Shown here in pieces: positions 1 through 30,813 of a stretch of DNA of 30,813 nucleotides. The position numbers were made by a program, and so were the translations under genes. Under the pieces are notes generated by a model. The model was not told where the DNA came from. It searched no databases and was given only the letters and a program-made list of their open reading frames with translations. Every line of letters starts with the position of its first letter. Within the stretch, counting starts at the first letter, position 1. The DNA comes from a virus. The stretch spans positions 1 through 30,813 of the IMG/VR virus record IMGVR_UViG_3300038954_000308. The stretch is one strand, 5' to 3'.

Positions 1-200
1 CGTTTAAAGCACTGGCCATCTTATGTACAGTAGAACTTGCGGGTACAAGAGAGCAGGTCGTCAAAGGAGGGCCAACAATGATGAACCTTGACGACATCTC
101 CGCGCTCCCCGATGGTGAGAAAGCTGCCCTTGCAAAAGAGCTGTCAAAAGTGCTTGCAGTTCTAAACGACTCTCTCTCAGGAGGTGGCCATGAACGCTAA
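1..200 (+). CDS. C-terminal part of an unknown small protein (5' end outside window)
   Basis: One frame is open from base 3 to the TAA at 198-200, so this looks like the end of a gene that begins before the window. The visible product is about 65 residues, ending in a helical segment (GEKAALAKELSKVLAVLNDS) and SGGGHER. An alternative is a separate 40-residue gene starting at the ATG at 78, which has AAAGGAGG at 64-70 at good spacing. Because the upstream codons stay open and look coding (FKALAILCTVELAG), both readings remain possible. The end overlaps the next gene by 11 bases, typical of translational coupling. No family is recognised. Confidence 0.55.
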   Translation, partial: FKALAILCTVELAGTREQVVKGGPTMMNLDDISALPDGEKAALAKELSKVLAVLNDSLSGGGHER

Positions 201-387
201 AATCGCAGGCGCCTTAACACAGGCTGCGGGAACAGGTCTTGCAGTCATGGCTATGATAGCTATATTCGTGGGCTCAATACTGCACATATCGTCAAAGACA
301 TTTGTACTCTCCTCGATAGGGGTTTTACTCCTTGGGATTTTTATGCAGAGTAAGAGCGAGGAGGCAAGGTATGACGAAGAAGATTGA
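190..387 (+). CDS. small membrane protein, two predicted TM helices
   Basis: This encodes 65 residues from the ATG at 190, preceded by CAGGAGGT at 178-184. A GTG two codons earlier overlaps the ribosome binding site and is less likely. Two hydrophobic stretches, roughly residues 7-30 (Ala/Met/Ile-rich) and 37-52 (VLSSIGVLLLGIF), suggest a two-pass inner-membrane protein with a short acidic tail (EEARYDEED). The gene overlaps both its upstream and downstream neighbours, so it is part of one operon. A holin-like or membrane-effector role is possible from shape alone, but nothing in the sequence shows it and the lysis genes lie elsewhere. Confidence 0.6.
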   Translation: MNAKIAGALTQAAGTGLAVMAMIAIFVGSILHISSKTFVLSSIGVLLLGIFMQSKSEEARYDEED

Positions 388-595
388 TGTCACGAAAAAC
401 CTGTATAGATGCAAGGGGGTGTTGTGGTACGACTCGTTCCTCGACCAAAAGAGAAGGTCAACTACTGCAACAGCAAAGGTTCGGGCGACATCGGAAAAGG
501 AGGCCAGAAAAAAGTTTGAAAAATGGTTGGCTGATTATCCTCTTGAAAACTCGTTCTACGACCCAAGAGAGGTTTTGATTGAGGAGGAAAAGTGA
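371..595 (+). CDS. hypothetical small basic protein
   Basis: This encodes 74 residues from the ATG at 371, with GAGGAGG at 357-363. A TTG 39 bases upstream lies inside the previous gene and lacks such a site. The product starts MTKKIDVTKNLYRCKGVLWY, has a Lys/Arg-rich amphipathic helix in the middle (SEKEARKKFEKWLADYP), and ends acidic. The layout resembles a short beta segment followed by a helix, as in small phage nucleic-acid-associated or regulatory proteins, but no family is recognised. It overlaps the preceding gene by 17 bases. Confidence 0.6.
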   Translation: MTKKIDVTKNLYRCKGVLWYDSFLDQKRRSTTATAKVRATSEKEARKKFEKWLADYPLENSFYDPREVLIEEEK

Positions 596-607
596 AAGGA
601 GGCTGCT

Positions 608-1027
608 ATGGATTATGCTGAAAGGCTATCAATACTTTATAACGTGGCAAAAGCAATGGAAGCCAGTGCTACGAGTAACGGTGAAAGTATCTCGGTAAGC
701 GCAACAGGAGACATAACGCTTTACCCCAAGGGCGGAAGAAAGCGAAACATCGGTAGAATTTACACGAAGAAAGACGGGTCTTTCGTGTATGAAAAAATGG
801 TAAAATCGAAAAACATCTTTCGCAAGGCAGACGCGTGGGGCTTTAACTGGAATGTCATAAACGCGTTACCGGATGACGCAAGTATCCACTTGCTTGTCGA
901 CAGGAAATCGGTTAAACGTATCCCGGTATCTGACGCAAGGGAGCACGGGTTTTTCCTCTGGTTCAAGGGGGAGGGCCACGAGCGCCAGTTTATGATTGAA
1001 GACAGGCTGTTCACGATAGTGGTGTAA
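608..1027 (+). CDS. hypothetical protein, 139 aa
   Basis: The start is an ATG at 608 behind GAAAGGAGG. The product has an N-terminal helix (YAERLSILYNVAKAMEAS), a short strand region with GDITLYPKGGRKRNIGRIY, and a C-terminal half with the unusual string RKADAWGFNWNVINALPDDA, then strand-rich sequence ending ERQFMIEDRLFTIVV. The K/R-rich first half and WGFNW-type aromatic cluster are compatible with a small alpha/beta nucleic-acid-related protein, but no motif is decisive. It is ten bases from the next gene in the same operon. Confidence 0.65.
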   Translation: MDYAERLSILYNVAKAMEASATSNGESISVSATGDITLYPKGGRKRNIGRIYTKKDGSFVYEKMVKSKNIFRKADAWGFNWNVINALPDDASIHLLVDRKSVKRIPVSDAREHGFFLWFKGEGHERQFMIEDRLFTIVV

Positions 1028-1036
1028 GGAGGCTGT

Positions 1037-1309
1037 ATGTCACGGAGAGAGAAGGAACTAATGAAGACAGCACTTGAGCTTAACAACGAGATTGGAAGGC
1101 TTGAGGCTGTTGTTGAGATAAGGATGTTGAAGAACGAAAACAAGATGCTGAGAGAACAGGTGGAAACACTGGAACGCATACTGTTATCTACAAAACCATA
1201 CTTGCGAGGGTTCGATGAGGAAGAGAATTTCGAGGAAGAAGGGCTTGAGAAGCTCTCCAAGGCCACTTCTGGAGACGACGTTCACGAGGAAGAAGGGAAA
1301 CATCAATGA
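1037..1309 (+). CDS. coiled-coil hypothetical protein
   Basis: This encodes 90 residues from an ATG with TAAGGAGGCTGT immediately upstream. Residues about 3-52 show a leucine-rich heptad pattern (ELMKTALELNNEIGRLEAVV and KMLREQVETLERILL), predicting a dimeric coiled coil. The tail is highly acidic (DEEENFEEEGLEKL, HEEEGKHQ). Small phage proteins of this shape can act as scaffolds, chaperones or inhibitors of host proteins, but no specific role can be read. The 3' end overlaps the following reading frame by up to 95 bases. Confidence 0.6.
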   Translation: MSRREKELMKTALELNNEIGRLEAVVEIRMLKNENKMLREQVETLERILLSTKPYLRGFDEEENFEEEGLEKLSKATSGDDVHEEEGKHQ

Positions 1310-1517
1310 GGCCATAGAGAGGCTTAAGGCGAGATGCCACAGAAAGGCAAAAGCGTCCGGGATGGTACTTGTCGATGACGTGTCTATCGATGTGTTTGAG
1401 AATGTGATAGATGGGACAGATGGACAGGTATACCGGCAGAGTGAGTTGCTGCCCCCGGGCGTTAAACAGAAAGGCGAACCGTATTATTTACTGGTAGCAC
1501 GGAGTTACGCACGATAA
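1215..1517 (+). CDS. hypothetical protein with uncertain start
   Basis: The convincing coding part runs from about 1302 (INEAIERLKARCHRKAKASG, then VLVDDVSIDVFENVIDG) to the TAA at 1515-1517. The only ATG that includes all of it is at 1215, behind GCGAGGG, giving 100 residues and a 95-base overlap with the coiled-coil gene. The extra N terminus is simply basic (MRKRISRKKGLRSS) and may be fortuitous. Later choices are a TTG at 1245, a CTG at 1269, or the ATG at 1362, which would cut off the first helix. Function unknown; the start is the main doubt. Confidence 0.45.
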   Translation: MRKRISRKKGLRSSPRPLLETTFTRKKGNINEAIERLKARCHRKAKASGMVLVDDVSIDVFENVIDGTDGQVYRQSELLPPGVKQKGEPYYLLVARSYAR

Positions 1518-1637
1518 TTATGACAGGCACGCGGGAGGTTAAACGCAAGTGGCCTATCCCAAAAGCGGCGGATTGATACGGGGCTCCCACCCCTTTGGTT
1601 GCCGTTCCCGCACTGCATTATTTTTAAGGGGGCTGAC
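1518..1637 (+). other. 120-base intergenic stretch with weak dyads
   Basis: No convincing gene lies here. It contains a G4/C4 stem with six-base loop (1580-1593) enclosed by a long-range 7-bp pairing of GCGGGAG (1531-1537) with TTCCCGC (1605-1611, one G-U). Just before the next gene is TTTTTAAGGGGG, which supplies its ribosome binding site. The folded element could be a leader structure; it was checked as a tRNA and rejected. Confidence 0.3.
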
Positions 1638-2417
1638 ATGTACGACGAGGAAAAGCTTGGGTTTGTAGCCATGTATGACATAAGGACCATGCTCGGAAGC
1701 GACGAACAGGTAGCACAAAAGATGCTTGATGTGATATATGCCCTGTATGATGCCGGATACATGGGAGTGGCAATCGAAGGTAGGTGCACGCCCCGGGGGG
1801 CCCAGTTTGGAACATGTGCGGTGTCACGCGGAGTTGGCGAATGTGTCCAGTTTTTAGAAGACTCAGATGAGCACGGGGATGGGTTGGGACATGCTGAATG
1901 TGTTGCAGCGGCACCACCACACTCAGACCTGAGAAGAAAAGTGATGAACATGTTTGTGCTTGGCCCCCCATCCCGGTGTATTCTGGTTATGAATCCGAAA
2001 AGATATACGGCTGAAGACTTAAAGAACATCCAACGGACAGGGGTAGCATACAGAATCCCCATCTCCTCGGACTCTCTTTTCCTTGGTGACATAGCGCCAG
2101 CCCTGTATGAGAACATCGGGATAATAGGCAAGGTCGAGTTTACGGTTGAAAGAATCGGGAGCCGGTTTTTTCTCAAGAACAACGACACCGGAGAAATGTT
2201 TCCTCGCAGAGACACGGCTCTTAGGCCAGTGCGGCCCCATGATAACCACTTTCTCTCCAAGGTAATCGACGGGGAAGTGCACCATGAAGAGATATGTCGC
2301 CGGATAAGACGGCCATCCTTGGCTGAGGCGAGAAGAGAGGCGGTGGAATTCCAAGACCTGTGGGCAACAGAGATAATGTATCAAAGAGAAGCATACAGGC
2401 GGGCAATTCTATTTTGA
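1638..2417 (+). CDS. hypothetical protein, 259 aa
   Basis: The ATG at 1638 is chosen because AAGGGGG lies ten bases upstream; an in-frame upstream ATG at 1599 has no such site. The protein begins with a helical region (MYDEEKLGFVAMYDIRTMLG, then QVAQKMLDVIYALYDAGYMG). It continues with a Cys/Gly-rich middle (CTPRGAQFGTCAVSRGVGEC) and a long alpha/beta C-terminal half ending in an Arg-rich helix (RRIRRPSLAEARREAVEFQD). No catalytic motif is recognised. The spread of Cys and His residues (GTCAV, GECVQF, GHAECVA, APPHSD) could bind a metal, which is only a suggestion. Confidence 0.6.
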   Translation: MYDEEKLGFVAMYDIRTMLGSDEQVAQKMLDVIYALYDAGYMGVAIEGRCTPRGAQFGTCAVSRGVGECVQFLEDSDEHGDGLGHAECVAAAPPHSDLRRKVMNMFVLGPPSRCILVMNPKRYTAEDLKNIQRTGVAYRIPISSDSLFLGDIAPALYENIGIIGKVEFTVERIGSRFFLKNNDTGEMFPRRDTALRPVRPHDNHFLSKVIDGEVHHEEICRRIRRPSLAEARREAVEFQDLWATEIMYQREAYRRAILF

Positions 2418-2423
2418 GGATAT

Positions 2424-2453
2424 GTGTGCGAATGTGCGAAGCATTTTGCACAC
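2424..2453 (+). terminator. strong hairpin after the 259-aa gene, possible terminator
   Basis: GTGTGCGAATG (2424-2434) pairs with CATTTTGCACAC (2442-2453): six Watson-Crick pairs, a G-U, two A-U, a one-base bulge and two more pairs, with loop TGCGAAG. It starts seven bases after the stop codon. There is no immediate U-tract (the T-rich run is about 18 bases later), so it may stabilise or process the message rather than terminate it. Confidence 0.4.
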
Positions 2454-2489
2454 GCTCTGTTGCGTCGTTAATTTTTAAGGAGGGAGTTT

Positions 2490-2831
2490 ATGAGAAGATA
2501 TAGTATGGTTAAACCAAATGATGATATTTCAGATTACAATTACATGATTGATTCAAAACATGGCAATTGGATAAGATATGAAGATTATATCAAGGGAAAA
2601 GAATCAATGACGCCTGATGCCGTGTTAGGCGAAGGCTGGCGGGATGCAAGCAAAGAGTTGCCTGATAACAATAAGGCGTTTGAGTGTAATAATGAAGGCT
2701 GGTTGTGGGTAAAAATCGAAGGTGGAGATATTCAGCTTTCATGTTATGATGAAGACGATGGATTTGATTATAACGATGTTACACATTTTATGTACTTACA
2801 AAAACCAGGTCAGCCAGATACCAAAATATGA
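2490..2831 (+). CDS. DUF551-like small protein
   Basis: This encodes 113 residues from an ATG with AAGGAGGGAGTTT upstream. The C-terminal half resembles DUF551 proteins: GWRDASKELPDNNKAF followed by strands and the closing VTHFMYLQKP, which corresponds to the family's VTHWMPLPEPP ending. The family is common in phages and its function is unknown. The N-terminal 45 residues are polar and specific to this protein. Codon use is visibly more A/T-rich than in neighbouring genes, so it may have been acquired separately. A second DUF551-like gene lies at 26248-26475 on the other strand. Confidence 0.6.
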   Translation: MRRYSMVKPNDDISDYNYMIDSKHGNWIRYEDYIKGKESMTPDAVLGEGWRDASKELPDNNKAFECNNEGWLWVKIEGGDIQLSCYDEDDGFDYNDVTHFMYLQKPGQPDTKI

Positions 2832-2917
2832 AGTTATTGATATGTGATTTAACCGCCACAATAACAGGGGGAATTATGATACAGAGATATGACGAGGACG
2901 GGGTAGTTTTGTATTAA
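2828..2917 (+). CDS. possible 29-residue ORF, last gene of the left plus-strand unit
   Basis: The ATG overlaps the stop of the DUF551-like gene (ATGA), a common coupling arrangement. The product would be MKLLICDLTATITGGIMIQR plus nine residues (YDEDGVVLY). A shorter alternative starts at the internal ATG at 2876, which has AGGGGG upstream and gives 13 residues. It ends at 2917, overlapping by four bases the end of the convergent late gene at 2914. It is supported only by coupling and position; it could be non-coding spacer. Confidence 0.3.
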   Translation: MKLLICDLTATITGGIMIQRYDEDGVVLY

Positions 2918-3288
2918 CGGGAAAGGCCGACGTATAACCCGGCAGCAAGGGCCCCGGCGATGCCGACCTGAACGCGCCAGTCTTTGTACCAGACGTACCC
3001 GATACCGATACGCCGGGTAGCTTTCTTACACTTATCCTGTGCGGTCACGAGGTAATCACTCTGTTCTTTTGCAACAGTAATCTCGATAGGTGAATAGTAA
3101 CACTCTTTGAGTTTCGCAAACGTTTCCCTGCTCTCCTGTAAATCAGGCGGGAGTTTATATTCAGTGTGAGTCCTGTCCCGGTAGACTATCTTTTTATGTT
3201 CTATGGGCTTTACCACCTGTGAGTGGATAAGCCACCCTGCTGCCACCCCGAGCCCGAACAATGCGACACATGCCCATAAATACTTCAT
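2914..3288 (-). CDS. lysis-cassette membrane protein (spanin-like)
   Basis: This encodes 124 residues from an ATG that overlaps the stop of the upstream gene (ATGA at 3285-3288). Residues about 3-22 form a hydrophobic signal anchor (WACVALFGLGVAAGWL), followed by a charged region with an RDRTHTEYKLPPDLQESRET string and two Cys residues. A second short hydrophobic segment is near the C terminus (VGIAGALAAGLYVGL). Position at the end of the late operon, directly after a holin-like protein and an endolysin candidate, suggests an inner-membrane spanin or accessory lysis protein. The C-terminal hydrophobic segment is not usual for a classical i-spanin. This is the last late gene before the convergent plus-strand unit. 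Confidence 0.5.
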   Translation of the reverse strand: MKYLWACVALFGLGVAAGWLIHSQVVKPIEHKKIVYRDRTHTEYKLPPDLQESRETFAKLKECYYSPIEITVAKEQSDYLVTAQDKCKKATRRIGIGYVWYKDWRVQVGIAGALAAGLYVGLSR

Positions 3289-3506
3289 CGTGTATACTCA
3301 ATCTTTACCGGGGCGGGGTTCCACTGGAATCCGTCCTCCTTGTTGTACTTTACGTTCAGCGCAAGGTACGTTGCAATGATGACAAGGAGCATTACAATAA
3401 CAAGCTCTTTGGTGCAATACTTTACAAGGTATGCGATAAGCTCCCAGAGGTTATCAATATCCTTTATGCTCGCGACTTCTTTTTTTGCTTTTGTGTCCTT
3501 TGGCAT
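3285..3506 (-). CDS. single-TM holin-like protein
   Basis: The ATG at 3506 is chosen because ATAGGAGGAGAC precedes it; an upstream in-frame start would run into the endolysin candidate. The 73-residue product has a charged cytosolic-type N terminus (MPKDTKAKKEVASIKDIDNL), one strongly hydrophobic helix at about 34-53 (ELVIVMLLVIIATYLALNV), and a short polar tail. Size, one TM segment and location between the endolysin candidate and a spanin-like gene fit a holin or pinholin. It could also be an antiholin or another membrane accessory. Confidence 0.5.
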   Translation of the reverse strand: MPKDTKAKKEVASIKDIDNLWELIAYLVKYCTKELVIVMLLVIIATYLALNVKYNKEDGFQWNPAPVKIEYTR

Positions 3507-3514
3507 GTCTCCTC

Positions 3515-4084
3515 CTATAAGACCCACTTTAATTCTTCTCTTGGCACGACAAGGTAGGAAAACCGCTTCCTCCGTATACCCTTGTCATACGTCCTGCAAA
3601 TGTCAAGGAACTCTTCAAGGTCATCTTCGTGCCTGAACACCTGACACCCTGCACTTGCTCTTTCTATCAAGTCATCATCATCACCCTGCCGGTGAAAATT
3701 AATGCCGAAGTACCCGCTTTCTACTATCTCCCCGGGGTCTTTGGCAAAGTTCATATTCTCGTCCCGCCAGACTGTTACCTTGTTGCCATGTTGCACGAGA
3801 CCCGGTTTCCCCTTGTGGAGCCCAAGCATCCACCCGTTCTTATGGAACCCGTAGCACAGGTGCGCTGCCCCCTTTTTGTTCAGAGGACGCAGCGTGTAGT
3901 ATACACCGGGGTCAGTGGTGGCAAGGTAAATCTCAACCTGTCCCCCGTGTGCGATAATGATGTGGTCATTGAACCTGTCAGCCTGCGCCTTCTCCTCGTT
4001 GCGAAGGCCAACTATCATCGGGTCTGCGGACACCCCGTGTTTTGCGAACAGTGTCACAATATCCTGATAATTTCTTGCACGCAT
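3515..4084 (-). CDS. putative endolysin, L,D-transpeptidase-like active-site pattern
   Basis: This encodes 189 residues. Residues 125-131 read YFGINFH, followed after 12 residues by SAGCQV (144-149). A conserved His followed by S-x-G-C is the active-site pattern of YkuD-type L,D-transpeptidase/carboxypeptidase folds, and similar IHR...GCQ strings occur in phage cell-wall enzymes. The central strands (VTVWRDENMNF and the preceding region) fit a beta-rich catalytic domain. There is no signal peptide, so export would depend on a holin; single-TM genes flank it on both sides. The expected role is cleavage of the host peptide stem at lysis. The fold assignment is inference from the motif, not an alignment. 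Confidence 0.5.
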   Translation of the reverse strand: MRARNYQDIVTLFAKHGVSADPMIVGLRNEEKAQADRFNDHIIIAHGGQVEIYLATTDPGVYYTLRPLNKKGAAHLCYGFHKNGWMLGLHKGKPGLVQHGNKVTVWRDENMNFAKDPGEIVESGYFGINFHRQGDDDDLIERASAGCQVFRHEDDLEEFLDICRTYDKGIRRKRFSYLVVPREELKWVL

Positions 4085-4092
4085 GTCATCTC

Positions 4093-4452
4093 CTATTTTG
4101 CGTGTTGTTCTACGATATACGTGAGCCTGTCAACGGTCTTGTCAAGCCTCGTGAGCAGCGTCTCGAAGTTTCGCATCGACTTTTCGGTGCTTTTCTTCGT
4201 TTTCTCCTGCTCTACGCATATTCTTTCCAGTGTGTTTTCCATTGCCTTTTTCCATTGCTCATCCAACTGTCCTGCGTGTTTGCTTTTCAAATTACAGGTA
4301 TCAACCTGCGCGCTCAGTGCCTTAGATAGCTCCTCGGTCCCCTTCCTTAAACGATACAGCGCTATCTCGGTGCGAATGACATACCCAAGCACGGGGGTAA
4401 GCGCACCGACAACGATAAGGAATATCTTGTACGCGTCCGATAGGTTCAACAT
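4093..4452 (-). CDS. membrane-anchored coiled-coil protein in the lysis region
   Basis: This encodes 119 residues from an ATG preceded by AGGAAAGAAC. Residues about 8-26 form one TM helix (YKIFLIVVGALTPVLGYVI). The remaining 90 residues are a long, charged, heptad-rich helix (LYRLRKGTEELSKALSAQ to LLTRLDKTVDRLTYIVEQ). Type II orientation with a long coiled coil resembles spanins and some holin-associated proteins. Position just upstream of the putative endolysin supports a part in lysis, but a virion-membrane role with the preceding ejection genes is also possible. Confidence 0.5.
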   Translation of the reverse strand: MLNLSDAYKIFLIVVGALTPVLGYVIRTEIALYRLRKGTEELSKALSAQVDTCNLKSKHAGQLDEQWKKAMENTLERICVEQEKTKKSTEKSMRNFETLLTRLDKTVDRLTYIVEQHAK

Positions 4453-4460
4453 GTTCTTTC

Positions 4461-5225
4461 CTATGCCGCATCTCTTTTTTTAAGCTCCTTAAATACAGCT
4501 CTTGAAAAATCTTTTCCGTCATTTCGGTAGCACACCTGTCCGTGTCGGAATTTCTCCGCCTTCTCATACACTTTGCTCCACGCATCACGTATGGTGGTCC
4601 CGTGTGCTACCAGCAGGTGTGAGTCTTCCCCGCTTGCAACCTCGTCTGCCAGCTCCTCCGGTATGGGGAGTGTCAGATTATTCTGATAATTAAACGAATA
4701 CAGCCGCATCGACGCGACAAACCCTTTTTTCAGCAATGGTATCTTTCTCCCATTCTCAATCGACTCTACTATCTCTGATAGCGACATACTATGCAGCGCG
4801 TTCATAGCAATAGCTATATCATGGGTTATGGTGAAGTCAAGCCCCACAAGATATGGGCGTTCGCCCAGCATGTACTCCATCGCCACGGGACCCCTGTAGT
4901 CCGGGAGTTTTTGCTTGATTATGTCGCCTATCTTCTCAAAATTTTTGAACACCGGCGTCCTCTTCAAGTTGCAGGCGAACAGGGTCAGGATGTTTTCTTT
5001 CAGCAGCGGCCCCACCCCGCCGGGGTACAGGGACTTATCCCTTATCGCCGCACTGTGCAGTTGCCAGTTCACCCCGTTCCAGAACGCAACATAAGTAACG
5101 GGAATCCCGTCAACCGGATTAAACTGCGGCACGCCGCCTTTTACGGATATCTCCGGCATGAGAATCTTTGCTTCAAACGCCAGCCTGATTTTCTGGTCTT
5201 GTGTCAAATTTTTTACGTCGACCAT
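4461..5225 (-). CDS. GARS/PurD-like ATP-grasp C-terminal half
   Basis: This encodes 254 residues from an ATG with GAGAGGTATAT upstream. Several blocks fall in the order seen in the C-terminal half of phosphoribosylamine-glycine ligase: VTYVAFWNG (residues 43-51), GGVGPLL (69-75, cf. GGMGAYS), LPDYRGPVAMEYML (107-120, cf. YKGVLYAGLM), PYLVGLDFTITHD (124-136, cf. VIEFNVRFGD), and LLVAHGTTIRDAWSKVYEKA to CYRNDG (204-237), like the family's C-terminal domain. The N domain and the first half of the ATP-grasp fold are absent, and the upstream gene ends only 18 bases away. The usual Glu and Asn metal ligands read Asp130 and Thr132, so ordinary GARS activity is doubtful. Lying between ejection and lysis genes, it may be a repurposed ligase or a structural pseudoenzyme. 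The assignment is by eye. Confidence 0.5.
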   Translation of the reverse strand: MVDVKNLTQDQKIRLAFEAKILMPEISVKGGVPQFNPVDGIPVTYVAFWNGVNWQLHSAAIRDKSLYPGGVGPLLKENILTLFACNLKRTPVFKNFEKIGDIIKQKLPDYRGPVAMEYMLGERPYLVGLDFTITHDIAIAMNALHSMSLSEIVESIENGRKIPLLKKGFVASMRLYSFNYQNNLTLPIPEELADEVASGEDSHLLVAHGTTIRDAWSKVYEKAEKFRHGQVCYRNDGKDFSRAVFKELKKRDAA

Positions 5226-5242
5226 ATATACCTCTCAAATAT

Positions 5243-8200
5243 TTAATATGTTCTGTCAGAATACGGCATATCAGAGTACGGGAGCTCGCCGTATGGCGTC
5301 GGGCCCTCTTTCTGCGAGAACTCCCTGCGCCCAACAAGCGCCTCTCTGAGCCCAAGGTCATCCTGAATAGCATCAACCACCCGCTTGGTCTGTGATGTAG
5401 GAAGTCCACCAAGAAGCTTTAATGCACTCCATGCGCCCATCTCCCAGAATCTTTCCGGGTTCGAGAAGCCCTGTGATACCGAGTGGAGCGAGGAAGGGAC
5501 TGGGCCAAGAAAGCCGGAGCCAAACCTGATGCCACCACCGACAATAGGAACAAGCTTTCCGAACTCAGCCACCGCACGCAATGCTGCTATATGTGAGTCC
5601 TTCCCTTCTTCCTTGTACCGGTGATACGTATGTATTGGTGCAGGCATCGGCGACTCTATGCCGAGCATGTTTTCATACAGGAGATTCCATGACGAGTAAG
5701 TCATCGCAAGCACAAGCCCTGTTGCCATTTTCTGCCCGGCAGAATAGGTCATTGACGATGTGCCGCCTGCAAGCTCTCGTATCATATTCCAGTTTGCGGT
5801 TACAAACGTCTGGAACAGCGTGAGGGCCCGCCCTGTTGATGTCTTCTGTATGGGCGAGAGGTCGGTTTTCATCGCCGACGCCTGTGTACGTGCTACTATA
5901 TCGTCTGCGTATCTGGCAGCGGCCTCCGGGTCAAATGGCTGCTTGTTTACTTTTGTCATAGTGTGCTTGGCCTTCTGGTATGCACCCTCCCATACTGTCC
6001 GGGCTACCACGTAGTCAAGATTCTGCATTGCCCAAAAGCCGCCACGTATAAACTTCTGATGTGCTTCGCCGATGGAGGTCTTTGCATCCCTGCCAAGATT
6101 CCTTTGAACCATTGACGCAAAGTTCGCATCATCCGCATACTGCTTTCTTGAACCCATCTCTCGACTGAGGTTTACCGGGTTGTCCTCTGTGTTCATCTTT
6201 GGGAGTACCTCGGATACCATCTTCCTCATCCCAGTCATAACCCACTTGGCACCTATGTGCGGTACTGCCTGTGTGATTGCAGTCGTCTGACTCAAGACTG
6301 TTGGGATGCTGTACATGAGCATACTGGCAGTGAGATTGTTTGAAAACGTGTCTACTATCTTGTTTGCAGTCTTGGCCTGCTGCGTGGTATCTGCAAAGTT
6401 CCTGCCGGAAGAAAGCCAGTTCACGTAATCGGTAAGCAACTTAAACGCGTTCGGGGCCTGCGCCCTGAGTGAGAAATCTTGCCCGTTTATCTTTTCCACG
6501 TTGAGAATGTCGCTCGTCCGCTTTATCACTGGCTCCATGTGAACATACCTGAGTACGTCGGAAGTGTACTTCTCTGCTATCTTGAAGATATTTGTCTCAA
6601 TCTCGGCCGGGATAGCGCCTCTCTCAACATACTTCGGGGACAGCGCGTTTATTTGCCTCTCGGTCTTGATTCGTACCGGCGAAAGTCCTGTGTTTTCTGC
6701 GATGTGGTCGAGCTTCTTGAAGAAGGTCACATACTCAGCCTTCTCCCGTATCGGTTCAAGCCCGGCAGTAATCCTTGCCTTGTTATACCTGCGAAAGAGA
6801 TTCTTGTATTGCGCCTGTATGCTCTCCATTATGGCAACTTCGGACGCGTCAAGGGCTCTTACCTGTTCTGGGCGTATGCCCATGTTTTCCAGCGCCTCTA
6901 CGCCGTCTTTGCTCTTGCGAAGCATGTTGTATGTAATGGCGTCGGCGGAGTCCTTGTGCGGCGCCATGTCAATGTATTCTTTGATAACGTTTCTTGCGTG
7001 TGTTGTCTCCCGTGTTATGTTATCAAGCGCAGCCCTCGGCGCCTCAACAAATATTTCCTTTGTGAGCGTCCACCGCCCACCACTTATCATTTCTATAACG
7101 CGGTACCAGTTCTGGAACTGCTCAAATCCCATCTTCACATTATCCGGGTCAACACTGAAAATCTTTCCTATCGCCTTTGATGCCAGCCCGGCTTCATACG
7201 GGTCACGCAAAAGAGAAAGTTCGTGGGCTACTGGTTTTTCGAGCAAGACATCATGCTTAAACTCGACCTCTTGGCCGTTTCTGATGCGCCTTCCCCTTGA
7301 TTCGCCATGAAGAAACTGGTCGCTTTCAGGATATAACCTCTTTACAAGGTCTGTTGCGTTGGTTCTTAGCTTCGGCGATATATCATGACGCGAGAATACA
7401 GAGTCTTCGACAAATCCTTTAATCGTCCGCATGGTTTGTTGCTGTTTCGCCTTTGCTACAATGTTGCCAGTCTCAAGGTCAGCCTTCGTACTTACCTCTT
7501 TGAGCTCCCGTGGCTTATATATAAATTCTGTGTGCTTTACCGGCTCTCTGCTTTTTTCGTATACCAGTTCGCCGAGTTCATTCTCAACAACTTTTCTGCC
7601 TCTGGCATACCCCTTGCTACTATATACCGGTATTAATTCGTCCGCGTATGCTTCTATGGGCATCGCCTCTTTGCTCTTGCCGTACTTACCGCCGCCCCTT
7701 GGTAACCTTAACTCGGAATCGGTGGTGACAATCTCGTACCCGTTTATGTTCTTCTTCTTTGCCCGGAACACAACAAGCGGCTGCTCGTTGTTTTTTATGG
7801 ACTCAATGTACGCCTTGCCCTTGTCTGACCTGATAATCCGGTCTGACATGCCTTCTCCTTTCATCACACCGAAAACCACGTCGGAAACAACTTCGTCTCT
7901 CTGCTTATCGAGCGTACCCTTGCGAAACTTGGTCTTCTCCATCGACGGGTACCGTTCCCGCTGTATCTTCTCGGACATGGCATCTTCCATGCGGTTGAGG
8001 ATGTCCAGCCTGTTCTCTCTCGGTATCTCGTTTGACTTCAGCCCTTCGGTTATCTCCTTGTACTTCTGCTCACCAAGAAGCCTTCTGGCGTTGCCCATTG
8101 CGCTCATGAACGCTGTTCTATCATCCTTGGCGGACATGCCTTCCCGGTACAGTGCCTCCACGTCAAAGGACGGGGTTCTCCCCTCGCGCTTCGGGGTTCC

Positions 8201-9334
8201 TGTTCTGGTATCAAGCTCGTTGAGCAACTTGTACTGCATCTCCCGTGCAGACCGGGGCGCGTTCTCTCCCATCAGTTCTTTCGAGGCAATGAACATTTCG
8301 TTCTGTGCCTTCATGGGCTCGTCCATATACAGTCGCTCTGGCTTTGGCGCTGGCGGCCTTTGCCTGCCTCGGAGCGTGTTCCCGAGGTATCTTCCCGCCT
8401 TCGCACCGGCTATCGGGACAATCGAGCCAACAATGCCGTGTAAGAGGCTCTCGCCGGCCGAGCGTTCCGGCACGTTTTCCTGGTCAGAGAAATACAGCGG
8501 GTGTGTGGCCTGTTCGTATGCGGTGATAGAAGCCATTTCCGAGGGGAACCCTGCGTATCTGCCTATCGCCTTCTGTGCGCCCTGTGACGCACCCACTTTC
8601 CCGGCCAGTCCCGGCAGTACGTTCCTGCCAAGCCTGCTCCCGAGTCCTGCCGCATAGCCCATACCGGCGCCAAGGAGACCTTCTTTCCCTGCCTGCCACA
8701 GCGCTTCCCCGGTATGCTCTGAAAGCAATGAGCCTTCCCCTGTACTGGAAGGCGTATAGTGTGAGCGGATTATACTATTCAGTGCAGGCGGAAGACCGAA
8801 AGTAACTGCCGGTGCCGCAGGGCCGGTAACACTTCCGGCAAGCCCTGCTCCGGCGTAAACCGGAAGCTCCCCTGCGCCAACTGTTGCGGTATGGAGAAGC
8901 TGGTCTCCGAGATTGTCTCTTGGTTGATATTCAGGGAGCGACCCTCTGGCAAGCATCCCGATAGAGGTGTGCTGCAGCGACCCGCCTATCTTCTCGTGCA
9001 GCTCGTCGTAAGGCGGGGCGATATAATCCTTTATCATCCTCTCTGCGGCTTTACGGGTACTGTAATCACGCGGGAGGTTCCTCGCGTAATCCATGTAAAC
9101 GTCCTTGGCAAGCATGAACTTGTACTCATCGGACGCATCGAGGTTTCTTATCTCTGTAAACCTGTCGAGGTACTGCGGTGGGATGTATTCATCTATGCCG
9201 CCAGTTACCACCTGCTGCTGTTGCTGTTGCGGGTGCAATGTCTTCTGGACATGCTTGTCATAGGCACGGATGCGTTCACCGGCCCGTGTCCCCTTGTCCG
9301 CGGAATATTGATATGTGAGTGGGTCAAGCATCAT
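5243..9334 (-). CDS. large internal virion (DNA-ejection) protein, 1363 aa
   Basis: This is the largest gene of the window and is read without interruption. The product starts MMLDPLTYQYSADKG, has a polyglutamine run at 36-41, and an Ala/Gly-rich region at about 150-310 with weakly hydrophobic, GxxxG-like helices (AGAGLAGSVTGPAAPAV, LLGAGMGYAAGLGS, GIVGSIVPIAGAKAG). The long C-terminal two thirds are mostly helical and charged, with further hydrophobic segments (ASMLMYSIPTVLSQTTAI, MATGLVLAMTYSSWNLLY). Size, composition and position just after another ejection-type gene match the largest podoviral ejection proteins (T7 gp16, P22 gp16/gp20 class), which leave the capsid and form a channel through the envelope. 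No lysozyme or transglycosylase motif and no RNA polymerase motif was seen. The ribosome binding site is weak. Confidence 0.6.
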   Translation of the reverse strand: MMLDPLTYQYSADKGTRAGERIRAYDKHVQKTLHPQQQQQQVVTGGIDEYIPPQYLDRFTEIRNLDASDEYKFMLAKDVYMDYARNLPRDYSTRKAAERMIKDYIAPPYDELHEKIGGSLQHTSIGMLARGSLPEYQPRDNLGDQLLHTATVGAGELPVYAGAGLAGSVTGPAAPAVTFGLPPALNSIIRSHYTPSSTGEGSLLSEHTGEALWQAGKEGLLGAGMGYAAGLGSRLGRNVLPGLAGKVGASQGAQKAIGRYAGFPSEMASITAYEQATHPLYFSDQENVPERSAGESLLHGIVGSIVPIAGAKAGRYLGNTLRGRQRPPAPKPERLYMDEPMKAQNEMFIASKELMGENAPRSAREMQYKLLNELDTRTGTPKREGRTPSFDVEALYREGMSAKDDRTAFMSAMGNARRLLGEQKYKEITEGLKSNEIPRENRLDILNRMEDAMSEKIQRERYPSMEKTKFRKGTLDKQRDEVVSDVVFGVMKGEGMSDRIIRSDKGKAYIESIKNNEQPLVVFRAKKKNINGYEIVTTDSELRLPRGGGKYGKSKEAMPIEAYADELIPVYSSKGYARGRKVVENELGELVYEKSREPVKHTEFIYKPRELKEVSTKADLETGNIVAKAKQQQTMRTIKGFVEDSVFSRHDISPKLRTNATDLVKRLYPESDQFLHGESRGRRIRNGQEVEFKHDVLLEKPVAHELSLLRDPYEAGLASKAIGKIFSVDPDNVKMGFEQFQNWYRVIEMISGGRWTLTKEIFVEAPRAALDNITRETTHARNVIKEYIDMAPHKDSADAITYNMLRKSKDGVEALENMGIRPEQVRALDASEVAIMESIQAQYKNLFRRYNKARITAGLEPIREKAEYVTFFKKLDHIAENTGLSPVRIKTERQINALSPKYVERGAIPAEIETNIFKIAEKYTSDVLRYVHMEPVIKRTSDILNVEKINGQDFSLRAQAPNAFKLLTDYVNWLSSGRNFADTTQQAKTANKIVDTFSNNLTASMLMYSIPTVLSQTTAITQAVPHIGAKWVMTGMRKMVSEVLPKMNTEDNPVNLSREMGSRKQYADDANFASMVQRNLGRDAKTSIGEAHQKFIRGGFWAMQNLDYVVARTVWEGAYQKAKHTMTKVNKQPFDPEAAARYADDIVARTQASAMKTDLSPIQKTSTGRALTLFQTFVTANWNMIRELAGGTSSMTYSAGQKMATGLVLAMTYSSWNLLYENMLGIESPMPAPIHTYHRYKEEGKDSHIAALRAVAEFGKLVPIVGGGIRFGSGFLGPVPSSLHSVSQGFSNPERFWEMGAWSALKLLGGLPTSQTKRVVDAIQDDLGLREALVGRREFSQKEGPTPYGELPYSDMPYSDRTY

Positions 9335-9337
9335 ATT

Positions 9338-10963
9338 TTAGAACGAGCCACTGGCCCAGTCCCCCTCTTCGATTTGCCGGGCTATTTGCGTAGGAGAAAG
9401 GGGGTTGCCTTTTCTATCTATAATCATATACCTGCTGCCAATTCCGACCCCGCTCAATACCCCCGGGTCTTTCTTTGGAACAATCCTATATCCATACTGC
9501 TTAATAAAATTCTTCAGCTTCGGGTCTTCGCGGATTTCATCAGGACTCAAATCACCAAGAACACGTGTCATCTCCTTGGCTATCTTCGCTTCAGTCATTG
9601 CATCTGGCGCATCCTGCGGAGTAAGACCTTCCCGATATACTGAACTCGCCCACCTTGAGGCGTTCCCTCTGCCCACTTTGCCAGCGAGTTCGGGGAGTGC
9701 CTTGTACAGTCTCTTCGTGAAATCCCCTGCGTCTTTGCTCGTTGCTGCGAGCTTATCGATTGTTCTCTTTTCTGAGTCTGTGAGCGATACCACCCTGCCG
9801 CCAAATCCAACGGCGCCGTACGTGTTGGTCTCGCCTCTTCTGGTACCGCCCCCTGGCTTGGTGAAGTTTCCAAACATCGCCATAACGTTGCGTGGGTCTT
9901 CATTGTAATAGGTAGCTATCCTATGCGCATTAAGCAACAAGTCTTCTGCGTTCCCGTTTCGCTTGTATGCCTCAAAAGCCGCACCAAGGTCATGCTCGTA
10001 CCCTTTCCCGAACTGCATACTGTCTGCGTCTTCCTGCATCTGCTGCATTTTTATAATATCTCCATACATGTCTGTGCCAGCTCCCGAGGAGCCTTCTATC
10101 ATCGACAGCATCTTGTCCTGTTCTTCCCTGCTCTTCTTCCCAAGAGCACTCAGAACACCCCTCTTATATACTTCATCGTTTTTCTGGAATCTTCCCGACT
10201 TCAGCTCATCTACTAATTTAGCGTGGGCCTTTACAGTGAGGCCAAGTTCGCTTGGCTTCATTTGGGTAACATCAACGCTTTTCTCTGCATACCCTTCTCC
10301 AGACAGCATACGGGCTGCCTCTCGTTCTGCTTCATAGGGAGTCCTTTCTTCATACCCCCTCATCCTCTCTGCGCCCGGAACTTGCTGGTTGACAAGCTGT
10401 TGCTGGCTGGCGGGCTGGGCGGGTACCCCCGGAGTTTCCAAAGATGCCGCATCAGACCATCCCCTGTTAATGGCTGCCTGCGCCCCTTCTGTATATACAG
10501 GACTACCGCCGGAGCCTCTTCTTATTGCGTTCTGGTTTATCATCGGCATCGCGTCTCGCTGATACATTTCTCCAGAGTGTCCTCTGCGTATCGCGTCGTT
10601 TATCTGGTCTTGTGAGTGCCCGAGGGCGCGAAGTCCGGCTTGACCCGCGATAGCCATACCAACCTCATCGGATACGGGGTTGTTGAGGGCGTCCCTCCTG
10701 CCTTCGATTGCAGCACGGAGTTTCTGCTCTCCGGCAAACTCTGGAGTCTGTATATCATGGCCGTACAGGTCTCTATACGCTTCCTGTATGGCCTGTGAGT
10801 TATTTGTCTCATATGCCATTTGCAGCTTGGCGATTTTTTGCTGCTGGTCTCTCTGCTTTTCAAGCGAGTACAGCCCGGCAATCTGGTTTGCGAGGTTCCC
10901 GCTTTGCAGTGCGAAATTCATCGGGTCTCTCTGTTGTGAAGGCGGTACTACTGTTATAGCCAT
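9338..10963 (-). CDS. internal virion/ejection protein, 541 aa
   Basis: The start ATG at 10963 follows AGGAGGTCAGCG. The product is Gln/Ala/Arg-rich and largely helical (LANQIAGLYSLEKQRDQQQK near the N terminus). Its middle is rich in Gly, Arg and Gln, and its C-terminal part holds SPDEIREDPKLKNFIKQYGY and ends EEGDWASGSF. No enzyme motif stands out. It ends three bases before the large ejection gene starts, and its start overlaps the previous small gene by ten bases. Composition and location fit the second ejection protein of a podovirus; a scaffold-like internal core role is the alternative. Confidence 0.55.
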   Translation of the reverse strand: MAITVVPPSQQRDPMNFALQSGNLANQIAGLYSLEKQRDQQQKIAKLQMAYETNNSQAIQEAYRDLYGHDIQTPEFAGEQKLRAAIEGRRDALNNPVSDEVGMAIAGQAGLRALGHSQDQINDAIRRGHSGEMYQRDAMPMINQNAIRRGSGGSPVYTEGAQAAINRGWSDAASLETPGVPAQPASQQQLVNQQVPGAERMRGYEERTPYEAEREAARMLSGEGYAEKSVDVTQMKPSELGLTVKAHAKLVDELKSGRFQKNDEVYKRGVLSALGKKSREEQDKMLSMIEGSSGAGTDMYGDIIKMQQMQEDADSMQFGKGYEHDLGAAFEAYKRNGNAEDLLLNAHRIATYYNEDPRNVMAMFGNFTKPGGGTRRGETNTYGAVGFGGRVVSLTDSEKRTIDKLAATSKDAGDFTKRLYKALPELAGKVGRGNASRWASSVYREGLTPQDAPDAMTEAKIAKEMTRVLGDLSPDEIREDPKLKNFIKQYGYRIVPKKDPGVLSGVGIGSRYMIIDRKGNPLSPTQIARQIEEGDWASGSF

Positions 10964-11172
10964 CGCTGACCTCCTATCTGGTTCTTAACAAGCTGGTTTT
11001 GCATAAATGGCTGATAGTAGCTCATGTACCGCGTTGCCAGTGAAGGCGGCAGGCCCATGAGCTGCGCCATTGAATTGTTTGTATTCCTGCCCTGTGACGT
11101 CCCCTGTACGCCAAGGATACCGCGTATGAAACTCCTCATCTGCTCTGAGGGTTGTGTCATATTAGTAGCCAC
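10954..11172 (-). CDS. small virion-associated protein, GTG start
   Basis: This encodes 72 residues. The GTG at 11172 is preceded by GGAGGAATC, and the ATG four codons later (11160) has no site, so GTG is preferred. The sequence is Gln/Asn/Met-rich with a MAQLMGLPPSLATRYMSYYQ segment. It overlaps the genes on both sides (11 and 10 bases), so it belongs to the ejection-gene run and may be a small internal protein. No family recognised. Confidence 0.5.
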   Translation of the reverse strand: MATNMTQPSEQMRSFIRGILGVQGTSQGRNTNNSMAQLMGLPPSLATRYMSYYQPFMQNQLVKNQIGGQRWL

Positions 11173-11446
11173 CGATTCCTCCGGCCATAGGCGTTGACAT
11201 TGCCTGTACTCCCGGCTGGCTCATGGCGTTCTGTGCGTTCTGACCCCGGAGCCGACGAAGCGCATCCTCCAGCGCCGGAACGTTGCTCTGCTGCTCCGGC
11301 AGGTTGGCAAGTGCGGCAAACCCCTGTCCTATCTGGGCCATTCTCGGGTCTTGCTGTGGCTGCTGGGGCTGTATCACCGACATGTGGTTCTGCGGTTGTT
11401 GCAACTGTGGCATCATCGTATAGTTTACATTTGGATATTGCATCAT
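11162..11446 (-). CDS. Gln/Pro-rich small virion-associated protein
   Basis: This encodes 94 residues from one of two adjacent ATGs, with GGAGG about ten bases upstream. The first 45 residues are low-complexity (MPQLQQPQNHM, VIQPQQPQQDP). The middle forms one helix (ALEDALRRLRGQNAQNA), and the end is Gly-rich (STPMAGGIGGY). The start overlaps the end of the upstream gene. Composition is like other small internal head proteins in this cluster; no specific function can be read. Confidence 0.5.
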   Translation of the reverse strand: MMQYPNVNYTMMPQLQQPQNHMSVIQPQQPQQDPRMAQIGQGFAALANLPEQQSNVPALEDALRRLRGQNAQNAMSQPGVQAMSTPMAGGIGGY

Positions 11447-11883
11447 AATTTCTCAACCTCCTGTATTTCGAGGTGGTATACCTTTCCCACATGGGTTGGT
11501 CTCACCTCTGCCGCATAGAGCATTTTCTCGAAGCCGTCACCCCAATAGTTGACGCACTCGGCCTCATATATGTGATTTATTCTCATATAGTTTTTCATAT
11601 CCGCAAACAGCTCGTCTTTCGCGCCGGTACTCGTGGCAGCTATGAAGCTGACGTACAACACAGGCCCCTTGAGCCCGCGCTGGATATTCATATGCGCAAA
11701 GCCGTTGACATTCTCTTCTCCATCGGCAGATGCGATTACCCTCACATATGGGCTTACGCAAGTCTCCCTGATGTGTTGCGCTATCTCCTCTGCGGTATAC
11801 GGCGACGAAGACTTCTCTTCAAAGTACGCAAGCACGTCATGGAGTGCTCCAACTGTTGCAGGGTTGTTTACCTCGTATATCAT
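11443..11883 (-). CDS. GNAT-fold-like protein in the ejection-protein cluster
   Basis: This encodes 146 residues from an ATG overlapping the upstream stop (ATGA), with GGGAG upstream. The order of elements resembles a small GCN5-type acetyltransferase: a helical N terminus, a strand pair around YVRVIASADGEENVNGFAHM, a central strand GPVLYVSFIAATST leading into a helix AKDELFADMKNYMRINH, then AECVNYWGDGFEKMLYAAEV and a closing strand. Such domains occur among small internal proteins of some podoviruses. The usual R/Q-x-x-G-x-G/A acetyl-CoA loop is not clear here, so catalysis is uncertain. It could be an internal head component using the fold structurally. Confidence 0.4.
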   Translation of the reverse strand: MIYEVNNPATVGALHDVLAYFEEKSSSPYTAEEIAQHIRETCVSPYVRVIASADGEENVNGFAHMNIQRGLKGPVLYVSFIAATSTGAKDELFADMKNYMRINHIYEAECVNYWGDGFEKMLYAAEVRPTHVGKVYHLEIQEVEKL

Positions 11884-12464
11884 CCGAGAAAACTCCCGGC
11901 ACCAGAGCCAATAGTCCAGCCTGCTGCTGCTCCCGCAGGCCCTCCGAACGAGCCAAGCCCTGCACCCACAAGACCACCGACGAGACCCATCGGGTTCGCC
12001 CCCTGCTGCCCGGGCATGATAGCAGTATCGACTGTTCCACCAAGGTATCCGGGGGCAATCATTTCAGGTGAGTATTGGTATCCCTGAAGGATGTTCTTCG
12101 CCTGCTGGGTTTCTGCCTGCTGTAGCATCTGCGCATACTTACCCTGTAGGCTTGCCGCCAGCTGGTCTGCCGCATCCTGTTCCATCTTTTGGGCATAGGA
12201 GCCGTGGAGGTTCTTGGTTTTCGCACGCAACCCGGGTACGGTAATCTCGTTGTACCTCTGAATGGCGGGTTGCAGCATCGCCTCTTGGTATACCTGCCGG
12301 GCCGCGTTTCTCGGGTCTCGGTTCATTACGTAGTCAAGGTTCCCCTGATACCTGCCCATGTTCCCTTGCAGGAACTCAGACCCGGCACCGAGAAGCTCTT
12401 TCTGCTCCGGGGAGAGGCTGCTGTGCCTTTCAACTTTTGTCTTGGTTCCACCACCGCCTGCCAT
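11880..12464 (-). CDS. small ejection-type protein with Gly-rich membrane-like C terminus
   Basis: This encodes 194 residues from an ATG behind AAGGAGGTAGCATC. The N-terminal and central parts are helical and Gln/Ala-rich (AADQLAASLQGKYAQMLQQA). The last 45 residues form a Gly/Ala-rich, weakly hydrophobic segment (NPMGLVGGLVGAGLGSFG, then GPAGAAAGWTIGSGAG) that could insert in a membrane. This design is typical of the smallest podoviral ejection proteins. It lies directly after the nozzle-like gene and ahead of the other ejection genes. Confidence 0.55.
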   Translation of the reverse strand: MAGGGGTKTKVERHSSLSPEQKELLGAGSEFLQGNMGRYQGNLDYVMNRDPRNAARQVYQEAMLQPAIQRYNEITVPGLRAKTKNLHGSYAQKMEQDAADQLAASLQGKYAQMLQQAETQQAKNILQGYQYSPEMIAPGYLGGTVDTAIMPGQQGANPMGLVGGLVGAGLGSFGGPAGAAAGWTIGSGAGSFLG

Positions 12465-12468
12465 GATG

Positions 12469-14463
12469 CTACCTCCTTGCCAGTAATCCTGCGTCTGCGT
12501 ACGCAGCTATTATGCTTTCAATGTATATCATATCATTTGTCCTCAGCTTAAATCTCACATTCTTCCCACGGTATACGTGGTTTGCGACATAATCATAGAG
12601 ATTATCTCCTGTTATGTCAATAGAAATTTCACTTGTCCATGTTTCTCCCTCGTCATAGGACATTGACAGGTGCAGCGTGCCGGTCTCTGCTTCTCTCGTA
12701 TAACCGGATATGACTGTCTGAAGGTGCCGAAAGGCGTGCCGGTAGTCGTTAATCGCATAGTCTTTTGTTATCAGCACTACCTCTATGCTCCCAAACCCGT
12801 CTACGTCTTCTCGCTCGTTGTATACGTACAGGCTTCCTTCTACGCCGACTGCCGGTAGCCACGTAACGCCTCTTTGTGTATAGTCTATAAACCGGATGCC
12901 CTCTTGGTCGGCAAACGACCCGGTCAAGTCGCATATTCTGGTAATCTTGTCAGTATACATATTCCCGGCCGAGTCTATACCTTTGTCAAACTTCCACTTT
13001 GACCACTTCTGAGTCTTCACGTTGTACGTGTAACAGTTGTACATGGTATCCATCCCGCCTTGGGGAACGAATAGGCAGTACAGGTCGAGCATGTCGAAAA
13101 ATACACCAACAGATTGCTCAATAAAGTTGTCTGACGCCGCAGCAAAAAGCTCCGTCGCTATCTCTTTCCCGATGCTTTGCACCTGAACGCCGTCAAACAT
13201 GTACACATCTTCCCACCCAAGAAAGATGTGATATCTGTCAACAGGGCACACCGTCCGTATGGACGGGGTTCCATATGGAAACAACCCCTCATCGTAATCC
13301 ATCGGGTTGCCCGCGTTTCCTGTTGCCCGCATAATCACAAGCGACTGCGCCTTATAGCAGACCACGCTTGTCTGGAGCTGTCGAAAGCCCTTCACCTCCG
13401 AGTCCTCTGCTATAAGCTCGTACCATTTATCGCCTGCAAACGTGTCAGGGTCTCCCCTGTCTGCAAGCTCAACCGTTTGAGGGTACCTGTTTCCATCGAT
13501 AACATCTACCACGTCCCCAATAAACAGGTGGTCATAAAAATACCCTATGTGGGCTGCTATTCGCTTTGTGCCGAGGTCCTCACAGTACGCATCGCCAGTG
13601 GCGCTATACATGTATTTCTGAATGTAGTCGAGCCCGTTTGTTATAACGACCATCTTTTCTCTTTCCGTGAGAACGATTGCCGAGAGTATCTCATGCGGAT
13701 AAAACTTGTCGCTTGACCAGCATATACGGATTACATAGTCAACCGATTCGGAGATATCAAGAGTTGTGTCTTCGAGTGTACACTGCGTGTCGCTATCCCA
13801 TGAGTCAACATTGTACCATGTGCTTATGTCGAACACGAGGTCGATGTCAACCCCGTCTGCGGCTGCGCTTGTGTCGAAAGTTATAGATGTATCTGCGACA
13901 AGCGACGAAACGGTCGCCCCGGACGGGAACTGTGTACATGGAGAAATGGCAAGACCTGCGTAAACATTGGACGTATCCGAGCAGGTAACTGTTGCCGAGC
14001 CGCTTGTTATCTGGCATGTTTTCGTAAACGAGTCTACGTTCATATCAAATGAACCGAACTTTGCCTTGCATATCCCGTTTGCCGGGTAATCTTCGTAGTC
14101 ATCCCACGTATCACTGGCAAGGGTGACGACACCGGATGCAACTGATACCGACCCAGCGGACTGGCTCCTGACGTTCTTGGTGATAAAGTTAAACCCCGTC
14201 CCGTAGTCAATAAAAGTGTCCCGGATAGTGGTAACAATAACTCCACGGACAAGAGTTAAAAGCGGGTTATACATGTATACGTTTGTGATGCGGTCACTTG
14301 TTGGTAGCGCCCCATGCAAAGGGAACCCGCCCCTCCGGTAAAAGCGCAGGTCGTCAAATATTATATTATCAGCCCTTGTTACGAGCTCGTCCGAGAGTTG
14401 CCGGGGTGGGTAGTCCTCCGACATCCCGAGAAGCTTCGGTATGGTCTTGTACTGCCACTTCAT
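12469..14463 (-). CDS. tail nozzle/stabilisation protein with an inserted repeat domain
   Basis: This encodes 664 residues from an ATG behind GGAGATAGAG. The sequence is beta-rich with repeated blades, including GTPSIRTVCPVDRYHIFLGW followed by EDVYMFDGVQVQSIGKEI, a pattern found in tail nozzle or stabilisation proteins of podoviruses (P22 gp10 and T7 gp12-type propellers). It would close the short tail below the adaptor. Residues 149-211 are a separate module about 75 percent identical (47 of 63 positions) to residues 50-112 of the glycine-rich fibre protein at 15887-16867. The module seems inserted before the propeller. The family placement is by pattern and position. Confidence 0.6.
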   Translation of the reverse strand: MKWQYKTIPKLLGMSEDYPPRQLSDELVTRADNIIFDDLRFYRRGGFPLHGALPTSDRITNVYMYNPLLTLVRGVIVTTIRDTFIDYGTGFNFITKNVRSQSAGSVSVASGVVTLASDTWDDYEDYPANGICKAKFGSFDMNVDSFTKTCQITSGSATVTCSDTSNVYAGLAISPCTQFPSGATVSSLVADTSITFDTSAAADGVDIDLVFDISTWYNVDSWDSDTQCTLEDTTLDISESVDYVIRICWSSDKFYPHEILSAIVLTEREKMVVITNGLDYIQKYMYSATGDAYCEDLGTKRIAAHIGYFYDHLFIGDVVDVIDGNRYPQTVELADRGDPDTFAGDKWYELIAEDSEVKGFRQLQTSVVCYKAQSLVIMRATGNAGNPMDYDEGLFPYGTPSIRTVCPVDRYHIFLGWEDVYMFDGVQVQSIGKEIATELFAAASDNFIEQSVGVFFDMLDLYCLFVPQGGMDTMYNCYTYNVKTQKWSKWKFDKGIDSAGNMYTDKITRICDLTGSFADQEGIRFIDYTQRGVTWLPAVGVEGSLYVYNEREDVDGFGSIEVVLITKDYAINDYRHAFRHLQTVISGYTREAETGTLHLSMSYDEGETWTSEISIDITGDNLYDYVANHVYRGKNVRFKLRTNDMIYIESIIAAYADAGLLARR

Positions 14464-14903
14464 TACTCTATCTCCGTTGAAATTGCGTTTATCTCTTCTA
14501 CTATCTTTGCGTTTTCTATCTCAGCTTTCAGCGTCCGGTATTTCAATGTTGCGTCTTTGTATCGCTTTACCGCTGCCTCGTAATCGGCTGCGTCTGATTC
14601 ATCGTCAATTCCTGCGTACCATCGTTTACTGTACTTCATTACTTCGTTGTCTGTTTCAAGGCAGATTGCCATGTAGTTCTCTTTGAGTGATTCCAGCCTT
14701 GCAGGCTTGACTTCATCTATATCCGGCTCAATCTCGATAAAACCCCCTGTCTCACTGTCCCATGCCACCTTGCCCTGATTGGCAAGTGCGTACTGCCACT
14801 CTTTGTCTGTTATTTCTATTGCTTCCGGTGGTATAACAGGGTGAACGTCTTTTGAGTAGAAGGCTGTTGGTCGTCCGGTGTTGTCTATTTTCATGTATTT
14901 CAT
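14463..14903 (-). CDS. tail fibre assembly chaperone-like protein
   Basis: The ATG at 14903 is chosen because it follows the fibre gene's stop by two bases (TAACCATG); longer in-frame starts lie inside the fibre gene. The 146-residue product begins MKYMKIDNTGRPTAFYSKDV and continues IPPEAIEITDKEWQYALANQ with a GKVAWD string, the pattern of short caudoviral tail fibre assembly proteins. The C-terminal half is a helical region (YEAAVKRYKDATLKYRTLKA). It presumably helps the fibre encoded just upstream to fold or trimerise. It shares its last base with the first base of the nozzle gene. Confidence 0.6.
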   Translation of the reverse strand: MKYMKIDNTGRPTAFYSKDVHPVIPPEAIEITDKEWQYALANQGKVAWDSETGGFIEIEPDIDEVKPARLESLKENYMAICLETDNEVMKYSKRWYAGIDDESDAADYEAAVKRYKDATLKYRTLKAEIENAKIVEEINAISTEIE

Positions 14904-14905
14904 GG

Positions 14906-15886
14906 TTAATGCCCTATTGCGATATAATAACAGTTTATCGTTGTATGCGTCCTTGTAAATCGCGTAGTGCTCATTCCTGTGACAGCGACATAACCACCGG
15001 CAAAAGCATGTGAAGATGCGTAGTATATTTGCGGAACAACTCTTAAGCATGCGTTCGGAAATTCTATTGGAAATGTTGGGTGTCCACTTGAATATCCCCA
15101 TTGAATAATCAATCCATTCGGCAACTTCTGATACCCGTTCCCCGATTTATCATTCGTAAAATCCCAATCAACACCATCTACTGACAGGCTCCCGGCTGAG
15201 ACTTCTCCATCTGCACTTATGTTCCCACCGGCGTTGATATTGTTGTCTACTGTCAGGCCCCCGGTGATATGAGAAGTTGCGTCCGTGAGTGCCTGATAAG
15301 AAGTATCTTTGACCTTGATTATCCATACTACGGTCATGTAGACGGGAGTAGTTTCTGCTCCGGTTCGTGGGTCGCCGTTAGTGCCGTCATTTACAAACGT
15401 ATCTGCATATATTTTCCCATAAGAGCCAAACCACATGGTTTGAGCATTATAGCTATTCCCTGTAAGGTTTCGTCGGTTAAAGCCAGAACCATAGGAAGTA
15501 TCCATCTTGAATCCCTGAAACTGGTCATCACCCCACACCCCACTGTTCAGCGCACCACGCAGGAAAGCCCCGTAAGCGTTCCAGCTTTCCTTCGGATTGT
15601 TCAGGTCAGGAAGCGTCTCCCCGTTTAGAGGTGAGTCAGAATCATTGACGGTCTGACCGTTACACTCCAACCAGCCGTCCGGGAGTGCTATGGTTGCAAT
15701 GTCTTTGTGCCACGGGATGATAGTGCCGATGGGAAAGTCTGCTGTTGTGCCGCTTACGCCTTCCAAGTCGGCATGCACGTCACGGTTAAACCTGTTGAGA
15801 TAATTCAACAGGTCTTTGTTAAATCGCTCTTGGTCTTCCGCGTTACGCGGGAGTTGCGGGAGTGATGATGTTGCCTTTGTCTTCAA
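14906..15886 (-). CDS. tail fibre with collar-type domain, TTG start
   Basis: This encodes 326 residues. The TTG at 15886 directly follows the upstream TAG and has GGGAGGG nine bases before it. Residues about 51-100 carry a phage tail-collar domain (FPIGTIIPWHKD, LPDGWLECNGQTV, LPDLN). The segment after 205 is a Gly/Asn-rich shaft (GGLTVDNNINAGGNISADGE). The C terminus has NGLIIQWGYSSGH and FPIEFPNACLRVVPQIYYAS, like gp53-type fibre tips. This is a receptor-binding candidate. The fibre assembly gene follows immediately, supporting the call. Confidence 0.75.
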   Translation of the reverse strand: MKTKATSSLPQLPRNAEDQERFNKDLLNYLNRFNRDVHADLEGVSGTTADFPIGTIIPWHKDIATIALPDGWLECNGQTVNDSDSPLNGETLPDLNNPKESWNAYGAFLRGALNSGVWGDDQFQGFKMDTSYGSGFNRRNLTGNSYNAQTMWFGSYGKIYADTFVNDGTNGDPRTGAETTPVYMTVVWIIKVKDTSYQALTDATSHITGGLTVDNNINAGGNISADGEVSAGSLSVDGVDWDFTNDKSGNGYQKLPNGLIIQWGYSSGHPTFPIEFPNACLRVVPQIYYASSHAFAGGYVAVTGMSTTRFTRTHTTINCYYIAIGH

Positions 15887-16867
15887 CTATGTGACCCTCC
15901 CGAGTGCAGTTCCGTTATTCTGAAACTGGACGTTGGCTATGCCGTCGATGTAATATCCGGCTTCACCACCTGCGCCACCGGCGTTCCAAAAGCTTCCGTT
16001 TCGCAACCCATCCCCGCCGTCATTTCCGTTTTCGCCTACCATTCCTCCTGTCCCGCCTGTTCCCCCCAAGTAGTCGTTAGCAAACAATGAGTCAGCCCTG
16101 CCTGCGTGCCCAGTTCCCGGAGTAGTGAGTGTAGCTGTGCCGCCTGTCCCGTACCACGTCCCGCCGGGGCCGCCGCTTGAACCACAACCACCGCCACCCG
16201 AGCCGCCGTATGCACCAGCACTGGATTCTGTATCACCATCTCCACCACCACCGCCGCCTCCGCCGCCTCCAGCGATTGTATTCTTATTTACAACTGCAAT
16301 CTTCGACGACGCTTTGATAGCCGTTCCTCCGTCCTCTCCCGGTGCGCCAGAGGTGTTGTTTCGTCCGTTTCCACCCTTGCCACCGGCTCCATATATAGAA
16401 CCCTTGTTCACAAGTTTTACGGTATACCCGGACAGGTCGCCGGTTTCTATGGCGGGGTTGGGGGCGTCATCGGAGCTTATCGTCACCCCTGCCTGAATGA
16501 TTATCTCGACATTACCGCAGGGCACCGCAATGAATACGAGGTCGATGTCTGACCCGTCATCTGCGGCGTTAGTGTCAAATGTAATAGAGGTGTCGGTAAC
16601 GATAGAGCTCACCTTGGCCCCCGAGGGGAACTGGGTGCATGGCTTTATCGGCATACCTTCTGATATGTAGGAGGTATCAGCACAGTCAACCGTGGGAGAG
16701 CCCGACGTAATCTGGCATGTCCTCGTTGGACGCACAAGGTCAGAAAAGTTGAGGTTCTGTGTGTCAACGTCTATGGATATTTGCGGGTTATTACTTACAC
16801 AATCAAGCATAAGCCCTCCAAGCCACCTGAAGAAGCGTACTATCAGGTCGAGTAATTTTCGTATCAT
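15887..16867 (-). CDS. glycine-rich fibre/adhesin with shared repeat module
   Basis: This encodes 326 residues from an ATG behind ATAGGAGGCAAT. The N terminus is amphipathic and aromatic (MIRKLLDLIVRFFRWLGGLM), perhaps an anchor to the tail. Residues 50-112 form the module shared with the nozzle protein. The second half is packed with glycine, including a run of ten (GGGGGGGGGG near residue 200) and GGSGGGGCGSSGGPGGTWYG, and ends AGYYIDGIANVQFQNNGTAL plus GRVT. Gly-rich blocks with this kind of ending are known from polyglycine-II adhesins such as T-even gp38 proteins, which bind host receptors. An adhesin role is inference. Confidence 0.6.
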   Translation of the reverse strand: MIRKLLDLIVRFFRWLGGLMLDCVSNNPQISIDVDTQNLNFSDLVRPTRTCQITSGSPTVDCADTSYISEGMPIKPCTQFPSGAKVSSIVTDTSITFDTNAADDGSDIDLVFIAVPCGNVEIIIQAGVTISSDDAPNPAIETGDLSGYTVKLVNKGSIYGAGGKGGNGRNNTSGAPGEDGGTAIKASSKIAVVNKNTIAGGGGGGGGGGDGDTESSAGAYGGSGGGGCGSSGGPGGTWYGTGGTATLTTPGTGHAGRADSLFANDYLGGTGGTGGMVGENGNDGGDGLRNGSFWNAGGAGGEAGYYIDGIANVQFQNNGTALGRVT

Positions 16868-16875
16868 ATTGCCTC

Positions 16876-17346
16876 CTATGAGATGTCATACCCGAAGCCT
16901 CCGAGCATTGAGTATATATTTGTTCCCGAGTCTATAGACCAGAGCTGTACAATGGTCATGGTATCGGCGGCTTCCGATATCTCTACATCAAACCCCTGCG
17001 GTGGCGTGATTGCTGCGCCCCACGTCAGGGAGTGACCACCGGTTGAGTCCTGTTTTATAATGAGCTTAAGTGAAGCAAAACGGTCTTCCGGGACGTTGGT
17101 AACGTTTACCGAGGTAACGTCACCAGTGAGTGTCATAATGTGGACGTTGCCTTCCTCATAGTCGAGAATGACATCACCACTCTGGTTTCCGTTGTCGTAG
17201 TATAGTTCCGAGTAGGGCCATCGGAAGTGTTCGATGGATTCCCGCAGGTCTTCCTTGAGCTGTCGCATCAGCTCCGCGATAGTAGAGGCATCATCGGTAT
17301 CAACCGGGACGCTCTCGTTCCAATCTCTTGCGTATGAAAAAGGCAT
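16876..17346 (-). CDS. beta-rich tail/virion protein
   Basis: This encodes 156 residues from an ATG with TATAGGAGGGGCAC upstream. The N-terminal 50 residues are helical (STIAELMRQLKEDLRESIEH). The remainder is strand-rich: EEGNVHIMTLTGDVTSVNVT, then FASLKLIIKQDSTGGHSLTW and GAAITPPQG, a pattern shared by many short phage fibre or virion-surface proteins. It sits between the adaptor and the Gly-rich fibre, so a tail-fibre base or head-fibre role is likely, but not proven. Confidence 0.55.
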   Translation of the reverse strand: MPFSYARDWNESVPVDTDDASTIAELMRQLKEDLRESIEHFRWPYSELYYDNGNQSGDVILDYEEGNVHIMTLTGDVTSVNVTNVPEDRFASLKLIIKQDSTGGHSLTWGAAITPPQGFDVEISEAADTMTIVQLWSIDSGTNIYSMLGGFGYDIS

Positions 17347-17355
17347 GTGCCCCTC

Positions 17356-18003
17356 CTATAGAAAATCAGAATACGCGGTCTGATACGTTCGCTTTCGCCT
17401 GCTGTTGTGTGAGAGTAGTTCGTGTGTTGAGTGCTGGAGTTTGCCGTAGAACACCTTTGCCTTCTCGCCGTTATCAAGGGAGACAAGCATTTCTGCGGTA
17501 GCAAGGTCGATGACGGCATCTGCACCATGTATCGTCAGCTCGTCCTCGGTTGTTGCACCTTCTGCGAAATCAGAGGTCTCCGGTTCGGGGAGGTACTGGT
17601 AATAGTGCATGTACACCGTTCCGGCAGCATCCGGCTCCGGGTAGAGAATGATATTGTTTTCTACGACTTCAAAGTACTTGGGCTGCTCTGACTCCCCGTA
17701 GTCCCTCCTGTCAGCCTGCCCGGTATAAAACCTTTGCAGCGGCTCCGACATGTTGCCGTCTGCGTCCGCGAACCGTACCGATATGGCTTCCTTGAACCTC
17801 GGGGGTAAGGGGTATGAGGATGTGCCGTCCACTACGGATATGGTGTATCCCACCTCTTCCATGAAGTACATGGAGTGTTTCTGCTGTAGCGCTCGATGGG
17901 CGTGCCGTATCCGCGCCTGAAGCCTTGTTGCCTCCTCCGCACTTGGCGTCGTCGAGCCCCATACATTAAACGACGCATCCTCGAATATCTCCCTAAACGT
18001 CAT
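17356..18003 (-). CDS. head-tail adaptor (SU10-adaptor-like)
   Basis: This encodes 215 residues. The N terminus is helical with ATRLQARIRHAHRALQQKHS, followed by a strand region YTISVVDGTSSYPLPPRFKE and another with NNIILYPEPDAAGTVYMHYY, then C-terminal helices. The YPLP...LYP(T/E)PDA-x-x-(T/V) pattern is typical of the phage SU10-type adaptor family, which joins portal to tail nozzle in podoviruses. The start overlaps the previous gene by 11 bases. Family assignment is by remembered pattern. Confidence 0.6.
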   Translation of the reverse strand: MTFREIFEDASFNVWGSTTPSAEEATRLQARIRHAHRALQQKHSMYFMEEVGYTISVVDGTSSYPLPPRFKEAISVRFADADGNMSEPLQRFYTGQADRRDYGESEQPKYFEVVENNIILYPEPDAAGTVYMHYYQYLPEPETSDFAEGATTEDELTIHGADAVIDLATAEMLVSLDNGEKAKVFYGKLQHSTHELLSHNSRRKRTYQTAYSDFL

Positions 18004-18403
18004 CGCTGTCGTCTACCTCTTCCTCGGTTGGTTCGTTACTCTTGCCGCTTGGCGCGTCCCTGAGTACCTTCCTTGCCTCGTTGTCCTTCGGCCTTCCAAC
18101 AGGTTTCGGGGTGTCTACCGCCACTACCTGATACTGCGGCACATGGCGTACTTTATGTACTAAGTTCCCATTGCTGTCACGATGGAAATAGTGAACTCTC
18201 TCGACAGAGTTGATAAGGGCCTCGTATGCGGTATGCGGAATCTCGACCTCCTCCCCTTCCTGAATGATGTAGCTTATCCCGTTTGCGTTAAACCGGATAT
18301 CTCGGTCGGGGAAATCGGCGGGGACTGCATGGTTGTATACGCGAACCCTGTACCACGTATTGCTATAATCAATTTCTTTTGCTACTGTTTCTCTTGGCAT
18401 CAT
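17993..18403 (-). CDS. hypothetical virion-cluster protein
   Basis: This encodes 136 residues (135 if the second of two adjacent ATGs is used) behind AAAGGAG. The first part is a compact beta domain (SNTWYRVRVYNHAVPADFPD, ISYIIQEGEEVEIPHTAYEA). The C terminus is disordered and charged (KPVGRPKDNEARKVL, ending EEEVDDSDDV). It lies between the capsid-module hairpin and the adaptor, so it may be a head completion or neck factor. No family is recognised. Confidence 0.5.
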   Translation of the reverse strand: MMPRETVAKEIDYSNTWYRVRVYNHAVPADFPDRDIRFNANGISYIIQEGEEVEIPHTAYEALINSVERVHYFHRDSNGNLVHKVRHVPQYQVVAVDTPKPVGRPKDNEARKVLRDAPSGKSNEPTEEEVDDSDDV

Positions 18404-18422
18404 AAACTCCTTTCATATAAGG

Positions 18423-18455
18423 AATAAGGGGGCCGAAGCCCCCGTTATCTTATTC
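18423..18455 (-). terminator. hairpin with UUCG-type loop after the capsid module
   Basis: On the minus strand a six-pair GGGGGC/GCCCCC stem closes a TTCG tetraloop (18428-18443). An outer AATAAG/CTTATT pairing, separated by a five-base bulge, overlaps the end of the upstream gene. The sequence after it is T-rich but not a pure U-tract (TTATTCCTTAT). It is probably a partial terminator or a message-stabilising hairpin that sets capsid expression above that of downstream genes. Confidence 0.6.
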
Positions 18456-18821
18456 CATTTTCTTTGCAACGATGTAAATGTCTACGTCCTGCTGGTTGAC
18501 ATCACCATCCGCACCGATGATGAACCCGTAGTACGGGGCTATGTCTCCATCATCGTCGGTATAGTCGTCGTCAAGCAAGGTGATACCATCTGACGTAATC
18601 TTTGACCATGTGATAGTCTCATCATCATCACCGTCGACGCCAGACACCTTCTTTATACCAGAGTCGGCATCCATGCCCCTGAAGAACTCAAGAGACACGG
18701 GATTGGTTCCGTCAATAAACAAGTAGATGTAATCTGGAACCCAGCCGACCTCAACGGGAATGACATTGGTGCCATCTGCCGTTTTCTTATCAAAAAAAAT
18801 CTTATCGCTAACTCCTGCCAT
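18450..18821 (-). CDS. putative capsid decoration/stabilising protein
   Basis: This encodes 123 residues from an ATG behind AAGGAGGTAGCTTAAT. It is a strongly acidic, beta-rich protein (GVDGDDDETITW, LDDDYTDDDGDIAPYYGFII) with no helix-rich segment. It lies directly after the major capsid gene and before the hairpin at 18428-18443. Small acidic beta proteins in this position are often head decoration proteins; that is inferred from position, not from a recognised family. Confidence 0.5.
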   Translation of the reverse strand: MAGVSDKIFFDKKTADGTNVIPVEVGWVPDYIYLFIDGTNPVSLEFFRGMDADSGIKKVSGVDGDDDETITWSKITSDGITLLDDDYTDDDGDIAPYYGFIIGADGDVNQQDVDIYIVAKKME

Positions 18822-18835
18822 ATTAAGCTACCTCC

Positions 18836-19840
18836 TTATGCCAGAGAACCACGGGCGGTGCATGCGCACTCGTACCGGATTATCCAATTTTCGTTCAGGC
18901 GTTTTGCAGTCATGGGGTGCTTCCACCCGACTGTTGCCCTCTGGTGCAATGGGTCGGCAGCACCGGCAGAACCAAGACCTTCAACGTATGTTTCTGCGTT
19001 CTTTTTCCCGAGAGGAATAACGCCATACGCGTCGGCTGCAACCGCGATACACTGGTAAACGTCAGCGTTGTCGCTGGTTTCCTTCACTGTGTCTGACGCA
19101 TCGGCTGCGCCAACCCCGTCGAGTATGGGGGCGTTCTGCGAAGCAAATATCCTGAACCCGTGTGCATAGCCAATCTCGTAAGGAGTTGACGGGGGTGAAG
19201 GATACTTGTGCGCGGGGATGAACCCGGTAAGGTTCTCCATGTCGCCGATGAGGTCGGTATGGATGTAGAGGTGAAAGGAAGGTGGTACGGGTGAAGTCCC
19301 CTGCCCTGAACCTGCCTTCTGAATGTCGGTAATATACCGGCCTTTTTCCCTGTGCAGCACCTCTCTGAGAAGCTTCAGGTCGGCGTCGCTTGGCGCGTCT
19401 ACGACGTTTGCTCGTGCCGATACCTTGTTTGCATAAAAGATAGACGAGCCACCCATCAGCGCGTCCCTGATTATCATGTCGTAGGTTTCCCCGGCCTGCT
19501 CGCCGTGTACTTCCTGCAACTGCGTGACAACAGGGTCTCTGTTGGTCATGTGGACTTCGTCTGCTGTTTCGGTAAAATCACCGTGCCACTGTACAGTAGC
19601 GGTGATATCTGTAACCGACGCGGTTTGTCCCGGAGGAGTGCGTCCTGCGGTAAGCGGAACCATTGCTGGTTCGTATGCGTTATAGCGTCGGAACTTGACG
19701 GTCTTGCTGTTTTTCTGAGGAAGAACGGTGGTCTGGGCTGCAAGGTCGTAAATCAGCCATGGTCTTGCCCTCTTGAGAAAGGTCCTCACATAAAACGCAT
19801 TGACCGCATCTGGTAACTGAGTCAGTGTGTTTATAGCCAT
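18836..19840 (-). CDS. major capsid protein, N4-gp56 family
   Basis: This encodes 334 residues from an ATG behind AGGAGAGTAACCT. Family-like blocks in order are FYVRTFLKRARPWLIYDLAA (residues 16-35), SKTVKFRRYNAY, VPLTAGRTPPGQTASVTDI, TATVQWHGDFTETADEV and GEQAGETYDMIIRDALMGGS. These match the N4-gp56 family of HK97-fold capsid proteins, which form the icosahedral or prolate shell. The length is near but somewhat below the family's usual 350-400 residues. The scaffold-like gene lies 11 bases upstream. Confidence 0.85.
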   Translation of the reverse strand: MAINTLTQLPDAVNAFYVRTFLKRARPWLIYDLAAQTTVLPQKNSKTVKFRRYNAYEPAMVPLTAGRTPPGQTASVTDITATVQWHGDFTETADEVHMTNRDPVVTQLQEVHGEQAGETYDMIIRDALMGGSSIFYANKVSARANVVDAPSDADLKLLREVLHREKGRYITDIQKAGSGQGTSPVPPSFHLYIHTDLIGDMENLTGFIPAHKYPSPPSTPYEIGYAHGFRIFASQNAPILDGVGAADASDTVKETSDNADVYQCIAVAADAYGVIPLGKKNAETYVEGLGSAGAADPLHQRATVGWKHPMTAKRLNENWIIRYECACTARGSLA

Positions 19841-19851
19841 AGGTTACTCTC

Positions 19852-20727
19852 CTAATCTAATCCTTTTACTTCACGGAGCCACCGGTCAAAAGTTTCCTCG
19901 TCTGCATCGAAAACCGCATCTGATGCTGATTTCTTCTGCGCCGGGGTGCCTTTCTTCCGCGGCATCGTGGGTTTTTGAGAGTTGTTCTGTATCTTCTCGG
20001 CAACACTGTTTCGCTCTTTCTGTTTCGCCTTTTTCATGCTTTCAGGATGGGTAAGCCCGAGCCTGTAGGCAAACTCTGCCGGGTCAGGGGCGTTACTTAT
20101 CATCTGCGCGTACATCGGGTTCTGCTGAAGCATCTGTGCGGTAAGGCCGATAACGTCGTCGTAGTCGTCGTACCGCGCCTTTGCCGACTGCTCGGAGAAA
20201 TACCCGACCGCCTGTCGCATTTGCTGCTGCATCTGCTGCATCTGCGGCGTTATCTGCTGCTGCATGAACCCCTGTAGATACTGGTCGGCTTCCTGTGCAG
20301 TAATCGGTGCATACGGGTCAACACTCTGTTGCTGATTAAAAGGCTGTGGCTGCTGCCCGTATGGATTCTGCTGCGCGTACGGGTTCTGTTGTCCGTACGG
20401 GTTTTGCTGCCCGTGTGGATTCTGCTGCATCTGCTGCTGCTGCATCTGCTGCATGGCGTTTTGAAAGAACTCCATCTGCTGCTTGAGATACTGATTCTCT
20501 CGTGCCAAAAGCTCGGGGTCATTATCGTCGTCCCCCTCGCCTTCCTGCTCCCCCTCTTGGGGTTGTCTCCCTTCTTGGGAGTGCTCCCCCTCTCGGGGCT
20601 GCTGTCCTGTGTCTCCCTCATCGGGCCCTTCCTCAAGTTCAAATGGGAAATCGTCTGTGCCAGCGTCGCCCTCTGGCTGCGGGGTAGGCTCATCGCCAAG
20701 TAACAAGTCGTCAAATTCGTCTGCCAT
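19852..20727 (-). CDS. scaffold-like protein with NPYGQQ repeats
   Basis: This encodes 291 residues from the ATG at 20727, with TGTGGAGAAAACTA upstream; a further upstream in-frame start lies in the terminator. The N terminus is very acidic (ADEFDDLLLGDEPTPQPEGD). The middle is helical and Gln-rich (AMQQMQQQQMQQ) with four QQNPxx hexads, and the C-terminal end is basic, then acidic (DEETFDRWLREVKGLD). The acidic N terminus, coiled middle and position directly before the capsid gene are typical of podoviral scaffolding proteins. Transcription into it must pass the terminator at 20741-20775. Confidence 0.7.
   Translation of the reverse strand: MADEFDDLLLGDEPTPQPEGDAGTDDFPFELEEGPDEGDTGQQPREGEHSQEGRQPQEGEQEGEGDDDNDPELLARENQYLKQQMEFFQNAMQQMQQQQMQQNPHGQQNPYGQQNPYAQQNPYGQQPQPFNQQQSVDPYAPITAQEADQYLQGFMQQQITPQMQQMQQQMRQAVGYFSEQSAKARYDDYDDVIGLTAQMLQQNPMYAQMISNAPDPAEFAYRLGLTHPESMKKAKQKERNSVAEKIQNNSQKPTMPRKKGTPAQKKSASDAVFDADEETFDRWLREVKGLD
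20351..20422 (-). repeat. four 18-bp imperfect tandem units coding QQNPxx
   Basis: Units start at 20351, 20369, 20387 and 20405 and code for QQNPHG, QQNPYG, QQNPYA and QQNPYG on the minus strand. They lie inside the scaffold-like gene and differ mostly at third positions, so the array has been under protein-level selection. Such in-frame repeats may change copy number. Confidence 0.75.
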
Positions 20728-20740
20728 TAGTTTTCTCCAC

Positions 20741-20775
20741 AAAAAAAGCCCACACCTTTAACTGGCGCGGGCTTT
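20741..20775 (-). terminator. strong rho-independent terminator ahead of the scaffold gene
   Basis: On the minus strand AAAGCCCGCGCC (20775-20764) pairs with GGTGTGGGCTTT, twelve pairs including two G-U, closing a loop AGTTAAA, and is followed by seven T in all. It lies 14 bases before the scaffold start and about 60 bases after a strong promoter. It therefore either ends the upstream cassette or acts as an attenuator of the scaffold-capsid genes. Confidence 0.85.
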
Positions 20776-20836
20776 CTCGCTGTCCACATCTATGTGTGGG
20801 AACGGAAAGAATCCGTACGTTTCAAATCTCTTGTCA

Positions 20837-20865
20837 AATATATTTATTATGTCTCGTTATGTCAA
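20837..20865 (-). promoter_or_regulatory. strong sigma70-type promoter
   Basis: On the minus strand TTGACA (20865-20860), a 17-base spacer (20859-20843) and TATATT (20842-20837, five of six consensus bases). The -35 box begins directly after the stop codon of the 46-residue gene. The predicted start near 20830 would give an RNA of about 90 nt up to the terminator at 20741. Confidence 0.75.
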
Positions 20866-21006
20866 CTATTTTATCCTCTGTTCGATGCTCGTAGTTACGG
20901 CGCGGACACCACCGTTGTTATATACCACACGGAGGCTCACCTCGCCGGAGAACCCCTCGTGCAGTCCGCAGGTATCCATAAGAACGTCCCTGCAAAAGTC
21001 TACCAC
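20866..21006 (-). CDS. 46-residue hypothetical protein, GTG start
   Basis: The GTG at 21006 is preceded by GGGGGAAG at good spacing and overlaps the stop of the previous gene. A longer frame exists upstream, but its N-terminal part is only the shadow of that gene. The product MVDFCRDVLMDTCGLHEGFS ends with a two-strand-like unit (GEVSLRVVYNNGGVRAVTTS). The unit is reminiscent of short DUF2292/YezD-type proteins, a weak resemblance. It is the third gene of a cassette with its own promoter at 21911-21939. Confidence 0.5.
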   Translation of the reverse strand: MVDFCRDVLMDTCGLHEGFSGEVSLRVVYNNGGVRAVTTSIEQRIK

Positions 21007-21338
21007 CGCAGCTTCCCCCGGGGGTCGCCGAAGGTTTCTGCCATCTCCACGTCGCTCATCTGCACCATTTTTCCCTGCATCTCTAATATCTTGTCGAGCG
21101 CAAGTCCCATCCATAAGAGTAGTCCTTTCCTTGGCGTAATCGGGAACGATAGCCAGTAATGATATTCTCCCCCTGATTGGGTGGTAAAGGCTTGCCGTGG
21201 CTCGCCCTTCTTGAATTTCAAATTAAGCGCAAGGTCGTAACGCGCCTCTCTCTTTGCCATGTCGAAGAGTTTCCTCTCGTTCATGAACTCTTCCTCGCTA
21301 TCGGTAGATACGATTACGTAGTATTCGTGTGTCTCCAT
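21000..21338 (-). CDS. hypothetical protein of the inserted cassette
   Basis: The ATG at 21338 follows GGGGGGAAGGTCT and overlaps the end of the membrane-protein gene by 41 bases. The 112-residue product starts METHEYYVIVSTDSEEEFMN, has KREARYDLALNLKFKKGEP, an aromatic strand region (GGEYHYWLSFPITPRKG), and a C-terminal helix with MVQMSDVEMAETFGDPRG. No family is recognised. Being translated together with a membrane protein inside a separately promoted cassette suggests accessory function. Confidence 0.55.
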   Translation of the reverse strand: METHEYYVIVSTDSEEEFMNERKLFDMAKREARYDLALNLKFKKGEPRQAFTTQSGGEYHYWLSFPITPRKGLLLWMGLALDKILEMQGKMVQMSDVEMAETFGDPRGKLRW

Positions 21339-21882
21339 AGACCTTCCCCCCGTTTTCAAATAGTACGCCGGTAATTGCTTCGCTCCTGTTTGGGCAAACG
21401 CCCAGCACCATGTTCCCCGGCGTGAGGACTACATGGTACACCCGATACATCTCCCCGTCAGGGAGTTTCTGGTACAGGTGTGCGTCGTGCTTATGTGCCC
21501 TGCTGATGGTTGAAAACTGCCCGTCAAGGCGTATGGTCGTCCTGTGGAGCAGCTCGTTGTCATACCTCTCCGCGTTGCCCGGTATTTCCTTGGACAGGAG
21601 AAGGTACGCGTACCCGGTAGAGTCGTCAAGGAACATGAGTCCCACCGGGTGTCCCTGCTTGCTGTTAATCTTCTTCAACTTGAGAACGTCCCCGCTCCAC
21701 TCGCGCTGCTGGTACCCTTCCTCGCGGTAGATGCCGTACCTCTTGTCCATCCGCTCCATGTGCCAGAACCACTTTTCAAGCTGCGAGCTCTCCATTTTCT
21801 TCGCGTCAATGAACACGATTCCGAAAACGAGAAACGCGGGGAGAATAATCGAGAAAAAGAGTACTGCCCACCATCGTAACAT
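21298..21882 (-). CDS. membrane-anchored accessory protein (moron candidate)
   Basis: The ATG at 21882 has GGAGGTTGAGT upstream and a strong promoter 29 bases further; the longer frame would start inside the promoter. The 194-residue product has one N-terminal signal anchor (MLRWWAVLFFSIILPAFLVF, to about residue 26), then a mixed alpha/beta domain likely outside the cytoplasm, with YAYLLLSKEIPGNAERYDN and VYHVVLTPGNMVLGVCPN. No family is recognised. An envelope protein with its own promoter, inserted between portal and scaffold genes, is the usual layout of lysogenic-conversion or superinfection-exclusion morons; this is inference. Confidence 0.55.
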   Translation of the reverse strand: MLRWWAVLFFSIILPAFLVFGIVFIDAKKMESSQLEKWFWHMERMDKRYGIYREEGYQQREWSGDVLKLKKINSKQGHPVGLMFLDDSTGYAYLLLSKEIPGNAERYDNELLHRTTIRLDGQFSTISRAHKHDAHLYQKLPDGEMYRVYHVVLTPGNMVLGVCPNRSEAITGVLFENGGKVYGDTRILRNRIYR

Positions 21883-21910
21883 ACTCAACCTCCAATGACT
21901 GAATAAGTAC

Positions 21911-21939
21911 AGTCTACCACAATTCAGCCTCTTTGTCAA
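21911..21939 (-). promoter_or_regulatory. sigma70-type promoter of the inserted cassette
   Basis: On the minus strand TTGACA (21939-21934), a 17-base spacer (21933-21917) and TAGACT (21916-21911, four of six). The predicted start near 21904 leaves a short leader with GGAGG before the ATG at 21882. It gives the cassette expression independent of late transcription. Confidence 0.7.
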
Positions 21940-21951
21940 GTATAAAAAACA

Positions 21952-21977
21952 CAAAAGGCACCGCGCATGATGGTGAC
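21952..21977 (-). terminator. weak terminator after the portal gene
   Basis: On the minus strand GTCACC (21977-21972) pairs imperfectly with GGTGCC (21962-21957), five of six pairs around a nine-base loop, followed by TTTTGTGTTTTTT. The stem is short, so efficiency is probably low. It would separate the terminase-portal message from the inserted cassette. Confidence 0.35.
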
Positions 21978-22045
21978 TAAACTTCCGAACAGGTGTCTAA
22001 CCGGTTTTTTTTGAACGCTTCCTATGTGCAGTCAATCTTTTCAAA

Positions 22046-23869
22046 TTATTGTATCATGCCCGGACTCAGGCCGCCAGCCTGAAGCTGCGCCAGTACCTCT
22101 GGAGGTATCTGCTGCGGTGCCCCTTGCGGAGGAACTCCACCTTGCGGAGGAACAGCTCCTTGCGGAGGAACTCCACCTTGCGGAGGAACTCCACCTTGCG
22201 GAGCCTGAGGCGGTGCCTGTTGTGCTTCTGATTTTTGAATCTCTGCCATCAGCTCTTCCTTGGCTGACATGGGAATATCGGAAAACTCAAGGAGTACTCT
22301 CGGCGGTATGGGGTATCCTTTGTCGGCAAGCTCCATGAGCTGCATGTAGGCCATCATCCTGAATGTCGGCGAGTTGGCCACCTCGTCAACCATGCAGTCG
22401 TACCTGTTTACGTCTGTCTCGATAGAGAAGTCCGGCGGAATAGGGGTGTCTACTATCTCGCTTACCTTGCTGGTGGTGTAGTTCTTCCTGAACATTTCTA
22501 TCATCTTAACCCCGAGTGAGCGCTGGGCAAATGACAGGTTCTCGTACAAGAACTGCGTGGCAAGCTGCCCCTGTCGCTGACGCAGGTTGATTATAATGCC
22601 GTTCTGGTCGCCACCGGGGGAAAGCCCCTGCATTTCGGCGTTAATCCCCACCATCCGTGCCGCCTGTTCGTGGCTCTGGTCAAGCTGTGCCAGCGCAACG
22701 GGGAACTCCGGCTGCGGGATGCGTTCGGGCTTGTCGCCGGTATATTTTATCATCTGCCCTGCGCCGGTCTGGTTGGCAAAGACGCTTTCATCCTCGACAG
22801 AACCATCCTTGTATATCCAGCCGGAAAACGGCATCTGAAGGATTGTTGCCATTATCTGCTGTGTCCGCTTGTTCTTCTCGTCCTGTATGTCCCGGACGGG
22901 GCGGACAAGTCCCTGCACCTTTCGGTACCACTTCTCAACTTCCGGCCTGAACGTGCACAGGACAGGGGTAAACGGGAAGTCGTTGGTCTCATACGGTGAC
23001 TTGTCGTCGTAGACCACCACGTCCTTCCCTACCACGATGGCGCATTTCATAATCTCCATGCGCTTCTCTATCACCTTCAGGCTGGGGACAAGCTGTTTCA
23101 GCTCGCGTATCTTGCCCTCGTCCACATCCTTGCTTATCACCCTGCTCCTGTCGGAGTCCGGGTCATACAGCACCCGCTTTTTCTCGGTGTCCTTGTACCA
23201 GTACTCGTTTACCGTCACGTACTTGTCGGAGTCGTAGTAGCGCGGGTACTTGTTGAAGTCCTCGTCCGGGGACTCTGCCTCAAGCTGCTCGATATCCTTT
23301 GCCGCGTCCTCGTACTGCCGCATAAGGTCTCTTCGGGGGCGAAGGGCGTTGCGTATCATGTATTCTGCGTCGGAGAAGTCCGGCAGCTCGACAAACGGGT
23401 CAAACAGTATCCTGAACGGTGACACCGAACCAAGCCGGAAGTCGCCGTTTACGAGGTCTCTCTCGTAGTCAAGGAATGACTCGACCCATCCGAGCCCGCC
23501 GATAGACGCGTTGTAGAATGACTGGGACACGAAGTGGTACCCGCCCCCGTTTGCCATCGTCCACTTGATAAGCTGGCTCATCACCTCTGCCCCGGTCTGG
23601 TCACGGCTCTGTACCGGGAAGGCACGGATATCTGAGCGGTTCTGCATCTGGAATCCAACAACCACGTCGATGGGCTTCTTGGTGATGTTGATGGTGATAG
23701 GCGGCCTGCCCTTTGATATAAGCTCGTCCCGCTGGTCACTGTCGAGCTGGTCGGACAGGTAGTAGTTGAAGTCTGTCTCCATCTGGTCAAACAACGATTG
23801 AAGCTCACGCTGGGCGAGCTTTTTCCGTTCTCTGAGGTCTTTGAGCAAATCAGATTCAGTGAATTTCAT
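22046..23869 (-). CDS. portal protein, P22 type
   Basis: This encodes 607 residues from the ATG at 23869 (MKFTESDLLKDLRERKKLAQ); a longer frame reads through the end of the previous gene. Diagnostic regions are the N-terminal helix with FDQMETDFNYYLSDQ, RPPITINITKKPIDVVVGFQ, GLGWVESFLDYERD, PFRILFDPFVELPDFSDAEY, and the stem-like VRPVRDIQDEKNKRTQQIMA. These agree with P22 gp1-like portals, the ring through which DNA is packaged and which holds the adaptor. The C terminus carries a Pro/Gly/Gln repeat. It lies next to TerL and a small gene, the standard packaging cluster. Confidence 0.8.
   Translation of the reverse strand: MKFTESDLLKDLRERKKLAQRELQSLFDQMETDFNYYLSDQLDSDQRDELISKGRPPITINITKKPIDVVVGFQMQNRSDIRAFPVQSRDQTGAEVMSQLIKWTMANGGGYHFVSQSFYNASIGGLGWVESFLDYERDLVNGDFRLGSVSPFRILFDPFVELPDFSDAEYMIRNALRPRRDLMRQYEDAAKDIEQLEAESPDEDFNKYPRYYDSDKYVTVNEYWYKDTEKKRVLYDPDSDRSRVISKDVDEGKIRELKQLVPSLKVIEKRMEIMKCAIVVGKDVVVYDDKSPYETNDFPFTPVLCTFRPEVEKWYRKVQGLVRPVRDIQDEKNKRTQQIMATILQMPFSGWIYKDGSVEDESVFANQTGAGQMIKYTGDKPERIPQPEFPVALAQLDQSHEQAARMVGINAEMQGLSPGGDQNGIIINLRQRQGQLATQFLYENLSFAQRSLGVKMIEMFRKNYTTSKVSEIVDTPIPPDFSIETDVNRYDCMVDEVANSPTFRMMAYMQLMELADKGYPIPPRVLLEFSDIPMSAKEELMAEIQKSEAQQAPPQAPQGGVPPQGGVPPQGAVPPQGGVPPQGAPQQIPPEVLAQLQAGGLSPGMIQ
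22123..22203 (-). repeat. four and a half 18-bp tandem units in the portal C terminus
   Basis: Near-identical units (CTTGCGGAGGAACTCCAC on the plus strand) start at 22123, 22141, 22159, 22177 and 22195 (last one partial). They code for GVPPQG hexads on the minus strand; the second unit differs in three bases. Near-identity at DNA level suggests recent expansion by slippage. The proline-rich tail may be a flexible arm inside the head. Confidence 0.85.
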
Positions 23870-24188
23870 CTTTCGTGCTCTCTTTTTTCTTGGCTCTGCT
23901 GGCCGCATTGCCAGCGGCATATCTTTTTGTTACGTCCTTTGACGGTTCAGGCAGGGCATCGAAGAAGTTGTGCTGTATCTGCTCCTTTACCTTTCCATCA
24001 ACGCGGTCGACTATCATCTGTACGATTGAGTTAAACTCGCGGACACCGCCTTTTTTGCCCTTGGCGACAGTGAGCATCTGGTCAACGATGACCTCCATGT
24101 TAGTCAGCTCGGTCTCCGGGTCAATCTCCTGAAGCTTGCGCTCTATTATTGTTTTAAATGTTGCGTCCACATTCTTTTTTCGTGACAT
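23856..24188 (-). CDS. small packaging-cluster protein (possible TerS-like)
   Basis: This encodes 110 residues from the ATG at 24188, with GGAGG at eight bases; another ATG at 24194 is too close to it. The sequence is helical and charged (VDATFKTIIERKLQEIDPET, VIVDQMLTVAKGKKGGV, FNSIVQMIVDRVDGKVKEQI). The IVDQML...KGGVREFNSIVQMIVDRVDGK stretch resembles short phage proteins of the DUF5681 kind. Small terminase subunits usually lie before TerL, whereas this one lies between TerL and portal, so a TerS role is only possible. It shares one base with the TerL end and overlaps the portal start by 14 bases. Confidence 0.5.
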   Translation of the reverse strand: MSRKKNVDATFKTIIERKLQEIDPETELTNMEVIVDQMLTVAKGKKGGVREFNSIVQMIVDRVDGKVKEQIQHNFFDALPEPSKDVTKRYAAGNAASRAKKKESTKDEIH

Positions 24189-25825
24189 TACCATGTCCTC
24201 CAGTCTTTTGCTACCTTGTTTCGCAGGCGTGCGTCCATCCGCGTAAAAAAGTTGTTCCGTTTCTCAAGCTCGTGATGCGTTGATGACTTGGGAAAGGTTA
24301 CGGACAGTTTCTCGTCGTTTATCCGGGACAGGCAGTCCAGCATATCATCATGCGCCCCCTTGGGGTATTCGAGGTACTCGTTGTCGATAAAGCTCTGCAC
24401 GAGGTCAACGACCTTGCCGTCCTTCTGCCGGTAGGAGAGCTTTTCGGGGAATAGTATCTTCCCCTCCTCGAACAGCGGGACGAGCTTGCGTATCCGCACA
24501 TCCTTGCTCTCCGCCTTCGATGTTGACCCGAGGGGTTCCGGCATGGCTACCTGTACGCCTTCTATCTGCGCCTTTTCCCTGAAATATTCGAGGTCTGCCT
24601 GCATAGAAAACTTTTCATATCCACTGGCACGCGGGCTCCATTTTAGCATAAGGTCGCGGTAGGCTTCCCACCGCTGACGCAGGTTCAGCCGGTCGCGTAC
24701 CATGTCGAGTATATACCTGTTGTGGTGTGCGTCAACCCCCACTATCATCATCACGGTAAAGTCCGGCTCGTCCCCGCTCTTATCGTGAAACAGGCCGCCG
24801 GAGGGGTCGGCGATGAGGTAGAGGTTCATCTTCCCCTGCACCCGGGGGTAGTAGTTGAGCCAGTCGACGAGGAAGACCTGGTCTTCTTCCGGGACGGGGT
24901 TGAGGAGTATCTGGCAGGAGAATATATACCTTCCCATCTGCCGCCTTTTGAGGCGTAACTGCTCCTCTGTCCAGTATACCGGGTTGCCTTCCTCGCGCCC
25001 GTTATCAGTGCCGGGGTATTCCCGTACTTTCCAGTCCCCCTGCCGTTTGAGTATGGTATAGAGGTCGTGGTAGTGGTAGTACGTGCCGACTACGTGCGGG
25101 GTATAGTTCTCATCGACGAGGTTAAACGCCTGTCCGAAGGCGTGCTGTGTCTTGTCCCGCTGCTCCCGGGTACTGACTGACTCGTCATTTACGATGTCGT
25201 CAAATATGATGTCGGTAAAGTGTTTCCCCGTGGGAAGGTTATCAGTACCCCATGCTTCAAACGTTTCGTCGGTATAGGAACCCTCTCGTTTTACCCTGAT
25301 TGCATCAGACGAATGACGGGACTCGGTCTTGGGGTTTGCGAAGAATATCTCCGGCCAGCACCGCTTGAGTATGGAGTTGACCTCAAGCTCGTTTTTGATA
25401 CGCAGCAGGTGTGACCGTGCGAGTGAGCGGGTATGTGAGAATATACAGATACGGCTTTCAGGGTTTTTAATCGCCTTCCAGATGGGGAGGGCGAAGGTGT
25501 TGGTGGTGCTTTTGAAGTGCCCCCGTGCCCATATATCCATCGTCCAGCTGTGGTCGTCCTGCACCTCGTATACACGGTCGGCCACAAACGGGTCATTGAC
25601 CGGGAGGCCGAGGACGAAGTAGGAGAAGAAGAACAGGTCTTCACTTGTCATGGAGCGGATAATAGACATCATAGCGGCATCGTCCTTATCCATGCGGGCC
25701 TGCAGGAGGTCGTCGGCGATAGCCTCGTAGTTATACCTGTACGGGTATTCCCCGTGCGGGTTGAAGGTGTACAGCTGGTAGCTTCGCGCGTTTCCTGTTA
25801 TAACACCGCTTTCTTCCTGTTGCAT
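24188..25825 (-). CDS. terL: terminase large subunit
   Basis: This encodes 545 residues. The ATPase domain has a variant Walker A ARGHFKST (100-107) and a Walker B DIIFDD (205-210). The nuclease domain has LIADPSGG with Asp340 and HDDMLD with Asp493, Asp494 and Asp497 as likely metal ligands. It pumps DNA into the prohead through the portal and cuts it. Length is normal for the family. The start overlaps the previous gene by 28 bases and has only a weak ribosome binding site, so translational coupling is likely. Which packaging strategy it uses cannot be told by eye. Confidence 0.9.
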   Translation of the reverse strand: MQQEESGVITGNARSYQLYTFNPHGEYPYRYNYEAIADDLLQARMDKDDAAMMSIIRSMTSEDLFFFSYFVLGLPVNDPFVADRVYEVQDDHSWTMDIWARGHFKSTTNTFALPIWKAIKNPESRICIFSHTRSLARSHLLRIKNELEVNSILKRCWPEIFFANPKTESRHSSDAIRVKREGSYTDETFEAWGTDNLPTGKHFTDIIFDDIVNDESVSTREQRDKTQHAFGQAFNLVDENYTPHVVGTYYHYHDLYTILKRQGDWKVREYPGTDNGREEGNPVYWTEEQLRLKRRQMGRYIFSCQILLNPVPEEDQVFLVDWLNYYPRVQGKMNLYLIADPSGGLFHDKSGDEPDFTVMMIVGVDAHHNRYILDMVRDRLNLRQRWEAYRDLMLKWSPRASGYEKFSMQADLEYFREKAQIEGVQVAMPEPLGSTSKAESKDVRIRKLVPLFEEGKILFPEKLSYRQKDGKVVDLVQSFIDNEYLEYPKGAHDDMLDCLSRINDEKLSVTFPKSSTHHELEKRNNFFTRMDARLRNKVAKDWRTW

Positions 25826-26085
25826 ACCGGTTCATCCATGTCAATATCCTCCTCATCGGCGGTTATCCCGATAGCAACGATTCCATATTCCTTGGAGCCG
25901 TCGTCATAATCGGTGGTTTCAAATAGATGGTCTATAAGCTCAATACCCTGTTCTTGAAACAGGTCAACGACATGGCGAAGAAGCGTGTGCCGAAGAGACA
26001 GTTCGCTTTTCTTCGTCAGGCTGTATACCCGGAGCGAAGTCCGGTACATGTGACGCTGCGGCTTAATGTCTCTTATCTTTCTCAT
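25798..26085 (-). CDS. hypothetical protein before TerL
   Basis: This encodes 95 residues from the ATG at 26085 (GGAGAAGATGT upstream). A longer open frame exists, but its N-terminal part is the Ser/Cys-rich shadow of the preceding gene. The product has a basic start (MRKIRDIKPQRHMYRTSLRV), a helical middle (LRHTLLRHVVDLFQEQGIEL) and an acidic strand-rich part (EYGIVAIGITADEEDIDMDE). Being directly upstream of terL it could be the small terminase subunit, but no recognisable helix-turn-helix is present. Confidence 0.5.
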   Translation of the reverse strand: MRKIRDIKPQRHMYRTSLRVYSLTKKSELSLRHTLLRHVVDLFQEQGIELIDHLFETTDYDDGSKEYGIVAIGITADEEDIDMDEPVCNRKKAVL

Positions 26086-26251
26086 ACATCTTCTCCTGCT
26101 GTGCGCCCGCGATGTCCCTGATGAGGCGCTCCCGGAACACGTTCCTGTAGTACAAGCGCAACCGGAACTGCATGTCGTCCGGGACGACAGGGGAGCTTCC
26201 GTCAGGATAGGTGACATCTTCTACGCGCCATAATGAACCCCAGAATATCAT
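26063..26251 (-). CDS. hypothetical small protein
   Basis: This encodes 62 residues from an ATG overlapping the preceding stop (ATGA), with GGGGGTATTTGA upstream. The sequence MIFWGSLWRVEDVTYPDGSS is followed by VVPDDMQFRLRLYYRNVFRE and a charged end (QQEKMYEKDKRH). The 23-base overlap with the next gene shows tight packing. No family is recognised. Confidence 0.5.
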   Translation of the reverse strand: MIFWGSLWRVEDVTYPDGSSPVVPDDMQFRLRLYYRNVFRERLIRDIAGAQQEKMYEKDKRH

Positions 26252-26475
26252 TCAAATACCCCCTGCATGTTATCCGGGAGAGGAACCCATCGGCGTGCAT
26301 CACTTGGCCGATAGACGAGGAATTTTTCATCACCTCCCCACCAGTACTCGTCCTTGTGGTGCTTCGGGCTTACCCTCTGGAGCACCCGGTACTCGCCCCT
26401 GTACATCTGCACGAGACACCACGTATCAAACGGTGGCACCTCCTCCGGCTTTCGCCACTCGTGAACCCTGCTCAC
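26248..26475 (-). CDS. DUF551-like small protein, GTG start
   Basis: The GTG at 26475 overlaps the preceding stop (GTGA) and has GGAGG five bases upstream, so it is preferred to the ATG four codons earlier. The 75-residue product shows the DUF551 layout: HEWRKPEEVPPFDTWCLVQM, strands with GEYRVLQRV, and the closing SDARRWVPLPDN, equivalent to the family's WMPLPEPP end. Function of the family is unknown. A second member lies at 2490-2831; the two are divergent in sequence. Confidence 0.6.
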   Translation of the reverse strand: MSRVHEWRKPEEVPPFDTWCLVQMYRGEYRVLQRVSPKHHKDEYWWGGDEKFLVYRPSDARRWVPLPDNMQGVFE

Positions 26476-26870
26476 ACGAACCTCCATGCCACTATATCAT
26501 CCATGCTGAATTTCATGCCGGAGCTGGTAACAAAGTTCCCGTCGGAATCGACCCTCACGGTCGCGATTACGGAGTCTTTCGTCACCCCCTTGAGCCGGAC
26601 TTCACAAAGACTTCCGGGCGAAGGGTAGTAAATCTCTACCCATCCGTCACCATCCATCCGCCTCCCCTGAAAGGGACAGGCGTGCGTATGGTCGGTGAAG
26701 CCTCCCATCACCCTCCCGCTCATCGCCTTCTCGGAAGGATGGTTGGAGTTTACTGTATCAATAATTTCATTTACCTTCTCCGTAAAGTTTCTCAGGACTT
26801 CTCGAACCTCGCCCGGGGACATTGGCCTGTCAACCGCGTCAATATATTTCCCCGTGATTTTTTCAATCAT
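26472..26870 (-). CDS. hypothetical protein, 132 aa
   Basis: The start ATG at 26870 follows AAGGGGGAGTA. The N-terminal third is helical (MSPGEVREVLRNFTEKVNEI). The rest is strand-rich: GGFTDHTHACPFQGRR, VEIYYPSPGSLCEVRLKGVT, VIATVRVDSDGNFVTSSGMK. The two-His/one-Cys cluster DHTHAC could bind a metal, a suggestion only. It lies nine bases after the possibly leaderless gene and begins the run of overlapping genes that leads to terL. Confidence 0.5.
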   Translation of the reverse strand: MIEKITGKYIDAVDRPMSPGEVREVLRNFTEKVNEIIDTVNSNHPSEKAMSGRVMGGFTDHTHACPFQGRRMDGDGWVEIYYPSPGSLCEVRLKGVTKDSVIATVRVDSDGNFVTSSGMKFSMDDIVAWRFV

Positions 26871-26879
26871 TACTCCCCC

Positions 26880-27221
26880 TTATATTTTTATCTTCCTGAA
26901 ATCGAAGAAGAGGTCTACGGCAATTCCCACATGCCCGTTAATCCCTTCCCCGGTATCAAGCTTCTCGCTGGCGTAGTATTTATACGACATCCACAAAAGC
27001 TTTTTCGACTGGCTCTTATCCACCTTGCGTGTCTCAAACACGGGCATCGACCGCATCTGCCACAACGCCGCATTATCCCGTATCTTATCCAGAAGCACAC
27101 CCCGGACAATGGCATCATCAACATCATCAGCCCAGCAACTCACGCTGCCACCTATAGCCAGTACCATGTACCCATAAGGGTATTTATCAAATTCCGGTAT
27201 ATCCACCTGTGGAACCTCCAT
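26880..27221 (-). CDS. hypothetical protein, possibly translated from a leaderless mRNA
   Basis: This encodes 113 residues from the ATG at 27221 (MEVPQVDIPEFDKYPYGYMV). A longer frame begins with TTG inside the promoter and is not credible. There is no ribosome binding site; instead a -10-like ATACTT ends six bases before the ATG, so transcription may start at or next to the start codon. The protein has a strand LAIGGSVSCW, then ADDVDDAIVRGVLLDKIRDN, and ends LFFDFRKIKI. No family is recognised. It would be the first gene of the transcript leading to terL. Confidence 0.55.
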   Translation of the reverse strand: MEVPQVDIPEFDKYPYGYMVLAIGGSVSCWADDVDDAIVRGVLLDKIRDNAALWQMRSMPVFETRKVDKSQSKKLLWMSYKYYASEKLDTGEGINGHVGIAVDLFFDFRKIKI

Positions 27222-27227
27222 GATAGC

Positions 27228-27256
27228 AAGTATCGCACACCTGAACAGAATGTCAA
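27228..27256 (-). promoter_or_regulatory. sigma70-type promoter before the terL gene run
   Basis: On the minus strand TTGACA (27256-27251), a 17-base spacer (27250-27234) and ATACTT (27233-27228). The -35 box is perfect; the -10 is poor in register. The predicted start falls at about 27221, the A of the ATG. It lies directly after a terminator, so it starts a new transcription unit. Confidence 0.5.
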
Positions 27257-27258
27257 GC

Positions 27259-27283
27259 AAAAAAGGCTGAAGCAGTGCACCTT
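27259..27283 (-). terminator. rho-independent terminator upstream of the terL transcription unit
   Basis: On the minus strand AAGGTG (27283-27278) pairs with CAGCCTT (one bulged G) around loop CACTGCTT, followed by a run of six T. The stem is short but followed by a good U-tract, and the next promoter's -35 box starts three bases later. Confidence 0.55.
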
Positions 27284-27330
27284 ATGGTCTGGAATGGGAG
27301 GTGGGGTGTGTGTGGGTTAATACCTTACTC

Positions 27331-27376
27331 GCACGCCCCCGGAAAGGTCAGCCACCCCTTTTTGCCGGGAGCATGC
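27331..27376 (-). ncRNA. 17-bp two-part hairpin in the 27.3 kb gap
   Basis: On the minus strand GCATGCTCCCGG (27376-27365) pairs with CCGGGGGCGTGC (27342-27331), twelve pairs with two G-U. Above it, after a three-base bulge, AAAGG (27361-27357) pairs with CCTTT (27347-27343) around a nine-base loop. No coding capacity is evident. It is the second of two strong hairpins encountered when the gap is transcribed leftward. Confidence 0.6.
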
Positions 27377-27386
27377 TACTGGCACC

Positions 27387-27426
27387 GGGGAGAAATTAGA
27401 CTGACGTGTCAGTTTAACTTCCCCCC
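27387..27426 (-). ncRNA. 19-bp hairpin/near-palindrome in the 27.3 kb gap
   Basis: The two 19-base arms (27387-27405 and 27408-27426) flank a GT dinucleotide and pair at 18 of 19 positions on the minus strand, including two G-U and one A-C mismatch. The inner TTAnACTGAC/GTCAGTnTAA core is a near-perfect DNA palindrome. No U-tract follows, so it is not a classical terminator. Options are an operator, an RNase III processing site or part of a structured RNA. The rest of the 27261-27464 gap holds no gene. Confidence 0.65.
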
Positions 27427-27464
27427 AGTTACAGAATTTGTGCAGTTTCTCCCTTTTCTCCTGT

Positions 27465-27737
27465 TTATCCTACTTCGATACTTACGGATTCACCGACACT
27501 CAAAGATTCCTCTATGTCCTGTAATCCCTTCTTGTCGGCCAGTAGTGCCTTTACGGCCTTGACCGTTTCATCGCTGAACATGTTTTCCAGCTTTTTAACG
27601 GTCATTTTCACCGGCCGGAAGTCTGGGCTTTCAAGGATTACGCGAGTATAAGTCTTGTCCGATATTTCAGACTTTTCAATACCCACTACCTTGAAATTAC
27701 TCGTTGTGGCATTTCCCTGTTTTACTTTTATGCTCAT
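27465..27737 (-). CDS. hypothetical beta-rich protein, 90 aa
   Basis: The start ATG at 27737 follows AAGGGAGACAGAC. Alternating strand pattern (FKVVGIEKSEISDKTYTRVI, FRPVKMTVKKLENMF), a helix with DETVKAVKALLADKKG, and a strand end (SVSIEVG). It looks like a small single-domain cytosolic protein, possibly OB- or SH3-like, but no family is recognised. It is the last gene of the first leftward unit before the hairpin-rich gap. Confidence 0.55.
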   Translation of the reverse strand: MSIKVKQGNATTSNFKVVGIEKSEISDKTYTRVILESPDFRPVKMTVKKLENMFSDETVKAVKALLADKKGLQDIEESLSVGESVSIEVG

Positions 27738-27767
27738 GTCTGTCTCCCTTTTTATTGGTTTTGTTGT

Positions 27768-27911
27768 TTATACACGGATAAAGTCAACCGTGTATCCTTT
27801 ACCTTCGTATACTTTCAACAATTCCCCGGCTTCTTGTGTATCCCATCCTTGCCGAAAGTATACCTTTACTAACCTTTTCTTACGGTCAATCAATACCCTT
27901 GCTATCTGCAT
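27768..27911 (-). CDS. 47-residue hypothetical protein
   Basis: The ATG at 27911 is two bases after the upstream stop (TGAGAATG), indicating coupling. The product MQIARVLIDRKKRLVKVYFR is followed by QGWDTQEAGELLKVYEGKGY and TVDFIRV: a strand-strand-helix-strand pattern in a basic protein. The clear start coupling and sensible amino-acid composition support a real gene. Function unknown. Confidence 0.55.
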   Translation of the reverse strand: MQIARVLIDRKKRLVKVYFRQGWDTQEAGELLKVYEGKGYTVDFIRV

Positions 27912-27913
27912 TC

Positions 27914-28120
27914 TCAACAAACCTTTAGTTTATTAAGAAGTATTTGCTTTTCTCTGGGTATTTCCGGGATGCGCTCGAATAATATCCCGGCTACTCGCTC
28001 CCCGTGTTCCCGTACCCGCCGAATGTCGGCGGGACTGGTACACACGTACCAGACGCCTTCACGGGCAAGCACGGTACGAGTGACCGCATTCCCTTTTCTC
28101 TTCTCAATAACTCTTATCAT
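27914..28120 (-). CDS. first gene of the leftward unit, hypothetical basic protein
   Basis: This encodes 68 residues, MIRVIEKRKGNAVTRTVLAR onward, with a second part DIRRVREHGERVAGILFERI and a Lys-rich tail. It is rich in Arg and Lys and could bind nucleic acid, but no motif is recognised. No good ribosome binding site precedes the ATG at 28120; the upstream leader is long and structured, so start access may be controlled by RNA folding. Confidence 0.5.
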   Translation of the reverse strand: MIRVIEKRKGNAVTRTVLAREGVWYVCTSPADIRRVREHGERVAGILFERIPEIPREKQILLNKLKVC

Positions 28121-28254
28121 GGTCGTTCAGGGAGAAACCGCACTTTACACCGGTCGTCCTATGCGCGCGCTTGCTCCGCTTGTGGGCTAACGGCTCCCCC
28201 CAGATTTTCTGGTGCGCGCGCCGGAATAACAACCGGCTATTTCAATGAACCATT
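28121..28254 (-). promoter_or_regulatory. structured 5' leader of the leftward unit
   Basis: On the minus strand the leader has a hairpin GCCGG-TTGTTATT-CCGGC. It then has GCGCGCGC pairing with a second GCGCGCGC about 50 bases later, enclosing a perfect CCAGA-AAA-TCTGG hairpin. No ORF with a ribosome binding site was found. The structures lie between the promoter and a gene that lacks an evident ribosome binding site. Confidence 0.5.
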
Positions 28255-28260
28255 GTGTAC

Positions 28261-28288
28261 ATGATACCACAATAAAATTTACTGTCAA
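28261..28288 (-). promoter_or_regulatory. leftward sigma70-type promoter with overlapping dyad
   Basis: On the minus strand TTGACA (28288-28283), a 16-base spacer and TATCAT (28266-28261, five of six). A dyad ATTGTG (28252-28257) / CACAAT (28268-28273) with a ten-base spacer is centred on the -10 box and could be an operator. It probably drives the first leftward genes. Confidence 0.65.
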
Positions 28289-28463
28289 CACTTTTTTGAA
28301 AAAAATCAGCGTATTTTCAAAAAAAATTACACTCGTCAAAACCGGCAATTCCAGCTATAAATATTTGTCTGCACAAATTCAGCTTTTTGATGATTAACTT
28401 TTGACCTGGACATTTTTCCGGTTTTTGTATATAAATTTATTCAAAAAAAATCTTGAAAAAGTC
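28289..28463. promoter_or_regulatory. AT-rich centre between divergent promoters
   Basis: No gene is seen. T-run/A-run dyads occur at 28292-28305 and 28314-28326, and again near 28440-28458 and at 28470-28480 within the rightward promoter spacer. Such tracts bend DNA and melt easily, so this may be an operator array, an activator region or an origin; no iteron or DnaA-box set was recognised. Confidence 0.4.
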
Positions 28464-28492
28464 TTGACATTTTTCAAAAAGTGATATAAAAT
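28464..28492 (+). promoter_or_regulatory. rightward strong sigma70-type promoter
   Basis: TTGACA (28464-28469), a 17-base spacer and TAAAAT (28487-28492, five of six). The predicted start near 28499 falls at the base of a 9-bp hairpin. It serves the right plus-strand unit beginning at 28700. Confidence 0.75.
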
Positions 28493-28498
28493 TTTAAT

Positions 28499-28699
28499 TG
28501 GTTGTTATGATTGTGCCTGTATAGCAACCATTGCCTACCGTATCTAATACCAGTGTACACCAGTGTATGCCGGGTAACGTACACGGGTAAGGGGATAGGC
28601 AAATGCCCAGTTTTTCATGGGCGAATCAGATTTTCCACACAAATGTGAGTGGTGTTTCCGGCTCACACTGTGTGAGTCGATATCAAGAGGAGGGTGGTC
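28499..28699 (+). promoter_or_regulatory. about 200-nt dyad-rich 5' leader
   Basis: Dyads in order are: GGTTGTTAT/ATAGCAACC (28500-28529); a long-range TTGCCTA (from 28530) / TAGGCAA pairing enclosing a ten-position ACCAGTGTAC/GTACACGGGT stem with one mismatch; GCCCA/TGGGC with an eight-base loop; and GGCTCAC/GTGAGTC with loop ACTGT shortly before the ribosome binding site GAGGAGG. ACCAGTGTA is also directly repeated. No ORF is seen. This could be a regulatory RNA leader. Confidence 0.5.
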
Positions 28700-29008
28700 A
28701 TGGATATAGACAAGCTGCTTGGTGAAGCCTTGGAGCTTCACGTTAAATACACCGAGATTATGGATAAGGTGGTCAGCGAGGTGGTAGAGATGTGCCTCGC
28801 CAACGAGGACTGCTTTGTTCACGAAGATAAGCTCATCGCTTGCCCACGTTACGGACGGGCCCGTGAGATAATAGAGCACCTCGAAGAGGTGCGGCTCCCC
28901 GTAAACGGAGCAATCGTTACGGTTCAAGAGAAGTTCGTCGGCATAGCCGAGCGTCTCGCCTGCGGTGAGCTGACAGTCCTGCTGGATAAGAACTGGCAGG
29001 AAGAATAG
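28700..29008 (+). CDS. hypothetical helical protein, first gene of the right unit
   Basis: The ATG at 28700 is preceded by GAGGAGG; a GTG six bases earlier overlaps that site. The 102-residue product is mostly helical (MDIDKLLGEALELHVKYTEI, VVSEVVEMCLANEDC, GRAREIIEHLEEV) with three Cys and an acidic composition. It is the first gene behind the strong rightward promoter, a place where phages often encode small host-takeover or regulatory proteins. No family is recognised. Confidence 0.55.
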   Translation: MDIDKLLGEALELHVKYTEIMDKVVSEVVEMCLANEDCFVHEDKLIACPRYGRAREIIEHLEEVRLPVNGAIVTVQEKFVGIAERLACGELTVLLDKNWQEE

Positions 29009-29022
29009 TATTTTGAAAGACC

Positions 29023-29053
29023 GTATCGCTATGTCACCATAGCATAGCGATAC
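29023..29053 (+). terminator. perfect 11-bp hairpin between right-unit genes
   Basis: GTATCGCTATG (29023-29033) pairs perfectly with CATAGCGATAC (29043-29053) around a nine-base loop. Because CATAG is doubled, GCTATG can instead pair with CATAGC (29038-29043) around TCAC, a mutually exclusive alternative. No U-tract follows. It may be a processing or stabilising element, an attenuator, or an operator. Confidence 0.5.
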
Positions 29054-29077
29054 AGAATGTCAACAACAAAAGGAGGT

Positions 29078-29103
29078 ATGATATGCACCAAGTCGGAGGG
29101 AAG
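29078..29103 (+). repeat. direct repeat, copy 1 (start region of the 136-aa gene)
   Basis: The 26 bases from ATGATATGCACCAAGTC onward match copy 2 at 29490-29515 at 25 of 26 positions (G/A at one site). Similarity continues upstream through AAAGGAGG and AACAAC. The copies lie 412 bases apart and bracket the gene. Confidence 0.8.
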
Positions 29104-29493
29104 CCGTTCAAAATCTCGTCAGCAGGAGAGACCTGTGAAGAGTTACGTGGAAAACCAAAAGGAATAAAGACGCAAGACCTTTACACCCTGTACTTCAAGC
29201 ATGCGTTTGAAAGCGATAGGGAAAACACTCGCCTATTGGTTGTCATGCACATTGCCGAAGGGGGGTGGTCGGGCGATGTAGAGGTATTAAACGACGACCC
29301 AGAGTGGAACGCTATGGTAAGAAGACTGCCTGTCAGTAAAAATCTCTATGCTATAGTGCAAGGATGTTGTGTTGGTCGCATAGTAGCCAATTACTCCGAC
29401 CGTGTTGTTATTCACCCAATAGTAGGTGTTGACAGGTTCTTGCGGTTTGCATGTACAGGAGAATGGAACAACAACCAAGAAAAAGGAGGATGA
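29083..29493 (+). CDS. hypothetical protein, 136 aa
   Basis: The start ATG has AAAGGAGGTATGAT upstream. The product begins MHQVGGKPFKISSAGETCEE, has a strand RLLVVMHIAEGGWSGDVEVL, a Cys pair (QGCCVGRIV), and ends EWNNNQEKGG. It shows an alpha/beta pattern without a recognised motif. The start region, including the ribosome binding site and first codons, is repeated directly after the gene's end (29490-29515). Confidence 0.55.
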   Translation: MHQVGGKPFKISSAGETCEELRGKPKGIKTQDLYTLYFKHAFESDRENTRLLVVMHIAEGGWSGDVEVLNDDPEWNAMVRRLPVSKNLYAIVQGCCVGRIVANYSDRVVIHPIVGVDRFLRFACTGEWNNNQEKGG

Positions 29494-29515
29494 TATGCAC
29501 CAAGTCAGAGGGAAG
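29490..29515 (+). repeat. direct repeat, copy 2 (end of the 136-aa gene and following start)
   Basis: This is the second copy of the 29078-29103 sequence. It overlaps the 3' end of the 136-aa gene and supplies the start of a 14-codon frame that leads into the next small membrane-protein gene. Confidence 0.8.
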
Positions 29516-29539
29516 AGGAGGTATTTATGGAGGCGTTAA
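29495..29539 (+). CDS. 14-codon leader-peptide-like frame
   Basis: ATG at 29495 with AAAGGAGGATGAT upstream codes for MHQVRGKRRYLWRR and stops at 29539. It is a copy of the start of the 136-aa gene brought in by the direct repeat. It overlaps the start of the next gene at 29527 and its AGGAGG, so its translation could couple to or interfere with that gene. It may be only a remnant of the duplication. Confidence 0.35.
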   Translation: MHQVRGKRRYLWRR

Positions 29540-29679
29540 CAATAATACTGTTCGGCATATTGTTCGGAGCGGCCCTCTTGGGGATGCTGGTCGCCGACGG
29601 GAAAACGGCAGTAGTGATGATGAGTATTGCTGTCGCCACTTTCATAGCCACGACAGTGATACTATCCGTACTGAGATGA
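29527..29679 (+). CDS. 50-residue membrane protein, two TM helices
   Basis: ATG at 29527 with AGAGGAGGTATTT upstream. The product has two hydrophobic helices, about residues 4-22 (LTIILFGILFGAALLGML) and 28-48 (AVVMMSIAVATFIATTVILS), separated by ADGKT: a hairpin-type inner-membrane protein. Phage early membrane peptides of this size often act in exclusion or host inhibition. A specific role cannot be read. The good ribosome binding site and regular amphipathy support the gene. Confidence 0.6.
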   Translation: MEALTIILFGILFGAALLGMLVADGKTAVVMMSIAVATFIATTVILSVLR

Positions 29680-29695
29680 ACCCTTGAAGGCGTAT

Positions 29696-29718
29696 GGGTA
29701 CGGCTTATGGCCGTATCC
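29696..29718 (+). terminator. 9-bp hairpin after the membrane-protein gene
   Basis: GGGTACGGC (29696-29704) pairs with GCCGTATCC (29710-29718), nine pairs with one G-U, loop TTATG. No real U-tract follows (ACACATCTTT). Probably a processing or partial termination element, 17 bases after the stop codon at 29677-29679. Confidence 0.45.
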
Positions 29719-29739
29719 ACACATCTTTAAGGAGGTGCT

Positions 29740-29925
29740 ATGGCCGAATCAAAAGTGACAAAGGAACAGGTGATTCGACGAGGGATTACCTGTGCAGGGT
29801 GCGGAACTCCGCTCAAGCTGGGTTCCGGGATGACCCGGATGAACGTGTTTTATCCGAAGTCGTCGGTGTCTTACTCATTTTGCAGGCAGTGTGCCCGCAA
29901 GATGAGTAAAAGATTTTCTGAATAG
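29740..29925 (+). CDS. small zinc-ribbon-like protein
   Basis: This encodes 61 residues from an ATG behind AAGGAGGTGCT. Two CxxC knuckles, Cys18/Cys21 (CAGC) and Cys48/Cys51 (CRQC), separated by 26 residues, are likely to bind one zinc ion. Flanking residues are basic (KVTKEQVIRRG, ARKMSKRFSE), consistent with binding nucleic acid or a host protein. It is similar in shape to many small phage zinc-ribbon proteins; the role is unknown. Confidence 0.6.
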   Translation: MAESKVTKEQVIRRGITCAGCGTPLKLGSGMTRMNVFYPKSSVSYSFCRQCARKMSKRFSE

Positions 29926-29928
29926 TGC

Positions 29929-29956
29929 TTGACATTGTTCAGAACCAAATTAAAAT
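29929..29956 (+). promoter_or_regulatory. sigma70-type promoter of the amidoligase gene
   Basis: TTGACA (29929-29934), a 16-base spacer and TAAAAT (29951-29956), the same -10 hexamer as the promoter at 28464-28492. The predicted start near 29963 leaves a very short leader with GGGAGGG before the ATG at 29979. Confidence 0.7.
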
Positions 29957-29978
29957 TAAATTATGTGGGAGGGCTTCT

Positions 29979-30813
29979 ATGGTTACTATCAGGAAGCAAG
30001 GCGTGGGCAAGAGGTTCGTTTACGCCGCAATTAACGCAGACATTTCTGTAGACGACAGTGTCTACAGGGTAGGTGAAGAGGGAGACGATGTGTATGTTTC
30101 CTTCGAGCCGGGAGCACTGGAGGCATCCATAATCGAACAGGGGTACTACGGCCAGCCGGGCATCCACAGGTGGGATGTCGCAACATCCTTAGTGCTCACA
30201 GCTGACGGGTATGTTCTGCGGTACACTAAGACAAGCGGGGAAAAGGTTTACGCCGGGTGGTACAAGGGCCCGGCAGAGCAATTAACCTTCGGGGGAGACC
30301 CCGAGTTTGAACTTGTCATGGGGGGGACTGTTGTTCACCCTGACGAGGAAGAGTGGGGCGACGAGTGTAGCGAAATCGGCCTCGACGGAGCTGGCGATGT
30401 GATAGAGCTGCGCCCCCACTACGGAGGTGCAGAAGGAATCATCGGCAACATACGAGAGCTGATGCACGAGGTGGAGAACACCTACGACGCGGTGTTCTCC
30501 GTCCGTGGAGATTGCTACGCCACCGGGGGGCATATCCATATCGGGTATGGGAGGCAGTATGTTCCCGGCAATGACGAGCTTTTCCTTCTCGACAAGTTCA
30601 TTGGATACCCGTCACGGTTTGCCAATGGCGAAGCACGAGGCGGATATGCCCGTATGTCAGCGTTCGAGGTGAAGCCGTACGGGTACGAGTATCGCAGCCC
30701 GTCAGCAGCGGTGTATGCGAACCCTCGAATCTGCGGGCTTACATTCCGCATTGTACGGGACGTGCTTAGAAGGTACAATGAGCACAAACCCTTCTATCTA
30801 TCAGAAAGAGCGG
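29979..30813 (+). CDS. phiEco32-type COOH-NH2 ligase (glutamine-synthetase-fold amidoligase), 3' end outside window
   Basis: 278 codons are visible from the ATG at 29979 (GGGAGGG upstream). After a roughly 100-residue N-terminal part come the family's blocks in order: FGGDPEFEL (104-112), GLDGAGDVIELRP (134-146), GGHIHIG (183-189), and YEYRSPSA (236-243). The acidic, His and Arg residues in these blocks correspond to the metal/ATP site of glutamine-synthetase-like amidoligases. The closest remembered family is the phiEco32-like COOH-NH2 ligase type 2. Known relatives are predicted to form amide bonds on peptides or cell-wall-like substrates and are often beside a glutaminase-type amidotransferase and an ATP-grasp enzyme. 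The substrate here is unknown. The gene has its own promoter. Confidence 0.75.
   Translation, partial: MVTIRKQGVGKRFVYAAINADISVDDSVYRVGEEGDDVYVSFEPGALEASIIEQGYYGQPGIHRWDVATSLVLTADGYVLRYTKTSGEKVYAGWYKGPAEQLTFGGDPEFELVMGGTVVHPDEEEWGDECSEIGLDGAGDVIELRPHYGGAEGIIGNIRELMHEVENTYDAVFSVRGDCYATGGHIHIGYGRQYVPGNDELFLLDKFIGYPSRFANGEARGGYARMSAFEVKPYGYEYRSPSAAVYANPRICGLTFRIVRDVLRRYNEHKPFYLSERA

Follow-up and report, generated by a model that had tools for sequence, protein, structure and literature searches.

The right end of the contig

The window, by which we mean the whole stretch of DNA analysed, is a 30,813-base viral contig whose record is classed as linear or unmarked. Packaging and virion genes, including a P22-like portal (297.6 bits), lie on one strand, and a group of small genes on the opposite strand runs rightward from 28694 and off the right end of the record. 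The last gene of this group encodes the COOH-NH2 ligase studied here (Table 1). Its frame is open from a GTG at 29925, starts with the ATG at 29979 and contains no stop up to 30812, yielding 278 residues; judged from the full-length relative L266, about 155 residues would be missing from the protein. An exact 32-mer search found no viral contig that extends the record past 30813. No replication genes were recognised in the 30,813 bases, and the piece is therefore probably an incomplete genome.

The sigma-70-like site listed in Table 1 ends 22 bases upstream of the ligase ATG, and a Shine-Dalgarno-like sequence stands between the two. Positions 28200-30813 contain seven promoter-like sites, as compared with 2.8 ± 1.6 in shuffled sequences, making a promoter of the ligase's own plausible but unproven. 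The initial annotation had placed the gene behind an independent promoter; the good match to a sigma-70 site stands, but its promoter role is only plausible, as there are other such sites and an equal one, at 28464-28492, lies upstream of the whole rightward gene group.

Elsewhere in the window, the 189-residue protein of 3515-4084 (minus strand) matches phrog_3000, of unknown function (8.9e-35), and the endolysin family phrog_33083 (1.4e-16), and it is probably a lysis enzyme. Two proteins of the virion region, encoded at 12469-14463 and 15887-16867 (both minus strand), share ~65 similar residues, TCQITSG...PCTQFPSGA..VSS...TSITFDT..A.DG.DIDLVF, as if a segment had been duplicated internally between a tail-like protein and a fibre-like one rich in glycine. 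A search found no relatives of the 334-residue protein of 18836-19840, capsid-like by position.

Table 1. Coordinates of the ligase gene, its parts and upstream elements in the window, and of HExxH-type genes on related contigs
Feature	Sequence	Position	Strand	Remarks
COOH-NH2 ligase (PF14395), compact form	window	29979..30813	+	first 278 codons; gene cut by the record end
N-terminal extension, residues 1-98	window	29979..30272	+	no detectable relative; low-confidence model (pLDDT <50)
Catalytic domain as present, residues 99-275	window	30273..30803	+	predicted glutamine-synthetase-like fold
Motif 1, GGDPEFEL, residues 105-112	window	30291..30314	+	G105, D107, P108, E109 invariant; E111 at least 90%
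Motif 2, DG...IELRP, residues 136-146	window	30384..30416	+	D136, G137, E143, R145 invariant
Motif 3, GGHIHIG, residues 183-189	window	30525..30545	+	H185, H187 invariant
Motif 4, YGYEYRS, residues 234-240	window	30678..30698	+	G235, E237, Y238, R239 invariant
Sigma-70-like site, TTGACA-16-TAAAAT	window	29929..29956	+	11 of 12 matches; predicted
Shine-Dalgarno-like GGGAGGG	window	29967..29973	+	read directly
Zinc-ribbon-like gene, 61 residues, two CxxC pairs	window	29740..29925	+	weak phrog_672 match; directly upstream of ligase
HExxH-type gene	L265	3551-3877
HExxH-type gene	L267	9033-9344
HExxH-type gene	L268	3200-3523
HExxH-type gene	L269	9993-10298
HExxH-type gene	L270	12477-12791
HExxH-type gene	L272	11645-12232
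HExxH-type gene	L279	5014-5352
HExxH-type gene	L281	9651-9974

A compact clade of phage COOH-NH2 ligases

We now turn to the ligase's family. The four blocks on which its initial assignment to the phiEco32-type COOH-NH2 ligases relied, GGDPEF (105-110), IELRP (142-146), GGHIHIG (183-189) and YEYRS (236-240), are all present in the open reading frame, and the Pfam check agrees with that assignment. PF14395, the one Pfam family matched, scores 23.5 bits with all 278 residues and 25.3 bits with residues 101-278, borderline at its curated cut-off of 25 bits. The six scored relatives that share the protein's short motif spacing, called compact below, reach 53-85 bits (L266, L279, L265, L267, L089 and L190), and the low score of the window protein fits its truncation and divergence. 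The window ligase also matches phrog_3815 (1.9e-7). By hhalign, comparing it with profiles from which it was absent, it aligns with the compact relatives at an E-value of 9.7e-39, and its second half aligns with the long-form ligases of cultured phages at 1.1e-14; the compact and cultured-phage-type profiles align with each other at 4.6e-24. The blocks are not a chance occurrence, because relatives with 33-42% identity over ~170 residues, one of them on a bacterial contig (40%), and the first of these E-values accompany them. On this sequence evidence the protein is a member of PF14395.

The GxDPE, E..P, GGHxHxG and GxEYR motifs are common to the window protein, six cultured-phage ligases and 16 compact relatives. 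Six residues (E109, E143, H185, H187, E237 and R239) are invariant across 17 aligned sequences, the window's among them, and in this fold they would bind metal, ATP and substrate. Apart from the window's own copy, none of 24,854 collected frames is related to the N-terminal 104 residues. Of the 17 compact proteins aligned, 14 carry an N-terminal extension and three start almost at the catalytic domain; the extensions align poorly. They differ between compact proteins and are thus a variable part; the extra 100 residues, initially one reason to suspect an undescribed system, are not by themselves a sign of one.

Structure prediction agrees with the glutamine-synthetase fold that had been proposed. 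The AlphaFold model of the window protein has a pLDDT of ~90 for most of residues 101-270. It superimposes on YbdK (1r8g) with Z 10.4 and rmsd 3.4 over 170 residues, and it also resembles a bifunctional glutathione synthetase (Z 10.4) and many glutamine synthetases. The model of the full-length relative L266 (pLDDT 89.6) reaches Z 13.4 and 12.9 to YbdK-type proteins and Z ~11 to gamma-glutamylcysteine synthetase, glutamine synthetase, PafA and Dop. A plain Foldseek search of the PDB with the window model gave no significant match, probably owing to the poorly modelled N-terminus. The catalytic domain is accordingly predicted to have the glutamine-synthetase / gamma-glutamylcysteine-synthetase fold. 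Motifs and model together indicate that the enzyme is almost certainly an ATP-dependent carboxylate-amine ligase of this fold. The YbdK and glutamate-cysteine ligases (GCS2-type; 1r8g, 1tt4, 3ln7) share the fold and, presumably, the HxH motif, but their structures are only 13-14% identical to the window protein, and the compact relatives differ from them in having an amidotransferase partner. A PDB sequence search found no match to the window ligase, and its sequence does not place it among the glutamate-cysteine ligase/YbdK proteins.

Within PF14395, the ligases of Pseudomonas phages PA11 and UFV-P2, Salinivibrio phage CW02 and Escherichia phage EP335 have the same fold and order of motifs as the window protein, but overall identity is 22-28%. 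The distance from DPE to GGHIH is 76 residues in the window, 76-88 in the compact clade and ~120-140 in the long form. The long spacing, which includes a GCEPDxNAW block, is found in cultured-phage ligases and in all but a few of the first 80 IMG/VR relatives; the window ligase lacks the GCxPDxN block that marks the long form. Compared with that form, the window protein has its N-terminal extension, and the compact relatives have a C-terminal one as well. PF12224 (Amidoligase_2) occurs in the same long-cassette neighbourhoods and has a weak structural likeness (Salinivibrio CW02, Foldseek E 0.013), but the window protein matches neither its profile nor a profile of five cassette members.

Searched directly, neither IMG/VR nor the cultured phages yielded a relative of the window protein, and relatives were reached solely through an alignment and a scan for the GGHIHIG pattern. 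The alignment of compact proteins with the window protein led to 14 viral and six bacterial-genome loci. In a tree from which poorly filled columns, and hence the insert, were removed, 21 compact rows (the window included) separate from 40 long ones with an SH-aLRT support of 99.9. An earlier tree, in which the insert columns and the rows with long branches remained, required two changes, though a single compact clade was not rejected (p-AU 0.94). By alignment and tree, the window ligase belongs to a separate compact clade of PF14395. Two candidates, L012 and L013, were rejected as compact ligases: both are of the long form, and their DPE was a chance match.

The clade was met solely on viral contigs from metagenomes and on a few bacterial ones. 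Its members (in IMG/VR, L265-L275; on Desulfovirgula, Thermocrinis and Lithacetigena contigs, L279-L281) share the window's compact spacing, but their N-terminal parts are unlike the window's, and in several the ligase gene has one or two others close to it. Three bacterial assemblies with good matches carry one to three compact ligase copies each, and a search of cultured phages with an intact compact ligase gave no matches. The compact ligase was absent from all 34 viral records with the closest terminases, many of which are short fragments, suggesting that the gene is gained and lost among phages.

Genes adjoining the compact ligases

We clustered the frames of 20 contigs with compact ligases (L119, L122, L163 and L265-L281) and ran profiles of cassette proteins, taken from cultured phages and compact loci, on all collected frames. 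In 19 of the 20, the ligase has a class II glutamine amidotransferase gene as its direct neighbour; the last contig, L276, ends within its ligase. Of these amidotransferases, 13 form one family and five a second, to which L119 and L122 belong with the gene upstream of the ligase; that of L277, which starts with MC, was identified by eye. The gap between the two genes is mostly -23 to +120 bases. At compact loci, the amidotransferases mostly begin with MC and match GATase_4, GATase_6 and GlmS weakly. In the long form, the amidotransferase is often 1.3-2 kb away, with an Amidoligase_2 gene between in several cultured phages, though long-form cassettes share with compact loci the pairing of class II amidotransferase and ATP-grasp.

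ATP-grasp frames lie near the ligase in 10 of the 20 contigs. In eight, a frame of ~100 residues and HExxH type directly follows the amidotransferase (Table 1), with the motif intact in seven; the L281 protein is without the first His, which we count against our main reading. The family is weakly SprT/WLM-like, with one member exceeding the Pfam SprT-like cut-off. We found no description of an HExxH gene alongside phage amidoligases in the searchable literature, a body that does not include the founding paper of the family, reportedly that of Iyer et al. in 2009. Against NCBIfam and PADLOC, the ligase has no match and the partners have only weak GlmS, ATP-grasp and HExxH matches; therefore, this is not a listed defence system.

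Other features stand out at some of the loci. Two or three ligase genes stand in tandem or close together within one cassette in L265, L266, L275 and L280; several ligases per cassette may reflect heteromers or successive ligations. In L281 (Lithacetigena), consecutive similar genes (MSKYYTLEEVRSIRNEISKLGER...) at 5379-7130 and 9978-10457 flank the ligase cassette, a tandem family with one copy within it. Small CxxC frames like the one upstream of the window ligase are also found in L266 (11926-12228, minus strand), L277 (11898-12197, plus strand) and L190 (3599-4096, minus strand), and may be a common phage feature only.

The profile search found no partner genes in the window, where the record ends inside the ligase; extrapolating from the relatives, they should lie past 30813, and a class II amidotransferase gene very probably follows the ligase directly. 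The initial proposal that a system continues beyond the record is thereby probably right, as the relatives have a class II amidotransferase, and often an ATP-grasp gene, as neighbours. Its family and fold were sound, and its partners have good backing in the relatives; what it missed was the compact clade, the small glutaminase and the frequent small HExxH protein. Nor is the system undescribed as a whole, since COOH-NH2 ligase cassettes are annotated in many cultured phages (PA11, UFV-P2, CW02 and others). The window gene belongs to a known kind of system, of which the compact clade, with its small set of partners, is a distinct form.

Candidate activity and its alternatives

To our knowledge, no phage ligase of PF14395 has an experimentally shown substrate, and we found no report of a tested one in the literature searched. 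The fold is uninformative on this point, with peptide, amino-acid and protein ligases all at similar Z. The explanation that we favour overall, by a modest degree of confidence, is an amide-forming ligase that would draw ammonia from a glutaminase and act on a carboxylate of a peptide, a protein or the cell wall. The amidotransferase would split glutamine and pass the ammonia to the ligase, which with ATP would convert a substrate carboxylate to an acyl phosphate and then to an amide, or couple another amine. At loci that have a RimK-like ATP-grasp enzyme, it would attach an amino acid to that substrate, and the small HExxH protein would serve to trim the modification or take it off. The altered carboxylate would be on a host peptide, protein or cell-wall peptide, modified during infection to the phage's benefit, for instance against superinfection.

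Parts of this reading differ in strength. Amidation with glutaminase ammonia is its likelier element. A peptide, protein or cell-wall target is somewhat favoured by the ATP-grasp and HExxH neighbours and by a published conjecture for phiEco32 relatives, cited in PMC10580990 and PMC11318856, that the cell wall is altered against superinfection. The main rival, which we consider possible but doubtful, is a metabolite target: a small-molecule ligase of YbdK or gamma-GCS type would form a gamma-glutamyl or similar metabolite amide and feed the infected cell's nitrogen or redox metabolism. YbdK-type proteins and gamma-GCS are indeed the top structural matches, long-form cassettes also hold gamma-glutamyl cyclotransferase genes, and an auxiliary metabolic role was proposed for the amidoligase set of Phage-ZRK32 (PMC10945688). 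However, profiles detected no gamma-glutamyl cyclotransferase near the compact ligases of L265-L281, some of whose loci are short, and the adjoining HExxH protein better suits a peptide or protein substrate.

The HExxH protein also bears on a PafA-like reading, in which the ligase would join a protein or peptide tag to its target through an isopeptide bond and the HExxH protein would be the protease that matures or removes the tag. PafA and Dop have the same fold at Z ~11, and both the frame after the amidotransferase in eight of 20 contigs and its one SprT-like member above the cut-off fit such a protease. We nevertheless consider tagging unlikely: no gene for a Pup-like or other tag came to light, the amidotransferase points to ammonia and not lysine as the amine, and 12 of the 20 contigs yielded no HExxH gene. 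Finally, the gene might be a decayed or inactive fragment, as its frame is cut and the L269 ligase is split into several frames in a ligase/amidotransferase region with broken frames. In the window, the frame is interrupted by the record running out and not by a stop, 278 codons are open and all conserved residues are present, making decay highly improbable.

Returning to amidation of a peptide, protein or cell-wall carboxylate, the window gene would probably be the first of a peptide- or cell-wall-modifying kit. More tentatively, the compact ligase, class II glutaminase, RimK-like ATP-grasp enzyme and HExxH protein might together work as a distinct phage system for placing an amide modification on a protein or cell-wall peptide of the host and taking it off again, an undescribed form of covalent host control.

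Phage COOH-NH2 ligases are widespread, and the compact cassette, consisting of a ligase, an adjoining glutaminase and often one small HExxH gene, is smaller and would be an easier set for expression and assays. Should it prove to amidate a cell-wall peptide or a protein of the host, the cassette would show how such phages change the host's surface or its proteins.
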